The notes under the pieces are model-generated. The model did not search any database. It saw only the letters and a program-made list of their open reading frames with translations, and was not told where the DNA came from. Shown here piece after piece: positions 1-64,000 of a stretch of DNA of 64,000 bases (positions within the stretch are counted from its first letter, which is position 1; each line of letters starts with the position of its first letter). The stretch is from NCBI GenBank assembly GCA_017483465.1, contig JAFUWN010000005.1:62001-126000 (forward strand). The letters are read 5' to 3'. A program made the translations under genes and the position numbers. Source of the DNA: Oscillospiraceae bacterium. Its GTDB lineage: Bacteria > Bacillota > Clostridia > Oscillospirales > Ruminococcaceae.

Positions 1-943
1 GGAGAACTTTGCGGATATGATCGGCAACTTCTCCCTCGTTATCCCAGTGCTGAACATTGGCTTTGAAATCTTCCAGCATTGCAGAGACTTTGATATTGGC
101 TCCGCCGTGTTTGGGGCCTTTGAGGGCACAGACAGCGGAAGAATAGGCAGAATAGGCATCTGTACCGGAAGAGGTAAGCACACGACAGGTAAATGTGGAG
201 TTATTGCCGCCGCCGTGTTCGGCATGGAGCATGAGCAGACAGTCAAGGAGCTGAGCTTCTTCTTTGGTATACTGTCTGTCAGGCCGGAGCATGGAGAGGA
301 TAGTTTCGGCGGTTTTTTCTTCGGGTCTGAGAGGGTGCATATAAAGTGTCTGATTATCGAAATGTCTGCGTTTTACCTGATAGGCATTGACCATCAGGAT
401 AGGCATTTTGGCAATCAGGCTGATAGCGGTTCGCATTTCGTCCTCAATGCTGGTACTTTCGCAGTCGGCATCGTAGTAAGAATAGAGGGATAAAATGGAA
501 CGTGCGAGTTTATTCATGATATTTTTAGACGGAGCTTTCATCATCATATCGACAACAAAGCCGGATGGCAAAGCTCTCTGCATAGAGAGATAATGATTGA
601 AAGCTTCCAGCTGGTCTTTCGTGGGGAGTTTGCCGAATAATAATAAATATGCGGTTTCTTCATAGCCGTATCGGTTTTCTTTTTCGGCATTATGAACAAG
701 GTCATAAATATCATAGCCGCGGTAGATTAATTCCCCGGGGATGGCTTCCACTTCGCCTTCATTGACGACATAGCCGTGAACGTTACAGATATTGGTAATT
801 CCGGCAAGGACACCGGTGCCGTCATTTCGGCGGAGTCCTCGCTTGATATGAAATTTATGATAAAGATTCTGATCAATTCTGGAATTTTCCTGTAACTCGT
901 TGCATAAATTTTGCATATCAGCATTTGAAAACATAATACTCAT
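1..943 (-). CDS. gltA: Citrate synthase, C-terminal part cut by window edge
   Basis: The reverse strand encodes about 314 codons that stay open to base 1, so the C-terminus lies outside the window. The translation starts MSIMFSNADMQNLC and contains a GVLAGITNICNVHGY segment, then EVEAIPGELIYRGYDIYDL. Both match the N-terminal half of clostridial citrate synthases. Further in, LDCLLMLHAEHGGGNNSTFT holds the catalytic histidine region. The enzyme condenses acetyl-CoA with oxaloacetate and in anaerobes mainly feeds 2-oxoglutarate and glutamate synthesis. The ATG at 941-943 has an AAAGGAGG site nine bases upstream; a second in-frame ATG lies three codons downstream. The gene is monocistronic at its 5' end, with its own promoter at 989-1017, and is divergent from spoIID. 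Confidence 0.9.
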   Translation of the reverse strand, partial: MSIMFSNADMQNLCNELQENSRIDQNLYHKFHIKRGLRRNDGTGVLAGITNICNVHGYVVNEGEVEAIPGELIYRGYDIYDLVHNAEKENRYGYEETAYLLLFGKLPTKDQLEAFNHYLSMQRALPSGFVVDMMMKAPSKNIMNKLARSILSLYSYYDADCESTSIEDEMRTAISLIAKMPILMVNAYQVKRRHFDNQTLYMHPLRPEEKTAETILSMLRPDRQYTKEEAQLLDCLLMLHAEHGGGNNSTFTCRVLTSSGTDAYSAYSSAVCALKGPKHGGANIKVSAMLEDFKANVQHWDNEGEVADHIRKVL

Positions 944-988
944 GAAATGCTGCCTCCTTTGATTTTTGAATATCTAAGTATAGTATCT

Positions 989-1017
989 ATTATAGCATTT
1001 TTTAAAAGTCAAGTCAA
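989..1017 (-). promoter_or_regulatory. Sigma-A promoter of citrate synthase
   Basis: Reading the minus strand, TTGACT (1012-1017) and TATAAT (989-994) are separated by 17 bases. The extended -10 bases TGC precede TATAAT. The start codon is about 45 bases further on. Confidence 0.75.
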
Positions 1018-1068
1018 GAGGGAGAGCGAATCTGCGAAAAAAATTAAAATGCTACAGGAGTGATGAGG

Positions 1069-2067
1069 ATGAAAAAGAAAGTTATGCTGTACGGATTTTT
1101 ATGCTTGTTATTGACATTGCTGCCGCTTCTGCCTGCGAAACTGCTGACAGAAAACAGAAAAGCTCCGGAAGAGCCGGAAAAGATACCGGAAGAAGTTACA
1201 GAAACAGAAATTCCGGCAGAAGAAAAATATTATCATGTACTGGACAGTGAGACCGGAGAGATCATGGAAGTATCTGTAAGAGAATATCTGATCGGAGCAG
1301 TCGGAGCAGAAATGCCGGTTACGTTTGAAGAAGAGGCATTGAAAGCCCAGGCAGTTGCCGCACATACTTATGCAGAGCGGCAGGCAGAATTGTCCGACCG
1401 CCGGCCGGAATTAAAAGGAGCAGACTTTTCTGATGATGCAAGTCAGTATCAGGCATTTTACACGAAAGAAGAATTAAAGAAATTATATAATAATAATTTT
1501 GATAGTTATTATGCCAGGCTGGAGAGAGTAGTAGACAGTGTACTGCATGAAGTGATTATGTATCAGGACGAGCCGATTATCGCAGCATTTCATGCCATGT
1601 CCGGAGGCCGGACAGAATCGGCAAAGAACGTCTGGGGGAGTGAAGTGGTCTATTTGCAGTCGGTAGAAAGCAGAGCAGATGAGACTGCTCCGCAGTTTGA
1701 ACAGACGGTCAGTTATACGGCAGAAGAAGTCCGAGAAATGCTGACCGCCGCAAGAGAAGGGCTGTTTCTGGGGACAGATACAGAACACTGGTTCGGCGAG
1801 CCGGAATATTCCGAAGCCGGAACAGTGATGCAGATTGCTGTCGGAACGAGCATTTTCACCGGACAGGAGCTGAGAAATATATTTAGTCTGAGATCGGCAA
1901 TATTCAGCATAAAATATGAAGATAAGAAATTTATTTTCACGACCAGAGGCTATGGACATGATGTCGGCATGAGCCAGTACGGAGCGAATGCAATGGCCGC
2001 AGACGGAGCGGATTATAAAGAAATATTAGCATATTATTATCCGGAAACGGAAATAAAAAAAATCTGA
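1069..2067 (+). CDS. spoIID: Stage II sporulation protein D
   Basis: This 332-residue protein has one N-terminal membrane segment (about residues 5-22), a short Pro/Glu-rich stalk and a SpoIID/LytB domain. The diagnostic core VGAEMPVTFEEEALKAQAVA carries the conserved glutamate, and the C-terminal GYGHDVGMSQYGANAMA is typical of the family. SpoIID is a lytic transglycosylase that cleaves peptidoglycan denuded of stem peptides and works with SpoIIM and SpoIIP in forespore engulfment. The ATG at 1069 was chosen because ACAGGAG lies eight bases upstream; GTG at 1060 and ATG at 1063 overlap or abut that site. The gene is on the lagging strand and its silent sites are purine-rich, unlike those of its minus-strand neighbours. 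Its stop codon lies inside the terminator of the convergent gene. Confidence 0.93.
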   Translation: MKKKVMLYGFLCLLLTLLPLLPAKLLTENRKAPEEPEKIPEEVTETEIPAEEKYYHVLDSETGEIMEVSVREYLIGAVGAEMPVTFEEEALKAQAVAAHTYAERQAELSDRRPELKGADFSDDASQYQAFYTKEELKKLYNNNFDSYYARLERVVDSVLHEVIMYQDEPIIAAFHAMSGGRTESAKNVWGSEVVYLQSVESRADETAPQFEQTVSYTAEEVREMLTAAREGLFLGTDTEHWFGEPEYSEAGTVMQIAVGTSIFTGQELRNIFSLRSAIFSIKYEDKKFIFTTRGYGHDVGMSQYGANAMAADGADYKEILAYYYPETEIKKI

Positions 2068-2090
2068 CTGCATCGTTCAGCAGTCAGATT
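2054..2090 (-). terminator. Terminator of the metY-like gene, overlapping the spoIID stop
   Basis: Inverted repeat AATCTGACTGC / GCAGTCAGATT (2061-2071 and 2080-2090) with an 8-base loop. On the minus strand it is followed by a run of T (2054-2060). It ends transcription of the gene at 2102-3364, and its left arm contains the spoIID stop codon. Confidence 0.8.
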
Positions 2091-2101
2091 GAGAAACAGA
2101 A

Positions 2102-3364
2102 TTAAGAATTAGCAAAAGCCTGTTTGATATCATCAAGAATATCGTCCACATTTTCGAGTCCGACAGAGAAGCGGATCATTCCGGCATTGATACCGGCAGC
2201 GACAAGCTGTTCATCAGTAAGCTGACGGTGTGTCATACTTGCCGGATGCAGAACGCAGGTACGAATATCAGCGACATGCACTTCACGGGAAGCCAGTTTG
2301 AGAGCATCCATAAATTTTGTCGCACGTTCACGGCCGCCCTTGATGACAAAGGAGATGACACCGCTGGTACCGTTGGGAAGATATTTCTGAGCACGTTCAT
2401 AATACCGATCAGATTTCAGACCCGGATAGCTGACAGATTCGACATTTTCATTATTCTGGAGGAATTCCGCAACTGTGAGAGCATTTTTGCAGTATCTCTC
2501 CATGCGGACAGCGAGTGTTTCCAGACCAAGATTAAGAAGAAAAGCAGAATTGGCAGCCGGATAGCATCCGAAATCACGCATCAGCTGCATTCTTGCCTTG
2601 ATGATATAGGCGATATTGCCGAAAACTTCAGAATAAACAACACCGTGATAGCTTTCATCGGGCTGAGTAAATTCAGGGAAATTGCCGTTTGTCCAGTCGA
2701 ATTTGCCGGAATCGACAATGACACCGCCGCCCTGGAGAGCATGACCGTCCATATATTTAGTAGTGGAATGCACAACAATATCAGCACCGAATTCAATCGG
2801 CCGGCAGAGAATCGGAGTAGGGAAAGTATTGTCCACAATCAGCGGAATTTTATTGTTATGGGCGAAATTGGCAAAGCGTTCAATATCGAAGACATTCAGA
2901 GCCGGATTAGCGAGAGTTTCACCGAATACGAGTCTTGTATTAGGTTCAAGAGCATTCTGAAGTTCCTCGTCAGTAGCTTCCGGGTCGACAAAAATGCATT
3001 TGATGCCGAATTTCTTGAGTGAAACGGCAAAAAGATTAATCGTACCGCCATAGAGTGAGCTGACAGCCATGATACTGTCTCCGGCATTGCAGAGATTCAG
3101 AACGGAGAGGAGAGAAGCAGCCTGACCGCTGGTCGTACACATTGCAGCAGCACCGCCTTCGAGAGCGGCGATTTTCTTTTCAACTGCATCAACAGTAGGG
3201 TTAGCAAAACGGGAATACATACATTCTGTGGGCATATCGAACAGCTCAGCAATATGCTGAGTAGAATCGAATACATAAGTAGTACTCTGGACGATCGGCA
3301 GAGCACCGGGGTCGCCGTTTTTACGCTCATAGCCTTCATGGAGGCATTTTGTTTCAATCTTCAT
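2102..3364 (-). CDS. metY: O-acetylhomoserine sulfhydrylase-type PLP enzyme
   Basis: This 420-residue protein belongs to the Cys/Met-metabolism PLP-dependent family (fold type I). The start METKCLHEGY-like region, GALPIVQSTTYVFDST, the cofactor loop VVHSTTKYMDGHALQGGGVI (with the Schiff-base lysine) and VADIRTCVLHPASMTHRQL are all present. The family pattern best fits O-acetylhomoserine aminocarboxypropyltransferase, which makes homocysteine from O-acetylhomoserine and sulfide. Cystathionine synthase or lyase activity cannot be excluded without phylogeny. The ATG at 3364 is preceded by AAAGGA. The longer upstream reading frame passes through the promoter and is not used. The gene is monocistronic, with its own promoter and terminator. 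Confidence 0.85.
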   Translation of the reverse strand: MKIETKCLHEGYERKNGDPGALPIVQSTTYVFDSTQHIAELFDMPTECMYSRFANPTVDAVEKKIAALEGGAAAMCTTSGQAASLLSVLNLCNAGDSIMAVSSLYGGTINLFAVSLKKFGIKCIFVDPEATDEELQNALEPNTRLVFGETLANPALNVFDIERFANFAHNNKIPLIVDNTFPTPILCRPIEFGADIVVHSTTKYMDGHALQGGGVIVDSGKFDWTNGNFPEFTQPDESYHGVVYSEVFGNIAYIIKARMQLMRDFGCYPAANSAFLLNLGLETLAVRMERYCKNALTVAEFLQNNENVESVSYPGLKSDRYYERAQKYLPNGTSGVISFVIKGGRERATKFMDALKLASREVHVADIRTCVLHPASMTHRQLTDEQLVAAGINAGMIRFSVGLENVDDILDDIKQAFANS

Positions 3365-3401
3365 GAGAAACAGTCCTTTCTGGAATAATTTTAACAAATT
3401 A

Positions 3402-3430
3402 ATTATAGCATATTTAAAATAGAAATGCAA
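3402..3430 (-). promoter_or_regulatory. Promoter of the metY-like gene
   Basis: On the minus strand, TTGCAT (3425-3430) is 17 bases from TATAAT (3402-3407), with an extended TGC before the -10. No SAM riboswitch or T-box fits in the short leader. Confidence 0.65.
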
Positions 3431-3521
3431 TACAGAAACAGAAATAAAATAAATTTTGATATGGGTTTTGTTTGACAGTATAACAAGAAAGTAAAAGAAA
3501 TAGAATATTTTTCATAATTTC

Positions 3522-3550
3522 TTGACATTCTCTATATTTTATGGTATAAT
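3522..3550 (+). promoter_or_regulatory. Consensus sigma-A promoter for the SUKH-like gene
   Basis: TTGACA (3522-3527) and TATAAT (3545-3550) with a 17-base spacer match the consensus exactly. The start codon of the downstream gene is about 50 bases away. Confidence 0.85.
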
Positions 3551-3602
3551 TGAACAAAATAAAATTCGGAAAAACCCGAAATTTCTATGGGAGGGATTTA
3601 TT

Positions 3603-4025
3603 ATGAAAATTGAAAAAGTCAGAAAATTTTTTTCAGATCAGGGAATTGAAACAGAAGAGCTTGAATTAAAGCCGTTTTTCAAAGAAATGCATTTGTCGGA
3701 ACTTCTGAATGAATATCTGGAGCTGATGGGAAAACCGGTCAGACTGCCGCAGACAAATGAAGAATCGGCATTAAGCTGCCTGTTATCGCAGGACGAAATT
3801 GAAGGCTATTTACAGAATGAAGCATATAAGCGTCTGAGAGAATACAGATTATTTCCTTTAGGAAAGGGCTTGAACGGCGATATTCTGTGTGTAAATTTAA
3901 AAAACGGCCGTGTTGGATATGTATATCAGAAAGGACTTACAGAAGGGTTTGAAGAATTGGCTGATATTTATCAGGAACTGCCGATAGAACTGGATAAATT
4001 TTTAGAAGTTGCATTTTATAAATAA
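3603..4025 (+). CDS. Small acidic protein, SUKH (SMI1/KNR4)-like
   Basis: This 140-residue protein starts at the ATG at 3603 behind a GGAGGG site. It has no signal peptide or membrane segment. The central stretch LREYRLFPLGKGLNGDILCV followed by a Gly-Val-Tyr strand resembles the core of SMI1/KNR4 (SUKH) domains, in which a Gly-rich turn precedes a strand carrying a conserved acidic residue. SUKH proteins are common as immunity partners of polymorphic toxins but also occur alone. No toxin gene is adjacent. The assignment is by eye and moderate at best. The gene sits alone between the metY promoter and a parS site, under a consensus promoter, so it is probably expressed. Confidence 0.5.
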   Translation: MKIEKVRKFFSDQGIETEELELKPFFKEMHLSELLNEYLELMGKPVRLPQTNEESALSCLLSQDEIEGYLQNEAYKRLREYRLFPLGKGLNGDILCVNLKNGRVGYVYQKGLTEGFEELADIYQELPIELDKFLEVAFYK

Positions 4026-4069
4026 ATTATATAATAATATTAGAAAATAAGTTAGAAGATATGCAGAAA

Positions 4070-4085
4070 TGTTCCACGTGGAACA
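4070..4085. promoter_or_regulatory. parS site 1
   Basis: Perfect 16-bp palindrome TGTTCCACGTGGAACA in the convergent gap between the SUKH-like gene and ytaF. It touches the ytaF stop codon. Confidence 0.9.
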
Positions 4086-4691
4086 TCACAGCCGGCAGAA
4101 TGCAAGAATCAGAAGCATCACGCCGCCAAGCCAGGAAAGATTTTTTCTGAAACGGCAGGATTTACCGATTTTACAGCCAAGGAGTGTAAGAAGGAATCCT
4201 GCACAGAAAGTCAGGAATAAACAGAATGGGATTTCTGTTTTCTGAATGCCTGCTCCCAGGCCGCTTGCAAGGGAATCCAGGGAAAGAGCCGCAGAATAAG
4301 CAAAAGTTTCCCGGACACTCAGAGTTTTAGAGTGATCGGTATCGGCAAGTGTTTCATCAAAACAGATATCAATCACCAGTCCGAGAGCTTTCCAGTTCCA
4401 ATGCGGCTGATGCTTTTGAAATACGGCTTTCAGCATTTCTTTCATGATCTGAGAACTGCCGAGCAGAAAAAGAATAGCGAATCCGGCATATTGAAAAAAT
4501 TTCACGGGAAGAATCTGCATCAGCAGCTGAGCACCAAACAGGGAAATGCTAAGAAATCCGGTTCCTACGGAACTGATGAGCAGAGCACATTTTTTGGGAA
4601 TAGAAATTCCGCTGACAGTACAGCTGACAGCCCCGAAAAAAGTATCCATACACACAGCAAGAGCCAGCAGACAGGCCTGAAACACAAGCAT
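4086..4691 (-). CDS. ytaF: Sporulation membrane protein YtaF / MntP-like
   Basis: This 201-residue integral membrane protein has about six hydrophobic helices. The N-terminal ALAVCMDTFFGAVSC and the matching second-half SAALSLDSLASGLGAG are the two conserved Asp-containing repeats of the YtaF/MntP fold. The acidic loop CFDETLADTDHSKTLS in the middle is typical of YtaF. In Bacillus the gene is under sporulation control, and MntP relatives export manganese; the substrate here is unknown. The ATG at 4691 follows AAAAAGGGGGGA with almost no spacer, so the in-frame GTG at 4685 is an equally good start. It is flanked by parS on both sides. Confidence 0.8.
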   Translation of the reverse strand: MLVFQACLLALAVCMDTFFGAVSCTVSGISIPKKCALLISSVGTGFLSISLFGAQLLMQILPVKFFQYAGFAILFLLGSSQIMKEMLKAVFQKHQPHWNWKALGLVIDICFDETLADTDHSKTLSVRETFAYSAALSLDSLASGLGAGIQKTEIPFCLFLTFCAGFLLTLLGCKIGKSCRFRKNLSWLGGVMLLILAFCRL

Positions 4692-4738
4692 TCCCCCCTT
4701 TTTGGAATCTCCTGCATTATATGAGGGAATGCGAAAAA

Positions 4739-4754
4739 TGTTCCACGTGGAACA
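4739..4754. promoter_or_regulatory. parS site 2
   Basis: TGTTCCACGTGGAACA in the divergent gap between ytaF and birA, about 47 bases ahead of ytaF. Confidence 0.9.
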
Positions 4755-4766
4755 GGAATAAAAAGC

Positions 4767-4804
4767 AAGTTTTCAACATTTCAAAGTTGAAATGTTGAAA
4801 ACTT
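4767..4804. repeat. Perfect 18-bp inverted repeat built from two DnaA-box-like motifs
   Basis: Arms 4767-4784 and 4787-4804 are perfectly complementary around a 2-base loop. Each arm carries TTTTCAACA, in opposite orientation. T-rich tracts flank both sides, so it could act as a bidirectional terminator. However, both neighbouring genes point away from it, which makes a terminator role odd. A DnaA-binding or titration role is an inference from the identity of the motif with the origin boxes. Confidence 0.7.
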
Positions 4805-4819
4805 TATTTTTAGAAACTC

Positions 4820-4848
4820 TTGAAAATAGAAATAAAGCATGGTATAAT
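4820..4848 (+). promoter_or_regulatory. birA promoter
   Basis: TTGAAA (4820-4825) and TATAAT (4843-4848) with a 17-base spacer, about 35 bases ahead of the birA start codon. Confidence 0.7.
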
Positions 4849-4883
4849 AATAAAAAGAGTTCACAGCAAGGGGGAATTTGTCA

Positions 4884-5834
4884 ATGACATTAAAAGAAAA
4901 AGTGCTTTCAGAATTAGTATTATCTGCCGGAGAATATCGTTCCGGACGGCAGCTTGCAGAAGAATTCGGTGTAAGCCGGACAGCTGTGTGGAAAGTAATT
5001 GAACAGTTGAAAACACAGGGATGTAAAATTGATGCAGTCACAAACAAGGGATATTCACTAAAAGAAATACCGGATATTTATAATCAGAATTATATGGAGC
5101 AGCTTCTGAAAGGAACAGGCTTTCAGGTACAGCATTATGAAGAAATTGATTCGACAAACAAGCAGGCTAAAATTCTGGCGGGACAACATGCCCCGTCCCG
5201 GACAGTAGTAACCGCAGATAAGCAGACAGCCGGCCGGGGAAGAATGGGGAAAAGTTTTCATTCTCCGACGGGAGGGCTGTATTTTTCGGTAATTATCCGC
5301 CCTGATCTGCCGTTGACAGCAACGATGAGCATCACAGCATGTACAGCAGCGGCAGTACATGAAGCACTGAAAGCATTTGAAATTCAGACAGAAATCAAAT
5401 GGGTAAATGATTTGTTTCTGAACGGCCGGAAGATTTGCGGTATTTTATCAGAAGGCAGTTTCAATGCAGAATTATTAAAAATGGAGTATCTGGTAATTGG
5501 AATAGGGATAAATCTGCATGAAGATCCGCATTTGCCGGAGGAGCTGAAAACGATCGTCACGGATATTGAAACAGAAACGGGAAAGAAGATAAACAGATGT
5601 CAGTTATTAGCAGAAGTTCTGAAACAGATGGAAAAATATTTTGATGAGATCAGTGAGAAGACATATTTAAAAATCTATACAGAAAATTCCTGTACATTAG
5701 GGCACAAAATCCGGACAGACACAGGCTTGACAGGAACAGCGACAGGATTTACAGAAGAAGCCGGACTGATCATAAAAACAGATGACGGAACGGAACAGAT
5801 CATCAGTACCGGTTCGGCACAGATTCTGGAATAA
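4884..5834 (+). CDS. birA: Biotin-protein ligase / biotin operon repressor
   Basis: This 316-residue bifunctional protein has an N-terminal winged helix (SGRQLAEEFGVSRTAVWKVI, residues about 20-40) and a biotin ligase catalytic domain. The signature TAGRGRMGKSFHSPTGGLYF contains the GRGRxG loop that binds biotinyl-AMP, and IKWVNDLFLNGRKICGIL holds the catalytic lysine region. A small C-terminal SH3-like domain follows. It attaches biotin to carboxylase carrier proteins, and the DNA-binding domain suggests it also represses biotin genes. The ATG at 4884 has AAGGGGG eight bases upstream; a TTG two codons earlier is less well placed. It is a lagging-strand gene with purine-rich third positions. 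Confidence 0.93.
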   Translation: MTLKEKVLSELVLSAGEYRSGRQLAEEFGVSRTAVWKVIEQLKTQGCKIDAVTNKGYSLKEIPDIYNQNYMEQLLKGTGFQVQHYEEIDSTNKQAKILAGQHAPSRTVVTADKQTAGRGRMGKSFHSPTGGLYFSVIIRPDLPLTATMSITACTAAAVHEALKAFEIQTEIKWVNDLFLNGRKICGILSEGSFNAELLKMEYLVIGIGINLHEDPHLPEELKTIVTDIETETGKKINRCQLLAEVLKQMEKYFDEISEKTYLKIYTENSCTLGHKIRTDTGLTGTATGFTEEAGLIIKTDDGTEQIISTGSAQILE

Positions 5835-5839
5835 AACAA

Positions 5840-5855
5840 TGTTCCACGTGGAACA
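5840..5855. promoter_or_regulatory. parS site 3
   Basis: TGTTCCACGTGGAACA just downstream of the birA stop codon and ahead of the shared terminator. Confidence 0.9.
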
Positions 5856-5870
5856 TTTTAAAATCACGAA

Positions 5871-5899
5871 AAAAAGGCGGCACACATTGCCGCCTTTTT
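5871..5899. terminator. Bidirectional terminator between birA and the 5916 gene
   Basis: GGCGGCA / TGCCGCC stem (5876-5882 and 5888-5894) flanked by an A-run on the left and a T-run on the right. It therefore serves the convergent genes on both strands. Confidence 0.88.
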
Positions 5900-5915
5900 A
5901 TTTCTGGATATAAAA

Positions 5916-6275
5916 TCACCAGTCAGAAACATTTTCAATTTTAAGGATATGCCATCCCATCTCGGCAAGCAGATCGAAACCATTCAAAGAAATAAATTTT
6001 CTGGTCTGAAAGTGATTTTGAAGATCTGCAAGCAGGAGAGCAGTCATCCGAGGTTCAATAATTTTAATACGGCAGAAATGCTCTTTTTTCCGCATGGTAA
6101 GGAATAACGGAAAAACAGTATAGAACTGGTCTGAAATTTCACAGGGGAAGCAGACAGTAATCACAGAAGTTTTATCCTCAGCCGGAGAGAGATGCAGTTT
6201 AATTCCATGAGAAAAATTGAACCACCAAGCATATTTCTGATGATTAACAGTAATAATTCTGATTTTTCGTCTCAA
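5916..6275 (-). CDS. Hypothetical protein, 119 residues
   Basis: Not recognised. The frame starts with TTG at 6273-6275, which sits five to six bases after a clear GAGGTGATC site; no better ATG exists. The protein is basic at the N-terminus (RRKIRIITVNHQKYAWWF) and has no signal peptide, membrane segment or cysteine cluster. A parS site lies 22 bases upstream of the start, between the gene and any promoter, an arrangement repeated elsewhere in this region. Its codons end mainly in C/T like other leading-strand genes here, which supports it being real. A function cannot be proposed. Confidence 0.55.
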   Translation of the reverse strand: MRRKIRIITVNHQKYAWWFNFSHGIKLHLSPAEDKTSVITVCFPCEISDQFYTVFPLFLTMRKKEHFCRIKIIEPRMTALLLADLQNHFQTRKFISLNGFDLLAEMGWHILKIENVSDW

Positions 6276-6296
6276 GTGATCACCTCATTAAAAAAA

Positions 6297-6312
6297 TGTT
6301 CCACGTGGAACA
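6297..6312. promoter_or_regulatory. parS site 4
   Basis: TGTTCCACGTGGAACA between the serS terminator and the TTG start of the 119-residue protein. Confidence 0.9.
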
Positions 6313-6362
6313 TTTTCACATGGAATTCACAAGTTAAACAAATTTTGTATATTTTTGTTGTA

Positions 6363-6401
6363 CAAAAAAAACATTCGGCAGGCAGAGCCAGCCGGATGTT
6401 T
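6363..6401 (-). terminator. serS terminator
   Basis: AAACATTCGGC / GCCGGATGTTT (6369-6379 and 6391-6401) with an 11-base loop. On the minus strand it runs into a T-tract at 6363-6370. It lies 15 bases past the serS stop. Confidence 0.8.
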
Positions 6402-6416
6402 AGAAAATATAGAATG

Positions 6417-7748
6417 TTATTTTACAGGGATGACCTCCATGCCGCCCATATAAGGCCGGAGCACTTCGGGAATACGGATAGAGCCGTCAGGATTGAGATT
6501 ATTTTCAAGGAAAGCGATCAGCATACGAGGCGGAGCAACGACGGTATTATTGAGGGTATGAGCGAAATATTTGGAACCGTCTTCTTTTTTGACACGGATG
6601 CCGAGTCTTCTGGCCTGAGCATCGCCGAGATTGGAACAGCTGCCGACTTCAAAATATTTTTTCTGACGTGGGGACCAGGCTTCCACGTCGAGAGATTTGA
6701 CTTTCAGATCGGCGAGGTCACCGGAGCAGCATTCGAGAGTTCTGACCGGAATATCAAGAGAACGGAAATAATCAACAGTATTTTTCCAGAGAACGTCATA
6801 CCATTTCATGCTTTCTTCGGGTTTGCAGACGACGATCATTTCTTGTTTTTCAAACTGATGGATTCTGTAAACGCCTCTTTCCTCGATACCGTGAGCACCG
6901 ACTTCTTTACGGAAACAGGGAGAATAGCTGGTGAGGGTTTGAGGGAGATTTTCTTCGGGGAGGATCGTATCAATAAATTTACCGATCATAGAATGTTCGC
7001 TGGTACCGATGAGGTATAAATCTTCACCCTCGATTTTATACATCATATTTTCCATTTCAGCAAAGCTCATCACACCAGTGACGACATTGGAGCGGATCAT
7101 GAACGGAGGGATATAATAAGTAAAGCCTCTGTCGATCATGAAGTCACGGGCATAAGAGAGGACAGCAGAGTGCAGTCTTGCAATATCACCGCAGAGATAA
7201 TAGAAGCCGGCACCGGTCGTTTTTCCGGCGGAGACTTTATCAATGCCGTTAAGTTTTTTCATAATATCTTCATGATGAGGGATTTCAAAATCAGGAACAA
7301 AAGGTTCACCGAATCTTTCAATTTCGACATTTTCGGAATCATCCTTGCCGATCGGAACAGAAGGATCAATGATATTGGGGATAATCATCATAATTTTCTT
7401 GATTTCCTGATTGAGTTCTGTTTCTTTAGCTTCGAGTGTATCAATTTCCTGATTGATGGGAGCGACTTCGGCCATGATTGCCTGGAAAGCGGGGTCTTCT
7501 TTAGCGGTTTTCTGAGCTTCTTCGTCTGTCAGACCCTGTTTTTTGAGTTTGCCGATAATGGCACCGGTTGCCTTGCTTTTTTTCTTGACCTGAGCACGGA
7601 GCTGATCGCCTTTTTGTTTTGCATCTCTGCTTTCTTTATCGAGTTCGATTACTTTATCGACGAGGGGGAGTTTCTCGTCCTGGAATTTTTTCTTGATATT
7701 TTCCTTGACAATATCGGGATTGGTTCTTAAAAATTTCATGTCTAACAT
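6417..7748 (-). CDS. serS: Seryl-tRNA synthetase
   Basis: This 443-residue class II synthetase charges tRNA-Ser with serine. It starts MLDMKFLRTNPDIVKENIKK and has the long N-terminal coiled-coil arm (residues about 25-105) that grips the tRNA variable loop. The class II motifs follow: the SPCFRKEVGAHGIEERGVYR region with QFEKQEMIV (motif 2) and NTVVAPPRMLIAFLENN (motif 3). The ATG at 7748 has AAAGGA about ten bases upstream. A longer frame beginning MFHVEHF simply reads through a parS palindrome and is not the protein start. It lies downstream of parB, with only parS site 5 between the two. Confidence 0.95.
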   Translation of the reverse strand: MLDMKFLRTNPDIVKENIKKKFQDEKLPLVDKVIELDKESRDAKQKGDQLRAQVKKKSKATGAIIGKLKKQGLTDEEAQKTAKEDPAFQAIMAEVAPINQEIDTLEAKETELNQEIKKIMMIIPNIIDPSVPIGKDDSENVEIERFGEPFVPDFEIPHHEDIMKKLNGIDKVSAGKTTGAGFYYLCGDIARLHSAVLSYARDFMIDRGFTYYIPPFMIRSNVVTGVMSFAEMENMMYKIEGEDLYLIGTSEHSMIGKFIDTILPEENLPQTLTSYSPCFRKEVGAHGIEERGVYRIHQFEKQEMIVVCKPEESMKWYDVLWKNTVDYFRSLDIPVRTLECCSGDLADLKVKSLDVEAWSPRQKKYFEVGSCSNLGDAQARRLGIRVKKEDGSKYFAHTLNNTVVAPPRMLIAFLENNLNPDGSIRIPEVLRPYMGGMEVIPVK

Positions 7749-7773
7749 AATAAAAAAATCCTTTCTGTGGAAA

Positions 7774-7789
7774 TGTTCCACGTGGAACA
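7774..7789. promoter_or_regulatory. parS site 5
   Basis: TGTTCCACGTGGAACA in the 62-base gap between parB and serS, 26 bases ahead of the serS start codon. Confidence 0.92.
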
Positions 7790-7810
7790 TTTTGAGTTTA
7801 AAAATTTGAA

Positions 7811-8668
7811 TTAATCATATTCTTCTTCGGGCGAGAGGAGTTCAGCGAGGAGTTTGAGGTCTTCCTCGTCATAGAATTCCAGCAGAAGCGTGCCTTTATT
7901 TTTTTTGAACTGGACTTTGACTTTTCTGCCGAGGCGATTTTTGAGAGCATGTTCAATTTCTCCGAAATAAGAAATTGTTTTGGAGACAGGAATATCATCC
8001 AGATCTTTAGAATCAGATTCGACAGCCATTTTTTCGAGCTGCCGGACATTCAGCTGACCGTCAGCTGCTTTCTGAGCGGCAAGAATCATCTGTTTCTGAT
8101 CAGAGAATGCTAACAGAGCCTTGGCATGACCGGTGGTAATATCGCCCTTGATGAGCATAGTCTGCACTTCTTCGGGGAGTTTGAGCAGCCGCAGGGCATT
8201 GGCAACCGTACTGCGTGAACAGCCTACTTTTTTAGCAATTTCGTCCTGTTTCATGCCGAAGTCATCCTGAAGCCGCTGAAAAGCCTTTGCTTCCTCGACA
8301 GGGTTCAGATCTTCTCTCTGAAGATTTTCGATCAGAGCGATTTCAGCCGTTTCAAGATCAGAGAGTTCCCGGACAATGACAGGCACTTCATTGAGAGAGA
8401 GCATTCTTGCCGCACGCCAGCGGCGTTCACCGGCGACAATCTGATAATTATTGCTGTCCGGCAGAGGTCTGACAAGAATTGGCTGAAGCATTCCATGTTC
8501 ACGGATCGAATTCGCAAGAGCAGAGATAGCAGCATCATCAAAATTTTTCCTGGGCTGATTGCGATTCGGTTCGATATCGGATAAACGGATTGTTTTTTTC
8601 GTCTGAATTTCAGCGGCATTATCTTCAAAGAGAGAGCCTAAGCCGCCGCCGAGACCGCCTTTTGCCAT
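7811..8668 (-). CDS. parB: Chromosome partitioning protein ParB (Spo0J)
   Basis: This 285-residue ParB CTPase clamp starts MAKGGLGGGLGSLFED, the usual N-terminal motif that contacts ParA. The CTP-binding core has QIVAGERRWRAARML (the GERRxR motif) and ALIENLQREDLNPVEEA. The helix-turn-helix QDEIAKKVGCSRSTVANAL recognises parS, and a C-terminal dimerisation domain ends in an acidic tail. It loads at the nearby parS palindromes, spreads and recruits SMC. It is the promoter-distal gene of soj - DUF6487-like - parB. It is about 40% shorter in gap to its paralogue's HTH than to the C-domain, so the two ParB copies are recognisably distinct. Confidence 0.95.
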   Translation of the reverse strand: MAKGGLGGGLGSLFEDNAAEIQTKKTIRLSDIEPNRNQPRKNFDDAAISALANSIREHGMLQPILVRPLPDSNNYQIVAGERRWRAARMLSLNEVPVIVRELSDLETAEIALIENLQREDLNPVEEAKAFQRLQDDFGMKQDEIAKKVGCSRSTVANALRLLKLPEEVQTMLIKGDITTGHAKALLAFSDQKQMILAAQKAADGQLNVRQLEKMAVESDSKDLDDIPVSKTISYFGEIEHALKNRLGRKVKVQFKKNKGTLLLEFYDEEDLKLLAELLSPEEEYD

Positions 8669-8727
8669 AACATCACATCACTTTCTTTTAAATATTTTAA
8701 AGCATTGATAAATCAGAATTTTGTTTA

Positions 8728-8943
8728 TTAATAATCCAGTATGATTTTTCTGCACGTTTTGCAGATATAGCCTTTTATGGTCGGGCGTGTAAAGGAAAAT
8801 GCACTGTCACTAAGTATAATACTGTCTGATGGGGCAAAGATTCCCATAATCAGTTTTTGATTTTCATCTTTCCATTTAAGGGCATATCTGTCGCCTAAAA
8901 TTTCTCCATACACCATCATGCGATTACAGTAAGGGCAATTCAT
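8728..8943 (-). CDS. Small zinc-ribbon-like protein (DUF6487-like)
   Basis: This 71-residue protein has a cysteine pair at each end: MNCPYCNRMM at the N-terminus and YICKTCRKIIL at the C-terminus. The two CxxC knuckles should hold one zinc. The layout (CPYC, a Trp-Lys segment, then C-terminal CxxC) matches small clostridial proteins annotated as DUF6487, of unknown function. The ATG at 8943 follows GAGGTGATTATATC. It is inserted between soj and parB, which are normally adjacent, and its reading direction and spacing suggest it is in the same transcript. Confidence 0.7.
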   Translation of the reverse strand: MNCPYCNRMMVYGEILGDRYALKWKDENQKLIMGIFAPSDSIILSDSAFSFTRPTIKGYICKTCRKIILDY

Positions 8944-8985
8944 GATATAATCACCTCTGAATTCTAATTTATTTTAATTATAAAA

Positions 8986-9789
8986 TCAGTCTTTTGCAAT
9001 ATTCAGCCGCAGTTTCATGATACTGCTGAGAGGCTCACCGAGGATTTCTTTTCCGAGGCATTCATAAGCAAGTGTGCCTTTGGAATGCTTATCATAATAC
9101 ATGACAGGCTTTCCATAGCTGGGAGCTTCCGAGAGCCGGACATTGCGGGGGATTTTAGTCTGAAAGACTTTAGCAGCAAAATACTGTTCCACTTCTTCGA
9201 CAACCTGACGGGAAACATTCAGGCGGTTGTCATACATAGTAAAGACAATGCCGAGAATATCAAGAGAAGGGTTATAATTGGCCCGGACAAGCTTCATGGT
9301 ATTGACAAGCTGTGTAAGGCCTTCAAGAGCATAGAATTCAGCCAGCATGGGGATTAATAATTCATCACAGGCTGTCATGCCGTTAATTGTCAGCTGACCG
9401 AGAGCCGGCGGGCAGTCAATAAAAATAAAATCATAATCTTCTTTGATTGTCAGAACCTGCATTTTGAGGCGGTTGAATCTCTGTTCCATATTGACGAGTT
9501 CGACTTCTGCACCGGCAAGGTCGGCATTTGCGGGAACAACGGAAACATTTTCAAATTCCGTCTGGATGACAGCATTTTTAATGCTTTCTTTTCCGGTAAG
9601 GATATCATAAGTAGAACAAGACAGATCTTTTTTACGAATTCCGAAACCGGTGGTCAGATTTCCCTGAGCATCAATATCGATGCAGAGAATTTTTTTTCCT
9701 CTTGAGCCGAGATAAGCGGCCAGATTGACAGTAGTAGTCGATTTGCCAACGCCGCCTTTCTGATTGGCGACAGCAATCACTTTACTCAT
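8986..9789 (-). CDS. soj: Chromosome partitioning ATPase Soj (ParA)
   Basis: This 267-residue ParA-type ATPase starts MSKVIAVANQKGGVGKSTTT, with the deviant Walker A motif (KGGVGKST, the signature lysine included). DAQGNLTTGFG (switch) and YDFIFIDCPPALGQLTIN (Walker B) follow. It binds DNA non-specifically as an ATP dimer, is stimulated by the ParB N-terminus and, in Bacillus, also regulates DnaA. The ATG at 9789 was chosen as the universal start of the domain, with AAAGGAG about 11 bases upstream. The upstream in-frame extension passes through the promoter at 9829-9857. It heads the operon soj - DUF6487-like - parB. Confidence 0.95.
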   Translation of the reverse strand: MSKVIAVANQKGGVGKSTTTVNLAAYLGSRGKKILCIDIDAQGNLTTGFGIRKKDLSCSTYDILTGKESIKNAVIQTEFENVSVVPANADLAGAEVELVNMEQRFNRLKMQVLTIKEDYDFIFIDCPPALGQLTINGMTACDELLIPMLAEFYALEGLTQLVNTMKLVRANYNPSLDILGIVFTMYDNRLNVSRQVVEEVEQYFAAKVFQTKIPRNVRLSEAPSYGKPVMYYDKHSKGTLAYECLGKEILGEPLSSIMKLRLNIAKD

Positions 9790-9828
9790 AGATGAGATAG
9801 CTCCTTTCTGAATTGAACTTCTGTTTTT

Positions 9829-9857
9829 ATTATAGCATGTCTGAGAAGATTTGTAAA
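9829..9857 (-). promoter_or_regulatory. soj promoter
   Basis: On the minus strand, TTTACA (9852-9857) is 17 bases from TATAAT (9829-9834), with an extended TGC before the -10. Transcription would begin about 30 bases ahead of the soj ATG. Confidence 0.75.
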
Positions 9858-9924
9858 GATTTTTTCGGAAAAAAATAATAAATTCCACGCAGAACAAGAC
9901 TCAGCAAGGAGGAAAACTGAGAAA

Positions 9925-9940
9925 TGTTCCACGTGGAACA
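9925..9940. promoter_or_regulatory. parS site 6
   Basis: TGTTCCACGTGGAACA between the noc-like stop codon and the soj promoter. Confidence 0.92.
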
Positions 9941-9954
9941 AAAACGAAAAAAAG

Positions 9955-10779
9955 TTAGTCTTTATGATTCAGGGGAATGCGGATTCTGTATTCAATATAA
10001 TCGGAGAACTGCATTTTTTGCGATTCGGCAGAAATTCCGGCGGCCTGCATAGTTTCAACGGCTTTCTGAATAGTATTGGTGAATAATCTGACATCCCGGA
10101 AGAGAACGCTGCGTTTGCGGAAGCTCTCCTGTTCTCTGGTATGATTCAGCTTTTCGTCGATAAACAGTTCTGTTTTTTCGACATTGAGGCCGAGTTTCGT
10201 AATTTTTTCAAGAACTGCCATACGTTCCTGGGGGCTTGCAATTTTGAGGAGAGCACGGGCATGACGTTCCGTAAGCTGATTTTCAAGGATATATTCTCTT
10301 TCTTTTGGGGTCAGCCGAAGCAGGCGGAGTTTATTGGCAACAGTACTCTGAGCACGTCCGAGCTGTACGGCGGCATCTTCCTGCGTCATGCCGTAGTAAG
10401 TAATTAATTTTTCAAGAGCAGCAGCTTCTTCAAAATAATTAAGATCTTGTCTCTGAATATTTTCGACAAGTGCAAGAATAGCAGAATTTCTGTCATTAAT
10501 TTCCATGACAATGCACGGAACAGACCGGAGACCGGCTAATTTGGCAGCTCTCAGGCGGCGTTCACCGGCGATAAGTTCATAAAGATTTCCATACTGCCGG
10601 ACAGTAAGCGGCTGTAGAATGCCGTTTTGCCGGATACTGTCAGAAAGAGCCTTGAGTTCTTCGGAATGAAAGACAGTTCTTGGCTGATGAGGATTCGGCC
10701 GGATATCCTCAATGCGGATATGCATCACCCTTTGTTCTGCGAGGGTTTGTCCTTTTGGGACGGTGAGAGCGGTAGACAT
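9955..10779 (-). CDS. noc: Second ParB-family protein, Noc-like
   Basis: This 274-residue ParB paralogue lies directly downstream of rsmG, as noc does in Bacillus. It has the CTPase motifs ELIAGERRLRAAKLA and ALVENIQRQDLNYFEEAAAL and the HTH QEDAAVQLGRAQSTVANKL. Bacillus Noc binds its own sites, associates with membrane through an N-terminal amphipathic helix and blocks FtsZ over the nucleoid. Here the N-terminus (MSTALTVPKGQTLAEQRVMH) shows no obvious such helix, and no Noc-type NBS palindrome was seen; only parS repeats are present. It may therefore bind parS and act as a second Spo0J. The ATG at 10779 has AAAGGAG upstream. The name noc is by position and family. Confidence 0.8.
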   Translation of the reverse strand: MSTALTVPKGQTLAEQRVMHIRIEDIRPNPHQPRTVFHSEELKALSDSIRQNGILQPLTVRQYGNLYELIAGERRLRAAKLAGLRSVPCIVMEINDRNSAILALVENIQRQDLNYFEEAAALEKLITYYGMTQEDAAVQLGRAQSTVANKLRLLRLTPKEREYILENQLTERHARALLKIASPQERMAVLEKITKLGLNVEKTELFIDEKLNHTREQESFRKRSVLFRDVRLFTNTIQKAVETMQAAGISAESQKMQFSDYIEYRIRIPLNHKD

Positions 10780-10835
10780 AGCATAAGCTCCTTTCAGATG
10801 TTCATAAAAAAGTTTTGTTGTATCTCTCTGTAATT

Positions 10836-10846
10836 TAATTATAGCA
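10836..10846 (-). promoter_or_regulatory. Extended -10 promoter of the noc-like gene
   Basis: TATAAT (10838-10843 on the minus strand) is preceded by TG-C, giving an extended -10. No good -35 hexamer is visible 17 bases further. It sits between the rsmG terminator and the noc-like start. Confidence 0.45.
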
Positions 10847-10867
10847 GATATAGAAAGCCGATGCTAT

Positions 10868-10905
10868 AAAAAAAATCCGTTATTTCTGTTGAAAATAACG
10901 GATTT
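10868..10905 (-). terminator. rsmG operon terminator
   Basis: AAATCCGTTATTT / AAATAACGGATTT (10873-10885 and 10893-10905), perfect 13-bp arms. On the minus strand they are followed by a T-run at 10868-10875. It separates the mnmG-to-rsmG operon from the noc-like gene. Confidence 0.88.
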
Positions 10906-10925
10906 CCGAACATATTCGTGTTTTT

Positions 10926-11636
10926 TTACAGTTGCTTTTGCTTAATCTGAGCAAATTTTCTGGGATATTTTGTCGGCGTAGGCGATATTTTTTTTATGAT
11001 ATAGATCGTTCTTTCATCGCCGTCGGGGAGCTGATAAGAGATAGTCTGTTCAAGTTTACCGCCGAGGATTTTAATAGCATTGCGTGCAGGTGAAATTTCT
11101 TCTTTGCCTTTCATAGCGATCCAGAAACCGCCGGTTCTGACATAAGGGAGAGAAAATTCAGCGAGCATCGGGAGAGCGGCGACCGCACGGGCAGTGACGA
11201 CATCGAAAGTTTCACGATAGTCAGGGAGTTTAGCAAGTTCTTCGGCTCTGCCGTGGATGGGAGTATAGCTGCATTCTAATTTTTGTTTTAATAATTCCAA
11301 AAAAGTAATACGTTTATTGAGGCTGTCGAGGAGAGTAACTGTAAAATCAGGCCGGAGCAGAGCGAGGGGCACACCGGGGAAACCGGCACCGCTGCCGATA
11401 TCCAAAACTTTAGCAGAATCCGGAAAACAGTTCTGAGCATGAATATATAACAGGAAGCTGTCTAAGAAATGTTTGGTTAAGATTTCATTTCCGTCAGTGA
11501 TGGCTGTCAGATTGACATGCTGATTATAGTCAACTAAGAAATCAGCATAAATTTCTAATTTCTGAAATGTTCCACGTGGAACATCGAGATGATATGATTG
11601 AAACAACTTTTGAGCAGATTGATAATCCGGGAGCAT
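10926..11636 (-). CDS. rsmG: 16S rRNA (guanine-527-N7)-methyltransferase
   Basis: This 236-residue class I methyltransferase modifies G527 of 16S rRNA using SAM; its loss gives low-level streptomycin resistance. The SAM-binding motif KVLDIGSGAGFPGVPLALL and the FDVVTARAVAALPML motif are intact. The start ATG at 11636 has CGGAGG ahead of it. Unusually, parS site 7 lies inside the coding region and encodes DVPRGTF near residues 18-24. This falls in the N-terminal segment that varies in RsmG proteins, so the palindrome is accommodated without touching the catalytic core. It is the last gene of the mnmE/mnmG operon before a strong terminator. Confidence 0.95.
   Translation of the reverse strand: MLPDYQSAQKLFQSYHLDVPRGTFQKLEIYADFLVDYNQHVNLTAITDGNEILTKHFLDSFLLYIHAQNCFPDSAKVLDIGSGAGFPGVPLALLRPDFTVTLLDSLNKRITFLELLKQKLECSYTPIHGRAEELAKLPDYRETFDVVTARAVAALPMLAEFSLPYVRTGGFWIAMKGKEEISPARNAIKILGGKLEQTISYQLPDGDERTIYIIKKISPTPTKYPRKFAQIKQKQL
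11568..11583. promoter_or_regulatory. parS site 7, inside rsmG
   Basis: TGTTCCACGTGGAACA within the rsmG coding sequence, read in frame as Val-Pro-Arg-Gly-Thr. It is only 89 bases from site 8. Confidence 0.92.
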
Positions 11637-11672
11637 AATAAAAAACCTCCGATAATAATATTTTTGAAAAAA

Positions 11673-11688
11673 TGTTCCACGTGGAACA
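11673..11688. promoter_or_regulatory. parS site 8
   Basis: TGTTCCACGTGGAACA in the gap between the DUF5984-like stop and the rsmG ribosome-binding site. Confidence 0.92.
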
Positions 11689-11690
11689 TA

Positions 11691-12512
11691 TTAAATTTTT
11701 TTGAGATCATCAAGGCAGTTTTTCCAGAGAGCAGAAATCTGATTCCAGTCACGAGGGAAAGCAGGCGGATTAGAAAGCGACTGAATTTTCTGTTGAAAGC
11801 CTTCTTTTCTGGTTTGATGTTCTTTAACAAGCTGAGGTTTATCAAGCTGAATATTTCCCCAGTTTTTATCGACAGCATTTTGAACTTGAACATCCATAGC
11901 CTGAAAGAAACTGGTATAAAATCTCTGAACTTCAGCAATAAAATCAGCATACTGCATTTCATAGCAGCCTTTAGGAGCAGTCCAGATATTTTTCCCGTTT
12001 TTGAGGGTGCGTTCATGATTATCCCACCAGAATTTGATCATATCACCGCACCGGAAAGCCCCGATCTGAGGGCCGCCGGTGAGATGACCGGAATCGAAAG
12101 AATTTTGCTGATAAAACCATTCTATGAGAGGATAGTAAGCCTCATCAAAATACCATGTATCGAAAACATCATCGGGGAGATCTTCATGAAGCAATTTCCA
12201 TTTATCGGTAAACGGCACAAAATTTTCAATATTATCATAAATATTTTTTGGAACAGATTCACAGATAAAAGGAAATGTCGCTGAAAAATCTTGCAAAAAT
12301 CTGGAAATCTGATAATTATTATATTTTATATCATCATTCCAGAAATTTATTGCATCCTGAGAATATTCATAGACGGTATGATTTCCGGCAGTAATCCAAA
12401 GCAAGCCGTCAGTAAGGCCATACCAATGCAAAGAAAGATGATTTTCATCACCCCACGGGACGATTTTATCTAATTCCTGTAACTGAAAATGAATTTGAAA
12501 ATTATGGTTCAC
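11691..12512 (-). CDS. DUF5984-like protein, 273 residues
   Basis: A soluble protein without signal peptide, rich in Trp and Asp. The N-terminal SLHWYGLTDGLLWITAGNHT followed by EYS and a YNNYQISRFLQDF segment matches the DUF5984 pattern (WFGLTDGxYWI). The family is uncharacterised and is often found in loci with polymorphic-toxin immunity genes. No toxin lies nearby. The GTG at 12510-12512 is eight bases from AGGAG and overlaps the stop of the previous gene by 4 bases, so the two are translationally coupled. It is one of three orphan genes inserted between mnmG and rsmG, which are normally adjacent. Confidence 0.65.
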   Translation of the reverse strand: MNHNFQIHFQLQELDKIVPWGDENHLSLHWYGLTDGLLWITAGNHTVYEYSQDAINFWNDDIKYNNYQISRFLQDFSATFPFICESVPKNIYDNIENFVPFTDKWKLLHEDLPDDVFDTWYFDEAYYPLIEWFYQQNSFDSGHLTGGPQIGAFRCGDMIKFWWDNHERTLKNGKNIWTAPKGCYEMQYADFIAEVQRFYTSFFQAMDVQVQNAVDKNWGNIQLDKPQLVKEHQTRKEGFQQKIQSLSNPPAFPRDWNQISALWKNCLDDLKKI

Positions 12513-13009
12513 ATTTCACACTCCTGAGATGTTCCACGTGGAACATGAATATGTTCGGCATCGAGCCGAATATGATAAAATTCCTGCAAGATAGGATTTT
12601 CATGCTGCATTGCATTTTGCAGAGCAATAAGGGTTCTTTTTCCGGTGCGTTTATCAAGAACAGCAAAAATCCTGACAAGAAGGCTTTGACTTTGCAGACT
12701 ATCCTGAATAGATTGATTATCGAAATTATGAAAAGCCTGATAAAAATTTCTCTGATCGAAACAGCCCTGAGATTCAGCAAGGAGATAAGCTTTTTCCCAG
12801 TCAGCCTGATGAGAGTAATAAATCTGACTATGAGCACCCATTTTGTCAAAGTAATTGCTTTTAAGGATTTCCACGCCGTCGAGCCGGATAGAAGCTCTGC
12901 CTTCACGGTCATGACAATTCCGGTAAGTAGTAACAAAATACTGAATATGATTTTTAAGGGAATCGGCAAGATAAACATTTTCGAGTTTATTTCTGACAGT
13001 TGACCACAT
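12509..13009 (-). CDS. SF0329-family-like protein, 166 residues
   Basis: The start at the ATG at 13009 (MWSTVRNKLENVYLADSLKN) follows AGGAGG by eight bases; a GTG nine bases earlier would overlap that site. The N-terminal pattern MW-S-VR-LE, then SLKNHIQYFVTTYR, REGRASIRLDGVEIL and the later AYLLAESQGCFDQRNFYQAF resemble the SF0329 family, small proteins of unknown role that recur in toxin-immunity clusters. The C-terminus reads through parS site 9 as HVPRGTS, so the last dozen residues are dictated by the palindrome and the next gene's ribosome-binding site. It is coupled to the DUF5984-like gene by a 4-base overlap. Confidence 0.6.
   Translation of the reverse strand: MWSTVRNKLENVYLADSLKNHIQYFVTTYRNCHDREGRASIRLDGVEILKSNYFDKMGAHSQIYYSHQADWEKAYLLAESQGCFDQRNFYQAFHNFDNQSIQDSLQSQSLLVRIFAVLDKRTGKRTLIALQNAMQHENPILQEFYHIRLDAEHIHVPRGTSQECEM
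12514..12545. repeat. Duplicated parS plus ribosome-binding-site block, copy 1
   Basis: On the minus strand the parS palindrome is followed by TCTCAGGAGTGTGAAA and then a start codon. The same 32-base block recurs at 13395-13426, so one junction was copied from the other. Confidence 0.8.
12530..12545. promoter_or_regulatory. parS site 9, inside the SF0329-like gene
   Basis: TGTTCCACGTGGAACA within the C-terminal codons of the 166-residue gene, directly ahead of the ribosome-binding site of the DUF5984-like gene. Confidence 0.92.
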
Positions 13010-13029
13010 GTTCCACACCTCCTGAAAAA

Positions 13030-13045
13030 TGTTCCACGTGGAACA
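13030..13045. promoter_or_regulatory. parS site 10
   Basis: TGTTCCACGTGGAACA in the 39-base gap between the 114- and 166-residue genes, followed at once by the AGGAGG of the latter. Confidence 0.92.
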
Positions 13046-13048
13046 AAT

Positions 13049-13393
13049 TTATAAATTATATTTTCTGATGACTTGAATTTCGACAGAATCAGCAGAAACA
13101 GAGAAATCAAGAAATTCAGAGCCGTTCCAGTTTTCGAGGAAGAAGCAGATTGTTCTGTCATCAATTAATTTTTGTTCAAGGACGGAGCAGTCCGCAACAT
13201 GCCCGGAAAACTGAGCATGATGAAAGAGAATCAAAATATCGCTGTTAGCAGGCTGAGAGCTTTGATAATTTTTCTGGAGAAAATCGCAGAACTGACACCA
13301 GACAGCAAAATTTCCGTCTTTTTTATAGATACCGGATTTAATAAAAATACTGTCATGAAAATAATAATTTTGGAATAATTCTGGAATCGTCAT
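13049..13393 (-). CDS. Hypothetical small protein, 114 residues
   Basis: Not firmly recognised. The protein starts MTIPELFQNYYFHDSIFIK behind AGGAGTGTGAAAC. An N-terminal FHDS motif followed by alternating hydrophobic strands is seen in several small, mostly beta, immunity-type families, so a similar fold is possible but unproven. There is no signal peptide or membrane segment. It is the first of three small genes between mnmG and rsmG and is framed by parS sites 10 and 11. Third positions are mixed and A/T-rich compared with mnmG, which hints at a later arrival. Confidence 0.55.
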   Translation of the reverse strand: MTIPELFQNYYFHDSIFIKSGIYKKDGNFAVWCQFCDFLQKNYQSSQPANSDILILFHHAQFSGHVADCSVLEQKLIDDRTICFFLENWNGSEFLDFSVSADSVEIQVIRKYNL

Positions 13394-13394
13394 G

Positions 13395-13426
13395 TTTCAC
13401 ACTCCTGAGATGTTCCACGTGGAACA
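13395..13426. repeat. Duplicated parS plus ribosome-binding-site block, copy 2
   Basis: Identical over 32 bases to 12514-12545, here placed between mnmG and the 114-residue gene. Confidence 0.8.
13411..13426. promoter_or_regulatory. parS site 11
   Basis: TGTTCCACGTGGAACA abutting the mnmG stop codon. Together with the following 17 bases it repeats the sequence at 12514-12545. Confidence 0.92.
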
Positions 13427-15301
13427 TTATTTATTTTGCGTAAGCCAGATAAGCAGAACAGAAATATCAGCGGGAGAGACACCGGAGATTCTGGAAGCCT
13501 GACCGATACTGACGGGCTGATGTTTATTTAATTTTTCGACAGCTTCGAGGCGGAGGCCATGAATTTCATGATAATCGAAATTCTGCGGGAGTTTCTTTTG
13601 TTCGAGGGACTGAGCTTTATGGATCATATCATATTGGCGGTTGATATAGCCTTCGTACTTGATTTGAATTTCGACTTGTTCACGGATTTCAGGGGATAAT
13701 GCAGGGCGGTCGGAATCGAACGGAGCAAGAATATCATAACCGAGCTGAGGCCGGCGGATAAGATCAGCGATTTTACATCCGGTAGAAAGGGGAGCAGTAC
13801 CGGAATTTTCCAGAAATTGGTTAAGATCAGGAGAGGGGGCAATATTGGAATGTTTCAGTCTGTCGATTTCAGATTCGACAAGAGCGTATTTATCAAGCAT
13901 TTTTTGATATTTCTGATCTGAAATAAGACCCAGCTGATGACCGATAGGCATCATACGGAAATCGGCATTATCCTGCCGGAGGACGAGTCTGTATTCGCTT
14001 CGGGAAGTCATCATTCTGTAAGGGTCGCTGCATCCTTTGCAGACGAGGTCGTCGATGAGAGTACCGATATAAGAGCCGGAGCGTTCAAGGATGAGTTGAT
14101 TTTTATTCTGAACGAAGAGAGCGGCATTAATACCGGCGACAAGGCCTTGAGCGGCGGCTTCTTCATAGCCGGAGCTGCCGTTGAACTGACCGGCACCGAA
14201 GAGACCGGAAACGGCTTTTGTTTCGAGAGTAGGTTTAAGAGCGGTAGGGTCAACGCAGTCATATTCGATAGCGTAAGCCGGGCGAAGGATTTCGACATTT
14301 TCGAGGCCTTTGATCGTTTTGAGGAAAGCGAGCTGAACATCTTCAGGGAGAGAAGAGGACATGCCCTGGAGGTAATATTCATCAGTAGAGAGTCCCATAG
14401 GTTCAATAAAAAGCTGATGGCGTTCTTTATCGGCAAATCTGACGACTTTATCTTCGATCGAGGGGCAGTAGCGAGGGCCGACACCTTCGATATTGCCGGA
14501 ATAGAGAGGAGAGCGGTGAAGATTCGCTTTAATGACATCATGAGTATTGAGATTCGTATAGCTGATATAGCAGGAGACCTGATTTTTGAAATCTTGATTT
14601 TGATTTTCAAAAGAGAACGGAACGATTTGAGAATCACCGTCCTGTTTTTCGAGAATATCGAAATTGATACTGCGTTTATGGACACGGCAGGGGGTACCGG
14701 TTTTGAATCTTCTGAGAGGGAGATATTGTTTCAGGCTTTCAGAGAGAGCATTTGCAGGGAGGGCAGAATCAGGGCCGCTTTCAAAAGAGACCTGCCCGAT
14801 ATGGATTTTGCCTTTGAGGTAAGTACCGGTAGCGATCACGACAGCTTTTGCGTGATAGACAGCACCGAGTTTTGTAACAATACCGGTAATATGCTGATTT
14901 TCGACTAAGATCTGAGCGGCCTCGCCTTGTTTGATGAATAGATTTTCCTGTTGTTCGCAGACATGTTTCATATGGGAATGATATTTAACACGGTCGGCCT
15001 GTACACGGAGGCTGTGAACAGCAGGACCTTTGCCACGGTTGAGCATACGGGATTGCAGGAAGCAGGCATCGGCGGCCTTGCCCATTTCACCGCCGAGAGC
15101 ATCGATTTCACGGACGAGATGGCCTTTGGCAGTACCGCCGATAGAGGGATTACAGGGCATATTAGCGATCTGATCGAGGGAGATGGTCATCAGGAGAGTT
15201 TTACAGCCGAGTCTTGCAGAAGCGAGACCGGCTTCGACACCGGCATGACCGGCACCGACGATAATCACATCGAAATCCCCCATTTGATATTCTTGATTCA
15301 T
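13427..15301 (-). CDS. mnmG: tRNA uridine-34 5-carboxymethylaminomethyl modification enzyme, FAD subunit
   Basis: This 624-residue MnmG (GidA) starts [20 protein letters not shown], with the FAD-binding GxGxxG motif. [20 protein letters not shown] and [19 protein letters not shown] are family signatures, and the C-terminal helical domain that binds MnmE and tRNA is present. With MnmE it installs the cmnm5 group on wobble U34 of tRNAs reading NNA/NNG codons. The ATG at 15301 is ten bases from AAGGTG; GTG at 15310 overlaps that site. It is 34 bases downstream of mnmE in the same operon. parS site 11 touches the stop codon. Confidence 0.96.
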
Positions 15302-15335
15302 AAATAACACACACCTTAAAATTTATTGAATATAT

Positions 15336-16721
15336 TTATTTGCCGACACAGAAGCGTTGAAAGACGGTATCGACAACTTTATCCGTGACACGTTCACCGG
15401 TGAGCTGTAAGAGGGCATCAGCGGCGGCATCCAGACTGACAGTGACGGCATCCAAAGCAAGCCCCATAGAGAGAGCATCAAGGGCTTCCTGAACAGCAGA
15501 GAGAGCATTTTCGAGGCAGCTTCTCTGTCGTTCGTTAGCGATCATACCGTCTTCGGCAGGAGTAGCATGACGAGCGGCGAAGCGTTCAACAGCGGCTTGC
15601 AGTTCCGTGATATGATCCTGATTTTTGGCTGAAATTTCGACAGTTTCGACAGGCGAGAAGTGCAGAAGCAGATTTTGATTAAAATCATTGCTGGACTGAT
15701 CGGATTTATTATAGACGATAATTGTTTTATCCTGCGGAAGTTTATCGAGGAGAATTTTATCTTCTTCGGAGAGAGGAGCACTCATATCGAAGACAGCAAG
15801 GATTAAATCGGCCTGTTCAAGACTGGATAGACTGCGTTCCACGCCGATTTTTTCAACAGTATCGGCAGTATGATGAACGCCGGCAGTATCGGAGAGCCGG
15901 AGAATGACATCACCGAGCCGGATTTGTTCTTCGACGACATCACGGGTAGTTCCGGCAATATCAGTAACGATACTGCGTTCACAGCCGCTGAGGACGTTAA
16001 AGAGAGTAGACTTGCCGACATTGGGTTTTCCGGCGATAACAGTATGCAGACCTTCTCTGAGAATTCTGCCGTAGTCATAGCTTGACATGAGCTGATTCAT
16101 ATCAGAGAGTAATTGTTGCATTTTTACTCCTAAGATATTGGTATCCACACCGGGAATATCTTCATCGGGATAATCAGCCCATACAGCCAGATCGGAGAGG
16201 ATTTCAAGAATAATCTGAGAGAATTCAGAAATTTTCCGGAAAGTAGCACCATCCCGGAGGGTTCTTGCATATTTGACAGCATTTTCACCGGAAGCGGAGA
16301 TCAGATCAGCAACAGCCTCTGCCTGAGTAAGAGAGAGTTTGCCGTTCAGGAAAGCACGTTTTGTAAATTCTCCTGCTTCGGCAAGGCGGATCTGAGGGCA
16401 GGAGAGGACAGTTCTGAGGATTTTCTGTGAAAGGAATCTTCCGCCGTGACAGGAAATTTCGACAGTATCTTCACCGGTGTAGCTGTGAGGATTTTTAAAG
16501 ACAGTCAAAACGACATCGTCTAAGATTTCATGATCAGGATTGATAAAATAGCCATACGAGCAGGTATAGCCCTGCATTTGAGAGGGGAGTTTTCCCCGGA
16601 CAGGCTGAAAGAACTGATCGGAACAGGAAACGGCATTCTGACCGGAAATCCGGATAACCGCCATGCCGCCGGAGCCGTGAGGCGTAGCGAGAGCGGCAAT
16701 AGTATCAGTAAGATGTTGCAT
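15336..16721 (-). CDS. mnmE: tRNA modification GTPase MnmE
   Basis: This 461-residue GTPase starts MQHLTDTIAALATPHGSGGM (formyl-THF-binding N-terminal domain). The helical domain is interrupted by a G domain with GKPNVGKSTLFNVL (G1), DIAGTTRDVV (G2), DTAGVHHT (G3) and NKSD (G4). The last residues FCVGK contain the conserved C-terminal CxGK motif needed for tRNA modification. It forms a complex with MnmG. The ATG follows AGGAGGTCACT. It is separated from jag by a probable terminator, so it may have its own promoter. Confidence 0.96.
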   Translation of the reverse strand: MQHLTDTIAALATPHGSGGMAVIRISGQNAVSCSDQFFQPVRGKLPSQMQGYTCSYGYFINPDHEILDDVVLTVFKNPHSYTGEDTVEISCHGGRFLSQKILRTVLSCPQIRLAEAGEFTKRAFLNGKLSLTQAEAVADLISASGENAVKYARTLRDGATFRKISEFSQIILEILSDLAVWADYPDEDIPGVDTNILGVKMQQLLSDMNQLMSSYDYGRILREGLHTVIAGKPNVGKSTLFNVLSGCERSIVTDIAGTTRDVVEEQIRLGDVILRLSDTAGVHHTADTVEKIGVERSLSSLEQADLILAVFDMSAPLSEEDKILLDKLPQDKTIIVYNKSDQSSNDFNQNLLLHFSPVETVEISAKNQDHITELQAAVERFAARHATPAEDGMIANERQRSCLENALSAVQEALDALSMGLALDAVTVSLDAAADALLQLTGERVTDKVVDTVFQRFCVGK

Positions 16722-16757
16722 AGTGACCTCCTGAAAATATAGAAGATAAAAAAGAAA

Positions 16758-16779
16758 GCTGAACGAAAACCCGTCCAGC
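16758..16779 (-). terminator. Probable terminator after jag
   Basis: GCTGAACG / CGTCCAGC (16758-16765 and 16772-16779), eight pairs with one G-U, followed on the minus strand by a T-rich run to 16748. It is weaker than the others in this window. Confidence 0.5.
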
Positions 16780-16792
16780 CTCCTGAAAAATA

Positions 16793-17944
16793 TTAGAATT
16801 CAATTTTACCGTACAGACCGGCATTAATATCATCTTCGGGCTTGGGACGTTTATAGTCTTTCTCGAAGCTGGTTTTCATAGAATCCATAGAGATTCTTGT
16901 CGGCGGAGTATCAGAATTTCTTCTGGAGCGGTCACGTCTGCCCTGATTTTTTCCGTGTCTGTCGGACTTGTCGTTTTTATCCCGGAAATTTCTGCGTTTG
17001 CCGGATCTCTGGGGTTTTTCGTCGGAAGAAATCACAACTTTGCGGTAAGGTTCTTCACCGATGCTCTTGGAGCTGACGCCATCAATTTCAGCAATTGCGG
17101 AGTGAATGACTCTGCGTTCATAGGGGTTCATGGGTTCAAGGGTAGTAGAGCGGTGAGAATGGAGAACATTTTTTGCAATTTTAGCAGCAAGTTCTTCGAG
17201 TGTTTTTCTTCTGCGTTCACGGTAATTGGCAGTATTGAGGATAATTCTGTAATAATCTTTATCGGCACGGTTAGCGGTCATAAAAGTAAGGTACTGGAGA
17301 GAATCGAGCGTTTCGCCTCTTTTGCCGATCACTGCACCGCTGTTGGGAGTGACAATTTCAATAATAGCACTGTCACTTCCGGCATTGACTTTAAGATCTG
17401 CTTTCACGCCCATTGCTGCAAGGATACTGAGAAGGTAAGCTTTTGCTTTTTCAATTTTAGCGAGAGCAGCTTCAGAGGGTTCGCCAGTAATTAATTCTTC
17501 ATCAGGCTGGATAGAAGATTTTTCTTTTTCGGCGGTTGTTGCATTTTTGCTCATGTCAGAGGTTGCAGATTCTGTTTCAGGAGCGGTTGTTGCATTTTCG
17601 CTCATGTCAGAGATTGCAGATTCTGTTTCGGGAGCGGTTATTGCATTTTCACTCCTGATTGCAGTCACAGGGGTTTCTTCTGTAAAGTCCTGAACAGAAG
17701 CAGGAACTTCGGTTTTTTCTTCTTCAAACGAATCTGTTTGGGGAGTTGATTCGGGCTGTTCCGGAACAACGGCAGGAACATAAGTAGCCTGTACCTTGGC
17801 TTCACCTTTTTTGCCAATGCCAAGGAAGCCCTTTTTAGGTTCTTCGAGGACTTCAAAAATAATTTCTTCCTGAGCGACACCGAAAGTACGGGCGGCCAGT
17901 TCCTTTGCATCCTCGACAGTTTTTGCATTAAAAATCTGAGTCAT
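16793..17944 (-). CDS. jag: RNA-binding protein Jag / KhpB
   Basis: This 383-residue protein (SpoIIIJ-associated) has an N-terminal Jag-N domain (MTQIFNAKTVEDAKELAART, with KKGFLGIGKKGEAKVQ), a long acidic linker, a KH domain around NSGAVIGKRGETLDSLQYL and an R3H domain around LEPMNPYERRVIHSAI. It binds RNA, partners with KhpA and is linked to cell elongation; in Bacillus it is encoded with SpoIIIJ/YidC. The linker has about two and a half copies of a 17-residue repeat. The C-terminal tail after R3H is basic, with many Arg, Lys and Asp, and unusually long. The ATG at 17944 follows AGGAGG. It lies 20 bases downstream of yidC. Confidence 0.93.
   Translation of the reverse strand: MTQIFNAKTVEDAKELAARTFGVAQEEIIFEVLEEPKKGFLGIGKKGEAKVQATYVPAVVPEQPESTPQTDSFEEEKTEVPASVQDFTEETPVTAIRSENAITAPETESAISDMSENATTAPETESATSDMSKNATTAEKEKSSIQPDEELITGEPSEAALAKIEKAKAYLLSILAAMGVKADLKVNAGSDSAIIEIVTPNSGAVIGKRGETLDSLQYLTFMTANRADKDYYRIILNTANYRERRRKTLEELAAKIAKNVLHSHRSTTLEPMNPYERRVIHSAIAEIDGVSSKSIGEEPYRKVVISSDEKPQRSGKRRNFRDKNDKSDRHGKNQGRRDRSRRNSDTPPTRISMDSMKTSFEKDYKRPKPEDDINAGLYGKIEF
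17532..17660 (-). repeat. 51-bp in-frame tandem repeat in jag
   Basis: Copies start at 17532, 17583 and 17634 (partial) and encode a 17-residue unit of the form NATTAPETESATSDMSK. The unit is acidic, Ser/Thr-rich and predicted to be disordered. Copy number is likely to vary between strains. Confidence 0.85.
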
Positions 17945-17964
17945 GCGAAAACCTCCTGTTCATA

Positions 17965-19206
17965 TTATTTTTTCTTTTTATTTTTATTACCTGTTCCGGA
18001 ATCGGCTTCAGGTTCAAGATCGCCGTATTTTTCAGCGATTCTCCGTCTTGCCTCACGGATGACAGATGTATTGTATTCTTCCATTTCAGAGCGTGAAATT
18101 TTGGTAGTTCCATCGCTGTCAGAGTAACGGACTCTGTTGCCGGAAATGCCCTCCTGATCCTGCTGACGCATCATTTCTTCCTGCTGTTCCATGAGTTTCT
18201 GCATCATAGAGGGACGTTTTTTAGCTTTTTTGGCTTTTTCACGTTCGATTTCACCGATTTTCTCGACACGTTCTTCATTGAACCAGGCATATAAGAACAT
18301 GCTCTGGAGGAATGAGAAAACAGAAGAGCAGAGCCAGTAGAAGCCGACACCGGCCGGCACCGTAAAGGCAAGCCAGACAGAGAAGAGAGGCATCATGTAG
18401 AGCATGGCATTCATACTGCCCATATTAGGCATGTCAGGATTGCGTTTTTTCTGCATTTTCTGCGTGTAGATGGTAAAGACAAGCTGCATCAGACCGGAAA
18501 GAATCGGAATCAGAAACAGGAAGAAACTGGAATTTTCCGAGGGTTTTGTACTGGGAGTTTCACTGAGCTTGACACTTCCCAGTGTGAAGGTTTTGGCAAA
18601 ATCAGTCACTTCTGTGACAAAATTCTGGTCGATATAATTAAGCTTCTGAGCAGTTTCGGTTTCATTCTCAACGAAAGTGATTTCGCCGTCCCGGATGACA
18701 GCGGAAAAAGCCTCCGGATTCTGGAGCATTTTTTCCATGATGATGAGTTCCTGTCTCATGCTGTTCTTGGTAAGATTTTTTTCAGCAGACTCATCAAGAG
18801 AAATGACAATAGATTTTGCTTCTTCGATGGTATTGGTATCATAGTCAAGAATATAAGTCATCGGCTTATAGACGACAGCCAGCACCCCCCATAACAAAAT
18901 CAGAGGAATAAAAGAAGTCAGACAGGAAGAATAAGGATTGATATTCTCATCCTGATATAACTGAAACTGCTCCATCTGCATTTTATTAGGGTCATTTTTA
19001 TATTTTTCCTGTAGCTTTTTCAGCTTTGGATTAAGCAGCTGCATTCTGGCAGTATTTTTCTGCTGTTTGTAGGAAACAGGAAACAGAATCATTCTGGTGA
19101 CAAAAGTAAACAGAATAATCGAAATACCGTAATTTCCGACCAGATTGTAAATGATCTTCATGAGAAATCCGAGCGGAATTGCGATAAGATTAATTAAAAA
19201 ATTCAA
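17965..19206 (-). CDS. yidC: Membrane protein insertase YidC (Oxa1 family)
   Basis: This 413-residue protein has the Firmicutes-type YidC layout: an N-terminal helix, a TM segment with NYGISIILFTFVTRMILFPV (conserved Arg in the hydrophilic groove), a cytoplasmic coiled-coil hairpin (LNPKLKKLQEKYKNDPNKMQ), further helices and a basic Lys-rich tail. An extracellular insertion of about 120 residues follows the third helix, larger than in Bacillus SpoIIIJ. It inserts membrane proteins together with SRP or Sec. The start is TTG at 19204-19206, eight bases after GAGG; no suitable ATG exists. No lipobox is seen. It is followed by jag in the same operon. Confidence 0.93.
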   Translation of the reverse strand: MNFLINLIAIPLGFLMKIIYNLVGNYGISIILFTFVTRMILFPVSYKQQKNTARMQLLNPKLKKLQEKYKNDPNKMQMEQFQLYQDENINPYSSCLTSFIPLILLWGVLAVVYKPMTYILDYDTNTIEEAKSIVISLDESAEKNLTKNSMRQELIIMEKMLQNPEAFSAVIRDGEITFVENETETAQKLNYIDQNFVTEVTDFAKTFTLGSVKLSETPSTKPSENSSFFLFLIPILSGLMQLVFTIYTQKMQKKRNPDMPNMGSMNAMLYMMPLFSVWLAFTVPAGVGFYWLCSSVFSFLQSMFLYAWFNEERVEKIGEIEREKAKKAKKRPSMMQKLMEQQEEMMRQQDQEGISGNRVRYSDSDGTTKISRSEMEEYNTSVIREARRRIAEKYGDLEPEADSGTGNKNKKKK

Positions 19207-19272
19207 AATAGTTACCTCATTCCTGATGTTCTAAAAAACTGTGTATATTCTCTGTTCTGAAAATAAATAAAA

Positions 19273-19530
19273 TTATTGCTTTTTCTGCACAAGAGCTTTC
19301 CAGGAAAATGTGTCGGGAACCTGATCAATACCGCCCCTTGACCACGGATTGCAGCGGAAAATCCGGTGCAGAGCCAGCACCGAGCCTTTACATGCTCCGA
19401 AACGCTGAATTGCAGTCACAGCATAACAGGAACAGGACGGATAAAACCGGCAGCAGCGGGGAAACAGCGGAGAAATGCATTTCTGATAAAACCGGATCAG
19501 CACAAGCAGTATGTTTTTGACAAGATTCAT
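19273..19530 (-). CDS. yidD: Membrane protein insertion efficiency factor YidD
   Basis: This 85-residue YidD starts with a short amphipathic or hydrophobic helix (MNLVKNILLVLIRFYQKCIS) and contains the diagnostic CRFYPSCSCYAVTAIQRFG and HRIFRCNPWSRGGIDQVP. All the family cysteines are present. It helps YidC-dependent insertion at the membrane. Its ATG overlaps the rnpA stop by four bases, so the two are translationally coupled. Confidence 0.96.
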   Translation of the reverse strand: MNLVKNILLVLIRFYQKCISPLFPRCCRFYPSCSCYAVTAIQRFGACKGSVLALHRIFRCNPWSRGGIDQVPDTFSWKALVQKKQ

Positions 19531-19904
19531 GATTTTTCCTTATATTTCGGCTGCGGTACACTGCCCTGATAAATCTGCTCCAGGGCAGACATGCCGTATT
19601 TCCGGAGATAACGGCTCAGAACGCCGGATTTGATTTCCGTGATATGTGACCTTGCCACAATGACAATATCCAGTCCGACAGGAGCAAGAATTTCATTTTC
19701 CCGCCATGCCTGCCGGATGAGTCTTCTGGCTCTGCTGCGGCAGACTGCATTTCCGACTTTTTTGCTGGTCGTGATTCCCAGACGGTTTACCGGCAGATGA
19801 TTTTTTCTGGCATACAGGATAATATTCTGAGAAATGACAGTTTTGCCTTTTTTATAGCAAAGCTGAAAATCCTTGTTTTGTGTCATGATTTCGGTATACA
19901 GCAT
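19527..19904 (-). CDS. rnpA: Ribonuclease P protein component
   Basis: This 125-residue basic protein includes the RNR motif region GNAVCRSRARRLIRQAWREN, which binds the P RNA, and the substrate-binding central cleft. It assists the catalytic RNA in 5' maturation of tRNAs. The ATG at 19904 (MLYTEIMTQNKDF) follows GAGGTG; a second ATG lies six codons in. It lies downstream of rpmH, from which it is separated by a terminator-like hairpin. Confidence 0.95.
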   Translation of the reverse strand: MLYTEIMTQNKDFQLCYKKGKTVISQNIILYARKNHLPVNRLGITTSKKVGNAVCRSRARRLIRQAWRENEILAPVGLDIVIVARSHITEIKSGVLSRYLRKYGMSALEQIYQGSVPQPKYKEKS

Positions 19905-19943
19905 AGATTCACCTCAAAAAAAATCACAGTCGATAAAACAAAA

Positions 19944-19969
19944 AGACCACAAATTAAGATTTGTGGTCT
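19944..19969 (-). terminator. Terminator between rpmH and rnpA
   Basis: AGACCACAAAT / ATTTGTGGTCT (19944-19954 and 19959-19969), perfect 11-bp arms with a 4-base loop. On the minus strand they are followed by TTTTTG. It starts seven bases after the rpmH stop and probably lowers rnpA expression relative to rpmH. Confidence 0.88.
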
Positions 19970-19975
19970 GACTCG

Positions 19976-20110
19976 TCAATGGGAAAGTCTCTTTCTGCCC
20001 TTTGCTCTCCTGCGAGCTAAAACCTTTCTGCCGTTTCTATCGGACATTCTTTTCATGAAACCGTGTTCTTTTTTTCTGTGCAGTTTCTTAGGCTGGTAAG
20101 TTCTTTTCAT
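19976..20110 (-). CDS. rpmH: 50S ribosomal protein L34
   Basis: This 44-residue protein was found by translating the reverse strand. It reads [20 protein letters not shown] and continues with the [20 protein letters not shown] signature, then RLSH and stop. L34 is a small Arg/Lys-rich protein in the large subunit and marks the left boundary of the origin gap in Firmicutes. The ATG at 20108-20110 follows AAAGGAGG by nine bases. It has its own consensus promoter and is followed by a terminator. Confidence 0.98.
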
Positions 20111-20195
20111 TGCGGATTTCCTCCTTTCTTCAGATACCGGACACCCTGACAGCCAGTCAGTATGTCTCAGCTTTTTTGTACTTTCATACCCTTTT

Positions 20196-20224
20196 ATTAT
20201 AGCTTATTCAAGGCATTCTGTCAA
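20196..20224 (-). promoter_or_regulatory. rpmH promoter
   Basis: TTGACA (20219-20224) and TATAAT (20196-20201) on the minus strand, 17-base spacer, full consensus. The leader to the rpmH ATG is about 80 bases. Confidence 0.88.
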
Positions 20225-20591
20225 GGGCTTTTTAAAAAAAATTTTGATCAGAAAGAAAAAAAGGAAAAAAACAAGTTTTCAACATGGCAAAATGCATAAA
20301 AGCAGAAAATGTTTTTTGATTTTTTGGCGATATATAGGGAAAATGCCGTGATCTTTTTTCAACATTTCTGAGAAACCGGAAAACGGAAAGGTTTCGGCAT
20401 GGTATTTGGAACGTATAATAGGAGATCAAAAAGTTGAAAATTTTATAGATTTTTAATAAAAAATATGGATAAAATATGAAATTCAGATAATATGTATTTA
20501 AAATTCAACAAATATTATGATAAACTGTTTATTTTTTATATAAAATTTGTAAAAATTTAGCAAAATGTAAAAATATGTCAGGCGTTTTGTA

Positions 20592-21056
20592 TTTGATGTA
20601 TTTTTATTTCAAGGTTTTTTCAACATTTCCGTGATAATGCATAAAAAATCCGGAAAGAGGAGTGAATATGCAATAAAATAATCAGATCTGCAATAATCAG
20701 AGAAGAAAAAATGCAATAGTTTATGAATGAAATATGTACGATTGTTTTTGATATATTTTTATTTCAAGATTTTTTCAACATTTCCGTGATAATGCACAAA
20801 AAATCCGAAAAGAGGAGTGAATATGCAATAAAATAATCAGATCTGCAATAATCAGAGGAGAAAAAATGCAATAGTTTATGAATGAAATATGTACGATTGT
20901 TTTTGATGTATTTTTATTTCAAGATTTTTTCAACATTTCCGTGATAATGCACAAAAAATCCGGTAAGAGGAGTGAATATGCAATAAAATAATCAAATCTG
21001 CAATAATCAGAGAAGAAAAAATGCAATAGTTTATGAATGAAATATGTACGGTTGTT
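20592..21056. repeat. Three tandem 155-bp repeats upstream of dnaA
   Basis: Copies begin at 20592, 20747 and 20902; a fourth begins at 21057 and diverges after about 18 bases. Each has one TTTTCAACA box (20617, 20772 and 20927, spaced exactly 155 bases), a GAGGAGTGAATATG stretch that looks like a ribosome-binding site and start codon followed almost at once by a stop, and a conserved A-rich tail. The copies differ by only a few bases, so they are recent or homogenised. Equal spacing of a box suggests an iteron-like initiator array. Confidence 0.92.
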
Positions 21057-21062
21057 TTTGAT

Positions 21063-21098
21063 GTATATTTATTTCAACATTTGTTGAAATAAATATAC
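21063..21098. repeat. Perfect 17-bp inverted repeat containing paired DnaA-box-like motifs
   Basis: Arms 21063-21079 and 21082-21098 with a 2-base loop. Each arm contains ATTTCAACA, facing its partner. It sits at the end of the 155-bp repeat array. There is no T-run that would make it a typical terminator. Confidence 0.85.
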
Positions 21099-21517
21099 TG
21101 AATTAATAAATTTATGCAAGATGTTGAAATTCCGGCAGATTAAAAAAGAATTTAAGTCAAAATCACGAAAATCGAACAACTGTTTGCTTATTTTAAGATA
21201 GATTTGTTATATTTTTGATCAATTTTTATATATTTTTCATAGTTTTTTCTGATTTTTAATTTTATTTATATACTTATCAACTTTTCAACTGTGCAGTTAG
21301 CTTTTGAATGTTGAAAAAATCAGGAGAATATCATACAGATTAAACAATTGCCAAATTTTAGTAGATATATTTTTAGTCGTAATTATATATTTTTATCCTG
21401 TTTTTGTATAAAGAAAATTTTATTTTAAACTTTTCAGAAATATTTTGTATAATTTGTATATCATGTCAAAAACACTGTTTTTTTTCCTCTCCGGAGTTGA
21501 AAAAATTCAAAAAAGTC

Positions 21518-21546
21518 TTGCTTTTTTACTTTAAATATGTTAGAAT
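21518..21546 (+). promoter_or_regulatory. dnaA promoter
   Basis: TTGCTT (21518-21523) and TAGAAT (21541-21546) with a 17-base spacer. The start codon is about 35 bases downstream. Confidence 0.6.
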
Positions 21547-21581
21547 AAAAGAAGTAGAAATTATGAATGGAGGTTGCAGAC

Positions 21582-22958
21582 ATGAATTCTTTTGACGATG
21601 TGTTTGAACAGGTTAAAACATATTGCTCTGAGCAGGAACTCATCGCTCCCGTAGCTATGACAACCTGGATTAACACAATGGTGCCTGTTTCCCTGGACGG
21701 CAAAAAAGCGGTCTTTCAGGTAGATACAGAATTTCAGCAGGGCATCATTCTTTCTAACTATAAAAAATTTCTTGAAACTGCACTTGAACATCTTCTCGGT
21801 TTTAAAGTCGAAGTCGTTGTCAATATCCAGACCAAAGAACCGCCGCCGCATTCTGATACTGCCAATTTTGAGCAGATAGACGAAAAGCACGAAGAACTTC
21901 AGAAAAGCTATGAAATCGCCAAATATGACTATACGTTCGATACGTTCATCGTAGGCCGTTCCAATGAGTTCGCTTTTGCTGCCTGTAAAGCTGTAGCCTC
22001 TGATACGGCTGCCTCTTACAACCCCCTGTTCATTTACGGGGCATCAGGACTCGGCAAAACTCACCTGGTAACGGCAATCAAGCACGAAATCACGAGCAAT
22101 AATCCTGATAAAAATGCAATTTATGTCACCGGCGAAGCCTTCGGAAACGAACTGATTAAATCCATCGATCAGCGTGATACAACAGTCTTTCATGACAAAT
22201 ACAGAAAAGCTGATGTGCTGATTGTTGATGACATCCAGTTCTTCTCCGGAAAAGAACGTATGCAGGAAGAATTTTTCCATACGTTCAATAAACTGCACTC
22301 CGAGGGCAAGCAGATTGTCATCACGTCCGATAAGCCGCCCAGAGAGCTGAAAACGCTGGAAGAACGCATCAGAAGCCGTTTTGAATGCGGTTTGATTGCA
22401 GATATCAGTGCTCCGGATTTCGAGACCAGATATGCCATTATCCGCCGCAAAGCAGAGCTTCTGGATTTCAAAATCCCGGATGAAGTAATTGAATTTATCG
22501 CCACAAGGCTGAAAACCAATATCCGTCAGCTCGAAGGAGCTGTCAAGAAGCTGAAAGCCCTGAAAACACTTGCAAACAGTTCTCCGACCATCTCCATGGC
22601 ACAGAGTGTCATCCGTGATATTCTGACCGATGATCAGCCGATTCCGATTACCGTGGAGAAGATTATTGCCGAAGTTGCGAACGTTTACGGCATTACGCCG
22701 GAAGACATCCGCTCCAGCAAGCGTACTTCCCAGATTTCGACTGCCCGCAAGGTTGCTGCCTATGTTGTCCGTGAAGTGACAGGAATGCCGCTGGCTGCCA
22801 TCGGCATGGAATTTGGCGGCAGAGATCATTCTACGATCGTCTATGCGATCAATACCGTCAACGATGCCCTGAAGAAAGACTCTAATCTTCGGGATCTTGT
22901 AGATGACATCATCAAGGACATCCGGGAGAAAAATCCGGATCCTTCCAATGTGCTGTAA
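21582..22958 (+). CDS. dnaA: Chromosomal replication initiator DnaA
   Basis: This 458-residue AAA+ initiator has domain I (residues about 1-85), a short linker, the ATPase with FIYGASGLGKTHLVTAI (Walker A near residue 155) and DVLIVDDIQFFSGKE (Walker B), then sensor motifs. Domain IV has the DNA-binding signature GMEFGGRDHSTIVYAI. The usual GGRDHTT is GGRDHST here. It opens the origin by binding DnaA boxes and the DnaA-trio. The ATG at 21582 has GGAGGT seven bases upstream; the ATG at 21567 precedes that site and was rejected. The surrounding boxes are TTTTCAACA rather than TTATCCACA, so altered specificity in domain IV is possible. Confidence 0.97.
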   Translation: MNSFDDVFEQVKTYCSEQELIAPVAMTTWINTMVPVSLDGKKAVFQVDTEFQQGIILSNYKKFLETALEHLLGFKVEVVVNIQTKEPPPHSDTANFEQIDEKHEELQKSYEIAKYDYTFDTFIVGRSNEFAFAACKAVASDTAASYNPLFIYGASGLGKTHLVTAIKHEITSNNPDKNAIYVTGEAFGNELIKSIDQRDTTVFHDKYRKADVLIVDDIQFFSGKERMQEEFFHTFNKLHSEGKQIVITSDKPPRELKTLEERIRSRFECGLIADISAPDFETRYAIIRRKAELLDFKIPDEVIEFIATRLKTNIRQLEGAVKKLKALKTLANSSPTISMAQSVIRDILTDDQPIPITVEKIIAEVANVYGITPEDIRSSKRTSQISTARKVAAYVVREVTGMPLAAIGMEFGGRDHSTIVYAINTVNDALKKDSNLRDLVDDIIKDIREKNPDPSNVL

Positions 22959-23634
22959 TGTCCGTATTTGTATAATTTGTACAAATTTTTCAACAGCCAT
23001 TTTTTACACGTTTTGAGAGCGGCACTTTTACATACGAAAGTGCCCTTGCTTTACTCTGCGAAAGCGGATTTTCTTTCAACACATTGTTGAAAACTCTGTT
23101 GAAAGATTGTTACCAAAAAAGTTTTCAACACACTTTCAACAATCTTTCAACAGTTTCAACATAGTTTTCAACAGTGATTTTTATCGCAATATCGAGAAAA
23201 AATCAAAAAATCAAAAAGTTTTCAACAGTTTCAACTTTTCAACTTTCAACAGTTTGTTGAAAACTTTTCAAAAGTTACAGAAAGGTTAAATCCTTTCAAC
23301 AATGTTTCCACAATGTTTCCACATTTTTTCAACATTTCAACAGTTTGGAGCGAATTTTCAGACCGAAAATGAGTTTTCAACTTTTCAACAATCTTTCAAC
23401 ATGTTGAATGTTGAAAACTTTGCTTGTTTTTTGTCCATATATGGACAATAAAAAAGTTTTCAACAGTTTCAACACCCCCTACTACTACTACTATTTTATA
23501 AATAGACTTTTTTTCAAAAAATAAAATTTTTTAAATCTGCTCGAAAAGTAACAAACTGTAACTTTTTAAATTTTTTGATTTTTTCAGAAATCAAAAAATG
23601 AAATCCAAAAAAATAAAAGGGGTAATTCTTAGTT
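22959..23634. other. oriC: dnaA-dnaN origin region with dense DnaA-box-like motifs
   Basis: 676 bases with no gene. Between 22985 and 23474 the heptamer TTCAACA occurs 21 times counting both strands, mostly as TTTTCAACA or CTTTCAACA, plus two TTTCCACA. Canonical TTATCCACA was not seen. The array ends in the unwinding element at 23457-23506. The stretch after it (about 23510-23630) is almost pure A/T, as expected for helicase loading. This is the likely replication start. Confidence 0.88.
23457..23506 (+). other. DNA unwinding element: tandem boxes, C-run, DnaA-trio, AT tract
   Basis: In order: TTTTCAACA (23457-23465), GTTTCAACA directly abutting (23466-23474), CCCCC (23475-23479), TACTACTACTACTAT (23480-23494), then TTTATAAATAG. 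In Bacillus subtilis two abutting boxes, a GC-rich spacer and TAC/TAT-type DnaA-trio repeats precede the AT-rich unwinding site in the same order and spacing. Confidence 0.9.
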
Positions 23635-24738
23635 ATGAAATTTACTTGTAATAAAAATGATCTGTGCAATGCAATTGCACATGTTCTGAAAGCTGTCTCT
23701 GCAAAATCTCCGATTCTGGTTATGGAGGGTATCTGTATTCAGATGCAGGAAACACAGATTATTCTGACAGGTTATAATTTAGAAATCGGCATCCGGACTT
23801 CTGTGAAAGCAGAGTGTGATGCAGAATTTACTTTCGTGCTCAATGCCAGACTGTTCAGCGAAATGGCAAGACGTATGTCAGGAGAAGAAATTACTCTTGA
23901 AATTGATGATATGCTCAATGCTTCTCTGATCAGTGAAAATACAAGATATCAGCTTTCTGCTATGAGTGCAGAAGAATTTCCGGAACTTCCTGTTGTGGAG
24001 AGTGCGGCAAAAACTGCTGTTTCTCAGCAGGTACTGCGTTCTATGATTCAGGAATCCAGTTTTGCGGCTTCTGTGAAAGAAGATAAGCCCATTCTGACCG
24101 GTGAATTATTTGAATCCAGCCAGGGTGTGTTCTATATCGTTGCTATGGACAGATACCGGCTTGCTCTCCGGCAGGAGAATCTTCAGGATATGCAGGATTT
24201 TCATTTTGTTGTGCCGAAAAAGGCTCTGAGCGAATTAATCAGCATGATGAAAGACGATGCCGAACAGCCCTGTGAATTCTATACCAACGGAAAGCATATT
24301 GTCTTTTCTGTGAACGGCTTTGAGTTATTCGCAAGACTGCTCGAAGGGCAGTTCCATAATTTCCGGACGAGTATTCCGGCTGAAAGCAAGACCACTGTCA
24401 CGCTCTACAAGAAAGATATTATGGCCTGTGCAGAACGCTGCTCGCTTCTGATCAATGATAAGAACAAAGCTCCGATGCGGTGCGTGTTTGCGGACGGTTA
24501 TCTGGAAATTTCCTGCAAAACCGGTATTGGTGCGATCAATGACCGGATTCCGGCAGATATTACCGGAGACAGCCTGACAATCGGATTCAGCAATAAATAT
24601 CTTTCTGAGGCTCTGCGTTCCTGTCAGTGTGATAAGATCAGATTCCAGATGAGCGGCAGCAATAAAGTCATTAAAATCACTCCCGTTGAGGATGAAAGCT
24701 TTATTTATCTGATCATGCCGATTCAGCTGAAAGAATAA
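23635..24738 (+). CDS. dnaN: DNA polymerase III sliding clamp (beta subunit)
   Basis: This 367-residue protein has the three-domain clamp fold. It starts MKFTCNKNDLCNAIAHVLKA and ends in EDESFIYLIMPIQLKE, equivalent to the usual VxxMPMRL C-terminus. Segments such as LSAMSAEEFPELP and MDRYRLALRQ are typical. It encircles DNA and tethers the polymerase. The ATG follows AAAAGGGG with a long, 12-base spacer. It lies directly beyond the unwinding element, as in Bacillus. Confidence 0.96.
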   Translation: MKFTCNKNDLCNAIAHVLKAVSAKSPILVMEGICIQMQETQIILTGYNLEIGIRTSVKAECDAEFTFVLNARLFSEMARRMSGEEITLEIDDMLNASLISENTRYQLSAMSAEEFPELPVVESAAKTAVSQQVLRSMIQESSFAASVKEDKPILTGELFESSQGVFYIVAMDRYRLALRQENLQDMQDFHFVVPKKALSELISMMKDDAEQPCEFYTNGKHIVFSVNGFELFARLLEGQFHNFRTSIPAESKTTVTLYKKDIMACAERCSLLINDKNKAPMRCVFADGYLEISCKTGIGAINDRIPADITGDSLTIGFSNKYLSEALRSCQCDKIRFQMSGSNKVIKITPVEDESFIYLIMPIQLKE

Positions 24739-24739
24739 T

Positions 24740-24864
24740 TTCTAATTTTAAACAGCTGTGAAAAACTGTGTTGAAAAATCAAAATCCGATCAGGAGTGAA
24801 AATGCAATATTAAACAGCTGTGAAAAACTTTGTGGAAAATTCATGCAAGAAAGGAGTTTCCGTT
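24740..24864. promoter_or_regulatory. Box-like repeats between dnaN and rlbA
   Basis: Two copies of AAACAGCTGTGAAAAACT (near 24750 and 24811), one followed by TGTTGAAAA and the other by TGTGGAAAA, flank a GGAGTGAAAATGCAATATTAA stretch similar to the mini-ORF in the 155-bp repeats. These look like extra DnaA-box-like sites in a gene junction. Confidence 0.5.
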
Positions 24865-25098
24865 ATGGTTCAGAAACCTGAAACCGAAACTGTCAGAATC
24901 CGGACGGAATTTATTAAACTGGATTCTCTGCTTAAATTTGCCGGCCTTTGTGATACCGGCGGTTTCGCAAAAGAACTTGTTCAGCAGGGAGCTGTCAAAG
25001 TCAACGGCGAAGTCTGCACAATGAGAGGAAAAAAAATCCGTCCCGGTGATACGGTTTCTATTGATAAATATACCGTTCATGTAGAAGCTGAATCTTAA
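24865..25098 (+). CDS. rlbA: S4-domain RNA-binding protein RlbA/YaaA
   Basis: This 77-residue protein consists of a single S4 domain: [20 protein letters not shown], then [22 protein letters not shown]. It occupies the conserved slot between dnaN and recF and is thought to act in ribosome-linked RNA binding. The ATG at 24865 has AAAGGAG eight bases upstream; the upstream in-frame ATG would read through box-like DNA. Six bases separate it from recF. Confidence 0.93.
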
Positions 25099-25104
25099 AA
25101 ATCT

Positions 25105-26226
25105 ATGCATATTACAGAATTCTCTGCCGATGGGTTCCGGAATCTGAAACAGGTCTCCTTTCAACCGGACGAAAAATTAAATCTTATTATCGGCGATAAT
25201 GCACAGGGAAAAACAAATCTGCTCGATGCTGTCTGGCTTATGACCGGATGCAAAAATTTCCATGGCATCAAAGAAAGACATTATCTCGGGTTCGATGCCC
25301 CTTTCTTTCAGTGCAGAATGCAGTTCTTCGACGGCAGAAGAAACCAGGAAATCCGCTATTCTCTCGAACGGGGACAGCAGAAAAAAAAACAGATTTCCCT
25401 GAACGGCGTAAAAAACCAGAAAGTCAATGCTCTGTTTGAAAACTTCCATTGTGTTGCATTCTCTCCGGCGGACCTGGAACTGATTGCGGGGCTTCCCGAT
25501 AAACGCCGTTCTTTTCTGGATTTATGTGCCTGTCAGCTCTCTCCAAACAGAGTACCGCACGTCAGCCGTGCCGCTCTGTTGCTTTCCGAACGCAATGCCA
25601 GCATTCAGAAAGCTCTGAAACACAGAATCCAGAAACAGGATGTCCTGCTCTGGGATGCACAGCTTGCACAGGAGGGTGCATATCTTACTCTGATGCGTTC
25701 AGAATATATTCAGAACCTTGCACCCCTCTGCGAGCGTCTGTACGGCATTATAACGGCCGGCAAAGAAACCCTGCATATTTCCTATAAGAACTCGCTGGGG
25801 CTATCAGAAGGCCTCTCAGTGCCCTCTATCGAGGTGCTGACAGAGCAGTATCAAAAAATGCTTGCTGCTCACCTCGAAGATGACCTCCGGATGGGCTATA
25901 CACAGAAGGGGATTCAGCGTGATGATCTGCTGCTTACCATCAACGGGAAATCTGTTCAGAAGTTCGGCTCGCAGGGGCAGAAAAAATCAGCCGCTCTTGT
26001 GCTCAAGCTTGCACAGGCTCATTTGTATAATCAAAAATTAAAGCGTTCTCCTGTTGTTCTTCTGGATGATGTCATGGGCGAACTGGATGAACGCCGTCAG
26101 AAATTTCTTTATGATACCGTTTCCGATATGCAGGTTTTTATCACCCTCTGTCATGCCTCTTCTCTCAGGCTGGAACAGACCGGAAAAATCTTTCAAATGC
26201 AGAACGGAAATTTAATTGCTATATAA
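25105..26226 (+). CDS. recF: DNA replication and repair protein RecF
   Basis: This 373-residue SMC-like ATPase has the Walker A motif LIIGDNAQGKTNLLDAVWL (residues about 27-45), the signature FGSQGQKKSAALVLKLAQ and the Walker B/D-loop VVLLDDVMGELDERR. It binds gapped DNA and loads RecA with RecO/RecR. It starts at the ATG six bases after rlbA; no strong ribosome-binding site is present (AAAAATCT only), so translation probably depends on coupling with rlbA. Confidence 0.95.
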   Translation: MHITEFSADGFRNLKQVSFQPDEKLNLIIGDNAQGKTNLLDAVWLMTGCKNFHGIKERHYLGFDAPFFQCRMQFFDGRRNQEIRYSLERGQQKKKQISLNGVKNQKVNALFENFHCVAFSPADLELIAGLPDKRRSFLDLCACQLSPNRVPHVSRAALLLSERNASIQKALKHRIQKQDVLLWDAQLAQEGAYLTLMRSEYIQNLAPLCERLYGIITAGKETLHISYKNSLGLSEGLSVPSIEVLTEQYQKMLAAHLEDDLRMGYTQKGIQRDDLLLTINGKSVQKFGSQGQKKSAALVLKLAQAHLYNQKLKRSPVVLLDDVMGELDERRQKFLYDTVSDMQVFITLCHASSLRLEQTGKIFQMQNGNLIAI

Positions 26227-28365
<2,139 letters not shown>

Positions 28366-28441
28366 ATCAAGTTTTCAACTTTTCATTCCACAATTGTTGA
28401 AATCTTAAATTTCTAAATTTTTTATTCAGGAGGGATCAATT
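28366..28441. promoter_or_regulatory. Short gap with box-like motifs before the dockerin gene
   Basis: 76 bases containing TTTTCAACT and TTGTTGAAA, then the AGGAGGGATC ribosome-binding site of the dockerin gene. No terminator after gyrB was seen, so cotranscription is possible. Confidence 0.4.
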
Positions 28442-29740
28442 ATGAAAAAATATCGTAAGTCTGCTGTACTCGCTTCCGTTCTGCTCGGCTTGTCCCTGAT
28501 GCAGTACGTTCCGGTTTCCGCTTCCGCTAACCCTACAGGCGATCTCAATGCTGACGGCGTGTTCAGTGTCGCTGATGTCGTTCTCCTCCAGAAATGGCTT
28601 CTCGCTGTTCCTGATGCCCATCTCGCCGACTGGAAAGCCGCTGATTTTAATCAGGATAATATACTCAATATTTTTGATCTCTGCTGTATGAAACGCCTGC
28701 TGATCGAACAGGATGCCCCTAAATTAAACGATGAGGAGAATCAAGGCAAGTTCTATCAGAAAATTGCCCTCCTCGATCAGCAGGTCGGTATCAATGCTTT
28801 TGAAGGCATCCTCCCTGAAGGCTGGTCTGTTCAGATGCAAAGTGACTGGTCTCTGGTCAATGATTATCCCGCTCAGGAAAGTGTTGTCTTTGTCAGCCCT
28901 GATCAGAAAGCTGCTGTGCAGATTCTCTCTCCGCAGAGATATTTGTCAAATCCTCAGTACGGCAATACTGTTTCTGTCCAGAATTTTATGACATATCTGA
29001 ATTATATGAACGCTCAGGAATATCTTGATTACTGCGTTCAGGCTAACTACAGCGATGCCGAATTCGTTCAGGATATCGAAATTGATGAGGCTTTCCAGAA
29101 TAGTATTCAGAATCTGGCTCTTATGCAGGCGAATAATATGCTTTCTTATATTCAGCAAAGCGATATGAACTGGCAGGTCGCCGGCTATGAAGGCACTGTC
29201 GCCCGCCGTCAGTATAAAAGCAGTCAAAGCTATCTCGAATACTGCTGTGCTGTTCCGGCTTATGAATTTATCATGTATGGTCTCGGTGTGAATCCTTCGG
29301 ATAATATTCAATGGGAAACCCTCAACTCCATCGCTTATGAAGCTGTCGATCAGGAATCTTTCCAGAAATATTATGAAGATTATGAAATGATCGTCTCTAA
29401 CGGCTATTTTACTGCTTCGTTCTATTCCGCTGTCAATTATGTCATCAGTGTCATTGTACAGGCAAAAGCCAATGCTCTTGTTTCTGAATCTACCGGCCTG
29501 AATGCTTCCGGTACTTATGATTCCAGTACTCCGGTTTCAAGTTCCGATATGGAAACACAGGACAGAGTTTTCCAGGCCTGGGATGACTATATCAAGGACG
29601 AAGACAGATATACTACTGCTGACGGTAATTCGCTCACGACTTCCATGTATAATCAGACTGTTGCTCAGGACGGCGATACATTCTTCGTCGGCAATCTTAC
29701 TGACGTTCCGTCCGGTTATACGGTTCTCACGAAACAGTAA
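28442..29740 (+). CDS. Secreted protein with N-terminal dockerin type I domain
   Basis: This 432-residue protein has a signal peptide (MKKYRKSAVLASVLLGLSLM, cut probably near VSASA). Directly after it come two F-hand calcium motifs: DLNADGVFSVADVVLLQKWL and DFNQDNILNIFDLCCMKRLL. Together they make a dockerin, which binds cohesin modules of cellulosome- or amylosome-type complexes. The remaining roughly 340 residues match no family known to me and show no glycosidase signature; they are rich in Gln, Tyr and Asn. It lies between gyrB and gyrA, followed 12 bases later by the YcxB-like gene. Its job may be cell-surface attachment rather than catalysis, which is an inference. Confidence 0.85.
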   Translation: MKKYRKSAVLASVLLGLSLMQYVPVSASANPTGDLNADGVFSVADVVLLQKWLLAVPDAHLADWKAADFNQDNILNIFDLCCMKRLLIEQDAPKLNDEENQGKFYQKIALLDQQVGINAFEGILPEGWSVQMQSDWSLVNDYPAQESVVFVSPDQKAAVQILSPQRYLSNPQYGNTVSVQNFMTYLNYMNAQEYLDYCVQANYSDAEFVQDIEIDEAFQNSIQNLALMQANNMLSYIQQSDMNWQVAGYEGTVARRQYKSSQSYLEYCCAVPAYEFIMYGLGVNPSDNIQWETLNSIAYEAVDQESFQKYYEDYEMIVSNGYFTASFYSAVNYVISVIVQAKANALVSESTGLNASGTYDSSTPVSSSDMETQDRVFQAWDDYIKDEDRYTTADGNSLTTSMYNQTVAQDGDTFFVGNLTDVPSGYTVLTKQ

Positions 29741-29752
29741 GGAGGTAAATCT

Positions 29753-30352
29753 GTGGACGATTCCGGACTTCTGCTCGAAAAATGTTATCAGATTCCTTTT
29801 GTGCTCTTCAAAAAATCTTTTACGGCTTTCCAGAAAAAATTTGTCTATCCCAAAACTTATCTGATCATGGCTCTGCTCGCTGTCGTGATCGGCATTTATG
29901 CTTATTTCATTATCAACGGCGATGCTTCTCAGAAACCTGTGTATTGTACCGTCATTCTGGTATGCTGTGTTCTGATCGGCTTCCAATGGTATAACCCTAA
30001 AAAAATCAGAAGAAATCTTCTGCTTGCCGTCAGAGAAATCGAACAGGATCAGTACAGAATCCGTATCTATCCTGAATATCTCGAAATCGGTACTATTCTC
30101 CCTCCGGAAGATTCTGCTTCTGATTCCGAAACAGATGATCTGTTCGACGATACCCCGGAAGAAAATTTCTCCGGTACCAGAATTTATTATAATAAAAATC
30201 TCCATGTGATAGAATATCAGGATTTCTTTATGCTCTATCAGACAAAAACTATGTTTTATGTTCTGCCGAAATCTGATTTCTCAGAAGAAGAACTCGAAAT
30301 TCTCCGTGTTCATTTCTCCCAGAAACTCGACCAAACTTTTCAGCAGAATTAA
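29753..30352 (+). CDS. Membrane protein with YcxB-like C-terminal domain
   Basis: This 199-residue protein starts with GTG at 29753, six bases after GGAGGT. Two hydrophobic helices lie at about residues 38-55 and 62-80 (YLIMALLAVVIGIYAYFI and TVILVCCVLIGFQW). A cytoplasmic part follows, ending in VIEYQDFFMLYQTKTMFYVL and PKSDFSEEELEILR, the pattern of the YcxB-like domain. The function of YcxB proteins is unknown. It is cotranscribed with the dockerin gene upstream and probably with gyrA. Confidence 0.65.
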   Translation: MDDSGLLLEKCYQIPFVLFKKSFTAFQKKFVYPKTYLIMALLAVVIGIYAYFIINGDASQKPVYCTVILVCCVLIGFQWYNPKKIRRNLLLAVREIEQDQYRIRIYPEYLEIGTILPPEDSASDSETDDLFDDTPEENFSGTRIYYNKNLHVIEYQDFFMLYQTKTMFYVLPKSDFSEEELEILRVHFSQKLDQTFQQN

Positions 30353-30389
30353 TTATATTTTAAAAATTTGAATTTGAGGTGATTTCATT

Positions 30390-33020
30390 TTGAATACAGA
30401 ACCAAATCAGAATCAGGATGTTCAGAATCAGTCACAACAGAAAGTCATTCCTGTTGATGTCGCTGATGAAATGCATGATTCTTTCCTCGCTTATGCGATG
30501 TCCGTTATTATCTCCCGTGCTCTTCCGGATGTCCGTGACGGTCTCAAACCCGTTCACAGAAGAATTATCTATACACTCCATGAAAACGGCCTGACACCTG
30601 ATCAGCCTTACAGAAAATGTGCCGATACGGTCGGTTCTGTTCTCGGCCGCTATCATCCGCATGGTGATGCTTCTGTCTATGATGCTCTTGTCAGACTCGC
30701 TCAGGATTTCTCTCTTCGTTATCCCCTCGTAGACGGTCACGGAAACTTCGGTTCCGTTGACGGCGATCCGCCCGCTGCTTATCGTTATACAGAAGCCAAA
30801 ATGTCAAAACTCTCTGTGGAAATGGTCACTGACATCAATAAAAATACGGTCGATTTCGGTACCAACTATGATGACAGACTCAAAGAACCTGTTGTTCTGC
30901 CGTCCCGTTTCCCGAACGTTCTTGTTAACGGTTCTGTCGGCATTGCTGTCGGTATGGCAACCAATATTCCGACACATAACCTCGGAGAAGTCATTGACGG
31001 TCTGAATCTCCTGATTAAAGACCCTGACTGCACTCTTGACGATCTTATGGAATGCATCAAAGGCCCTGACTTCCCGACAGGCGGTATTATCATGGGAAAA
31101 GCCGGCATCCGGGCTGCTTATGCAACCGGTAAAGGCAAACTGATCGTCAGAGCCAAAACTTCTTATGAAGAAATTAAGGGCAGACAGCATATTATTGTCC
31201 ATGAAATCCCCTATATGGTCAATAAAGCCCGCCTTGTCGAGCATATTGCCGAATTAATCAAAGACAAGCGCGTTGACGGGGCTACTTTCGTCCGTGACGA
31301 ATCCGGCAGAGACGGCATGAGAATTGTAATCGGCCTCCGCAAAGATGCTGTTGCAGATGTCGTACTCAATAAATTATTCTCTTATACTTCCCTTCAGGAT
31401 ACCTGCGGTGTGAATATGCTTGTTCTTTCCAAGGGCGTTCCGAAAGTTCTCTCGCTGAAACAAATTCTCGAACAGTATCTTGAATTCCAGGTCGAAGTCA
31501 TCACAAGACGTGTGCAGTTTGATCTTGATAAAGCTCTCAAGCGTGCCCATCTCTTACAGGGCTTTATGCTTGCGGCCGATTATATTGACGAAGTCATTGC
31601 TATCCTCAGAGGCTCGGCAAGTATCGCCGAAGGCAAGGAAAAATTAATCAACCGCTTCAAAGATATTGATATGCTCGAATTATTATCCAGAGCACAGTAT
31701 GATCTTTCCGGTCTGCATCTTCCTCATACGATCGGCCTTTCCGAAGAACAGGCCGATGCCATCGTACAAATGCGGCTGGGTGCTCTCACCGGTCTTGAAC
31801 GGCAGAAAATTACTGACGAATTATTTGCTCTCTGCGAAAAAATCTCTGACTATGAAGAAACACTCGCTGATAAACAGAAAGTCTATCAGATCATTTCTTC
31901 TGAACTGGAAGAAATCCGCAAAAAATTCAGCGACGACAGAAGAACCGAAATTACTGCTATCAGCGGTGAAGTGGATATTGAATCTCTCATCCAGGTGGAA
32001 GACTGCGTTGTTACCTATACCAATAACGGCTATATCAAACGCATGGCTCTGGATGCCTATAAAACTCAGAAACGAGGCGGCCGGGGCGTTCAGGGCATGA
32101 AACAGCGGGAAGAAGATTTCGTTTCTGAAATGTTCATCTGCTCTTCGCATGACAATATCTTATTCATCACCAACAAAGGCTATATGCATAAGCTCAAATG
32201 CTATGAAATTCCTGACGGCTCCAAAGCTTCCAGAGGGTTCCATTTTGCAAATCTTCTCCAGCTTCAGGACGGTGAACGCATTTCTGCTATGCTCCGCACC
32301 AAAGATTTTGATGATGATAAATTTGTTATCATGGTCACAAAATTCGGCCGTATCAAACGCACCGCTCTCAGTGCTTTTAAAAATATCCATAAAAAAGGCC
32401 TGAAAGCTACTATCCTCGATGAAGGTGACGAAATCGCCGGCGTTCGTATGACGGACGGTTCCAATCAGCTCATTATTGCAACTAAAAACGGTCAGGCTCT
32501 CCGACTCGAAGAAAACAGAATCCGTTCTCAGGGACGTGCCGCTCACGGCGTGAAAGCAATCACCCTCCGCAATGGCGATGAAGTCGTTTCTATGGCAAGA
32601 GTGCGTGACGGTGCAAGTGTTCTCACTGTTTCCGAACAGGGCTACGGAAAACGTACTCCGCTGGAAGAATACAGAATTCAAGCCAGAGGCGGCAAGGGTA
32701 TCAGAAATTATCCCGTTCGTGAAACCGGTAACCCTGTCTGCGGTATCAAAGTCGTTGATGAAGATGATGATATTATCCTGATCTCTACAGAAGGCATTAT
32801 CATCCGTGTGCCGGCTTCTCAAATCCGCATGTGCGGCAGAGTCTCCAAGGGTGTCAAAATCATGAAAGTTTCTGACGGCAATGCTGTTGTTGCGTTCACC
32901 CGTGCCGAACATGAAGCCTCTGAAGAGCCCGATGCTGATGACGATCCCGATTCTCCGGATAAATCTTCCGAAAAATCTGAGGAATTCAGCTCGGACAGCA
33001 ATGAGGAAGTTACTATATGA
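30390..33020 (+). CDS. gyrA: DNA gyrase subunit A
   Basis: This 876-residue protein has the winged-helix core with the catalytic tyrosine in [16 protein letters not shown] (Tyr133) and six beta-pinwheel blades, including the GyrA-box in [14 protein letters not shown]. The acidic C-terminal tail (Glu/Asp/Ser) is longer than in Bacillus. The start is TTG at 30390, eight bases after GAGGTG; no ATG is in frame nearby. In the quinolone region the sequence is [10 protein letters not shown]: the position matching E. coli Ser83 is Ala94. It ends in a four-base overlap with the phosphoesterase gene. Confidence 0.97.
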
Positions 33021-33811
33021 CTGACAGACAAGAATGTATTATTCTGGACGGTGTGAAAACACCGTTCAGAATTCTGCATATCTCAGACATTCATTTCAGC
33101 ATTCATACTTCTCATGAAAAAAATCAGCAGATTATTGCAGAAATCCTCCGGAAAGCAGATTTCTATTCTCCTGCTTCCCGGCATAACAGCATGATTGCCG
33201 TTACCGGTGATCTTGTCTCCAGAAAAATCAATGCTTACAGCATTCCCGATGCTCTTGATCTTTTATGCAGACTGAAACGCATTGCTCCGGTTGCCTATTC
33301 TCTCGGCAATCATGAAAAAGATCTCCCGGAAACAGTTCTTTCTGATCTGCTTACCGACTGCCGCAAAGCCGGAATTTTGGTTCTGGATAATTCTTCCGTT
33401 ATGCTGCATGATATTCTCTTTACCGGTCTGACACTTCCGCAGTCTGTCTATAAAAATCAGAACGGCAGCTATTCCGGTCTGGAAGAAATTACGGCTTCTA
33501 TGCTTTCAGACTGTGTTCAGGCCTGTATCTCTCATCCCTGTGTTCTGCTTGCCCACTCTCCTATGGGATTCCATGCCTATGCTGAATGGGGGGCTGATCT
33601 GGTGCTTTCCGGCCATGTTCACGGCGGTATCGTCAGACTGCCGGCTGTCGGCGGCATTCTCTCGCCGGAACGCTGTTTCTTTCCTGAATATACTAAGGGC
33701 ATTTATCATCATCATTCCTGCTATATGAACGTTTCCGCAGGTATCGGAAAATTCAGACTCAATAACCCTGCTGAGTTCGTCTGCATTGATCTGCTGCCGC
33801 CCGAATCCTGA
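33017..33811 (+). CDS. Calcineurin-like metallophosphoesterase (YkuE/YaeI type)
   Basis: This 264-residue protein has all five metal-site motifs: [33 protein letters not shown] and LSGHVHGG. YkuE-type relatives are membrane-associated, and some cleave UDP-diacylglucosamine or other phosphoesters; this one has no obvious signal peptide or TM segment. The substrate is not predictable. Its ATG overlaps the gyrA stop (ATGA), so it is translationally coupled to gyrA. Confidence 0.87.
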
Positions 33812-33885
33812 TTTTCAACATATCTTTTCACAACTGTGGAAAACACAGTTCGGAACGCAAACCAGAAAGGAGGCTTTTTCTTCTC

Positions 33886-35223
33886 ATGAATTTTATTATC
33901 CCTGATGCTGTCCGGGATATGTGCCGGATGCTCTGTGATCATGGCTTTCAGGCTTATATTGTCGGCGGCTGTGTCCGTGATGCCGTTCTCGGCCTTACCC
34001 CTCATGACTATGATATTTCTACCAATGCCAGACCTGAAGAAATTATTTCGCTCTTCGGAACAGAAAACTGCTCTGCATACGGGCGGGCTTTCGGTACTGT
34101 CGGCGTGAAATATTCCGGCGGCTTCGCTGAAATTACTACTTTCAGAACCGAAACAGATTATACTGATTATCGCCATCCTGCTACTGTCCTCTTCGCTGAT
34201 TCTATCTTCGATGATCTCGCAAGACGTGACTTCACCTGCAATGCTATGGCCTGGGATTTCCAGAATCAACAGCTTGTTGACCCTTTCCATGGCATGAGCG
34301 ATTTGCAAAATAAAATCCTCCGCTGTGTCGGTGTGCCCTCTGCCTGTTTCCGTGAAGATGCTCTCAGAATTCTCCGTGGCCTTCGGTTCTGTGCAAGATT
34401 CGGCTTTCAGCCTGACCCGCTTACTGAAGCTGCTATGAAAGCCGCTGCTTTTCAGTTAAAACATATCTCTGCTGAAAGAATCTATTCAGAATTACGGTCT
34501 ATGCTTATGGGCGATTATATTACTGATATTCTTATTGCATATCCTGAAATCCTTGCTGTCAGAATCCCTGAAATCCTCCCTTGTATCGCTTTTACTCAGC
34601 ATACACACTGGCATGATTTTACTGTATGGGAACATATTGCACGTACTGTCGGAAATTCTCCTAAAAATCTGATACTCAGACTTACTATGCTCTTTCATGA
34701 TATTGCTAAGCCGCAATGCTATACTCATGACGAAAAAGGCGGACACTTCAAAAACCATGCTCAGAAAAGTTCCGTATTTGCTGATAAAATCCTGCTCCGG
34801 CTCAAGGCTGATAACTACACACGGAAACTTGTCTGCAAATTAATCTATTATCACAGAAAAACTCCTAAAACTCTGCCTGCTGTCAAAAAAATGCTCTCTG
34901 ACTTGTCTTATCAGGAATTTGAATTGTTCCTCCAAGTCCTCGATGCCGACAGAATTTCTAAACTAAAAGGTCAGCCCGAAAGCCGCTCCAGAATCGACAA
35001 GGCAGAATATTTCTTTCAGCTCTGCAAGGAAAATCACCTCTGCTGCCGTGTCAAGGATTTACAGATTTCCGGCAGTGATCTGCTTTCTCTCGGCTTTCAG
35101 GGCAGAGAAATAGGCAATATGCTCAACTATTTGCTTCAAGCTGTCATAGAAGAAAAAATTCCAAATCAGAAAGAGGATTTGTTGTTTTTGGTAAAATCTG
35201 TGCAAAAGGGGAAAATACTATGA
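33886..35223 (+). CDS. cca: CCA-adding enzyme / tRNA nucleotidyltransferase with HD domain
   Basis: This 445-residue class II nucleotidyltransferase has YIVGGCVRDAVLGLTPHDYD (the GG-x-VRD and DxD catalytic motifs) and FHGMSDLQNKILRCVG, and RILRGLRFCARFGF in the neck. A C-terminal HD domain contains LRLTMLFHDIAKP and CKLIYYHRKTP. It adds or repairs the 3' CCA end of tRNAs, and the HD part may give phosphohydrolase activity. The ATG follows AAAGGAGG by about ten bases. It overlaps the response regulator gene by four bases. Confidence 0.92.
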   Translation: MNFIIPDAVRDMCRMLCDHGFQAYIVGGCVRDAVLGLTPHDYDISTNARPEEIISLFGTENCSAYGRAFGTVGVKYSGGFAEITTFRTETDYTDYRHPATVLFADSIFDDLARRDFTCNAMAWDFQNQQLVDPFHGMSDLQNKILRCVGVPSACFREDALRILRGLRFCARFGFQPDPLTEAAMKAAAFQLKHISAERIYSELRSMLMGDYITDILIAYPEILAVRIPEILPCIAFTQHTHWHDFTVWEHIARTVGNSPKNLILRLTMLFHDIAKPQCYTHDEKGGHFKNHAQKSSVFADKILLRLKADNYTRKLVCKLIYYHRKTPKTLPAVKKMLSDLSYQEFELFLQVLDADRISKLKGQPESRSRIDKAEYFFQLCKENHLCCRVKDLQISGSDLLSLGFQGREIGNMLNYLLQAVIEEKIPNQKEDLLFLVKSVQKGKIL

Positions 35224-35921
35224 TTTATTTCGTCGAAGATGATAACAGTATCCGTGAACTGGTCACCTATACCCTCAGCAGTGCCGGTATGCCTGCCGAA
35301 GGCTTTGAAAAACCTTCCCTCTTTTGGTCTGCCCTCGAAAAACAGCTCCCTGAACTGATTCTGCTTGATATTATGCTCCCCGAAGAAGACGGCCTCTCTA
35401 TCCTCCGCAAACTCCGCACACGGGCTGATACCAATTCTATTCCGGTTATGATGCTGACAGCCAAATCCAGCGAATATGAAAAAGTCATCGGCCTTGATGC
35501 CGGTGCAGATGACTATCTCCCTAAACCTTTCGGCATGATGGAACTGATCGCCCGTGTCCGTGCACTTCTGCGCAGAACACAGAAATCTGCTGAATCTGAA
35601 ATTCAGTCCTATCAGCTCGGCTCTCTCTATGTCAGCCCTGAAAAACATATCGTTCAGGTCAACGGCAATGAAATTCTCCTGACGTTCAAAGAATTTGAAA
35701 TGCTCTGTCTTCTGCTCAAAAACAAAGACATTGTTCTGACACGGGAACAGTTCCTCAACAGCGTCTGGGGCTATAGTTTCGACGGCGAAAACCGCACCGT
35801 TGATGTACATATCCGCACTCTGCGGCAGAAACTGGGAACTGCCGGAAACTATATCAAAACTATCCGGGGAATCGGCTATAAAATTGAAGAATCTTCGGGA
35901 GATGCCGGCAATGCGGAATGA
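35220..35921 (+). CDS. PhoB/OmpR-family response regulator
   Basis: This 233-residue regulator has a receiver domain with the acidic pocket (YFVEDD), the phosphoacceptor Asp in LILLDIMLPEEDGL (near residue 50), a conserved Thr in MMLTAK and Lys in YLPKPFG. A winged-helix DNA-binding domain ends SFDGENRTVDVHIRTLRQKL and TIRGIGYKIEE. It pairs with the histidine kinase that starts inside its 3' end. The regulon cannot be told from sequence; the family resembles PhoP/WalR. Confidence 0.92.
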   Translation: MIYFVEDDNSIRELVTYTLSSAGMPAEGFEKPSLFWSALEKQLPELILLDIMLPEEDGLSILRKLRTRADTNSIPVMMLTAKSSEYEKVIGLDAGADDYLPKPFGMMELIARVRALLRRTQKSAESEIQSYQLGSLYVSPEKHIVQVNGNEILLTFKEFEMLCLLLKNKDIVLTREQFLNSVWGYSFDGENRTVDVHIRTLRQKLGTAGNYIKTIRGIGYKIEESSGDAGNAE

Positions 35922-37266
35922 ACTCACCAAACGTATCTTTTTTGCCTGTATGACTGTGTTTCTCCTCACTTCCAGCCTGATTCTCTATGTTATGAATTCT
36001 TATCTTGTCCGGAGAAATGTTGATGAACTCCGGGACAGAACTCTGCTTCTTTCTTCGGCTGTCAATCAGTACGGCTGGGAGTTTCTTCGTTCCGTAAAAA
36101 TCGGTCAGGCCAGAATTACTCTTATTGATTCTGACGGAACAGTCCTCTTTGACAGTAAACTTAACCCCGAAAAAATGGAAAATCACTCTCAGCGTGAAGA
36201 ATTTATTGAAGCTATGCACTCCGGAGAAGGCGACAGTGAGCGCTATTCTGATTCCCTGCTCAGAAAAACTGTCAATTATGCTGTCAAATTAGATACTTCT
36301 CAGATTATCCGTGTTTCTATGGAACAGGATACTGTTTTCCGGCTGATCATTTCTATGCTTTCGCCTGTCGTGTTTATCGTCCTGCTTATGATGCTGCTCT
36401 CTGTTGTCCTTGCGGCGGAAAGCTCTAAAAAAATTATCAAACCTATCAATCTCCTTGACCCTGAAAATCCTGATGACAGAAATATCTATGACGAAATGAA
36501 ACCTTTTATCCGCAGACTGATCGCTCAGAATCAGCAGATTCAAAGACAGATGCAGCAGCTTCGCATGGAACATAAAAAACAGGATGATATGCGAAGAGAA
36601 TTTACTGCTAATGTCTCCCATGAACTTAAAACCCCTCTGACTTCTATTTCCGGTTTTGCTGAAATTATCCGTGACGGCTATGTCCAGCAGAAAGATGTCT
36701 CCCGTTTTGCCGATACAATCTACAAAGAAGCTCAGCGACTGATGACCCTTGTCAATGATATTCTTAAACTCTCCCGGCTCGAAGACGGCAGTACAGACAT
36801 GCATGAAGAAAGACAGTCTGTCAATCTTCTGTCCCTCTGTCAGAATGTTCAGGAGCGTCTTGCTCTCAATGCCGTTCAGCATCAGATCAGCCTTTCCTGT
36901 GAGGGGGATTCTGTTTTTATTATCGGCATTCCCCGTACCCTCGAAGAAATTATTTATAATATCTGCGATAATGCAATTAAATATAACCATCCGGACGGAT
37001 TCGTCAAAATCTCTGTCCGGCAGGAAGATTTCTCTGCTGTCGTTCAGGTGCAGGATAACGGTATCGGCATTCCGGAAGCCGATCAAAGCCGGGTCTTTGA
37101 ACGCTTCTATCGTGTCAATAAAAGTCACTCCAAAGAAGTCGGCGGAACAGGCCTCGGCCTTTCTATCGTCAAACACGGTATGGCTCTCCATTATGCCAGA
37201 ATCGAACTCGAAAGCGAAGAGGGAAAAGGCACTTGTATCAAACTTATTTTCCCTCTGCCAAACTAA
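35911..37266 (+). CDS. PhoR-like sensor histidine kinase
   Basis: This 451-residue kinase has two membrane helices (about residues 8-28 and 148-170) enclosing a 115-residue extracellular sensor of unknown specificity. A coiled segment (QNQQIQRQMQQLRMEHKKQD) follows, then the H-box REFTANVSHELKTPLTSISG, N-box IIYNICDNAIKYN and G-boxes DNGIGIPEADQSRVFERFYR and GGTGLGLSIVKHG. The ATG at 35911 lies nine bases after CGGGAG and overlaps the regulator gene by 11 bases. A strong terminator follows, so the transcript from gyrA or cca probably ends here. Confidence 0.92.
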   Translation: MRNELTKRIFFACMTVFLLTSSLILYVMNSYLVRRNVDELRDRTLLLSSAVNQYGWEFLRSVKIGQARITLIDSDGTVLFDSKLNPEKMENHSQREEFIEAMHSGEGDSERYSDSLLRKTVNYAVKLDTSQIIRVSMEQDTVFRLIISMLSPVVFIVLLMMLLSVVLAAESSKKIIKPINLLDPENPDDRNIYDEMKPFIRRLIAQNQQIQRQMQQLRMEHKKQDDMRREFTANVSHELKTPLTSISGFAEIIRDGYVQQKDVSRFADTIYKEAQRLMTLVNDILKLSRLEDGSTDMHEERQSVNLLSLCQNVQERLALNAVQHQISLSCEGDSVFIIGIPRTLEEIIYNICDNAIKYNHPDGFVKISVRQEDFSAVVQVQDNGIGIPEADQSRVFERFYRVNKSHSKEVGGTGLGLSIVKHGMALHYARIELESEEGKGTCIKLIFPLPN

Positions 37267-37274
37267 AATTAATT

Positions 37275-37309
37275 TTTTAACGATAAACATTAAAATTTTA
37301 TTGTTAAAA
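37275..37309. promoter_or_regulatory. Operator-like inverted repeat, copy 1
   Basis: TTTTAACGATAAA / TTTATTGTTAAAA (37275-37287 and 37297-37309), 13-bp arms with one mismatch. Its left part resembles the palindrome at 37360-37382. Confidence 0.45.
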
Positions 37310-37316
37310 TTATACC

Positions 37317-37346
37317 ATCCGGAAGATATTTCTTCCGGATTTTTTA
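37317..37346 (+). terminator. Terminator after the histidine kinase
   Basis: ATCCGGAAG / CTTCCGGAT (37317-37325 and 37332-37340) with a 6-base loop, followed by a T-run. Confidence 0.88.
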
Positions 37347-37359
37347 TGCAAACATATAA

Positions 37360-37382
37360 TTTTTAACGATTATCATTAAAAA
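37360..37382. promoter_or_regulatory. Operator-like 23-bp palindrome, copy 2
   Basis: 11-1-11 palindrome TTTTTAACGAT-T-ATCATTAAAAA with a single mismatch, ending four bases before the -35 box at 37387. It suits autoregulation by the nearby HTH protein or, since GATAATC-type halves are present, a Fur-like metal regulator. Confidence 0.5.
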
Positions 37383-37386
37383 TCTA

Positions 37387-37415
37387 TTGACAAATATTAA
37401 TTCCTGTGCTATACT
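37387..37415 (+). promoter_or_regulatory. Promoter of the membrane protein - HTH pair
   Basis: TTGACA (37387-37392) and TATACT (37410-37415), 17-base spacer, with an extended TGC before the -10. Confidence 0.8.
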
Positions 37416-37465
37416 AAAACCATCACAAGAAATCAATCTTAATTCTATTCTATGGAGGTCTTATT

Positions 37466-37927
37466 ATGAATAAAAATGCTAATATCCAAAAAATTAACAA
37501 AACCGGAAAACTTTGCAGAATCTTTTCTAAAATTATTATGATTTGCTGTATTGTCGGGGCTGTCCTTACTGCTATTGCCGGTATCATCTCCAAAGTCTCT
37601 CCCGAAAATATCGGCATCATCGCATCCGGTGAAATCAGCCCGCTCGAATCTGTGACTAACTGTATTGTACTTGCTTTTTCTGCTGTCTTCTATTTCTTTG
37701 CTGTCCGGTTCTCTAAAAAAATTGAAACCTGTGATACGCCTTTCAGTGATGATATCATCAGAGAAATGAAAATTTTCGGTATCGCTTATCTGATTGCTGT
37801 CTATGTGTTCGGCTTTACAGATTCTTCTTTCAGTGCCGGTGTGCCCTCTGTCCTTATGATTTTGCTTTTAGTCAATTCCTTCGCTTATGGTGCCGAACTC
37901 CAGAAAGAATCTGACGAAACCCTGTAA
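37466..37927 (+). CDS. Small integral membrane protein (DUF2975-like)
   Basis: This 153-residue protein has four predicted membrane helices (about residues 22-44, 64-82, 106-122 and 127-145). A basic N-terminus precedes the first. The size, four-helix pattern and a directly following short Cro-type HTH gene match the DUF2975-HTH pairs common in Firmicutes. The function of these pairs is unknown. The ATG follows GGAGGT. Its expression is probably controlled by the palindromes just upstream. Confidence 0.6.
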   Translation: MNKNANIQKINKTGKLCRIFSKIIMICCIVGAVLTAIAGIISKVSPENIGIIASGEISPLESVTNCIVLAFSAVFYFFAVRFSKKIETCDTPFSDDIIREMKIFGIAYLIAVYVFGFTDSSFSAGVPSVLMILLLVNSFAYGAELQKESDETL

Positions 37928-37943
37928 GGAGCGTGGCTGCAAT

Positions 37944-38171
37944 ATGATTATCCTCAGATTGGACCGTGTTATGGCTGACAGAAAAATCAGTCTGAACGAA
38001 CTCAGCGAAAAAGTCGGCGTTTCTAACGTTAATCTCTCTAAACTTAAAACCGGTAAAGTCAGTGCTGTACGCTTCTCTACCCTCAATGCTATCTGTAAGG
38101 CTCTGCATTGTCAGCCCGGCGATATTCTCGAATTTATTGATGACGATACAGAAAATGATTCTCCCTCTTGA
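37944..38171 (+). CDS. Cro/CI-type (YozG-like) HTH regulator
   Basis: This 75-residue single-domain regulator reads MIILRLDRVMADRKISLNEL, with the recognition part VGVSNVNLSKLKTGKVSAVR and a conserved FSTLNAICKALHCQPGDIL core. The last residues are acidic. It is 16 bases downstream of the four-helix membrane protein and likely represses the shared promoter. The ATG at 37944 is about 12 bases from AAGGAG. The -35 box of the cysS promoter overlaps its stop codon. Confidence 0.88.
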   Translation: MIILRLDRVMADRKISLNELSEKVGVSNVNLSKLKTGKVSAVRFSTLNAICKALHCQPGDILEFIDDDTENDSPS

Positions 38172-38196
38172 CATTTCGCTTTTTTTCAGATATAAT
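38168..38196 (+). promoter_or_regulatory. cysS promoter overlapping the HTH stop codon
   Basis: TTGACA (38168-38173) and TATAAT (38191-38196) with a 17-base spacer, an exact consensus. Confidence 0.88.
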
Positions 38197-38207
38197 ATTA
38201 ATAATGC

Positions 38208-38250
38208 ATCTCCCCTCATACAGTATGCAGGGGAGATTTATTTTTCTTTC
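38208..38250 (+). terminator. Hairpin with T-rich tail in the cysS leader
   Basis: ATCTCCCCT / AGGGGAGAT (38208-38216 and 38229-38237), extended by CATA/TATG inside the loop, then TTATTTTTCTTTC. It begins only about five bases after the expected transcription start of cysS. It could end read-through from upstream or act as a leader attenuator for cysS. The leader is too short for a T-box. Confidence 0.75.
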
Positions 38251-38269
38251 TATCAGGAGGCAGGTTTTT

Positions 38270-39664
38270 ATGATTCAAATCTTTAATACTCTCACAAATA
38301 AAAAAGAAGAGTTCAAAACTATTGAACCCAATAAAGTCCGTATGTATGTCTGCGGCCCGACCGTCTATAATTATATCCATATCGGCAATGCCAGACCCGT
38401 CTGCGTTTTCGATGTCTTCCGCAGATTCCTCGAATATATGGGCTATGAAGTCACGTTCGTCCAGAATTATACTGATGTGAACGATAAAATTATCCGTCAG
38501 GCCGGAACAGAAGGCATTTCACCTGAAGCCTGTGCCGAAAAATATATCGCCGCTTACTGCAAAGATGCCGAAGGCCTTAACGTCCGTCCCGCTACCGTTC
38601 ACCCCAGAGTTTCTGAATTTATCCCTAAAATTATTGATTTTATTCAGCTCCTGATCAATAAAGGCTATGCCTATCAGGCCGGCAGTGATGTCTATTATAA
38701 AACCAGAAAATTTGTCTCTTACGGCAAACTTTCCAATCAGTCTCTTGACGACCTCAATGCCGGTGCAAGAGTCGAAATCAATGAAATCAAACAAGATCCT
38801 CTCGATTTCGCTCTCTGGAAAGGCTGTGATGCTTCCGAACAGCACTGGGATTCCCCCTGGGGGACAGGCCGCCCCGGCTGGCATATCGAATGCTCCTGCA
38901 TGGCTAAATACTGCCTTGGGGATACCATCGACCTCCATGCCGGCGGTCATGATCTCATCTTCCCCCATCATGAAAATGAAATCGCGCAGTCCGAAGCCGC
39001 TAACGGTGTTCCGTTCGCTAATTACTGGATGCATAACGGCCATATCAATGTCGATCACAGGAAAATGTCCAAATCTGAAGGAAATTTCTTCCTCACTAAA
39101 GATGTCGCTGAAACTTACGGCTATGAAGTTATCCGCTATCTCATGATTCAGGCTCAGTACCGTGCACCTATGAATTATACTGTTGAACTTCTCAACGCCT
39201 GCAAAGCTTCTCTTGACCGTCTCTATCAATGCAGAGAAACTCTGAAAAATGCTCTCAGAAATGCTCCTTCCGGTGCTGTCTCCGAACAGGCCGAAGCCGC
39301 TTTCACAAAAGCTAAATCTGATTTTATTCAGGCTCTCTCTGATGATCTCAATACGGCCGATGCTCTGACGGCTGTCTTTGAACTCGTCCGTGAACTGAAT
39401 ATCATGGCGGCAGATGCCAATACTCCTAAAGAACAGTTACAAAAAGGCTCTGCCCTCTTTGAAGAATTAATCTCCGTTCTCGGCCTCCTCTATGAACGCA
39501 AAGAAGAAACCATTCCGCAGGAAGTTCTTGATTTAGTCAGCCAGAGAGCCGAAGCCCGTAAAGCAAAAAATTTCCAGGAAGCTGACAGAATCCGTGATGA
39601 AATCAAAAAACTCGGCTATGCTGTCAAGGAAACCCGTCAGGGCATCGAAATTACTAAATTATAA
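38270..39664 (+). CDS. cysS: Cysteinyl-tRNA synthetase
   Basis: This 464-residue class I synthetase has the HIGH motif as YIHIGNARP (HIGN), the zinc site starting in YVCGPTVYN with later WHIECSCM and HHENE, and the KMSKS motif as HRKMSKSEGN. It charges tRNA-Cys. The start is the ATG at 38270, behind CAGGAGG. The longer upstream frame passes through the promoter and leader hairpin. Downstream, a membrane cyclophilin-like gene begins five bases later. Confidence 0.96.
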   Translation: MIQIFNTLTNKKEEFKTIEPNKVRMYVCGPTVYNYIHIGNARPVCVFDVFRRFLEYMGYEVTFVQNYTDVNDKIIRQAGTEGISPEACAEKYIAAYCKDAEGLNVRPATVHPRVSEFIPKIIDFIQLLINKGYAYQAGSDVYYKTRKFVSYGKLSNQSLDDLNAGARVEINEIKQDPLDFALWKGCDASEQHWDSPWGTGRPGWHIECSCMAKYCLGDTIDLHAGGHDLIFPHHENEIAQSEAANGVPFANYWMHNGHINVDHRKMSKSEGNFFLTKDVAETYGYEVIRYLMIQAQYRAPMNYTVELLNACKASLDRLYQCRETLKNALRNAPSGAVSEQAEAAFTKAKSDFIQALSDDLNTADALTAVFELVRELNIMAADANTPKEQLQKGSALFEELISVLGLLYERKEETIPQEVLDLVSQRAEARKAKNFQEADRIRDEIKKLGYAVKETRQGIEITKL

Positions 39665-39669
39665 TCACT

Positions 39670-40527
39670 ATGGCAAGATATTCTCAACCCTCCAACAAGA
39701 AAAAAGCTCTCTCAACTATGGGAATTTTCCTCCTTGCGGCCGCTGTCCTCAGCTTTATTGCTTTTTATATCATCGTCATGATTTCTCAGCAGGGCTATCA
39801 CTATATCGACCCCGATACGCTTGAATTGGTTCAGCTTCAGGAAATCCCCGACGAGACTCCGACCGCAGTCATCAATACTTCCCTTGGTGAAATCAGAGCG
39901 GTTCTTTATCCGGAATATGCTCCGAATACAGTATCTCAGTTCATTACCCTCGCTGAAAAAGGCTGGTATGATGACACATATATTTTTGAAGCGAAACAGG
40001 ATGTCTATTTTGCGGCCGGTGCAGCCGATTCTTCCGGTACACTCAAAACCCCCCCTGTGTTTGAAAATCAAGAAAAAGTTCCCCTTGAACTTCATCAGAA
40101 TCTATGGCCGTTCTCCGGAGCACTCTGTGCTCTGACCACTTCCAAAGATACCAGCTTTTCCAAACGTCTGTTCAAATCAGAAGTCAGCTATACGGGCAGC
40201 CGCTTTATGTTTCTCAATACCGTCGATTTCTCTGACGAAGAATTCGCCGCACAGTTCCGTGAGGCTTCCGGCAGTGAGGAACTTGCCGATGCTTTTTTCC
40301 GCCTCGGCGGTGTGCCGAACTTTTCTCAGCAGGTTACTATCTTCGGCCAGGCCTATTCCGGTCTTGATGTGATCAGACAAATCACTTCTGTCCAGCTCGC
40401 AGAAGAAACCAATCCGCAGGGCTATACCCCTCCGACAGAAGAGATTAAAATCCTCTCTGTCAGAATTTCCTCTTACTCTCAGGAGGACAGGGAAATCAAC
40501 GAACTGATTCCTGATGCAACTTCCTGA
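39670..40527 (+). CDS. Membrane-anchored cyclophilin-like protein, probably degenerate
   Basis: This 285-residue protein has a basic N-terminus, one membrane helix (about residues 18-40, MGIFLLAAAVLSFIAFYIIV) and an extracytoplasmic domain. TSLGEIRAVLYPEYAPNTVSQ matches the N-terminal strand of cyclophilins and FGQAYSGLDVIRQI matches their C-terminal strand. The catalytic FHRxxxxFMxQGG stretch is replaced by IFEAKQDVYFAAGAA, so isomerase activity is doubtful. There is no ribosome-binding site at the ATG, so translation probably depends on coupling to cysS, whose stop lies eight bases upstream. Confidence 0.7.
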   Translation: MARYSQPSNKKKALSTMGIFLLAAAVLSFIAFYIIVMISQQGYHYIDPDTLELVQLQEIPDETPTAVINTSLGEIRAVLYPEYAPNTVSQFITLAEKGWYDDTYIFEAKQDVYFAAGAADSSGTLKTPPVFENQEKVPLELHQNLWPFSGALCALTTSKDTSFSKRLFKSEVSYTGSRFMFLNTVDFSDEEFAAQFREASGSEELADAFFRLGGVPNFSQQVTIFGQAYSGLDVIRQITSVQLAEETNPQGYTPPTEEIKILSVRISSYSQEDREINELIPDATS

Positions 40528-40625
40528 TTCTTCCCTATCCATGTACTTTTTCACAAGTATTTCATTTCCCCGGACGGGATTATTATTAAAATTTCTAAAT
40601 ACTTACAGGAAATTCGTATTTTTAC

Positions 40626-40654
40626 TTTACAAATTCTTCATAATGTTGTATAAT
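40626..40654 (+). promoter_or_regulatory. Promoter of the lipoprotein cyclophilin gene
   Basis: TTTACA (40626-40631) and TATAAT (40649-40654), 17-base spacer. Confidence 0.75.
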
Positions 40655-40710
40655 AATCATATGCAGATCTTCTGCATACAAATCATTTCCAGAAAGAAGC
40701 ATTTACTATC

Positions 40711-41469
40711 ATGAATCTGAAACTTCCTGCATACTGTCTCAGTCTGCTTGTACTCATGACACCTTTTTCCGGCTGCGGAAAAAAACAAATCCAGCTTCAG
40801 GATCTTCCTGTGCTGAATTATACCGCTCCTGCTGAGGGTGAACAGATTATCGTCATGAAAATCAAAGATTACGGTGAAGTCAAAATCCGGCTTTTCCCTG
40901 ATCTTCTCCCTGAGGCCTGTGAAAATTTCACTACCCTTGCCGATCAGGGCTATTATGACGAACTGATCTTTCACAGAGTCATTCAGAATTTCATGATTCA
41001 GGGCGGTGACCCGAAAGGTGACGGCACAGGCGGGGAGTCCTGCTGGGGCGGCACCTTTGACGGCGGTGTTTCCAGTCAGCTGATTCATGTCCCCGGTGCT
41101 CTGGCTTATGCCAACAGCGGCGGTATGACTTCCACAGACGGCAGTCAGTTCTATATCGTCACCGGTCAGCAGGTAGATACTAATCTTCTGGATTCTCTTG
41201 TCGAAAACAACGACATGTATTTTTCCTCAGAAGCAACAGAATATTATACACAGTACGGCGGTACGCCGTATCTTGACGGCGGTTATACTGTATTTGGTCA
41301 GGTCATTGACGGTCTTGATATTGTCTTCCAGATCTCCATGACCGAAACCAATGCCAATGACAAGCCTAAAAAAGCTGTGTATATCGAAAGTGTGAGAACA
41401 GAACCCTATGACAACAGTCAGATTCGCTGGTATCCCTCAGATTATGAATCACTATCAGGAGTGCAATAA
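40711..41469 (+). CDS. Peptidyl-prolyl cis-trans isomerase lipoprotein (cyclophilin type)
   Basis: This 252-residue protein has a lipoprotein signal peptide with lipobox PFSGC (Cys near residue 21). The cyclophilin domain carries the active-site block LIFHRVIQNFMIQGGDPKGD and GALAYANSGGMTSTDGSQFYI, plus FGQVIDGLDIV. It should catalyse proline isomerisation of exported proteins at the outer face of the membrane. Its neighbour upstream is a degenerate relative, so the pair is probably an old duplication. The ATG follows AAAGAAG. Confidence 0.92.
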   Translation: MNLKLPAYCLSLLVLMTPFSGCGKKQIQLQDLPVLNYTAPAEGEQIIVMKIKDYGEVKIRLFPDLLPEACENFTTLADQGYYDELIFHRVIQNFMIQGGDPKGDGTGGESCWGGTFDGGVSSQLIHVPGALAYANSGGMTSTDGSQFYIVTGQQVDTNLLDSLVENNDMYFSSEATEYYTQYGGTPYLDGGYTVFGQVIDGLDIVFQISMTETNANDKPKKAVYIESVRTEPYDNSQIRWYPSDYESLSGVQ

Positions 41470-41509
41470 AAAAAGAACACTCGTCATTAAAGGAGAGAAT
41501 AACTCGGAG

Positions 41510-42817
41510 ATGGAGAAATTTATTATCAACGGCGGTAATCCGCTGAAAGGAGATATCTGGGTCAGCGGTGCCAAAAATTCAGCAGTTGCTATTCTTCCTG
41601 CTGTCCTGCTGCTCGATGTTCCTTGTATTATCGAAAATGTCCCTGACATCAGCGATGTCAAAATCTGCCTTAAAGTCCTCAAAGGTCTGGGAGCAGAAAT
41701 CCGTCAGCTGGACAAGCAGGGAAATACTTACTGGATTTCCTGCCAGAATGTAAAAAGCCATTATGTCCCCTATGAAGAAGCCAAAAAAATGCGTGCTTCT
41801 TATTATTTCCTCGGTGCTCTGCTCGGCAGATGCAAGAAAGCAAGGGCTGCTATGCCCGGCGGCTGTCCTCTCGGTGCAAGACCGATTGATCAGCACCTGA
41901 AAGCATTTGAAATCCTTGGGGCAAGACAAATTATTTCTGACCCTAAATCCGATATTGTGAAACTTGAAGCAGATTATCTCCGGGGTGATGTTATCAGCCT
42001 GGATGTTGTTTCTGTCGGTGCCACAATGAATGCCATCTTAGCCGCTGTCAAGGCGGAGGGTACGACTATTATTGAAAATGCCGCCAAAGAACCCCATATT
42101 GTAGACTTAGCCAATTTCCTCAATTATATGGGTGCTCATATCAAGGGTGCCGGTACGGATACCATCAAAATTCAGGGCGTTCAGAAACTGACGGGCAATG
42201 CCGGTGAGGGTTCTGCTGTCAATTATCGCTATGCTGTTGTTCCTGATCAGATCGAAGCAGGTACTTTTATGATTGCTGCGGCTGTTACTCACGGTGATGT
42301 CGTCATTCACGGCGTTATTCCCAAACATCTTGAAGCTATCACCAAAAAACTCCGTGCTGTCGGCATTACTGTCGAAGAGCTGGAAGATGACGATGCTGTG
42401 CATGTTTCTGCCGGTACGGATATCGACTTCAAGCCTGTCAACATCAAGACAGAGCCTTATCCCGGTTTCCCTACGGATATGCAGCCGCAAATGGCCGTTC
42501 TTCTTACACTTGCCGGCGGTCAGAGTACAATCACAGAAAATGTCTGGGAAGACCGTTTCCGTTATGTCAATGAACTCGCAAAAATGGGTGCTCAGATTGA
42601 TATTACTCAGAACGGTGCTCTTGTCTATGGCAATGCCGTCCTGAACGGTGCTCTTGTCAATGCCTGTGATCTTCGTGCAGGTGCTGCCATGATCATTGCC
42701 GGGCTTGCTGCTCAGGGACAGACTTCTATCATCGAAATCCAGCATATTGAACGTGGTTATGCCGATATTGCCGGCAAACTCCGGGGCATTGGTGCGGATA
42801 TTTTCAAAACCGAATAA
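41510..42817 (+). CDS. murA: UDP-N-acetylglucosamine 1-carboxyvinyltransferase
   Basis: This 435-residue enzyme performs the first committed step of peptidoglycan synthesis. It starts MEKFIINGGNPLKGDIWVSG, with AKNSAVAILPAVLL. The active-site loop is RAAMPGGCPLGARPIDQHL, with the catalytic and fosfomycin-target cysteine present (PGGCPLG). The product binds at GYPTDMQPQ-like FPTDMQPQMAVLL. The ATG at 41510 is 13 bases from AAAGGAG; the earlier frame overlaps the preceding lipoprotein gene. A terminator follows. Confidence 0.95.
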   Translation: MEKFIINGGNPLKGDIWVSGAKNSAVAILPAVLLLDVPCIIENVPDISDVKICLKVLKGLGAEIRQLDKQGNTYWISCQNVKSHYVPYEEAKKMRASYYFLGALLGRCKKARAAMPGGCPLGARPIDQHLKAFEILGARQIISDPKSDIVKLEADYLRGDVISLDVVSVGATMNAILAAVKAEGTTIIENAAKEPHIVDLANFLNYMGAHIKGAGTDTIKIQGVQKLTGNAGEGSAVNYRYAVVPDQIEAGTFMIAAAVTHGDVVIHGVIPKHLEAITKKLRAVGITVEELEDDDAVHVSAGTDIDFKPVNIKTEPYPGFPTDMQPQMAVLLTLAGGQSTITENVWEDRFRYVNELAKMGAQIDITQNGALVYGNAVLNGALVNACDLRAGAAMIIAGLAAQGQTSIIEIQHIERGYADIAGKLRGIGADIFKTE

Positions 42818-42824
42818 CCTTTCA

Positions 42825-42857
42825 GGCAGCACGTTTCTCTGTGCTGCCCTGCTTTTT
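42825..42857 (+). terminator. murA terminator
   Basis: GGCAGCAC / GTGCTGCC (42825-42832 and 42841-42848) with an 8-base loop, then CTGCTTTTT. Confidence 0.8.
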
Positions 42858-42886
42858 ACTCCTGTGAGGTGAGTATTTCTTCAATT

Positions 42887-43672
42887 ATGGCTAAATTTTA
42901 TCCCCTGTTCAGTTCCAGCAGCGGCAATGCTTCTTATATCGGCTCCAAATCCGAAGGCATTCTGATCGATGCCGGGGCAAGCTGCAAAAAAATCCTCAAT
43001 GCCCTTTCCTGCAACGAGATTCAGAACTCTGCCGTTAAAGGCATTTTTATCACCCATACCCATTCCGATCATATCAAGGGTCTGAAAGTTCTCTCCAAAC
43101 ATCTCAAAGCTCCGGTCTATGCCTCTCAGACTACCCTTGAAGTACTGGAGCACGGCGGTCATCTTCTGCCGGATGTTCCTGCCATTCCTATAGATATCCG
43201 TGCGGCTGACTGCGGCGGATGCGAAATCACCGCATTCCCTACCATGCACGATGCTCCCGGCAGTATGGGCTTTCATATCCATACTGCCGATGACAGACAC
43301 TGTGCTGTCTGTACTGATCTCGGAATTGTCACTCCGGAAGTCAAATCCGCTCTCAAAGGCTGTGACATGATTCTTCTGGAAGCCAATTATGACCCTTCTC
43401 TTCTCTGGAACGGTATCTATCCCATCGAACTCAAACGCCGCATTACTTCTCAATACGGCCATCTTTCCAATCAGGACTCTGCTCAGTTTGCTGATTTTTT
43501 AATCCGAAACGGTACTACCAGATTATTATTAGGCCATCTCAGCCCTCACAATAACACACCTAATCTTGCCGCTCAGACTGTTGTGCAGAATCTCCGGGAT
43601 TTCAAACAGAATATGGATTATCTTCTTGGCATCGCTCCGGCGGAATCCTCGGGAGGTGCAGTTGTCTTCTGA
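42887..43672 (+). CDS. Metallo-beta-lactamase-fold hydrolase, YycJ/WalJ type
   Basis: This 261-residue protein has the zinc motif THTHSDHIKGLKVLSK (HxHxDH), an N-terminal FSSSSGNASYIG and a C-terminal LGHLSPHNN. This combination marks the YycJ/WalJ family, linked in Firmicutes to DNA-replication/cell-wall coordination or nuclease activity. The ATG at 42887 gives the usual family N-terminus; the GAGGTGAG upstream is 14-15 bases away, so the in-frame GTG at 42869 cannot be excluded. It overlaps rlmH by one base. Confidence 0.87.
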   Translation: MAKFYPLFSSSSGNASYIGSKSEGILIDAGASCKKILNALSCNEIQNSAVKGIFITHTHSDHIKGLKVLSKHLKAPVYASQTTLEVLEHGGHLLPDVPAIPIDIRAADCGGCEITAFPTMHDAPGSMGFHIHTADDRHCAVCTDLGIVTPEVKSALKGCDMILLEANYDPSLLWNGIYPIELKRRITSQYGHLSNQDSAQFADFLIRNGTTRLLLGHLSPHNNTPNLAAQTVVQNLRDFKQNMDYLLGIAPAESSGGAVVF

Positions 43673-44145
43673 TGCTTATCCAGTTAATTACTGTCGGAAA
43701 ACAAAAAGAACCGCATCTGATACAAGCTCAGGATCTTTATCAAAAACGCCTGACCCCTTTCTGTAAATTTGATTTTATTCAGCTCCCTGCCGTCCGGCTC
43801 TCTGATCATCCCTCTGAAAAAGAAATCCAGAAAGCTCTTGCTCAGGAAGCTCAGTTGATTCAAAAATCTCTCAAAGGCCTTTTGATTCCTCTCTGTATCG
43901 AAGGCAAACAGCTCGACAGTCAGAAATTTGCCGAACTCCTTACCCATAAAATCCCTTTGCAGAACAGTGCTGTTTCTTTTGTCATCGGCAGTTCGTTCGG
44001 CCTTGACCAGAATCTTAAAAATTCTGCTTTTCTTAAATTATCCATGTCTGAAATGACTTTTCCTCATGCTCTCGCTTCCGTCATGCTCATGGAACAGATT
44101 TACCGGGCATTTCAGATTGATAAAAATACAGGCTATCATAAATAA
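43672..44145 (+). CDS. rlmH: 23S rRNA pseudouridine-1915 N3-methyltransferase
   Basis: This 157-residue SPOUT methyltransferase starts MLIQLITVGKQKEPHLIQAQ. The SAM knot has SFVIGSSFGLDQNLKNSA and the C-terminal LSMSEMTFPHALASVMLMEQ and IYRAFQIDKNTGYHK, the RlmH ending (usual HK). It modifies helix 69 of the large ribosomal RNA. Its ATG overlaps the upstream stop (TGATG). Confidence 0.96.
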   Translation: MLIQLITVGKQKEPHLIQAQDLYQKRLTPFCKFDFIQLPAVRLSDHPSEKEIQKALAQEAQLIQKSLKGLLIPLCIEGKQLDSQKFAELLTHKIPLQNSAVSFVIGSSFGLDQNLKNSAFLKLSMSEMTFPHALASVMLMEQIYRAFQIDKNTGYHK

Positions 44146-44183
44146 ATATATATTTCTCTTATTATAAAAAGGATGTGTCTTTT

Positions 44184-44810
44184 ATGAAAAAAGCTATGAC
44201 CCTCTCTTATGAAGTCGGCAATAACCTCTATATCAATATCACAAATCAATGCTCCTGCAACTGCTCGTTCTGCATTCGCAAAAATGATGACGGTGCTTAT
44301 GGCTCTGATCCGCTCTGGCTCGATCATGAACCCTCTATGTCTGAAATGCAAAATGATCTCAGTCAGCGTGATCTTTCCCAATATCAGGAACTTGTCTTCT
44401 GCGGCTACGGTGAACCGACTATGAGACTCGATTTCGCCTGCGATCTCGCTCACTGGCTCAAGCAAACCAATCCTGCTCTCTGCCTCCGCTTAAATACCAA
44501 CGGCCTCGCTGATATTTATTCCCCCTCTGAAAAAGGCTCTTCTGCCGATCTGGTTTCCCAATGCTTTGATAAAGTCTCTGTCAGCCTCAACGGGGGCGAT
44601 TCTGATACTTATCTCCGTGTGACCAATCCTAAAAACCGGCCTGATCATGCTTATCATACTATGCTCCGGTTCGCTCAGACCTGCAAACAAAACGGCCTTG
44701 ATACCTGCTTTACCGTTGTCGATGTCATCTCTCCCGATGAAATCCGGCTCGCTCAGGAAGTGGCCGATACTCTGCAAATCCCGCTCCATGTCCGGAACTA
44801 TATTTCCTGA
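44184..44810 (+). CDS. Radical SAM protein, TatD-linked type
   Basis: This 208-residue protein has the 4Fe-4S motif CSCNCSFC (CxxxCxxC) near residue 24, FCGYGEPTMR and RLNTNGLADI, then a shortened core ending in VRNYIS. Its size and pattern match the small radical SAM proteins usually linked to or fused with TatD nucleases; no tatD is seen nearby. The reaction is unknown. The ATG at 44184 follows AAAAAGGATG; an upstream ATG at 44175 overlaps that site. A strong terminator follows. Confidence 0.82.
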   Translation: MKKAMTLSYEVGNNLYINITNQCSCNCSFCIRKNDDGAYGSDPLWLDHEPSMSEMQNDLSQRDLSQYQELVFCGYGEPTMRLDFACDLAHWLKQTNPALCLRLNTNGLADIYSPSEKGSSADLVSQCFDKVSVSLNGGDSDTYLRVTNPKNRPDHAYHTMLRFAQTCKQNGLDTCFTVVDVISPDEIRLAQEVADTLQIPLHVRNYIS

Positions 44811-44830
44811 CTTATCAGCATATTCTATAA

Positions 44831-44869
44831 AAATCAGCATTCTGCTTTGTGCAGTCTGCTGATTTTTTT
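44831..44869 (+). terminator. Terminator separating the core genes from the phage-derived module
   Basis: AAATCAGCA / TGCTGATTT (44831-44839 and 44857-44865) with an inner CTGC/GCAG pairing, followed by TTTTG and a T-rich tail. Confidence 0.85.
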
Positions 44870-44923
44870 GTTTTTTCATCAAAACTTTTCAAAACTTGTA
44901 CTCTTCCGTACATTTTTTCCCTT

Positions 44924-44942
44924 TTTCACGCTGTTAGTGAAA
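44924..44942 (+). promoter_or_regulatory. Small inverted repeat over the module's first ribosome-binding site
   Basis: TTTCAC-GCTGTTA-GTGAAA (44924-44929 and 44937-44942), ending at AAGGAGG of the terminase small subunit gene. It could be a repressor site or an RNA hairpin that limits ribosome access. No consensus -35/-10 pair was found between the terminator and this point. Confidence 0.4.
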
Positions 44943-44957
44943 GGAGGTCGCTCTCTT

Positions 44958-45269
44958 ATGAGTAAAAAATCAGATACGCAGCTCGTCATTGACGGCCTTA
45001 AAAAATTAGCTTTCGGAAAAGTCAATGATGCTGTTACCCTTGCATTCGCTGAAGAGATTCCGCCCCCTGAACTCCTCGCTAAAATGCGGCTGTTCAATAT
45101 CTCCTCCGTCAAACGGGTCAAAGGCGGCGGCGTGGAAGTCCAGTTCTTCGACAGACAAAAGGCTCTCGAAAAACTCTACGAATATGCCCTCGCCAATCAG
45201 AACGGCAAAATTTCTGAAAGCCTTCTGAAAGCACTTTCCGATTCCGGAGCTGATGACCTTGCTGTTTGA
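44958..45269 (+). CDS. Phage terminase small subunit-like protein
   Basis: This 103-residue protein starts MSKKSDTQLVIDGLKKLAFG, with KVNDAVTLAF and GGGVEVQFFDRQKALEKLYE. The last motif (a DRxKALExL helix) is typical of small terminase subunits of the PBSX/XtmA type. Small subunits recognise phage DNA and load the large subunit. It is at the short end for the family, and the N-terminal HTH is weak. The ATG at 44958 follows AAGGAGG. It overlaps the large subunit gene by 17 bases. Confidence 0.72.
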   Translation: MSKKSDTQLVIDGLKKLAFGKVNDAVTLAFAEEIPPPELLAKMRLFNISSVKRVKGGGVEVQFFDRQKALEKLYEYALANQNGKISESLLKALSDSGADDLAV

Positions 45270-46506
45270 TGCTTTCTCCCAAAAACAAAGACTCGCTCTC
45301 CAATGGTGGGCTTTGCCGGATTACTGTCATTTTGATGCCATTATCTGTGACGGGGCTGTCAGAAGCGGCAAAACATTTTCCATGTCCCTCAGTTTCGTCT
45401 GCTGGGCAATGACACATTTTCAGAACACTTCTTTTGCAATCTGCGGCAAAACTATCACATCTGCTGAACGCAACCTCATCCGTCCGCTCGTCTTTCTCCT
45501 TCAGGATGCCGGCTTTCATGTCAAAGAATCCCTCAGCAAACATTATCTTGATATTACAGCTGTCGGAATTACTAACCGCTTTTATCTCTTCGGCGGCAAA
45601 GATGAAAGCTCTGCTTCTATGATTCAGGGCATGACGCTCGGCGGTGTCCTCTTTGATGAAGTCGTTCTTATGCCCCGTTCTTTTGTGGAACAGGCTGTTG
45701 CAAGATGCTCTCTCTCCCGTGCGAAGCTCTGGTTTAACTGCAACCCCGAAAACCCTTACCATTGGTTCTATCAGGAATGGATTCTGAAAAAAGATTCCAA
45801 AAATGCTCTCTATCTCCATTTCACTATGGACGACAACCCCTCTCTTTCCCCGGAAGTCAAAGAACGCTATCAACGCATGTATGCAGGTGTATTCTATGAC
45901 AGATTCGTTCTCGGAAAATGGACAGTCTCCGAAGGCGTTGTCTATCCGATGTTTGATCAGAAACAACATGTCGTTCATGTTCTTCCCGATTCTTTTTCCC
46001 GTTATGTCCTTTCCTGTGACTACGGCACGGTTAACCCCACTTCTGTCGGACTCTGGGGCGAATCTGACGGCATCTGGTACAGAATCAAAGAATATTACTA
46101 CGATTCCCGCAAAGAAGGCATTCAGAAAACCGATGAAGAACATTATACTGCTCTCGAACTCCTGGCCGGTTCCCTCCCTGTTGAATGCATTATTGTTGAC
46201 CCTTCGGCGGCCAGTTTTATCGCCTGTATCCGTTCCCATCAGAAATTCAAAGTCATCAAGGCTCAGAATGATGTGCTTTCCGGTATCCAGCATGTCAGCG
46301 ATATGCTCTCCAAAAACAAACTTCTCTTTCATGACTCCTGTCATGATATTCTCAGAGAATTTACGCAGTACTGCTGGGATTCCGGCTCGGTCAAAGATTC
46401 TCCTAAAAAAGAATCCGATCATGCAATGGATGATATGCGTTATTTTGTCAGTACTATCCTTTTCGGCAGATCAGACAGTTTCTTTGCTGTCTCTCTCAAA
46501 CGCTGA
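45253..46506 (+). CDS. Phage terminase large subunit
   Basis: This 417-residue packaging motor has the Walker A motif CDGAVRSGKTFSMSL (residues about 31-45), Walker B GVLFDEVVL and a C-terminal RNase H-like nuclease with three acidic sites: LSCDYGTVNPTS, IIVDPSAASF and DHAMDDMRYFV. All catalytic residues appear intact, so it could package DNA. It belongs to the terminase-3/PBSX type. It starts inside the small subunit gene. Codon use matches the neighbouring chromosomal genes, including pyrimidine-rich silent sites. Confidence 0.92.
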   Translation: MTLLFDAFSQKQRLALQWWALPDYCHFDAIICDGAVRSGKTFSMSLSFVCWAMTHFQNTSFAICGKTITSAERNLIRPLVFLLQDAGFHVKESLSKHYLDITAVGITNRFYLFGGKDESSASMIQGMTLGGVLFDEVVLMPRSFVEQAVARCSLSRAKLWFNCNPENPYHWFYQEWILKKDSKNALYLHFTMDDNPSLSPEVKERYQRMYAGVFYDRFVLGKWTVSEGVVYPMFDQKQHVVHVLPDSFSRYVLSCDYGTVNPTSVGLWGESDGIWYRIKEYYYDSRKEGIQKTDEEHYTALELLAGSLPVECIIVDPSAASFIACIRSHQKFKVIKAQNDVLSGIQHVSDMLSKNKLLFHDSCHDILREFTQYCWDSGSVKDSPKKESDHAMDDMRYFVSTILFGRSDSFFAVSLKR

Positions 46507-46535
46507 TCTTTATCAGAAAGGAGTGATTTCTCTTT

Positions 46536-47648
46536 ATGCACCCGGAAAAAAATTCCCTTCTCCCTGCTGTGCAAACCGCAGGTTCCCGTTCTGTCTATGA
46601 CTTTCCTGTCTATCTCTATTCTTATGACCTGTTCGATAAAGTCCGCAGAACTGTCCCCATTATCGATGCCGCTGTCTCTAAACTCATCCGGCTGATCGGT
46701 TCTTTTCAAATCCGGTGTTCTGATCAGAAACAACAGCAGGCTCTTGACAATTTCTTCCGCAATGTTCCGGTAGGCCTCACAGGGCAGTCTGTCTACAGCT
46801 TTCTTGATTCCTATCTTGACAGCCTGCTGATTTACGGAAACGCTGTCGGTGAAATCGTGCTCGATCAGAAAAATTCCTATATCGCCGGTCTCTGGAACGG
46901 CAATATTGCCGATATTGCTGTTGTTCCCGGTTCTTCTCCTATGGAACGCCAGTATTTCCTGCATACGCAGGACGGCGACCGGCTTCTCCCTCATCCTGAC
47001 CGGATTCTCTTTTCCGCTCTCAAACCGCCAAGCGGCGGCATTTACGGCATTTCCCTCCTCCAGGGCATTCCGGCTCTTGCCGATATTCTGCTCAGAATCT
47101 ATGAATCTGTCGGCCAGAATTTCGACAGGGCAGGCAATATCCGCTATGCTGTCACGTATAAACCCTCAGATTCTTCCGATTTTGCTTATGCAAAAGAACG
47201 TGCCGAAACAATTGCTCAGGAATGGTCCGCCGGTATGCAGGCTGCTAAATGCGGTGAAATCCGGGATTTTGTCTCTGTCGGTGATATTGATATCAAAGTC
47301 ATCGGTGCAGATTCTGAAATGCCTTCTACAGAAATTCCCGTCCGGCAGCTTCTGGAACAAATCCTTTCCAAACTTTCTGTTCCGCCTTTCCTGCTCGGAC
47401 TCAGCTGGTCTTCTACCGAACGCATGTCTGTGCAGCAGGCTGATATTCTCACTTCCGAACTGGAATATTACCGCCGTCTCCTTGAACCTGTTATCCGGAA
47501 AATTGCCCTTGCTTTTCTTCAGCTCAACGGTTCGTTCTCTGAAGTTTCCATTCTCTGGGATCATATCAACCTTCAGGACGAAATTGAACTTGCTCAGGCA
47601 AGACTTTATTCTGCTCAGGCTCAGGAAATCGAACAAAATCTTAATTAA
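46536..47648 (+). CDS. Phage portal protein
   Basis: This 370-residue protein carries the portal-family core: YSYDLFDKVRRTVPIIDAAV, IYGNAVGEIVLD, SGGIYGISLLQGI and LSVPPFLLGLSWSSTERMSV. It ends in a helical C-terminus (LAQARLYSAQAQEIEQNL). Portals form the dodecameric ring through which the terminase packs DNA. It is shorter than many portals (450-500), lacking the long C-terminal barrel. The ATG follows AAAGGAG. Confidence 0.88.
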   Translation: MHPEKNSLLPAVQTAGSRSVYDFPVYLYSYDLFDKVRRTVPIIDAAVSKLIRLIGSFQIRCSDQKQQQALDNFFRNVPVGLTGQSVYSFLDSYLDSLLIYGNAVGEIVLDQKNSYIAGLWNGNIADIAVVPGSSPMERQYFLHTQDGDRLLPHPDRILFSALKPPSGGIYGISLLQGIPALADILLRIYESVGQNFDRAGNIRYAVTYKPSDSSDFAYAKERAETIAQEWSAGMQAAKCGEIRDFVSVGDIDIKVIGADSEMPSTEIPVRQLLEQILSKLSVPPFLLGLSWSSTERMSVQQADILTSELEYYRRLLEPVIRKIALAFLQLNGSFSEVSILWDHINLQDEIELAQARLYSAQAQEIEQNLN

Positions 47649-47674
47649 TCCCTTTCACATGGAGGTATCTTTTT

Positions 47675-48652
47675 ATGTATCAGTATGAAACAATCAAACT
47701 CGAAAAAGGCATGTATCATCTCACCAACAAGAGCTTTTTGCAGGCTCTGGAAGATGCTGACCCGTCTTCTTTCTATCATAATTCTCCTCTTGCCAAACTC
47801 GATGCTTACGAACGTCAGCTCAAACGCTTTGATATTCATGTTTCCGGCGGAAACTGCGACAGAGTTGAAAAATTCTTCACTACTACCGAAAGTGCCGTAT
47901 TATTCCCTGAATTTGTCCGCCGTGCCGTCATGCAGGGAATGGAAGAATCTGTGCTTCCGCAGATTACTGCCGCTGTTTCCCGATGCGATTCCAATCGTTA
48001 TCAGGGCTGTGACCTGACCGATACGGCAAGCTATACCACAACCAATGCCGGCTCTGCTCTGCCTGTTTCTTCCATTCTGGAAAGTTCTTCCGTCATTACT
48101 CTGGAAAAATACGGCAGAAATATTCGGGCTTCTTATGAAGCGATCCGTCAGCAGAGACTTGACGTATTCGCTCTCATGCTCCGCAGAATCGGCCGCCGCC
48201 TTGCCGATTCCGTTACTTCCAAGGCTGTCACTGTCCTCAAAACTTCCGCCAACAATTCTTCCAAAATTACAGTTGCTGCCAATTCTCTGGACTATTCCAA
48301 TCTGGCTGCCCTGTACGGGAATTTCACTAACTTCAACATGAAAGCAATGCTGGCTGCTCCTGCGATTATGGCTAAAATCCTCGTTATGAACCAGATGATT
48401 GAAACTTCTTCCCAGGATGTGACAGAAATCCGCCTGCCGTTCGGCACCAAACTCATCAACTGTCCTCAGCTGGATAATAACACCATCCTCGGCATTGATA
48501 CGGATTTTGCTCTGGAACAGATTCAGAGCAGTGACATCATCCTGGAAACCGACAAGCTCATTGACAATCAGCTTGATTCTATTACGGTTTCTGTCAATAT
48601 CTCCTTCCGCACGCTCATGACCGATGCTGTCAAAATGATTGCTCTGACCTGA
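47675..48652 (+). CDS. Phage major capsid protein
   Basis: This 325-residue protein has features of HK97-fold capsid proteins: a central NAGSALPVSSILESSSVITL region, a helical RQQRLDVFALMLRRIGRRLA spine, AMLAAPAIMAKILVMNQMI and an ending in ISFRTLMTDAVKMIAL. It has no long cleavable delta domain at the N-terminus. It lies between portal and protease genes, an order reversed from the usual portal-protease-capsid. The ATG follows ATGGAGG. Confidence 0.78.
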   Translation: MYQYETIKLEKGMYHLTNKSFLQALEDADPSSFYHNSPLAKLDAYERQLKRFDIHVSGGNCDRVEKFFTTTESAVLFPEFVRRAVMQGMEESVLPQITAAVSRCDSNRYQGCDLTDTASYTTTNAGSALPVSSILESSSVITLEKYGRNIRASYEAIRQQRLDVFALMLRRIGRRLADSVTSKAVTVLKTSANNSSKITVAANSLDYSNLAALYGNFTNFNMKAMLAAPAIMAKILVMNQMIETSSQDVTEIRLPFGTKLINCPQLDNNTILGIDTDFALEQIQSSDIILETDKLIDNQLDSITVSVNISFRTLMTDAVKMIALT

Positions 48653-48723
48653 TTTTTGCAGAGAGATTCTTTCTCTCTGCTCTCCTGATTTATTTTATCT
48701 TACTATGAAAGGACTGTCAGCTT

Positions 48724-49530
48724 ATGACACCTATTGAAAAAATCAATCAATTTACACGCCGGGAACTTTCCGAAGAGGAAGTCTATCTTTTTGATATTAT
48801 CCTCTGTGACAATGATATTGACAGAGATCTGGAGTGTTTCTCTGAAAATGCCCTTGCTCAGATGCAGAAACTCTTTATCGGCAAAACCGGTATTTTTGAT
48901 CATAATCTCCAGTCTGCCGGACAAACTGCAAGAATCTATGATACCGAACTTGTCAGATCTCCGGATCAGAAAACCAAAGACGGCAGAACTCTGCTTTCTC
49001 TCAAAGCACATGCCTATATGATCCGCACAGATTCCAATCTTGATTTTATCAAAGAAATCGATGCCGGTATCAAAAAAGAAGTCAGTGTTTCCTGCTCTGC
49101 CGGAAAACGGCTTTGTTCTGTCTGCGGTACTGATAAAGCTCAGTCCTGCTGCAATCATATCGCCGGTAAAAAATACGGTCAGAAATCCTGCTATACAATC
49201 CTGGAAGATATTCAGGATGCCTATGAATGGAGCTTTGTTGCCGTTCCTGCTCAGCCTGCTGCCGGAGTTACCAAATATTTCAAAAACGCTTCTTCTTCCG
49301 CTCCTGATACGGAACTCTCCGAACTCCTCAGCGATCTCGAACAGCAGACACGCTCCGAAGTGCTTGCTCTGTGCAGAAATCAGTCTCAGGAACCTGTTTC
49401 CAAAGCTCTCTGTATCGCTGCCGAAAAAATGGACCTCCGTGAACTCGTTCAGTTTAAAAAATCCCTGATCGAACAGGAACACTCTCTCAGTCAGGCCGCT
49501 GTACAGCTTGCCGATTTCCGTCAGAAATAA
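48724..49530 (+). CDS. Putative prohead protease (XkdF-like) with a cysteine cluster
   Basis: This 268-residue protein starts with IEKINQFTRRELSEEEVYLF and contains a FDHNLQSAGQTARIYDTEL segment, an IKKEVSVSCSAGK strand and EWSFVAVPAQPAAGVTKYF. The order matches XkdF-type head maturation proteases. A cluster of cysteines and a histidine (CSVCGTDKAQSCCNHIAG, then SC) follows the presumed serine-site strand and could bind a metal. It also has a helical C-terminal tail that could act as a scaffold. A classic Ser-His-Asp triad was not confirmed. Confidence 0.6.
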   Translation: MTPIEKINQFTRRELSEEEVYLFDIILCDNDIDRDLECFSENALAQMQKLFIGKTGIFDHNLQSAGQTARIYDTELVRSPDQKTKDGRTLLSLKAHAYMIRTDSNLDFIKEIDAGIKKEVSVSCSAGKRLCSVCGTDKAQSCCNHIAGKKYGQKSCYTILEDIQDAYEWSFVAVPAQPAAGVTKYFKNASSSAPDTELSELLSDLEQQTRSEVLALCRNQSQEPVSKALCIAAEKMDLRELVQFKKSLIEQEHSLSQAAVQLADFRQK

Positions 49531-49569
49531 TCTTTTCTTCCCTATTCCCTGTAAAGGAGGTTCTGCTTT

Positions 49570-49926
49570 ATGGATATGCAGATGATCTATTCTCTTTTCC
49601 GGCTCTTCTCCGGTGAACAGGATGCCGAAACGTATATGCCCCTTCTGCTTACTTCTGTCGAAGAAGTGAAAACCTGCCTGAAAAATTCCGAAGATATTCA
49701 GGAAATCCGGCTTTGCTATCTCGCTGCCGCTGTTGCCAATCTCCGTTATACACAGCTGTACGGAGCCAGAGAAAAAGCTCTTGCCACGTATGCCGGCAAT
49801 CTTTCAAGCGAATCTGACCTCTCCCATCAGATTCGCTTTGCCGAACAGCTTGTCAATTCTTATAAAGCTCTCTGTTCTGACCTGCTCAAAGAACAGAATT
49901 TCTTCTTCTTCGGTGTCAGGGGGTGA
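49570..49926 (+). CDS. Head-tail connector-like protein
   Basis: This 118-residue, all-helical protein is placed where phage connector (gp6/YqbG-like) genes lie. YLAAAVANLRYTQLYGAREK resembles the central helix of that family. Assignment is mainly by position, length and predicted helix content. The ATG follows AAAGGAGG, and the stop overlaps the next frame. Confidence 0.45.
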   Translation: MDMQMIYSLFRLFSGEQDAETYMPLLLTSVEEVKTCLKNSEDIQEIRLCYLAAAVANLRYTQLYGAREKALATYAGNLSSESDLSHQIRFAEQLVNSYKALCSDLLKEQNFFFFGVRG

Positions 49927-49931
49927 AGCTC

Positions 49932-50357
49932 ATGAACGAATTACTCACCCTCTTTCTTGCTCTTCTCAAAAATCAGCAGAATTCTTCCCGTTTTGAAGTC
50001 TGTTCCTCGTTTGATGCTGTTCCGGTCTCTTCCAAATCCCGGAAATTATTTGTTGTCGTTTCTCCCGAATCTATGAAACTCAGTCAGCCGTTTTCCGGTT
50101 CTTCCGGGCAGATCGCCCCGTTTACGGCTGATTTCCGCTTCTATGTCCTCGCCCCGATGACAACGCCTTCTGAACAGCTTCTGCAATTTTTCTATTCTGT
50201 TCTTGTGCCTGCTCTGCATGACGAAAACTGTTTCCTCTATGAGATGCAGGCCGATGCCCCCAAAGCAGATTATAAACTTCAGAAACTTGTTTATTCTGCT
50301 GTATTCCGTATCAAAGGCCTTTGGATGCCGGACAGTCAGGAGGCTGAAACTCTATGA
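49932..50357 (+). CDS. Phage structural protein, minor connector or tail-terminator-like
   Basis: This 141-residue protein starts at the ATG at 49932, six bases after AGGGGGTG; a GTG at 49923 overlaps that site. Not recognised by motif. It is a mixed alpha/beta protein (SRKLFVVVSPESMKLSQPF, then FTADFRFYVLAPMTTPSEQL), the fold style of small head-completion or tail-terminator proteins. It overlaps the following gene by four bases (ATGA). Confidence 0.4.
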   Translation: MNELLTLFLALLKNQQNSSRFEVCSSFDAVPVSSKSRKLFVVVSPESMKLSQPFSGSSGQIAPFTADFRFYVLAPMTTPSEQLLQFFYSVLVPALHDENCFLYEMQADAPKADYKLQKLVYSAVFRIKGLWMPDSQEAETL

Positions 50358-50743
50358 GCTATCTGATTCAGAAACGCAAGTATTTCCCTGTTACTTTTGA
50401 TACTCTGACAATCTTTCTTTCCGATTATCAGATTTCCGGAAGCAGTACCCTCAAAGAATCCTGTACAGCAGACGGTTCTGCTGTACTGACTGCATACTGG
50501 AAACAGGGCAGCCGCCTTAAATTAAAAGGCAAACTCTCTCCCGATCTTTCTCCTGAACAGGTGCTCCTGCATCTGCTGCAAAATATGCTGACTCCCCAGA
50601 CTTTTACTCTCGGCAGTCTCTCGTTTTCCAATGCCAGACTCTGCGGCTATACACTCGCTGAACAGCAGGACACACCCGAATTATCTTTATTATTCTACTG
50701 TCCTGAAGCTCCCTCTCTGATACAGGAGGAACCTTCCGCATGA
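50354..50743 (+). CDS. Phage structural protein, unknown role
   Basis: This 129-residue protein starts at an ATG that overlaps the preceding stop and ends in a four-base overlap with the next gene. It is beta-rich (TFDTLTIFLSDYQISGSSTL, then FTLGSLSFSNARLCGYTLAE). This would fit a small tail or baseplate-type component, but no family was recognised. Placing it in the module rests on coupling and shared orientation. Confidence 0.4.
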   Translation: MSYLIQKRKYFPVTFDTLTIFLSDYQISGSSTLKESCTADGSAVLTAYWKQGSRLKLKGKLSPDLSPEQVLLHLLQNMLTPQTFTLGSLSFSNARLCGYTLAEQQDTPELSLLFYCPEAPSLIQEEPSA

Positions 50744-51663
50744 ATCAGAATCTAACTCTTTATCTGTTCGGCAATCAGGCCGCTGTCAGAATTGTTCCCT
50801 GTCTTTCGTTTTCTCTGGAACGGGAGGCCTATACGCCTTTTGAATCCGTAACGGCTGAGTTCCTTTCTGACCGGTCTGATTATTCCAATATAGAACGGCT
50901 TGCAATTTACCGTGACCAGGAACAAATCTTTTTTGGTCTTGCCGATTCTGTTCAGCAATATCATAAAAATCATCTTTCTTTTGTCAGAATTACTTCCCGG
51001 AGTTTTCCCTCCCTTCTTACTCAGAACGAACTGGAACCCGGTCTGCACAGTAACCTGACAATTGCTTCCCTGATGACAGACTTCTATCAGTTCCCGCAGA
51101 TCACGTATGAAAATTTTTCCGGAACAGGTTATATTTTCGTCAAATCCGGCAATACTATGTGGGACGGTGTTGTCAGCTTCGGCTATAAACTCACAGGACA
51201 TTACCCTTATATCCAGCATAATCATATCTGCCTTTCTGCTCCGCAGGACAGTACACCCCTGCAATTTTCAGAATCTCAGGTTCTGGAATACGGCTCCTGT
51301 CTGGATACTACCAAACTGATCAGCCATTATCATATGGAAGACATCAACGGCACTCCTGACAGCTACAGTCAGGCAAATCCGGCAGCAGCAGCTTTTTCTA
51401 TTGTCCGCCATAAACAAATCCCTTTTGACCGCTCTTTTCTTCACGACCCTGATGATGCTCTCACGTTCCGGAACCTCTATTCCCGAAGAGGCAGTCAGGC
51501 AGATTATCTTGTCTACTCTGGATTTCAGAACGAACTGATCGGCCAGAAATTCTCTTTCGGCAATCTATTCCAGAATCAGACAATCTGCCGTGTCAGAACC
51601 ACATTCGGACAAAACGGATTCCGTACCAAACTCTGGAGCTATCATGACGGATTTTATCCTTAA
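50740..51663 (+). CDS. Tail-hub or late-control-D-like protein
   Basis: This 307-residue protein begins MNQNLTLYLFGNQAAVRIVP, followed by TAEFLSDRSDYSNIERLAIY. A central block (HSNLTIASLMTDFYQFPQIT, FVKSGNTMWDGVVSFGYKLT) echoes the XkdQ/gpD baseplate hub of PBSX-like phages, which forms the spike base. It is the last clear gene of the module. A hub with no tube, sheath or tape measure nearby is odd, so it may have another structural role. Confidence in the family is moderate. Confidence 0.5.
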   Translation: MNQNLTLYLFGNQAAVRIVPCLSFSLEREAYTPFESVTAEFLSDRSDYSNIERLAIYRDQEQIFFGLADSVQQYHKNHLSFVRITSRSFPSLLTQNELEPGLHSNLTIASLMTDFYQFPQITYENFSGTGYIFVKSGNTMWDGVVSFGYKLTGHYPYIQHNHICLSAPQDSTPLQFSESQVLEYGSCLDTTKLISHYHMEDINGTPDSYSQANPAAAAFSIVRHKQIPFDRSFLHDPDDALTFRNLYSRRGSQADYLVYSGFQNELIGQKFSFGNLFQNQTICRVRTTFGQNGFRTKLWSYHDGFYP

Positions 51664-51727
51664 CAATTCCAGCCGCTGCACGGCTGTTTCTATACAGCAT
51701 ATCCATCCAGCCGCAGCTTCCGGATGA
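51644..51727 (+). CDS. Possible 27-residue protein overlapping the hub gene
   Basis: ATG at 51644, five bases after GGAG, overlaps the hub gene by 20 bases and reads MTDFILNNSSRCTAVSIQHI then HPAAASG and stop. An ATGA at 51724-51727 begins another short frame. The tight overlap copies the style of the preceding genes, so this may be a tiny gene or the stump of a deleted one. Confidence 0.3.
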   Translation: MTDFILNNSSRCTAVSIQHIHPAAASG

Positions 51728-51764
51728 GGTGCAGAAGATTCCCGAACTTCCGGCCGGATATGCC

Positions 51765-51807
51765 AAATGTCTCTTTACTGTCAGATACAGTAAAGAGACA
51801 TTTTTTT
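51765..51807 (+). terminator. Terminator closing the phage-derived module
   Basis: 16-bp perfect arms AAATGTCTCTTTACTG / CAGTAAAGAGACATTT (51765-51780 and 51788-51803) with a 7-base loop, then a T-run. It stands between the module and the convergent spoVS. Confidence 0.92.
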
Positions 51808-51868
51808 ATCTCAATAAAAAGCAGCCGCTTCTGCAAACAGAATCAGCTGCTGTCATTTTTTACTTTTC

Positions 51869-52129
51869 TTATCTGGGCTCGCAGATCAGCTTAATTGCTG
51901 TACGGTCTTCACCATCAATCTGAATGCTGGTAAATGCCGGAATGCAAATCAGGTCAATGCCGATGGGAGCAAGATATCCTCTTGCTACTGCAATGGACTT
52001 GATTGCCTGATTGGCAGCACCTGCCCCGACTGCCTGAATTTCTACATTCTTGTTTTCACGGATGACACCTGCAATAGCACCTGCTACAGAATTAGGAACA
52101 GAACGGGAAGATACTTTTAAGACTTCCAT
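51869..52129 (-). CDS. spoVS: Stage V sporulation protein S
   Basis: This 86-residue Alba-fold protein reads MEVLKVSSRSVPNSVAGAIA and continues with NKNVEIQAVGAGAANQAIKS, nearly invariant in the family. SpoVS influences spore coat formation and septation timing and probably binds nucleic acid. The ATG at 52129 has GGAGG seven bases upstream. It is next to ymdB, as in Bacillus. Confidence 0.97.
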   Translation of the reverse strand: MEVLKVSSRSVPNSVAGAIAGVIRENKNVEIQAVGAGAANQAIKSIAVARGYLAPIGIDLICIPAFTSIQIDGEDRTAIKLICEPR

Positions 52130-52203
52130 AAAAAAACCTCCTGCATAGATTAAATAATAATATAATTTAGTAAACGAAAACATGATGAATTGTCTCCGCT
52201 TCT

Positions 52204-52232
52204 ATTATACTACATTCTTTTTCAAATTGCAA
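52204..52232 (-). promoter_or_regulatory. spoVS promoter
   Basis: On the minus strand, TTGCAA (52227-52232) is 17 bases from TATAAT (52204-52209). The leader is about 70 bases. Confidence 0.7.
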
Positions 52233-52254
52233 TAGTTTTTTGAAATTTTGTGAA

Positions 52255-53019
52255 TTATCGCACAATCAGAGGAGTCATTTTCGTACATTTACCACATTTT
52301 TTTTCAAATTCTATCAATACCCCGTTCAGATAACAGGCTCCTGAGGCTTCTTTATACCGCTTAGGTACATGCAGACACATTCTCTCCAATGCTATTTTTT
52401 TCTCTGTTCCGAGTATGGAATCTTCTACACCGGTCATGCCTGCATCTGTGATATATCCCGTATGATTTTCCAGAATACAGGCATCTGCTGTCTGTACATG
52501 CGTATGTGTCCCCAGAACAGCCGTTACTCTTCCTGCCAGATAATACCCCATTGCTTTTTTTTCCGATGTGGCTTCAGCATGGAAATCTACAAAAATATTC
52601 GGCGTGTCCAGTTCTTTCAGCAGCATATCCGCTGTCGTAAACGGATTTTCTAAATTTTCCATAAACAGCACACCGGACAGATTCAGCACCGCAATCTGAC
52701 AACTGCCCATATCACAGACAGTCATCCCTTTTCCGACACAGGCTTCGCCGTAATTGGCAGGCCGGATAATACAGTCATTCTCATAAATCTTCCAGTCTGA
52801 CCGCCGCTGAAATGCGTGATTCCCTGTTGTAATCACATCTGCTCCGGACTCAAATATCCGATCGGCTGAGTATGCTGTAATGCCGTTTCCGTCTGCGGAG
52901 TTCTCGCCGTTTACAATCACGAGATCTGTTTCATATTCCCGTTTCAGTCCCGGCAGCCGCTTTTTTAAAAATTCACAGCCGATATTTCCTACTACATCTC
53001 CGATAAATAATACTTTCAT
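52255..53019 (-). CDS. ymdB: YmdB-family phosphodiesterase
   Basis: This 254-residue protein starts MKVLFIGDVVGNIGCEFLKK and has LVIVNGENSADGNGITAYSA, VITTGNHAF, FVDFHAEATSEKKAMGYYLA and VLGTHTHVQTAD, the full set of di-iron ligands of YmdB. Bacillus YmdB hydrolyses 2',3'-cyclic nucleotides and controls biofilm and motility decisions. It lies five bases downstream of the acyltransferase-like gene, so it is probably the last gene of a long lagging-strand operon. Confidence 0.93.
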   Translation of the reverse strand: MKVLFIGDVVGNIGCEFLKKRLPGLKREYETDLVIVNGENSADGNGITAYSADRIFESGADVITTGNHAFQRRSDWKIYENDCIIRPANYGEACVGKGMTVCDMGSCQIAVLNLSGVLFMENLENPFTTADMLLKELDTPNIFVDFHAEATSEKKAMGYYLAGRVTAVLGTHTHVQTADACILENHTGYITDAGMTGVEDSILGTEKKIALERMCLHVPKRYKEASGACYLNGVLIEFEKKCGKCTKMTPLIVR

Positions 53020-53024
53020 ACTCT

Positions 53025-54452
53025 TTATTTTCCTGTTCCCTCAGTACCTGTGATTTTTGCAATCAGATCATCCACAGAATCTTCCTGCACCGGAATGCCT
53101 TGTTCTTCCAAGATTTCATTCAGCGTTGCCGGTTCATGCTTCTGTACTTCCACAGGAGCCGGCCTGTGTGTTTCCGGTACCGGTTCCGGCTGGATGACAG
53201 GCGGAACTGTCGGTTCTTCTTCTGTTCTTTCCGTCTGTACTTCAAACGGCAGAGATTCTCTGCTTTCTGTCTCTTCTTCTGGATTTCTCTGCTCCGGTAT
53301 CGTTTCATATTCCTGAACCGGTTCTTCCGGCAGAGGTTCCAGTTTTCTTAAAGGCTTGGTTTCAGATATTTCAGATATTTCTTCTTCCTCTTCTTCCTCG
53401 TCCTCTTCTTCATATTCATCCGGACTGAACAGCGTTCTGGCCATGAAAACCGGAATCTGAATAAACAGCCCTACTGTACAGCAGATGATAAAAATGACCG
53501 GTACGGCAATCAGCCCGACAAGCATTAAAATTTCCTGTTCCGGGAAATATTCTTCCAGTGACGGCAGAACAAAATCTATTACCGTATCTCCTAAAATCAG
53601 AGCGGCAATTGCTCCGCCGGAGGCATTCGAGAAAAATCTGTGCAGGGGTGTATCTCCTCTTTTCGTACTATGAAATAAACTCAGCGTCAGCAAAGCTGTC
53701 ATCAGAGACGGCAGACTTGCCATGCTGTCAAACTGCGGATAACATAAAATTCCACGTTCTGTGCAGATATAGACAACTGCTGCTGTCTGTAGTCCGCATA
53801 ATAATAACAATAATACCAGATAGGCCACACGGCTCAGACTTTTTGCATATCTCCGTACAAAGGCTCCGCCGATAAACCCTGCAAACGGGGCAAGCAGCTT
53901 GCACCACGGCGGTATCAGATAATACCCTGAAATGACAATCATCGGCTGTAACGTACTTACTCCGGCCGTTACTGCCAGAAATGCCAGCCTTGCATTATAT
54001 GTCCTCAAGTCATGAAATGCTGCACTCAGAAACGGGGCAAATAACAGCAGCATCACATACATCCCTGCAAATTTTGTCGTATCTGTTGCCGCAAAATCCC
54101 GTATCAATCCCCAGATTTCTTCTTTTGTCAGAGATTCTTCAAATATAATTCTCCGAATCAGCATGGCTCCCAGACTGCTGATGAGATAAATATACAATAA
54201 CCGGATCAGCGGTCTGACTGACCGCCAGGAAAGCCGCTTCGTACTCAATACATATCCTGTACATGCGGATAACAGCATGGCTCCTGATAAACAAAACCAT
54301 CTGCCGGCGATCGGCAGGGCACTGTCATAGGTTACGGGCATTTCCATAAATCCTACTGCTTTGAAATATTCCAGCCCTAACAGCAGCATCACACCTAATA
54401 CTGCCATTAAATCCGCACAGAGATATTTCCCTTCTTTTCTTGTCTCAGACAT
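53025..54452 (-). CDS. Multi-pass membrane protein, acyltransferase-3-like, with acidic tail
   Basis: This 475-residue protein has about ten hydrophobic helices (residues 12-335), followed by a cytoplasmic tail of about 140 residues rich in Glu and Pro (EEYEEEDEEEEEEEISEISE). The helical part (YFKAVGFMEMPVTYDSALPI, then FCLSGAMLLSACTGYVLSTK) resembles acyltransferase family 3 proteins that O-acylate surface polymers, but the catalytic His near the N-terminus is not evident. The ATG at 54452 follows AGGAGG by six bases. The tail is disordered and may dock a partner. Confidence 0.6.
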   Translation of the reverse strand: MSETRKEGKYLCADLMAVLGVMLLLGLEYFKAVGFMEMPVTYDSALPIAGRWFCLSGAMLLSACTGYVLSTKRLSWRSVRPLIRLLYIYLISSLGAMLIRRIIFEESLTKEEIWGLIRDFAATDTTKFAGMYVMLLLFAPFLSAAFHDLRTYNARLAFLAVTAGVSTLQPMIVISGYYLIPPWCKLLAPFAGFIGGAFVRRYAKSLSRVAYLVLLLLLCGLQTAAVVYICTERGILCYPQFDSMASLPSLMTALLTLSLFHSTKRGDTPLHRFFSNASGGAIAALILGDTVIDFVLPSLEEYFPEQEILMLVGLIAVPVIFIICCTVGLFIQIPVFMARTLFSPDEYEEEDEEEEEEEISEISETKPLRKLEPLPEEPVQEYETIPEQRNPEEETESRESLPFEVQTERTEEEPTVPPVIQPEPVPETHRPAPVEVQKHEPATLNEILEEQGIPVQEDSVDDLIAKITGTEGTGK

Positions 54453-54479
54453 CTGATTCCTCCTCATGTCTCTCTTATC

Positions 54480-55592
54480 TTATAATTTCAGCTTATCTGC
54501 AATATCCGTATTCCCGAAATGTTCCTGCCGATACTGCATGATCATAATCTGTATTTCATATTTCTGAAAAGCATTTGCCGCTTTCAGCATCATCATAACT
54601 TCTTCTTCTGTGAACCGGTACTTTTCCAGTATATTTTTTATGATCTCAAAACTTTTGCACCGGATAAATTCTCTGATCACTTCTTCTTTCCATTCCGGAA
54701 AAGCATCCAGACAAAACAGATCATTCATGTGATTGCAGAAAAAATTGTTCAGTTCCTCGCAGATGTCCTCTTCTGTCAGATGTTCTTTCATGTCAGCAGC
54801 TATCATTTCAATCTGCTTCCGGCAGATTTCCGTAATATCTTTCTGATATAAATCTGCTGTAATTTCCGCAAGTTCAAACCGGAGTGCAAATAACGGCAAT
54901 ATATATTCCTCACTCCAAAACTCTGTTTCCAATACTGCACGTCCAAAATCTTCCGGAAATTCTCCTGTCTGCAAAACCGTCAGTACATCCTGCATTAATT
55001 TTTCATGCTCCAGGACATTAAAAAAATAAATTTCTTCTGTTTCTTCTATTTCTTCCGAAGACGGAACAAATACAAAATATCTTTTCTGTTCTGTATAAAA
55101 ATGCAGTTTCAGACTCGTATTGCAATCTATTGCAAGCTCCTGATGCTGATAACAACTTAATTCCTGTATCTTCGCAGAAATTTTCGCTTCTCTGACGGTC
55201 ACCGGCAAAATCAAATGCTTCAGCCCTGACGGGACAAAAATCAATTCTGTCAGATCTGTATTATATACCGCTCCGTTCCAGACTCTTACTCCGGAGGCTT
55301 CGGATAATATCACTTCTTCCAGATGACGGCAGCCGTTCAGCCAGCTTGTGTCAAATTTCGCTTTCCCATACATCCCGAATCTTTTTAATCCTGTGCATTC
55401 CGAACACAAGTTCCGGCCGATTCTCCTGACAGATTCCGGAATTACCAGTTCTTTCAGAAAATCACAGCCCGAAAATGCTCCGTCTCCGATTTCTTCTACG
55501 CTGTCCGGAATTTTTATGCTTTCCAGTGACCGCATATCTTCATAGGCTCTTGCTTTAATCTGCTTCGTTCCTGCCGGAATTTCAATATGCAT
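54480..55592 (-). CDS. Leucine-rich-repeat (BspA/LRR_5-type) protein
   Basis: This 370-residue protein has BspA-like repeats in the first 150 residues (MRSLESIKIPDSVEEIGDGA, FSGC, then FLKELVIPESVRRIG). The C-terminal half is helical, acidic and of unknown type. There is no signal peptide, so unlike most BspA-type proteins it is probably cytoplasmic. It overlaps the CYTH gene by one base and is part of the same operon. The role may be protein binding. Confidence 0.75.
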   Translation of the reverse strand: MHIEIPAGTKQIKARAYEDMRSLESIKIPDSVEEIGDGAFSGCDFLKELVIPESVRRIGRNLCSECTGLKRFGMYGKAKFDTSWLNGCRHLEEVILSEASGVRVWNGAVYNTDLTELIFVPSGLKHLILPVTVREAKISAKIQELSCYQHQELAIDCNTSLKLHFYTEQKRYFVFVPSSEEIEETEEIYFFNVLEHEKLMQDVLTVLQTGEFPEDFGRAVLETEFWSEEYILPLFALRFELAEITADLYQKDITEICRKQIEMIAADMKEHLTEEDICEELNNFFCNHMNDLFCLDAFPEWKEEVIREFIRCKSFEIIKNILEKYRFTEEEVMMMLKAANAFQKYEIQIMIMQYRQEHFGNTDIADKLKL

Positions 55593-56107
55593 TATTTCTC
55601 CTCCGGAAATTTCAGACTCAGTGACAAAGTAAAATTACTGTAACCCGGCTTATCTGTCACATCTGCGATGATCTTCAGCCAGTCCGGTAATATCACAGGC
55701 TTTTCAATATCCGGAAGTTCTATTTCCAGTGTCGCATATTCCTCACTGAATGCATATAAATCAATCTCCAATATCTGATTTTCATACGGAATACAGCACC
55801 TGATCTTTTGAATGCTCTTGTGTTCGTCATCTGCTTCTGTCAGCAATTCCCGATATTCTGCTTCTGTGATCTTATCTTCCAGTTCGATCCGTTCTCCGAA
55901 GCCGATCTTCTTCTTTCTGGTATACGTATATTCCCAGTTTCCGGCACTCCCACGCTTCCGGATTCTCCGGCCGAAGCCTGTTCCGTCTTCTTTCAGATAC
56001 GTCTGTGTAATCTCTGTTGCACGGCATTCCGGCACTGTTTCCAGAAAGGCAAGCTCCGGCTTCTCAATCAGATATTTTCTTTCTATTTCTTTCGGCAGTT
56101 CTTTCAT
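55592..56107 (-). CDS. CYTH-domain protein (triphosphatase/adenylate cyclase family)
   Basis: This 171-residue protein starts MKELPKEIERKYLIEKPELA; EIERKYLI is the ExExK signature of the CYTH domain. Further charged strands (GFGRRIRKRG, YTRKKKIGFGERIELEDKIT) line the phosphate tunnel. CYTH enzymes hydrolyse triphosphates such as inorganic triphosphate or thiamine triphosphate. The ATG at 56107 overlaps the end of the thioesterase gene by 44 bases; an upstream ATG at 56155 would extend the overlap and has no ribosome-binding site. Confidence 0.85.
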   Translation of the reverse strand: MKELPKEIERKYLIEKPELAFLETVPECRATEITQTYLKEDGTGFGRRIRKRGSAGNWEYTYTRKKKIGFGERIELEDKITEAEYRELLTEADDEHKSIQKIRCCIPYENQILEIDLYAFSEEYATLEIELPDIEKPVILPDWLKIIADVTDKPGYSNFTLSLSLKFPEEK

Positions 56108-56504
56108 CTTGCATAATCCCTTTTGTATCAGTCTTGCTCTGGAATTTCTCGGCATTCACGATAAATCTTTTATGTGTGCCGTGGCCGATTTCTGTCACTT
56201 CATCCTGGGCGGTCACTTTGAATGTAATCTCCCGGCCGTTGACTTCGATAATCTTAGCATCGGCATAGACTGTCATTCCGACAGGAGTCGGCGTGATATG
56301 CTCGATATGCAGAGAAATCCCCACTGATGTTTCATTTTCATCCAGAAACGGCTTCACGGCTGCACAGGCTGCTTCTTCCATCAGAGCCGCCATTGACGGC
56401 GTTGCAAATACTTTCAGCGAGCCGCTTCCCACTGCAATCGCTAATTTATCCGTTGTGACTCTCGTATAAACTTCCGCAGTTTCTCCTACTAAAATTTCTT
56501 TCAT
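56064..56504 (-). CDS. Hot-dog thioesterase (fluoroacetyl-CoA thioesterase-like)
   Basis: This 146-residue protein starts MKEILVGETAEVYTRVTTDK and carries FATPSMAALMEEAACAAVKP (the conserved Thr and Glu) and EVTEIGHGTHKRFIVNAEKF (the His). This arrangement matches FlK-type hot-dog thioesterases. The physiological acyl-CoA is unknown. The ATG at 56504 has AAAAGGAG upstream. Its last 14 or so residues are beyond the fold and overlap the CYTH gene. Confidence 0.82.
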   Translation of the reverse strand: MKEILVGETAEVYTRVTTDKLAIAVGSGSLKVFATPSMAALMEEAACAAVKPFLDENETSVGISLHIEHITPTPVGMTVYADAKIIEVNGREITFKVTAQDEVTEIGHGTHKRFIVNAEKFQSKTDTKGIMQDERTAERNRKKISD

Positions 56505-56539
56505 GCTTCTCTTTCTCCTTTTCTGAGTGCTTATTTCTC

Positions 56540-57073
56540 TCAATAAGAATTAATCAGCTCAAAGTTCCAGACATAATCTTCCGGATTCTTACAGAATAAT
56601 TCATATTCTTCATCATTTATAAAATTTTCTTCTTTTACTACCATTTTTGGATAATGCCTGCCGTCTATTTCAAAAAAACGCAGAAAATCCAGAATTTTTT
56701 CTGCATTCTTCAGATTAATCGCCTGATAATCCAGCGGATCCCAGATAGAGTCAGGATAATCATCTTCTTCCAATAAAGAACGACCTATCAGATATTTATA
56801 AATTTCCGGAAAAGACTCTTTCGGTACAGAAAACATATAATCCGGTTCTTCTTCATCCAGGCTCTCTCCGCCGTACTTCTGTACAATCTCTATCAGATCA
56901 TCCCGGACATCATAGCATTTTCTCCAGTAACAAATCTCGAAACAATCGTGATCTTCCGTCTCTTTCAGCCAGGATTCTCCGTATTTTTCATAATCTGTCC
57001 GGTCTGAGACTGAAACTATCCTGTTATCTGCTTTCTTCCGGATTCTTGCCTGTATATATAAATCCAGTCCCAT
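56540..57073 (-). CDS. Hypothetical protein, 177 residues
   Basis: This acidic, Tyr- and Asp-rich soluble protein starts MGLDLYIQARIRKKADNRIV, a start seen in a group of uncharacterised bacterial proteins beginning MGLDxYI. A central CYWRKCYDVRDDLIEIVQKY may be helical. No enzyme motif was found. The ATG at 57073 is nine bases after GGAGG, four bases beyond the HD gene stop. A longer frame overlapping the HD gene was rejected. Confidence 0.6.
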   Translation of the reverse strand: MGLDLYIQARIRKKADNRIVSVSDRTDYEKYGESWLKETEDHDCFEICYWRKCYDVRDDLIEIVQKYGGESLDEEEPDYMFSVPKESFPEIYKYLIGRSLLEEDDYPDSIWDPLDYQAINLKNAEKILDFLRFFEIDGRHYPKMVVKEENFINDEEYELFCKNPEDYVWNFELINSY

Positions 57074-57077
57074 AGGC

Positions 57078-57674
57078 TCAATCCTCCAGTAACATGCCGG
57101 CTGATTTTGCTGCTTCAATTATCTCTTTTGCCAATTCGCCAATCCGCTCGCTTCCGGCTTCGGTTACACCGCAGTTGCGGTTTTCTACCTGCGATGCATG
57201 AATCCCGTGCTTCTTCCAGGAAATACCCCCTTTTGTATAATTCAGCAGCATCGGATGAATCCGGTCAAGTGCATTCGCAAATTTTGCCTCGGCTGTCTCA
57301 CGGGCTTCAAATTCTTCCCATAATCCCCGGTATTCTCTGCACTGCTCTTCCGGCAATAACGCAAAAATCCGATCGGCGGCTTTCTGTTCCCGTTCTGCTT
57401 TTGACTGATTCCCGACTGTATCATAACAATACGTATCTCCGGCATCAATTTCAACTACATCATGAATCAGAACCATTTTCATGACATGCAGAATATCTAC
57501 TTCTTCCCGGGCATGTTCGGCCAGAACGGCTGCCATAACCGCCAGATGAAAACTATGCTCGGCATCATTTTCCTGTCTGTCCTCATGCAAAACCAGTGTC
57601 TGACGATAGATATTCTTTAATTTATCCAGTTCCAGTATAAATGCTATCTGCTGTGAAAATCTGTCATTCTGCAT
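57078..57674 (-). CDS. HD-domain phosphohydrolase (YfbR/HDDC2-like)
   Basis: This 198-residue protein has the HD metal site: NDAEHSFHLAVMAAVLAEHA (H), KMVLIHDVVEIDAGD (HD) and a later NALDRIHPMLLN (D). The pattern is that of 5'-deoxynucleotidases and related hydrolases of nucleotide pools. The ATG at 57674 has AGGGTGA upstream; the GTG at 57681-57683 overlaps the GH3 stop codon. It is tightly packed in the operon. Confidence 0.82.
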   Translation of the reverse strand: MQNDRFSQQIAFILELDKLKNIYRQTLVLHEDRQENDAEHSFHLAVMAAVLAEHAREEVDILHVMKMVLIHDVVEIDAGDTYCYDTVGNQSKAEREQKAADRIFALLPEEQCREYRGLWEEFEARETAEAKFANALDRIHPMLLNYTKGGISWKKHGIHASQVENRNCGVTEAGSERIGELAKEIIEAAKSAGMLLED

Positions 57675-57679
57675 TGTTA

Positions 57680-59248
57680 TCACCCTAAAATTCCCATTTT
57701 CTCTTTTTCCTGTAAAATCCGGCGGACACTCTCGTTAATCCGGTCTTCCGAAATCCGGCCGCTGTTTACGGCCTCTTCCACCGCATTCACAGAAGCTGTT
57801 AAATCTGTCGGCATTAAAATTATATCAACTCCGGCTTCTACTGCCATCACAGCTGAATCTGCCGGGCTGTAACTCCCTGCAATCGTATTCATATTAAAGG
57901 CATCTGTCACTAAAATTCCGTTGAAATGCAGTTCATTCCTCAGCCAGTCCGTGCACACCACATGCGATAAACAGGACGGTAAATTATCTCCTGCTCCTGT
58001 AATAATCTGATGACTGACCATCACAAAGTCCGAACCTGCTTCTATTCCGGAACGAAACGGAATAAATTCCCCATTTCTTAAATCTTCCAGACTTCTGTCT
58101 ATGATAATCTTATCATCATAATGTGCATTTCCGTTCTCTGCTCCAAGCCCCGGAAAATGTTTCAGTGTTGCCGCAACGCCTGTACTCTGCAAGCCCTGTA
58201 CTACGCCTGATACCATATTCCCGACAACTTCCGGATTGTCACTGAAAATTCTTGTTCCCAGTTCATTTCCGGCATTCAGATTCACATCCGCTACAGGGGC
58301 AAAATCCAGATTAAACCCGAACTGCCTGATGTCATTTCCCAGTGTCTGGCCGATTCCATAGGCTTCATTCCAGTCATTCCGCTCGCCGTAAGTTCCCATC
58401 GGACTCAAGGCCGTTGTTCCCAGATTCTTTGCACATCTCGCTACTAAACCGCCTTCTTCATCAACTGCAAAAAACATTCCGATTCCGGTATCTCTCGCAT
58501 ATGTCTGCGTATTCGACAGCATTTCTGTTGTCTGGCCTCCGGATACCAGATTCTTCGCAAAATAAATCAATCCGCCTACAGGCTGGTTATATACACATTC
58601 CTGTGTCCAGCTTCCGGCTGCTGTGACTGTATCTGCTCCGGTCAGAACTTCCGGCGTGACAATAAACATCTGATAAATTTTCTGCTTCAGATTCATAGCA
58701 TTCAGTATCTCTTCTGCATTTCCTGTCAGATGTATGACTTCCGGTCTGGTTTCTTCCGGTTCCGGCTCAGGCTCAGGGGAGGGAGCTGTCTCGATTACAG
58801 GATCTGTCATCACTGTGGTCTGTGTCGTTTTGGAAGAAGCCGACCGGGATGTGACAGTTGTCCGCTTGTTTCCTGCATCTCCGGCAGAGGCATAATAATA
58901 CACAATTACTGTTTCTTCCGGATTGGCTTCATCCTGTATAACTTCTGTTGCAATCAGTTCTGTTCCGGACTGGGTTTCTGATACGGCTGTTTCTGCTGTT
59001 GTTTCTGTCGTTTCTGTTTCCGAAGCCTTTACAGACGATACTTTCACAGAACGATTTTCTTTGATATGCAATGCCGCTGTTGTCTGAACGGTAACTGTCG
59101 TGGTCTCCCATACCGTCCCTGAAACAGATGTTCCTGAAACGGCTGTTTCAGGAAATTCCATCTGTTCCTGTTCAATCCGCCTGCCGCATCCTGTACTCAG
59201 AAGCAGACAGGCAAATATCCCTATTATTTTTATAGTTTTCTTCATCAT
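57680..59248 (-). CDS. Glycoside hydrolase family 3 lipoprotein (beta-N-acetylhexosaminidase-like)
   Basis: This 522-residue protein begins [20 protein letters not shown] with a lipobox ending in Cys. A Thr/Ser/Glu-rich linker of about 160 residues follows, then a GH3 N-terminal barrel. VAATLKHFPGLGAENGNAHY and GILVTDAFNMNTI (with the nucleophile Asp) match NagZ-type hexosaminidases, which cleave GlcNAc from muropeptides. The linker would project the domain from the membrane. It starts with a one-base TAATG overlap with proS, so it is translationally coupled. Confidence 0.88.
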   Translation of the reverse strand: MMKKTIKIIGIFACLLLSTGCGRRIEQEQMEFPETAVSGTSVSGTVWETTTVTVQTTAALHIKENRSVKVSSVKASETETTETTAETAVSETQSGTELIATEVIQDEANPEETVIVYYYASAGDAGNKRTTVTSRSASSKTTQTTVMTDPVIETAPSPEPEPEPEETRPEVIHLTGNAEEILNAMNLKQKIYQMFIVTPEVLTGADTVTAAGSWTQECVYNQPVGGLIYFAKNLVSGGQTTEMLSNTQTYARDTGIGMFFAVDEEGGLVARCAKNLGTTALSPMGTYGERNDWNEAYGIGQTLGNDIRQFGFNLDFAPVADVNLNAGNELGTRIFSDNPEVVGNMVSGVVQGLQSTGVAATLKHFPGLGAENGNAHYDDKIIIDRSLEDLRNGEFIPFRSGIEAGSDFVMVSHQIITGAGDNLPSCLSHVVCTDWLRNELHFNGILVTDAFNMNTIAGSYSPADSAVMAVEAGVDIILMPTDLTASVNAVEEAVNSGRISEDRINESVRRILQEKEKMGILG

Positions 59249-60699
59249 TAATAAGCTTTGCCCCAGAGTACCATGTGCTTTGCAGGCTTTCCGCAGCAGA
59301 CACATACATCAGAAATCTGCTTCTGCTCTAACGGAATACATCTTGAACCTGCTCCGGTCTGTGCCTTGACTTCATCTTCACAGGCTTCTTCTCCGCACCA
59401 CATGGCTTCGATAAAGCCGTCACCTTTTTCTGTCAGTGCCTGATTGATTTCTTCAATCGTTCTGCACTGATATGTTCTTCTGTTTCTGTTTTCCAGTGCG
59501 GCCTGATACAGTCCGTCATGCACTTCCTGTAATTTCTCCTGTACGCTCTCAACAAGGCTATCCAGCGAAACACTTGTTTTTTCACCGTTATGACGTGTCG
59601 CAAGCACACACTGATCTGCTTCAATATCCCGAGGCCCGATCTCAACTCTTACCGGAACACCTTTCATTTCATATTCTGCAAACTTCCAGCCGGGGGAATT
59701 TTCTGTATCATCCAGTTTAACTCTGATTCCGGCGTTCTTCAGTTCATGATATAATTCTCTTGCCTTGTCCAGTACACCTTCTTTATGCATTGCTGCCGGT
59801 ACAATTACAACCTGAATCGGTGCAACTGCCGGAGGCAGTACCAGACCATTATTATCACCGTGTGTCATGATAATTGCTCCGATTAATCTTGTTGTCACAC
59901 CCCAGCTTGTCTGATGCGGATACTGTAATTTATTATCCTTTCCGGCATACTGAATAGCAAATGCCTTTGCAAATCCATCCCCGAAATAATGAGAAGTTCC
60001 GGCCTGCAATGCCTTGCCGTCATGCATCAGTGCTTCAATCGCATAAGTCGAGACGGCTCCTGCAAATTTATCACTCTCTGTCTTCTTGCCCTGTACCACA
60101 GGCATTGCCAGGGCATCAATGCAGAATCTTGTGTAAACATTCAGCATTTTTTCAGTCTCTTCAACCGCTTCTTCGGCAGTCGCATGAATTGTGTGACCCT
60201 CCTGCCATAAAAATTCTCTCGATCTTAAAAACGGTCTTGTCGTCTTTTCCCATCTGACAACGCTTACCCACTGATTATATAACTTCGGCAGATCTCTGTA
60301 AGAATGTACAATCTGGGCATAATGCTCGCAGAACAGCGTTTCTGATGTCGGACGGACACACAGCCTTTCTTCCAGCTTGTCATTGCCTCCATGTGTCACC
60401 CATGCTACTTCCGGGGCAAATCCCTCGACATGATCTTTCTCTTTCTGTAACAGAGATTCCGGAATAAACATCGGCATACATACATTTTCATGTCCTGTTT
60501 CTTTAAACATGCCGTCCAGAATTTTCTGGATATTCTCCCAGATTGCATACCCATACGGCCGGATGACCATACAGCCTTTTACACTTGTATAAGCAATCAG
60601 TTCTGCTTTCTTGACAATGTCCGTGTACCACTGTGCGAAATCTTCATCCATAGATGTAATTGCTTCTACTGATTTCTTGTTTTTATCCTGCTTTGCCAT
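59248..60699 (-). CDS. proS: Prolyl-tRNA synthetase, archaeal/eukaryote type
   Basis: This 483-residue class II synthetase starts [20 protein letters not shown] and has [43 protein letters not shown] and the C-terminal zinc-like cysteines ([39 protein letters not shown]). This is the ProS type without the bacterial INS editing domain. The ATG at 60699 was chosen over a TTG at 60708, because AAGG lies about 12 bases before it. Confidence 0.95.
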
Positions 60700-60729
60700 A
60701 CTCTTCAAAACCTTTCTTGATTATTATAA

Positions 60730-61002
60730 TTATTTTTTATCTTTCTTCCGGACAACTGCTTTTTTCTTCACAATCTCCGGTTTCTCTTCCGGTTCGGGAG
60801 GCAGTTCGTAAATCGAACGCACGGTATATTTCTCACCCGTCTTCTTTTTCTTAAAAGTTTCCGGTCTGTGCCTGGATTTCCATTTATCAATATATTCTGC
60901 CATTTTCGGCGTGAATACTGCCGCAATGAATATCAATGCGAACACTCCGAAACATTTCAGCCCGAAACGAAGAATCAGACTGCCGTCAACTGCATGTTCC
61001 AT
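60730..61002 (-). CDS. Small single-pass membrane protein
   Basis: This 90-residue protein starts MEHAVDGSLILRFGLKCFGV, with one hydrophobic helix (about residues 10-32), followed by a strongly basic tail (RHRPETFKKKKTG, KKKAVVRKKDKK). Not recognised. The ATG follows AAAGGACTGGTCAG. It is the first gene after the promoter at 61021-61049, ahead of proS, so it heads the lagging-strand operon. Confidence 0.6.
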   Translation of the reverse strand: MEHAVDGSLILRFGLKCFGVFALIFIAAVFTPKMAEYIDKWKSRHRPETFKKKKTGEKYTVRSIYELPPEPEEKPEIVKKKAVVRKKDKK

Positions 61003-61020
61003 TCTGACCAGTCCTTTGCT

Positions 61021-61049
61021 ATTATACCATATTCCGGCATATTTGTAAA
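61021..61049 (-). promoter_or_regulatory. Promoter of the lagging-strand operon
   Basis: TTTACA (61044-61049) and TATAAT (61021-61026) on the minus strand with a 17-base spacer. No terminator was seen downstream until past ymdB. Confidence 0.8.
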
Positions 61050-61058
61050 TACTTTTGC

Positions 61059-62309
61059 TTACAGATTCCCTGATGCCCTCGCATTCGCAAGCATCAGCTT
61101 GATTCTGTTTTCCTGATTGACCCTTGTTGCTCCCGGATCGTAATCAATTGCGATGATATTCGCATTCGGATAGCGTTCCTTTACGGCCCGGCTCATGCCT
61201 TTGGCTATAATATGATTCGGCAGACAGCCAAACGGCTGTGTACAGATAATATTTTCCGTTCCGCTTTCGGCAAGTGCTCCCATTTCTGCGGGAATCAGCC
61301 AGCCTTCACCCATGTTGACTCCTAATCCGATATACTGCTCGACCGAATGCAGCAAATGCTCGAAATCATGCGGCGGCCGGAATACACCGTGTTCTGTCAT
61401 CTGTCGGACAACTCTTTTCTGCTCGGCAAGAAACATCTTGTAAAACATCTGATATACAGGCAGAGCGGCACTCTTCCGGCCGTAAAGCTTCAACTCATTG
61501 CCTTTTGTAAATAAATAATACAATACAAATTCCAGCAATGACGGCACTACCGGTTCACAGCCCTCCGAAATCAGAAAATCTTCCAGATGATTATTCCCTA
61601 ACGGAGAATATTTTACATAAATCTCTCCGACGATTCCTACTCTGATCTTAGGCACGGTTGAACGTTCGATCTTCGCAAAATCTCTTAACATCATCTCATA
61701 ATATTTCTTCGTGTGGACATACTCGTTTGAACTCAGTAATTTCTTGACTCTCTTAATCCAGACATTCAGAACTTTCTTCGATGTCCCTTTTACAAGCTCA
61801 TAAGACCGGCACTGATTATACAATGTCTGAAGCATATCTCCATAACCAATCCCGTACAGAATCCGGACAATCTCCGACGTGCTGATTTTCCAGCCGTTTT
61901 CCGGATCTTTCTCCATGCCGACAAAGTTCAGCGATATGACAGGCACCTGCGGAAACGTGTCTTTCAGTGCTTTTCTTAACAAATAAATATAATTCGAGGC
62001 ACGGCAGCCGCCGCCTGTCTGCGGCAGCATCAATGCGACTTTATTCACATCATAACGGCCGCTTTTCAATGCCTCCATGAACTGCCCGATGCATAACAGT
62101 GCCGGATAACAGGTATCGTTATGCACATTCTTCAGGCCTTCGTTGATGACGGCTCTCGATTCGCTGTGCAGAACTTCGCATTTATATCCATAAATACTGA
62201 AAATATGCACCATCAATTCAAAGTGTATCTCCAGCATGGTCGGAATCAGAATCGTATGCGTTTCTTTCATTGCCTTGGTAAAAATCGGATAATCTCTCTC
62301 TTTTTCCAA
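61059..62309 (-). CDS. 2-hydroxyacyl-CoA dehydratase-like subunit of the activase system
   Basis: This 416-residue protein starts with TTG at 62307-62309, nine bases after AAAGGAG (no in-frame ATG is nearby). It carries PALLCIGQFMEALKSGRYDV, MLPQTGGGCRASNYIYLLRK and CTQPFGCLPNHIIAKGMSRA, with several cysteines that may bind a 4Fe-4S cluster. Such domains occur at the C-terminus of large fused 'acyl-CoA dehydratase activase' proteins in Clostridia. Here it is a separate gene 17 bases after the activase gene. The substrate is unknown. Confidence 0.75.
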   Translation of the reverse strand: MEKERDYPIFTKAMKETHTILIPTMLEIHFELMVHIFSIYGYKCEVLHSESRAVINEGLKNVHNDTCYPALLCIGQFMEALKSGRYDVNKVALMLPQTGGGCRASNYIYLLRKALKDTFPQVPVISLNFVGMEKDPENGWKISTSEIVRILYGIGYGDMLQTLYNQCRSYELVKGTSKKVLNVWIKRVKKLLSSNEYVHTKKYYEMMLRDFAKIERSTVPKIRVGIVGEIYVKYSPLGNNHLEDFLISEGCEPVVPSLLEFVLYYLFTKGNELKLYGRKSAALPVYQMFYKMFLAEQKRVVRQMTEHGVFRPPHDFEHLLHSVEQYIGLGVNMGEGWLIPAEMGALAESGTENIICTQPFGCLPNHIIAKGMSRAVKERYPNANIIAIDYDPGATRVNQENRIKLMLANARASGNL

Positions 62310-62326
62310 ACTCTCATTCTCCTTTC

Positions 62327-64000
62327 TTATTTTTGCTGGTTCATTGCCGCAAGCAGACTCCGAAGTCTGATCTTTGCGGCTCCTAAATTCGTAATCTCAT
62401 CAATCTTTAACTGCGTGTACAGCTTCCCTGATGATTCCAGTATGCTCCGGACTTCATCTGTTGTAATCGCATCAATGCCGCATCCAAATGATACCAGCTG
62501 CACTAACTGCATATCCGGCTGTGTTGTCACATACTGTGCTGCCCTGTATAATCTGCTGTGATACGTCCATTGATTATATACATGCAAGTGCGGCATTTTT
62601 CCCATTGGTGCAACACTTTCTTCTGAAATTACAGCTAATCCCAGACTTGTAATCAGTTTGTGAATGCCGTGATTAATCTCTTTATCCAGATGATACGGCC
62701 TTCCGGCAAGTACAATAATCTTTCTGCCCTCGGCTCTGGCCTGTGAAATAATCTCTTTCGCTTTTGAAGTCAATTCTTTCCGGAAATCTTCCAGTGCTGC
62801 ATAGGCCGCATCTACTGCTGCCGGTATCTGCTTCTGTACACCGTATTTTTCCAGTACTTTCCTCATAACCTGAATCACATTCTTACGGCTGTTGATATCC
62901 AGATACGGATAACAGAAATTCTCATTATTCAGGCCGCTGTGATTGGCTTTCATCAGTTCCGGATAATAGGCTACTACCGGACAGTTAAACCTGTTATCCG
63001 TGTCCGGCTCGCCTAAATTATAGGTCATGCACGGCCAGAAAATAAAATCTGCTTTCTTCTGCAATAATGCTTCTATATGCCCGTGGGCAATCTTGGCCGG
63101 ATAACATACCGTATCAGACGGAATAGTATGCTGTCCGCTGAAATACATCTTCCGGTCACTCTCGCCTGAAATCACAACTTCAAATCCCAGGTTCGTGAAC
63201 AGCGTGTGCCAGAACGGCAGCAATTCATAAAAATTCAGTACCATCGGCAGACCAATTACAGCTTTCTTTCTGACCGGCTTTCTCTGAATGATCTCCATCA
63301 GCCTGTCATATTTATAATTATATAAATCCGGAACTTCTGTTTCTCTCCGGATGCCTGCACCCTTTTCACACCGGTTTCCTGATACAAACCGGCCGCCGTC
63401 AGAGAATCTGATCACATTCAGCAGACAGTTTGCCGTACATCCTCCGCAGCGAATATTTTTAGAAGTGTAAGAAAAATTCTCCAGTGCTTCCGGCGAAATT
63501 AAACTCGTTTCGCCGTTTTCTTCCTGCTGTTCCTTGGCATACAAGGCCGCCCCGAATGCTCCCATCAGTCCGGAAATCGCCGGACGAATCACATTCCGGC
63601 CGATTTCACGCTCGAAACATCTTAATACTGCATCATTCAGGAACGTTCCGCCCTGTACGACAATATTCTTTCCCAGTTCCTCCACACTTTTGGCTCTGAT
63701 GACCTTATAAATTGCATTCTTGATAATAGAAGCTGACAACCCTGCCGAAATATCTTCGACTGTTGCTCCGTCTTTCTGTGCCTGCTTGACACTGCTGTTC
63801 ATAAATACCGTACATCTGGAACCCAGCTCCACAGGCTTTTCCGCAAATAAGCCCATCTGCGAAAATTCACCGATATCATAGCCCAGTGCCATCGCAAATG
63901 TCTGGATAAACGATCCGCACCCAGAAGAGCACGCTTCGTTCAGCATGATACTGTCAATCGCTCCGTTCTTGATCTTGAAACACTTGATGTCCTGTCCGCC
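62327..64000 (-). CDS. Acyl-CoA dehydratase activase, N-terminus beyond the window
   Basis: About 557 codons remain open to the right edge. The visible sequence has GGQDIKCFKIKNGAIDSIML, NEACSSGCGSFIQTFAMALG (BadF/BcrA-type cluster loop with the activase cysteines) and NIVVQGGTFLNDAVLRCFER. A DUF2229-like region follows (GLPMVLNFYELLPFWHTLFT, PSDTVCYPAKIAHGH). Activases of this ASKHA fold use ATP to fire electrons into 2-hydroxyacyl-CoA dehydratases. Relatives of unknown substrate are widespread in gut Clostridia. Confidence 0.8.
   Translation of the reverse strand, partial: GGQDIKCFKIKNGAIDSIMLNEACSSGCGSFIQTFAMALGYDIGEFSQMGLFAEKPVELGSRCTVFMNSSVKQAQKDGATVEDISAGLSASIIKNAIYKVIRAKSVEELGKNIVVQGGTFLNDAVLRCFEREIGRNVIRPAISGLMGAFGAALYAKEQQEENGETSLISPEALENFSYTSKNIRCGGCTANCLLNVIRFSDGGRFVSGNRCEKGAGIRRETEVPDLYNYKYDRLMEIIQRKPVRKKAVIGLPMVLNFYELLPFWHTLFTNLGFEVVISGESDRKMYFSGQHTIPSDTVCYPAKIAHGHIEALLQKKADFIFWPCMTYNLGEPDTDNRFNCPVVAYYPELMKANHSGLNNENFCYPYLDINSRKNVIQVMRKVLEKYGVQKQIPAAVDAAYAALEDFRKELTSKAKEIISQARAEGRKIIVLAGRPYHLDKEINHGIHKLITSLGLAVISEESVAPMGKMPHLHVYNQWTYHSRLYRAAQYVTTQPDMQLVQLVSFGCGIDAITTDEVRSILESSGKLYTQLKIDEITNLGAAKIRLRSLLAAMNQQK

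Follow-up and report, generated by a model that had tools for sequence, protein, structure and literature searches.

A phage head cassette with a shared promoter as a candidate gene transfer agent in Ruminococcus-like gut bacteria

The window (the whole 64-kb stretch of DNA analysed here) contains a cassette of nine phage-type genes that is inherited with its host, is under purifying selection and is not an active prophage. The sequence evidence makes it likely that the cassette is a domesticated prophage remnant working as a gene transfer agent (GTA) with a dispersed regulon, in the manner of the Rhodobacter capsulatus GTA (RcGTA); host cells probably produce particles by which their own DNA reaches neighbouring cells. 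What is new here is that the cassette promoter recurs at scattered chromosomal genes. An initial annotation of the window had proposed a domesticated packaging device rather than an active prophage, and this view stands: the cassette is inherited and selected, no integrase or tail module adjoins it, its presence is not patchy and selection on it is not relaxed.

The cassette and its chromosomal setting

The ORF list of the window places the nine genes at 44958–51663, all on the plus strand and spanning ~6.7 kb (Table 1); every ORF named by the initial annotation was recovered in its place. The cassette lies between rlmH and a radical-SAM gene on one side and spoVS and ymdB on the other, and the Pfam matches of the flanks are housekeeping: EPSP_synthase/MurA-type, metallo-beta-lactamase, SPOUT_MTase (RlmH), Radical_SAM, YmdB and SpoVS. 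Read from these flanking genes, no integration or replication module stands beside the structural genes. The last four genes (c118, c144, c129 and hub) are linked by 4-base stop/start overlaps, bearing out the description of a plus-strand block with ATGA-type joints, and the first 17 nt of TerL lie within TerS. The strong terminator said to close the block exists as a 17-pair hairpin but lies beyond the end given for the block (51727); a second hairpin is weaker. No att-like repeat was found at the cassette, as had been reported for its edges, the direct-repeat families listed (20 of 46) all being imperfect. Codon use is host-like, as claimed, with a correlation of 0.973 with ten host genes vs 0.867 with six prophage-like genes of the same genome.

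Table 1. Features of the cassette in their order along the window
Feature	Position	Strand	Evidence
Promoter dyad TGTAC-TCTTCC-GTACA, candidate activator/operator site	44897..44912	+	Motif common to scattered genes
Conserved GCTGTTAGTGAAAGG element, −10-like plus Shine-Dalgarno start, 17 nt past dyad	44930..44944	+	Motif comparison
TerS, small terminase, 103 aa	44958..45269	+	Terminase_2 9e-4, under family cut-off; AGGAGG Shine-Dalgarno
TerL, large terminase, 417 aa	45253..46506	+	Terminase_6N 1e-13; PDB 5oe8 large terminase 2e-149
Portal, 370 aa	46536..47648	+	PF04860 6e-14; phrog_30703 2.9e-132
Major capsid protein, 325 aa	47675..48652	+	PF25209 1e-16; phrog_3922 major head protein 3e-64
Head protease- or scaffold-like protein, 268 aa	48724..49530	+	phrog_16951 (unknown function); role from position and His/Ser
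c118, head-tail adaptor-like	49570..49926	+	Weak: phrog_541 head-tail adaptor in 1/17 relatives, E 0.005
c144, tail-terminator-like	49923..50357	+	Non-significant: best PDB matches three lambda gpU chains, E 0.31–0.67
c129, hub adaptor-like	50354..50743	+	Position alone
Hub, gp27/Mu 43-kDa-like, 307 aa	50740..51663	+	PDB 3d37 '43 kDa tail protein' 6e-4 (profile)
Second hairpin, 6 pairs	51670..51686
Terminator-like hairpin, 17 pairs, ends cassette	51765..51803	+	Hairpin search

Profile searches agree with the identities assigned to the terminase, portal and capsid genes, weakly so for TerS. TerS lacks an N-terminal part that the R. flavefaciens TerS has and that, in Terminase_2 proteins, would be the DNA-binding helix-turn-helix. 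Short TerS proteins also occur outside the genus (loci L059, L082 and L041); the TerS length range leaves out L052, L054 and L087 (start codon without a Shine-Dalgarno sequence; deletion remnant). The catalytic aspartates of TerL are invariant across the genus members compared, consistent with the earlier remark that the terminase keeps its residues. Capsid and portal profiles matched no phage structure in the PDB, and the PDB matches of the c129, c118, capsid and portal profiles held nothing usable (matches to RecA and NRPS were deemed spurious); c129 had no profile match.

The gene upstream of c118 had been called an XkdF-like protease, a name we do not retain: profile searches returned no protease match for its product, and only its position and the invariant His60 and Ser121 (35/35 genomes) favour a protease. 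The protein also carries an invariant Cys/His cluster; from position and the His60/Ser121 pair we infer a head protease or scaffold-like role. The hub-like assignment was upheld by the match to PDB 3d37 and by phrog_177 'baseplate hub', matched by 3 of 23 relatives, the hub of the window itself having no match to it.

Distribution, inheritance and selection

The host genus is Ruminococcus-like and belongs to the rumen and herbivore gut. Of the 38 genomes of the genus, 36 carry a single copy of the hub gene, among them all 12 of good quality; the portal, also single-copy, is present in 33 of the 36 other genus genomes. Portal and hub searches gave no cassette match in two genomes that are 77–79% complete (G005 and G031). 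All nine genes are in order in 28 of the 36 loci read; the remaining eight comprise six contig-end cuts, one locus without detectable c129 and one without TerL-portal-capsid. The same order occurs in 58 of 80 named relatives (13 of the 58 near a contig end). The R. flavefaciens laboratory strains FD-1 (L164) and ATCC 19208 (L160) have the nine-gene cassette as well.

The cassette tree recovered 15 of 18 supported splits when compared with GyrA (27 genomes), and the Mantel correlation between the two was 0.82, with 0 of 5000 permutations as high. Median dN/dS per cassette gene is 0.15–0.54, and evolution is fast in the genes at the tail end (c129: median 0.54, maximum 1.03). Synteny across relatives and purifying selection, which the initial annotation had named as checks on its proposal, were thus both found. 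The portal had no match in 16 other genomes of the family, Faecalibacterium possibly among them. Its six matches in a phage collection are five faecal scaffolds without annotation and a Microcystis phage (28%); true phages with this head may exist.

A promoter shared with scattered genes

The cassette promoter is composite: a dyad (TGTAC-N6-GTACA) is followed, after 16–17 nt, by GCTRTTAG and a Shine-Dalgarno sequence. A perfect dyad is present in 16 of 25 cassette upstream regions of the genus (shuffles: mean 0.5, maximum 3). In two genomes (G003 and G032) both arms are perfect but read TGTAT/ATACA, and a GC filter keeps them out of this count; five (G035, G008, G029, G022 and G028) have the dyad with one mismatch, and two (G019 and G034) retain about half of it. 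In other genera the dyad occurs at 32 of 73 loci (shuffles: mean 2.0, maximum 7); the 41 loci without it include most baseplate-bearing ones. The pattern for the second promoter element derives from promoters examined beforehand. Of its 13 occurrences, 6 are in loci chosen for the dyad; the other seven are cassette promoters, five with a perfect dyad.

A search of seven genomes found 34 exact dyads vs 10 for the reversed pattern. GAARGGR stands at a fixed distance in 19 of the 34, at six cassette, six tail-tip, five DUF6291 and two regulator promoters. Cassette-type promoters precede a phage tail-tip protein gene in six of the seven genomes, a replication-initiator-like gene (DUF6291) in three (at two loci in some) and a sigma-like regulator gene in two; the dyad lies 44–46 nt ahead of the start codon in both the tail-tip and the DUF6291 gene. 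In the source genome of the window, the members found are the cassette, the tail-tip gene and the DUF6291 gene; no regulator gene was found there, and dyads on three contigs (C41, C47 and C105) were rejected because the second element is absent. The PF05105 holin is patchy in the genus (23 of 38 genomes) and was not found in the source genome. Among ten holin neighbourhoods read, three (G002, G009 and G004) have a holin-endolysin pair behind the lineage's own dyad, six have no promoter, and one (G021) has a dyad at a different spacing.

The best reading of the common promoter is that the scattered genes share the switch of the cassette and constitute a dispersed regulon. The statement that tail and lysis genes are missing is true of the locus, but the search elsewhere in the genome that the initial annotation suggested found a tail-tip gene and, in some species only, holin-endolysin genes behind the same promoter.

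Several other candidate partners were set aside. A second operon was sought by homology with the Baseplate_J of the longer cassette L081, and the query found nothing in the source genome. The tape measure (PF10145; 22 of 38 genomes, up to six per genome) was read as belonging to prophages. A fibre-like N-terminus beside some isolated holins occurs in 13 of 38 genomes but also on a source-genome tape-measure contig, and was therefore rejected as a general partner. The other source-genome TerL copies (58% on C76; 34% on C23 and C100) are in prophage-like DNA, with a tape measure on C76.

Proposed working, alternatives and known systems

In the working that we propose, a regulator (the candidate is the sigma-region-4-like protein, whose own gene has the promoter) would bind the dyad on a host signal and turn on the set. 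Procapsids would assemble on the portal, and TerL, with a TerS minus its DNA-binding part, would pack host DNA by headfuls with no fixed start site. The head would be shut by the adaptor, the terminator-like protein and the hub, which form a very short tip without a sheath, and the tail-tip protein would be joined to this tip; holin and endolysin would then lyse the cell, and the particle would bring host DNA to relatives. RinA-type late activators offer a parallel to the candidate regulator, and in the Bartonella GTA run-off replication amplifies a chromosomal region ahead of packaging.

PBSX of Bacillus subtilis is, like the cassette, a chromosomal phage-derived terminase-portal-capsid set, but the cassette has no sheath, tube or baseplate wedge and ends with hub. 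The suggestion of a PBSX-like remnant was not borne out: kinship is unsupported because Baseplate_J (PF04865) was found in 0 of 38 genus genomes, and in the best baseplate-bearing relatives (L081) none of the genes scanned matched a sheath, tube or tape measure. L081, a longer cassette from the same bacterial order, shares with the cassette of the window, in one copy per genome, homologues of the two terminase genes, portal, protease-like gene, capsid and hub. Its protease-like gene, however, precedes the capsid, its adaptor is of LysM type, and hub is followed by Baseplate_J, gp25-like and Gp48-type genes. L082 and L059, also longer, were compared by gene map only.

PBSX particles are described as killing relatives and delivering no DNA, and the cassette could encode a domesticated killer of this kind, released altruistically, whose head packs host DNA and delivers nothing; we consider this improbable. 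Hub, c129 and c144 do evolve faster than the head genes, as expected of parts meeting other strains, but known tailocin-type killing works with a sheath and tube, which the cassette lacks in a genus where Baseplate_J was not found, and the invariant terminase residues would be hard to explain. The authors describing the GTA of Faecalibacterium prausnitzii (FpGTA) leave the same option open, in the part of their report available (PMC12946183). A helper-dependent satellite or packaging parasite using the tails of resident prophages is very unlikely, given the housekeeping flanks and inheritance with the host: the cassette encodes neither tail tube nor sheath and prophage tail genes such as the tape measure are common in the genus, but these occur patchily, in 4 of 12 good genomes vs 12 of 12 for the cassette, the cassette has its own hub and a tail tip under the same promoter, and integrase (judged from the flanks), att sites and patchy presence, the hallmarks of satellites, are absent. 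A recent or decaying, functionless prophage remnant is scarcely credible: the loss of TerL, portal and capsid in G001 and the TAG within the G009 portal favour it, but dN/dS, open frames, kept order, the promoter and the dispersed regulon speak against it.

For the GTA reading, the nearest published counterpart by description is FpGTA (2026). As far as the available part of that report describes it (PMC12946183), the fibre and lysis genes lie in an operon separate from that for terminase, portal and capsid, TerS is reported to have no obvious DNA-binding domain, the particles have no visible tail, 40-nm heads and about 8.5 kb of host DNA, and FpGTA II contains a baseplate. Compared on this description only, the two share a bacterial family by name, a terminase-portal-capsid operon standing apart from its partner genes and a TerS that seems to lack a DNA-binding domain, whereas no Baseplate_J was found in 38 genomes of the Ruminococcus genus, its 6.7-kb, nine-gene cassette has lone genes or gene pairs spread over several loci as partners, and a shared promoter is recognised. 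No other GTA in this family was found in the open-access literature searched. In RcGTA, the accessible part of the source describes a structural cluster switched on jointly with scattered fibre, spike and lysis genes, one activator binding the structural, lysis and its own promoters (PMC6363796). The Ruminococcus set likewise combines a structural cluster with dispersed partners, whose common promoter suggests co-regulation; it belongs to a different phylum, its regulator is a candidate, and the likeness considered is one of organisation.

More tentatively, the cassette may represent a new Ruminococcus GTA family, with a sheathless, tubeless particle whose head is closed directly by adaptor, terminator-like protein and hub, a regulon tied by a dyad that varies between lineages and would thus co-evolve with its regulator, and a DUF6291 gene that possibly amplifies a chosen region before packaging. 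It may also be the locus behind the GTA-like 4.6-kb packaging of R. callidus from the human gut, to which the available part of the report assigns no locus (PMC12946183).

GTAs are known from few lineages. The cassette is a candidate locus for GTA-like packaging in human-gut Ruminococcus (as described in part of PMC12946183), and its promoter offers a DNA signature for tracing missing GTA parts in genomes where homology searches miss them. Between the cassettes that bear a baseplate and the minimal one runs a series that shows how a phage can be stripped to a device for packaging and delivery. A fixed, regulated GTA in major fibre-degrading rumen bacteria, if true, would open gene flow in an economically important community to experimental test.

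Cassette genes and their inheritance

The nine-gene layout of the initial annotation is correct (see table), and the neighbours of the cassette are housekeeping genes. Profile matches firmly identify TerL, portal and capsid; the hub is backed by a PDB profile match and by matches of its relatives. The roles of c118 (adaptor), c144 (terminator-like) and c129 (hub adaptor) rest on position and sub-threshold matches, and the protease label on gene position and invariant His/Ser residues. A Cys/His cluster of the protease-like protein (C124, C131, C134, C143 and H145), invariant in 18 of 18 aligned relatives, looks like a small zinc-binding insert.

Features of the cassette region (window coordinates)
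Feature	Position	Remark
Promoter dyad	44897-44912	upstream of TerS, 45 nt before start codon
Nine-gene cassette	44958-51663	first start (TerS) to final stop
Protease-like gene	48724-49530	
Terminator	51765-51803	17 pairs, 3' of cassette

Synteny and purifying selection, both expected of a domesticated element, were found. All nine genes stand in order at 28 of 36 genus loci, and six more are interrupted by contig ends. Among these 36, c129 was undetectable in one genome (G006); in another (G001; L087 on the 144-kb contig G001:C2), TerL, portal and capsid are absent between TerS and the protease-like gene. The radical-SAM/rlmH flank is retained at 14 of the 36 loci and spoVS, on the opposite side, at 9; the remainder have the cassette at other chromosomal places or meet contig ends. 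Concatenated cassette and GyrA trees (27 genomes) have 16 of 24 splits in common, with 15 of the 18 supported GyrA splits recovered and two supported ones in conflict. The element is passed down with the host lineage.

Median dN/dS (pairs with dS < 1.5) is 0.15 for TerL, 0.16 for portal, 0.17 for capsid and 0.18 for the protease-like gene, followed by TerS (0.25), c118 (0.27), hub (0.34), c144 (0.49) and c129 (0.54, one pair reaching 1.03); eight housekeeping genes taken for comparison gave 0.08-0.13. The terminase keeps its catalytic residues, as had been read from the window: TerL Walker B and aspartates 256, 316, 393 and 394 are invariant (32/32), and the Walker lysine is present in 31 of 31 sequences with data.

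A putative dispersed regulon

The dyad arms vary between species (TGTAC/GTACA, TGCAC/GTGCA, TGTAT/ATACA) by mostly paired changes, which fits a site whose two arms are recognised jointly. TGTACN6GTACA occurs at 34 sites in seven genomes, against 10 for the reversed pattern. Inspection of all 34 found GAARGGR at a fixed distance after 19, and these map to four gene classes only. The first is the cassette (6 sites). The second, in six of the seven genomes including the window's own, is a phage tail-tip protein of about 130-194 residues, which has Pfam Phage_tail_C at its C-terminus (4e-11 and 4e-8 for those complete copies that were scanned) and whose gene stands alone between purA-side and ackA-side genes. 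The third is a DUF6291 protein with PHROGs relatives in replication initiation (5 sites distributed over 3 genomes, one of which is the window's own); in G018 and G020 promoter-bearing DUF6291 genes lie at two separate loci (L271, L277, L279, L285, L289). The fourth, a protein of ~150 residues in two genomes, matches sigma region 4 weakly and phrog_36 'transcriptional regulator' (2e-13, 3e-10), and bears the promoter in front of itself.

In another branch of the genus (G002, G009 and G004), a promoter built in the same way, but with the dyad of that branch, lies ahead of a holin and a glucosaminidase-LysM endolysin; in G009 the loop too is identical to that of the cassette. It also precedes a fibre-like gene in G030. 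Among ten holin neighbourhoods, the site was absent in six and ambiguous in one. Isolated fibre-like, holin and Phage_lysozyme2 genes at L182 (5092-7184) lack the dyad promoter. At L079, in genus g34, the composite promoter occurs three times around the cassette (1464, 3755 and 12226), in DNA that looks repeated.

Distribution and origin

The window's own genome comprises 2.9 Mb in 118 contigs; others of its genus include uncultured Ruminococcus RUG14155 (G029), RGIG2617 from goat (G027), a rabbit bin (G014), UBA7013 (G035) and SIG541 (G002). The portal has a single match in each of 33 of 36 other same-genus genomes, and the hub occurs in 36 of 38 genus genomes, including 12 of 12 that are at least 90% complete. 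In an even sample of the order (295 genomes) the portal profile was positive in 43, once per genome; three of these portals have an internal stop codon.

A scan of named genomes confirmed at least 560 relatives, and the best 80 were retained for gene-order reading. Labels among the relatives listed are mostly Ruminococcus, Oscillospiraceae or Clostridia; two carry the name Alistipes, and isolates of R. flavefaciens account for four. The window's order is complete in 58 of the best 80 (13 of the 58 near a contig end), and, among those loci of the 80 where both genes were seen, the protease-like gene precedes the capsid in 5. Two 4-kb 'viral' contigs of IMG/VR (L035, L036) are fragments of the genus-type cassette, which is therefore represented in virus catalogues. 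Portal relatives also lie on two faecal 'UNVERIFIED Bacteriophage sp.' scaffolds (L205, MT835508; L206, MT835769), which may represent true phages or, alternatively, host DNA that elements of this type had packaged.

At L081, from a different family of the order, a longer cassette has the same head genes (L082 and L059 have similar gene maps). Its head genes are followed by a LysM protein and the hub, then by a protein resembling sheath initiator/gp25 (a match below cut-off), Baseplate_J (5e-48) and a protein of the Gp48 type; none of the scanned genes matched sheath, tube or tape measure. In view of this gene set, the cassette probably descends from a contractile-tail phage that kept of its tail only a baseplate attached to the head. 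The Ruminococcus form probably lost the baseplate wedge as well, since Baseplate_J was detected in none of 38 genus genomes (control positive in 3 of 14). The shortening of TerS fits the same trend: Terminase_2 is covered at positions 7-128 in R. flavefaciens and 61-130 in the window, and with starts chosen by Shine-Dalgarno sequence TerS has 98-106 residues at 17 of 20 genus loci.

Relation to known gene transfer agents

The element is real, domesticated, selected and probably regulated, and a GTA is by far the best account of it; for the proposed GTA we infer packaging, particle shape, induction and transfer. In RcGTA, a single activator binds three promoters, those of the structural genes, of the lysis genes and of its own gene (PMC6363796); the parallel is one of function and not of descent. 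The closest published system is FpGTA, with two operons, 40-nm heads with about 8.5 kb of DNA and a TerS that has no obvious DNA-binding domain; its authors also observed 4.6-kb packaging in R. callidus, for which the sections consulted give no locus (PMC12946183). Three things are new relative to the open-access literature searched: the minimal cassette of Ruminococcus, the fact that it is fixed across a genus, and the putative dispersed regulon together with its promoter.
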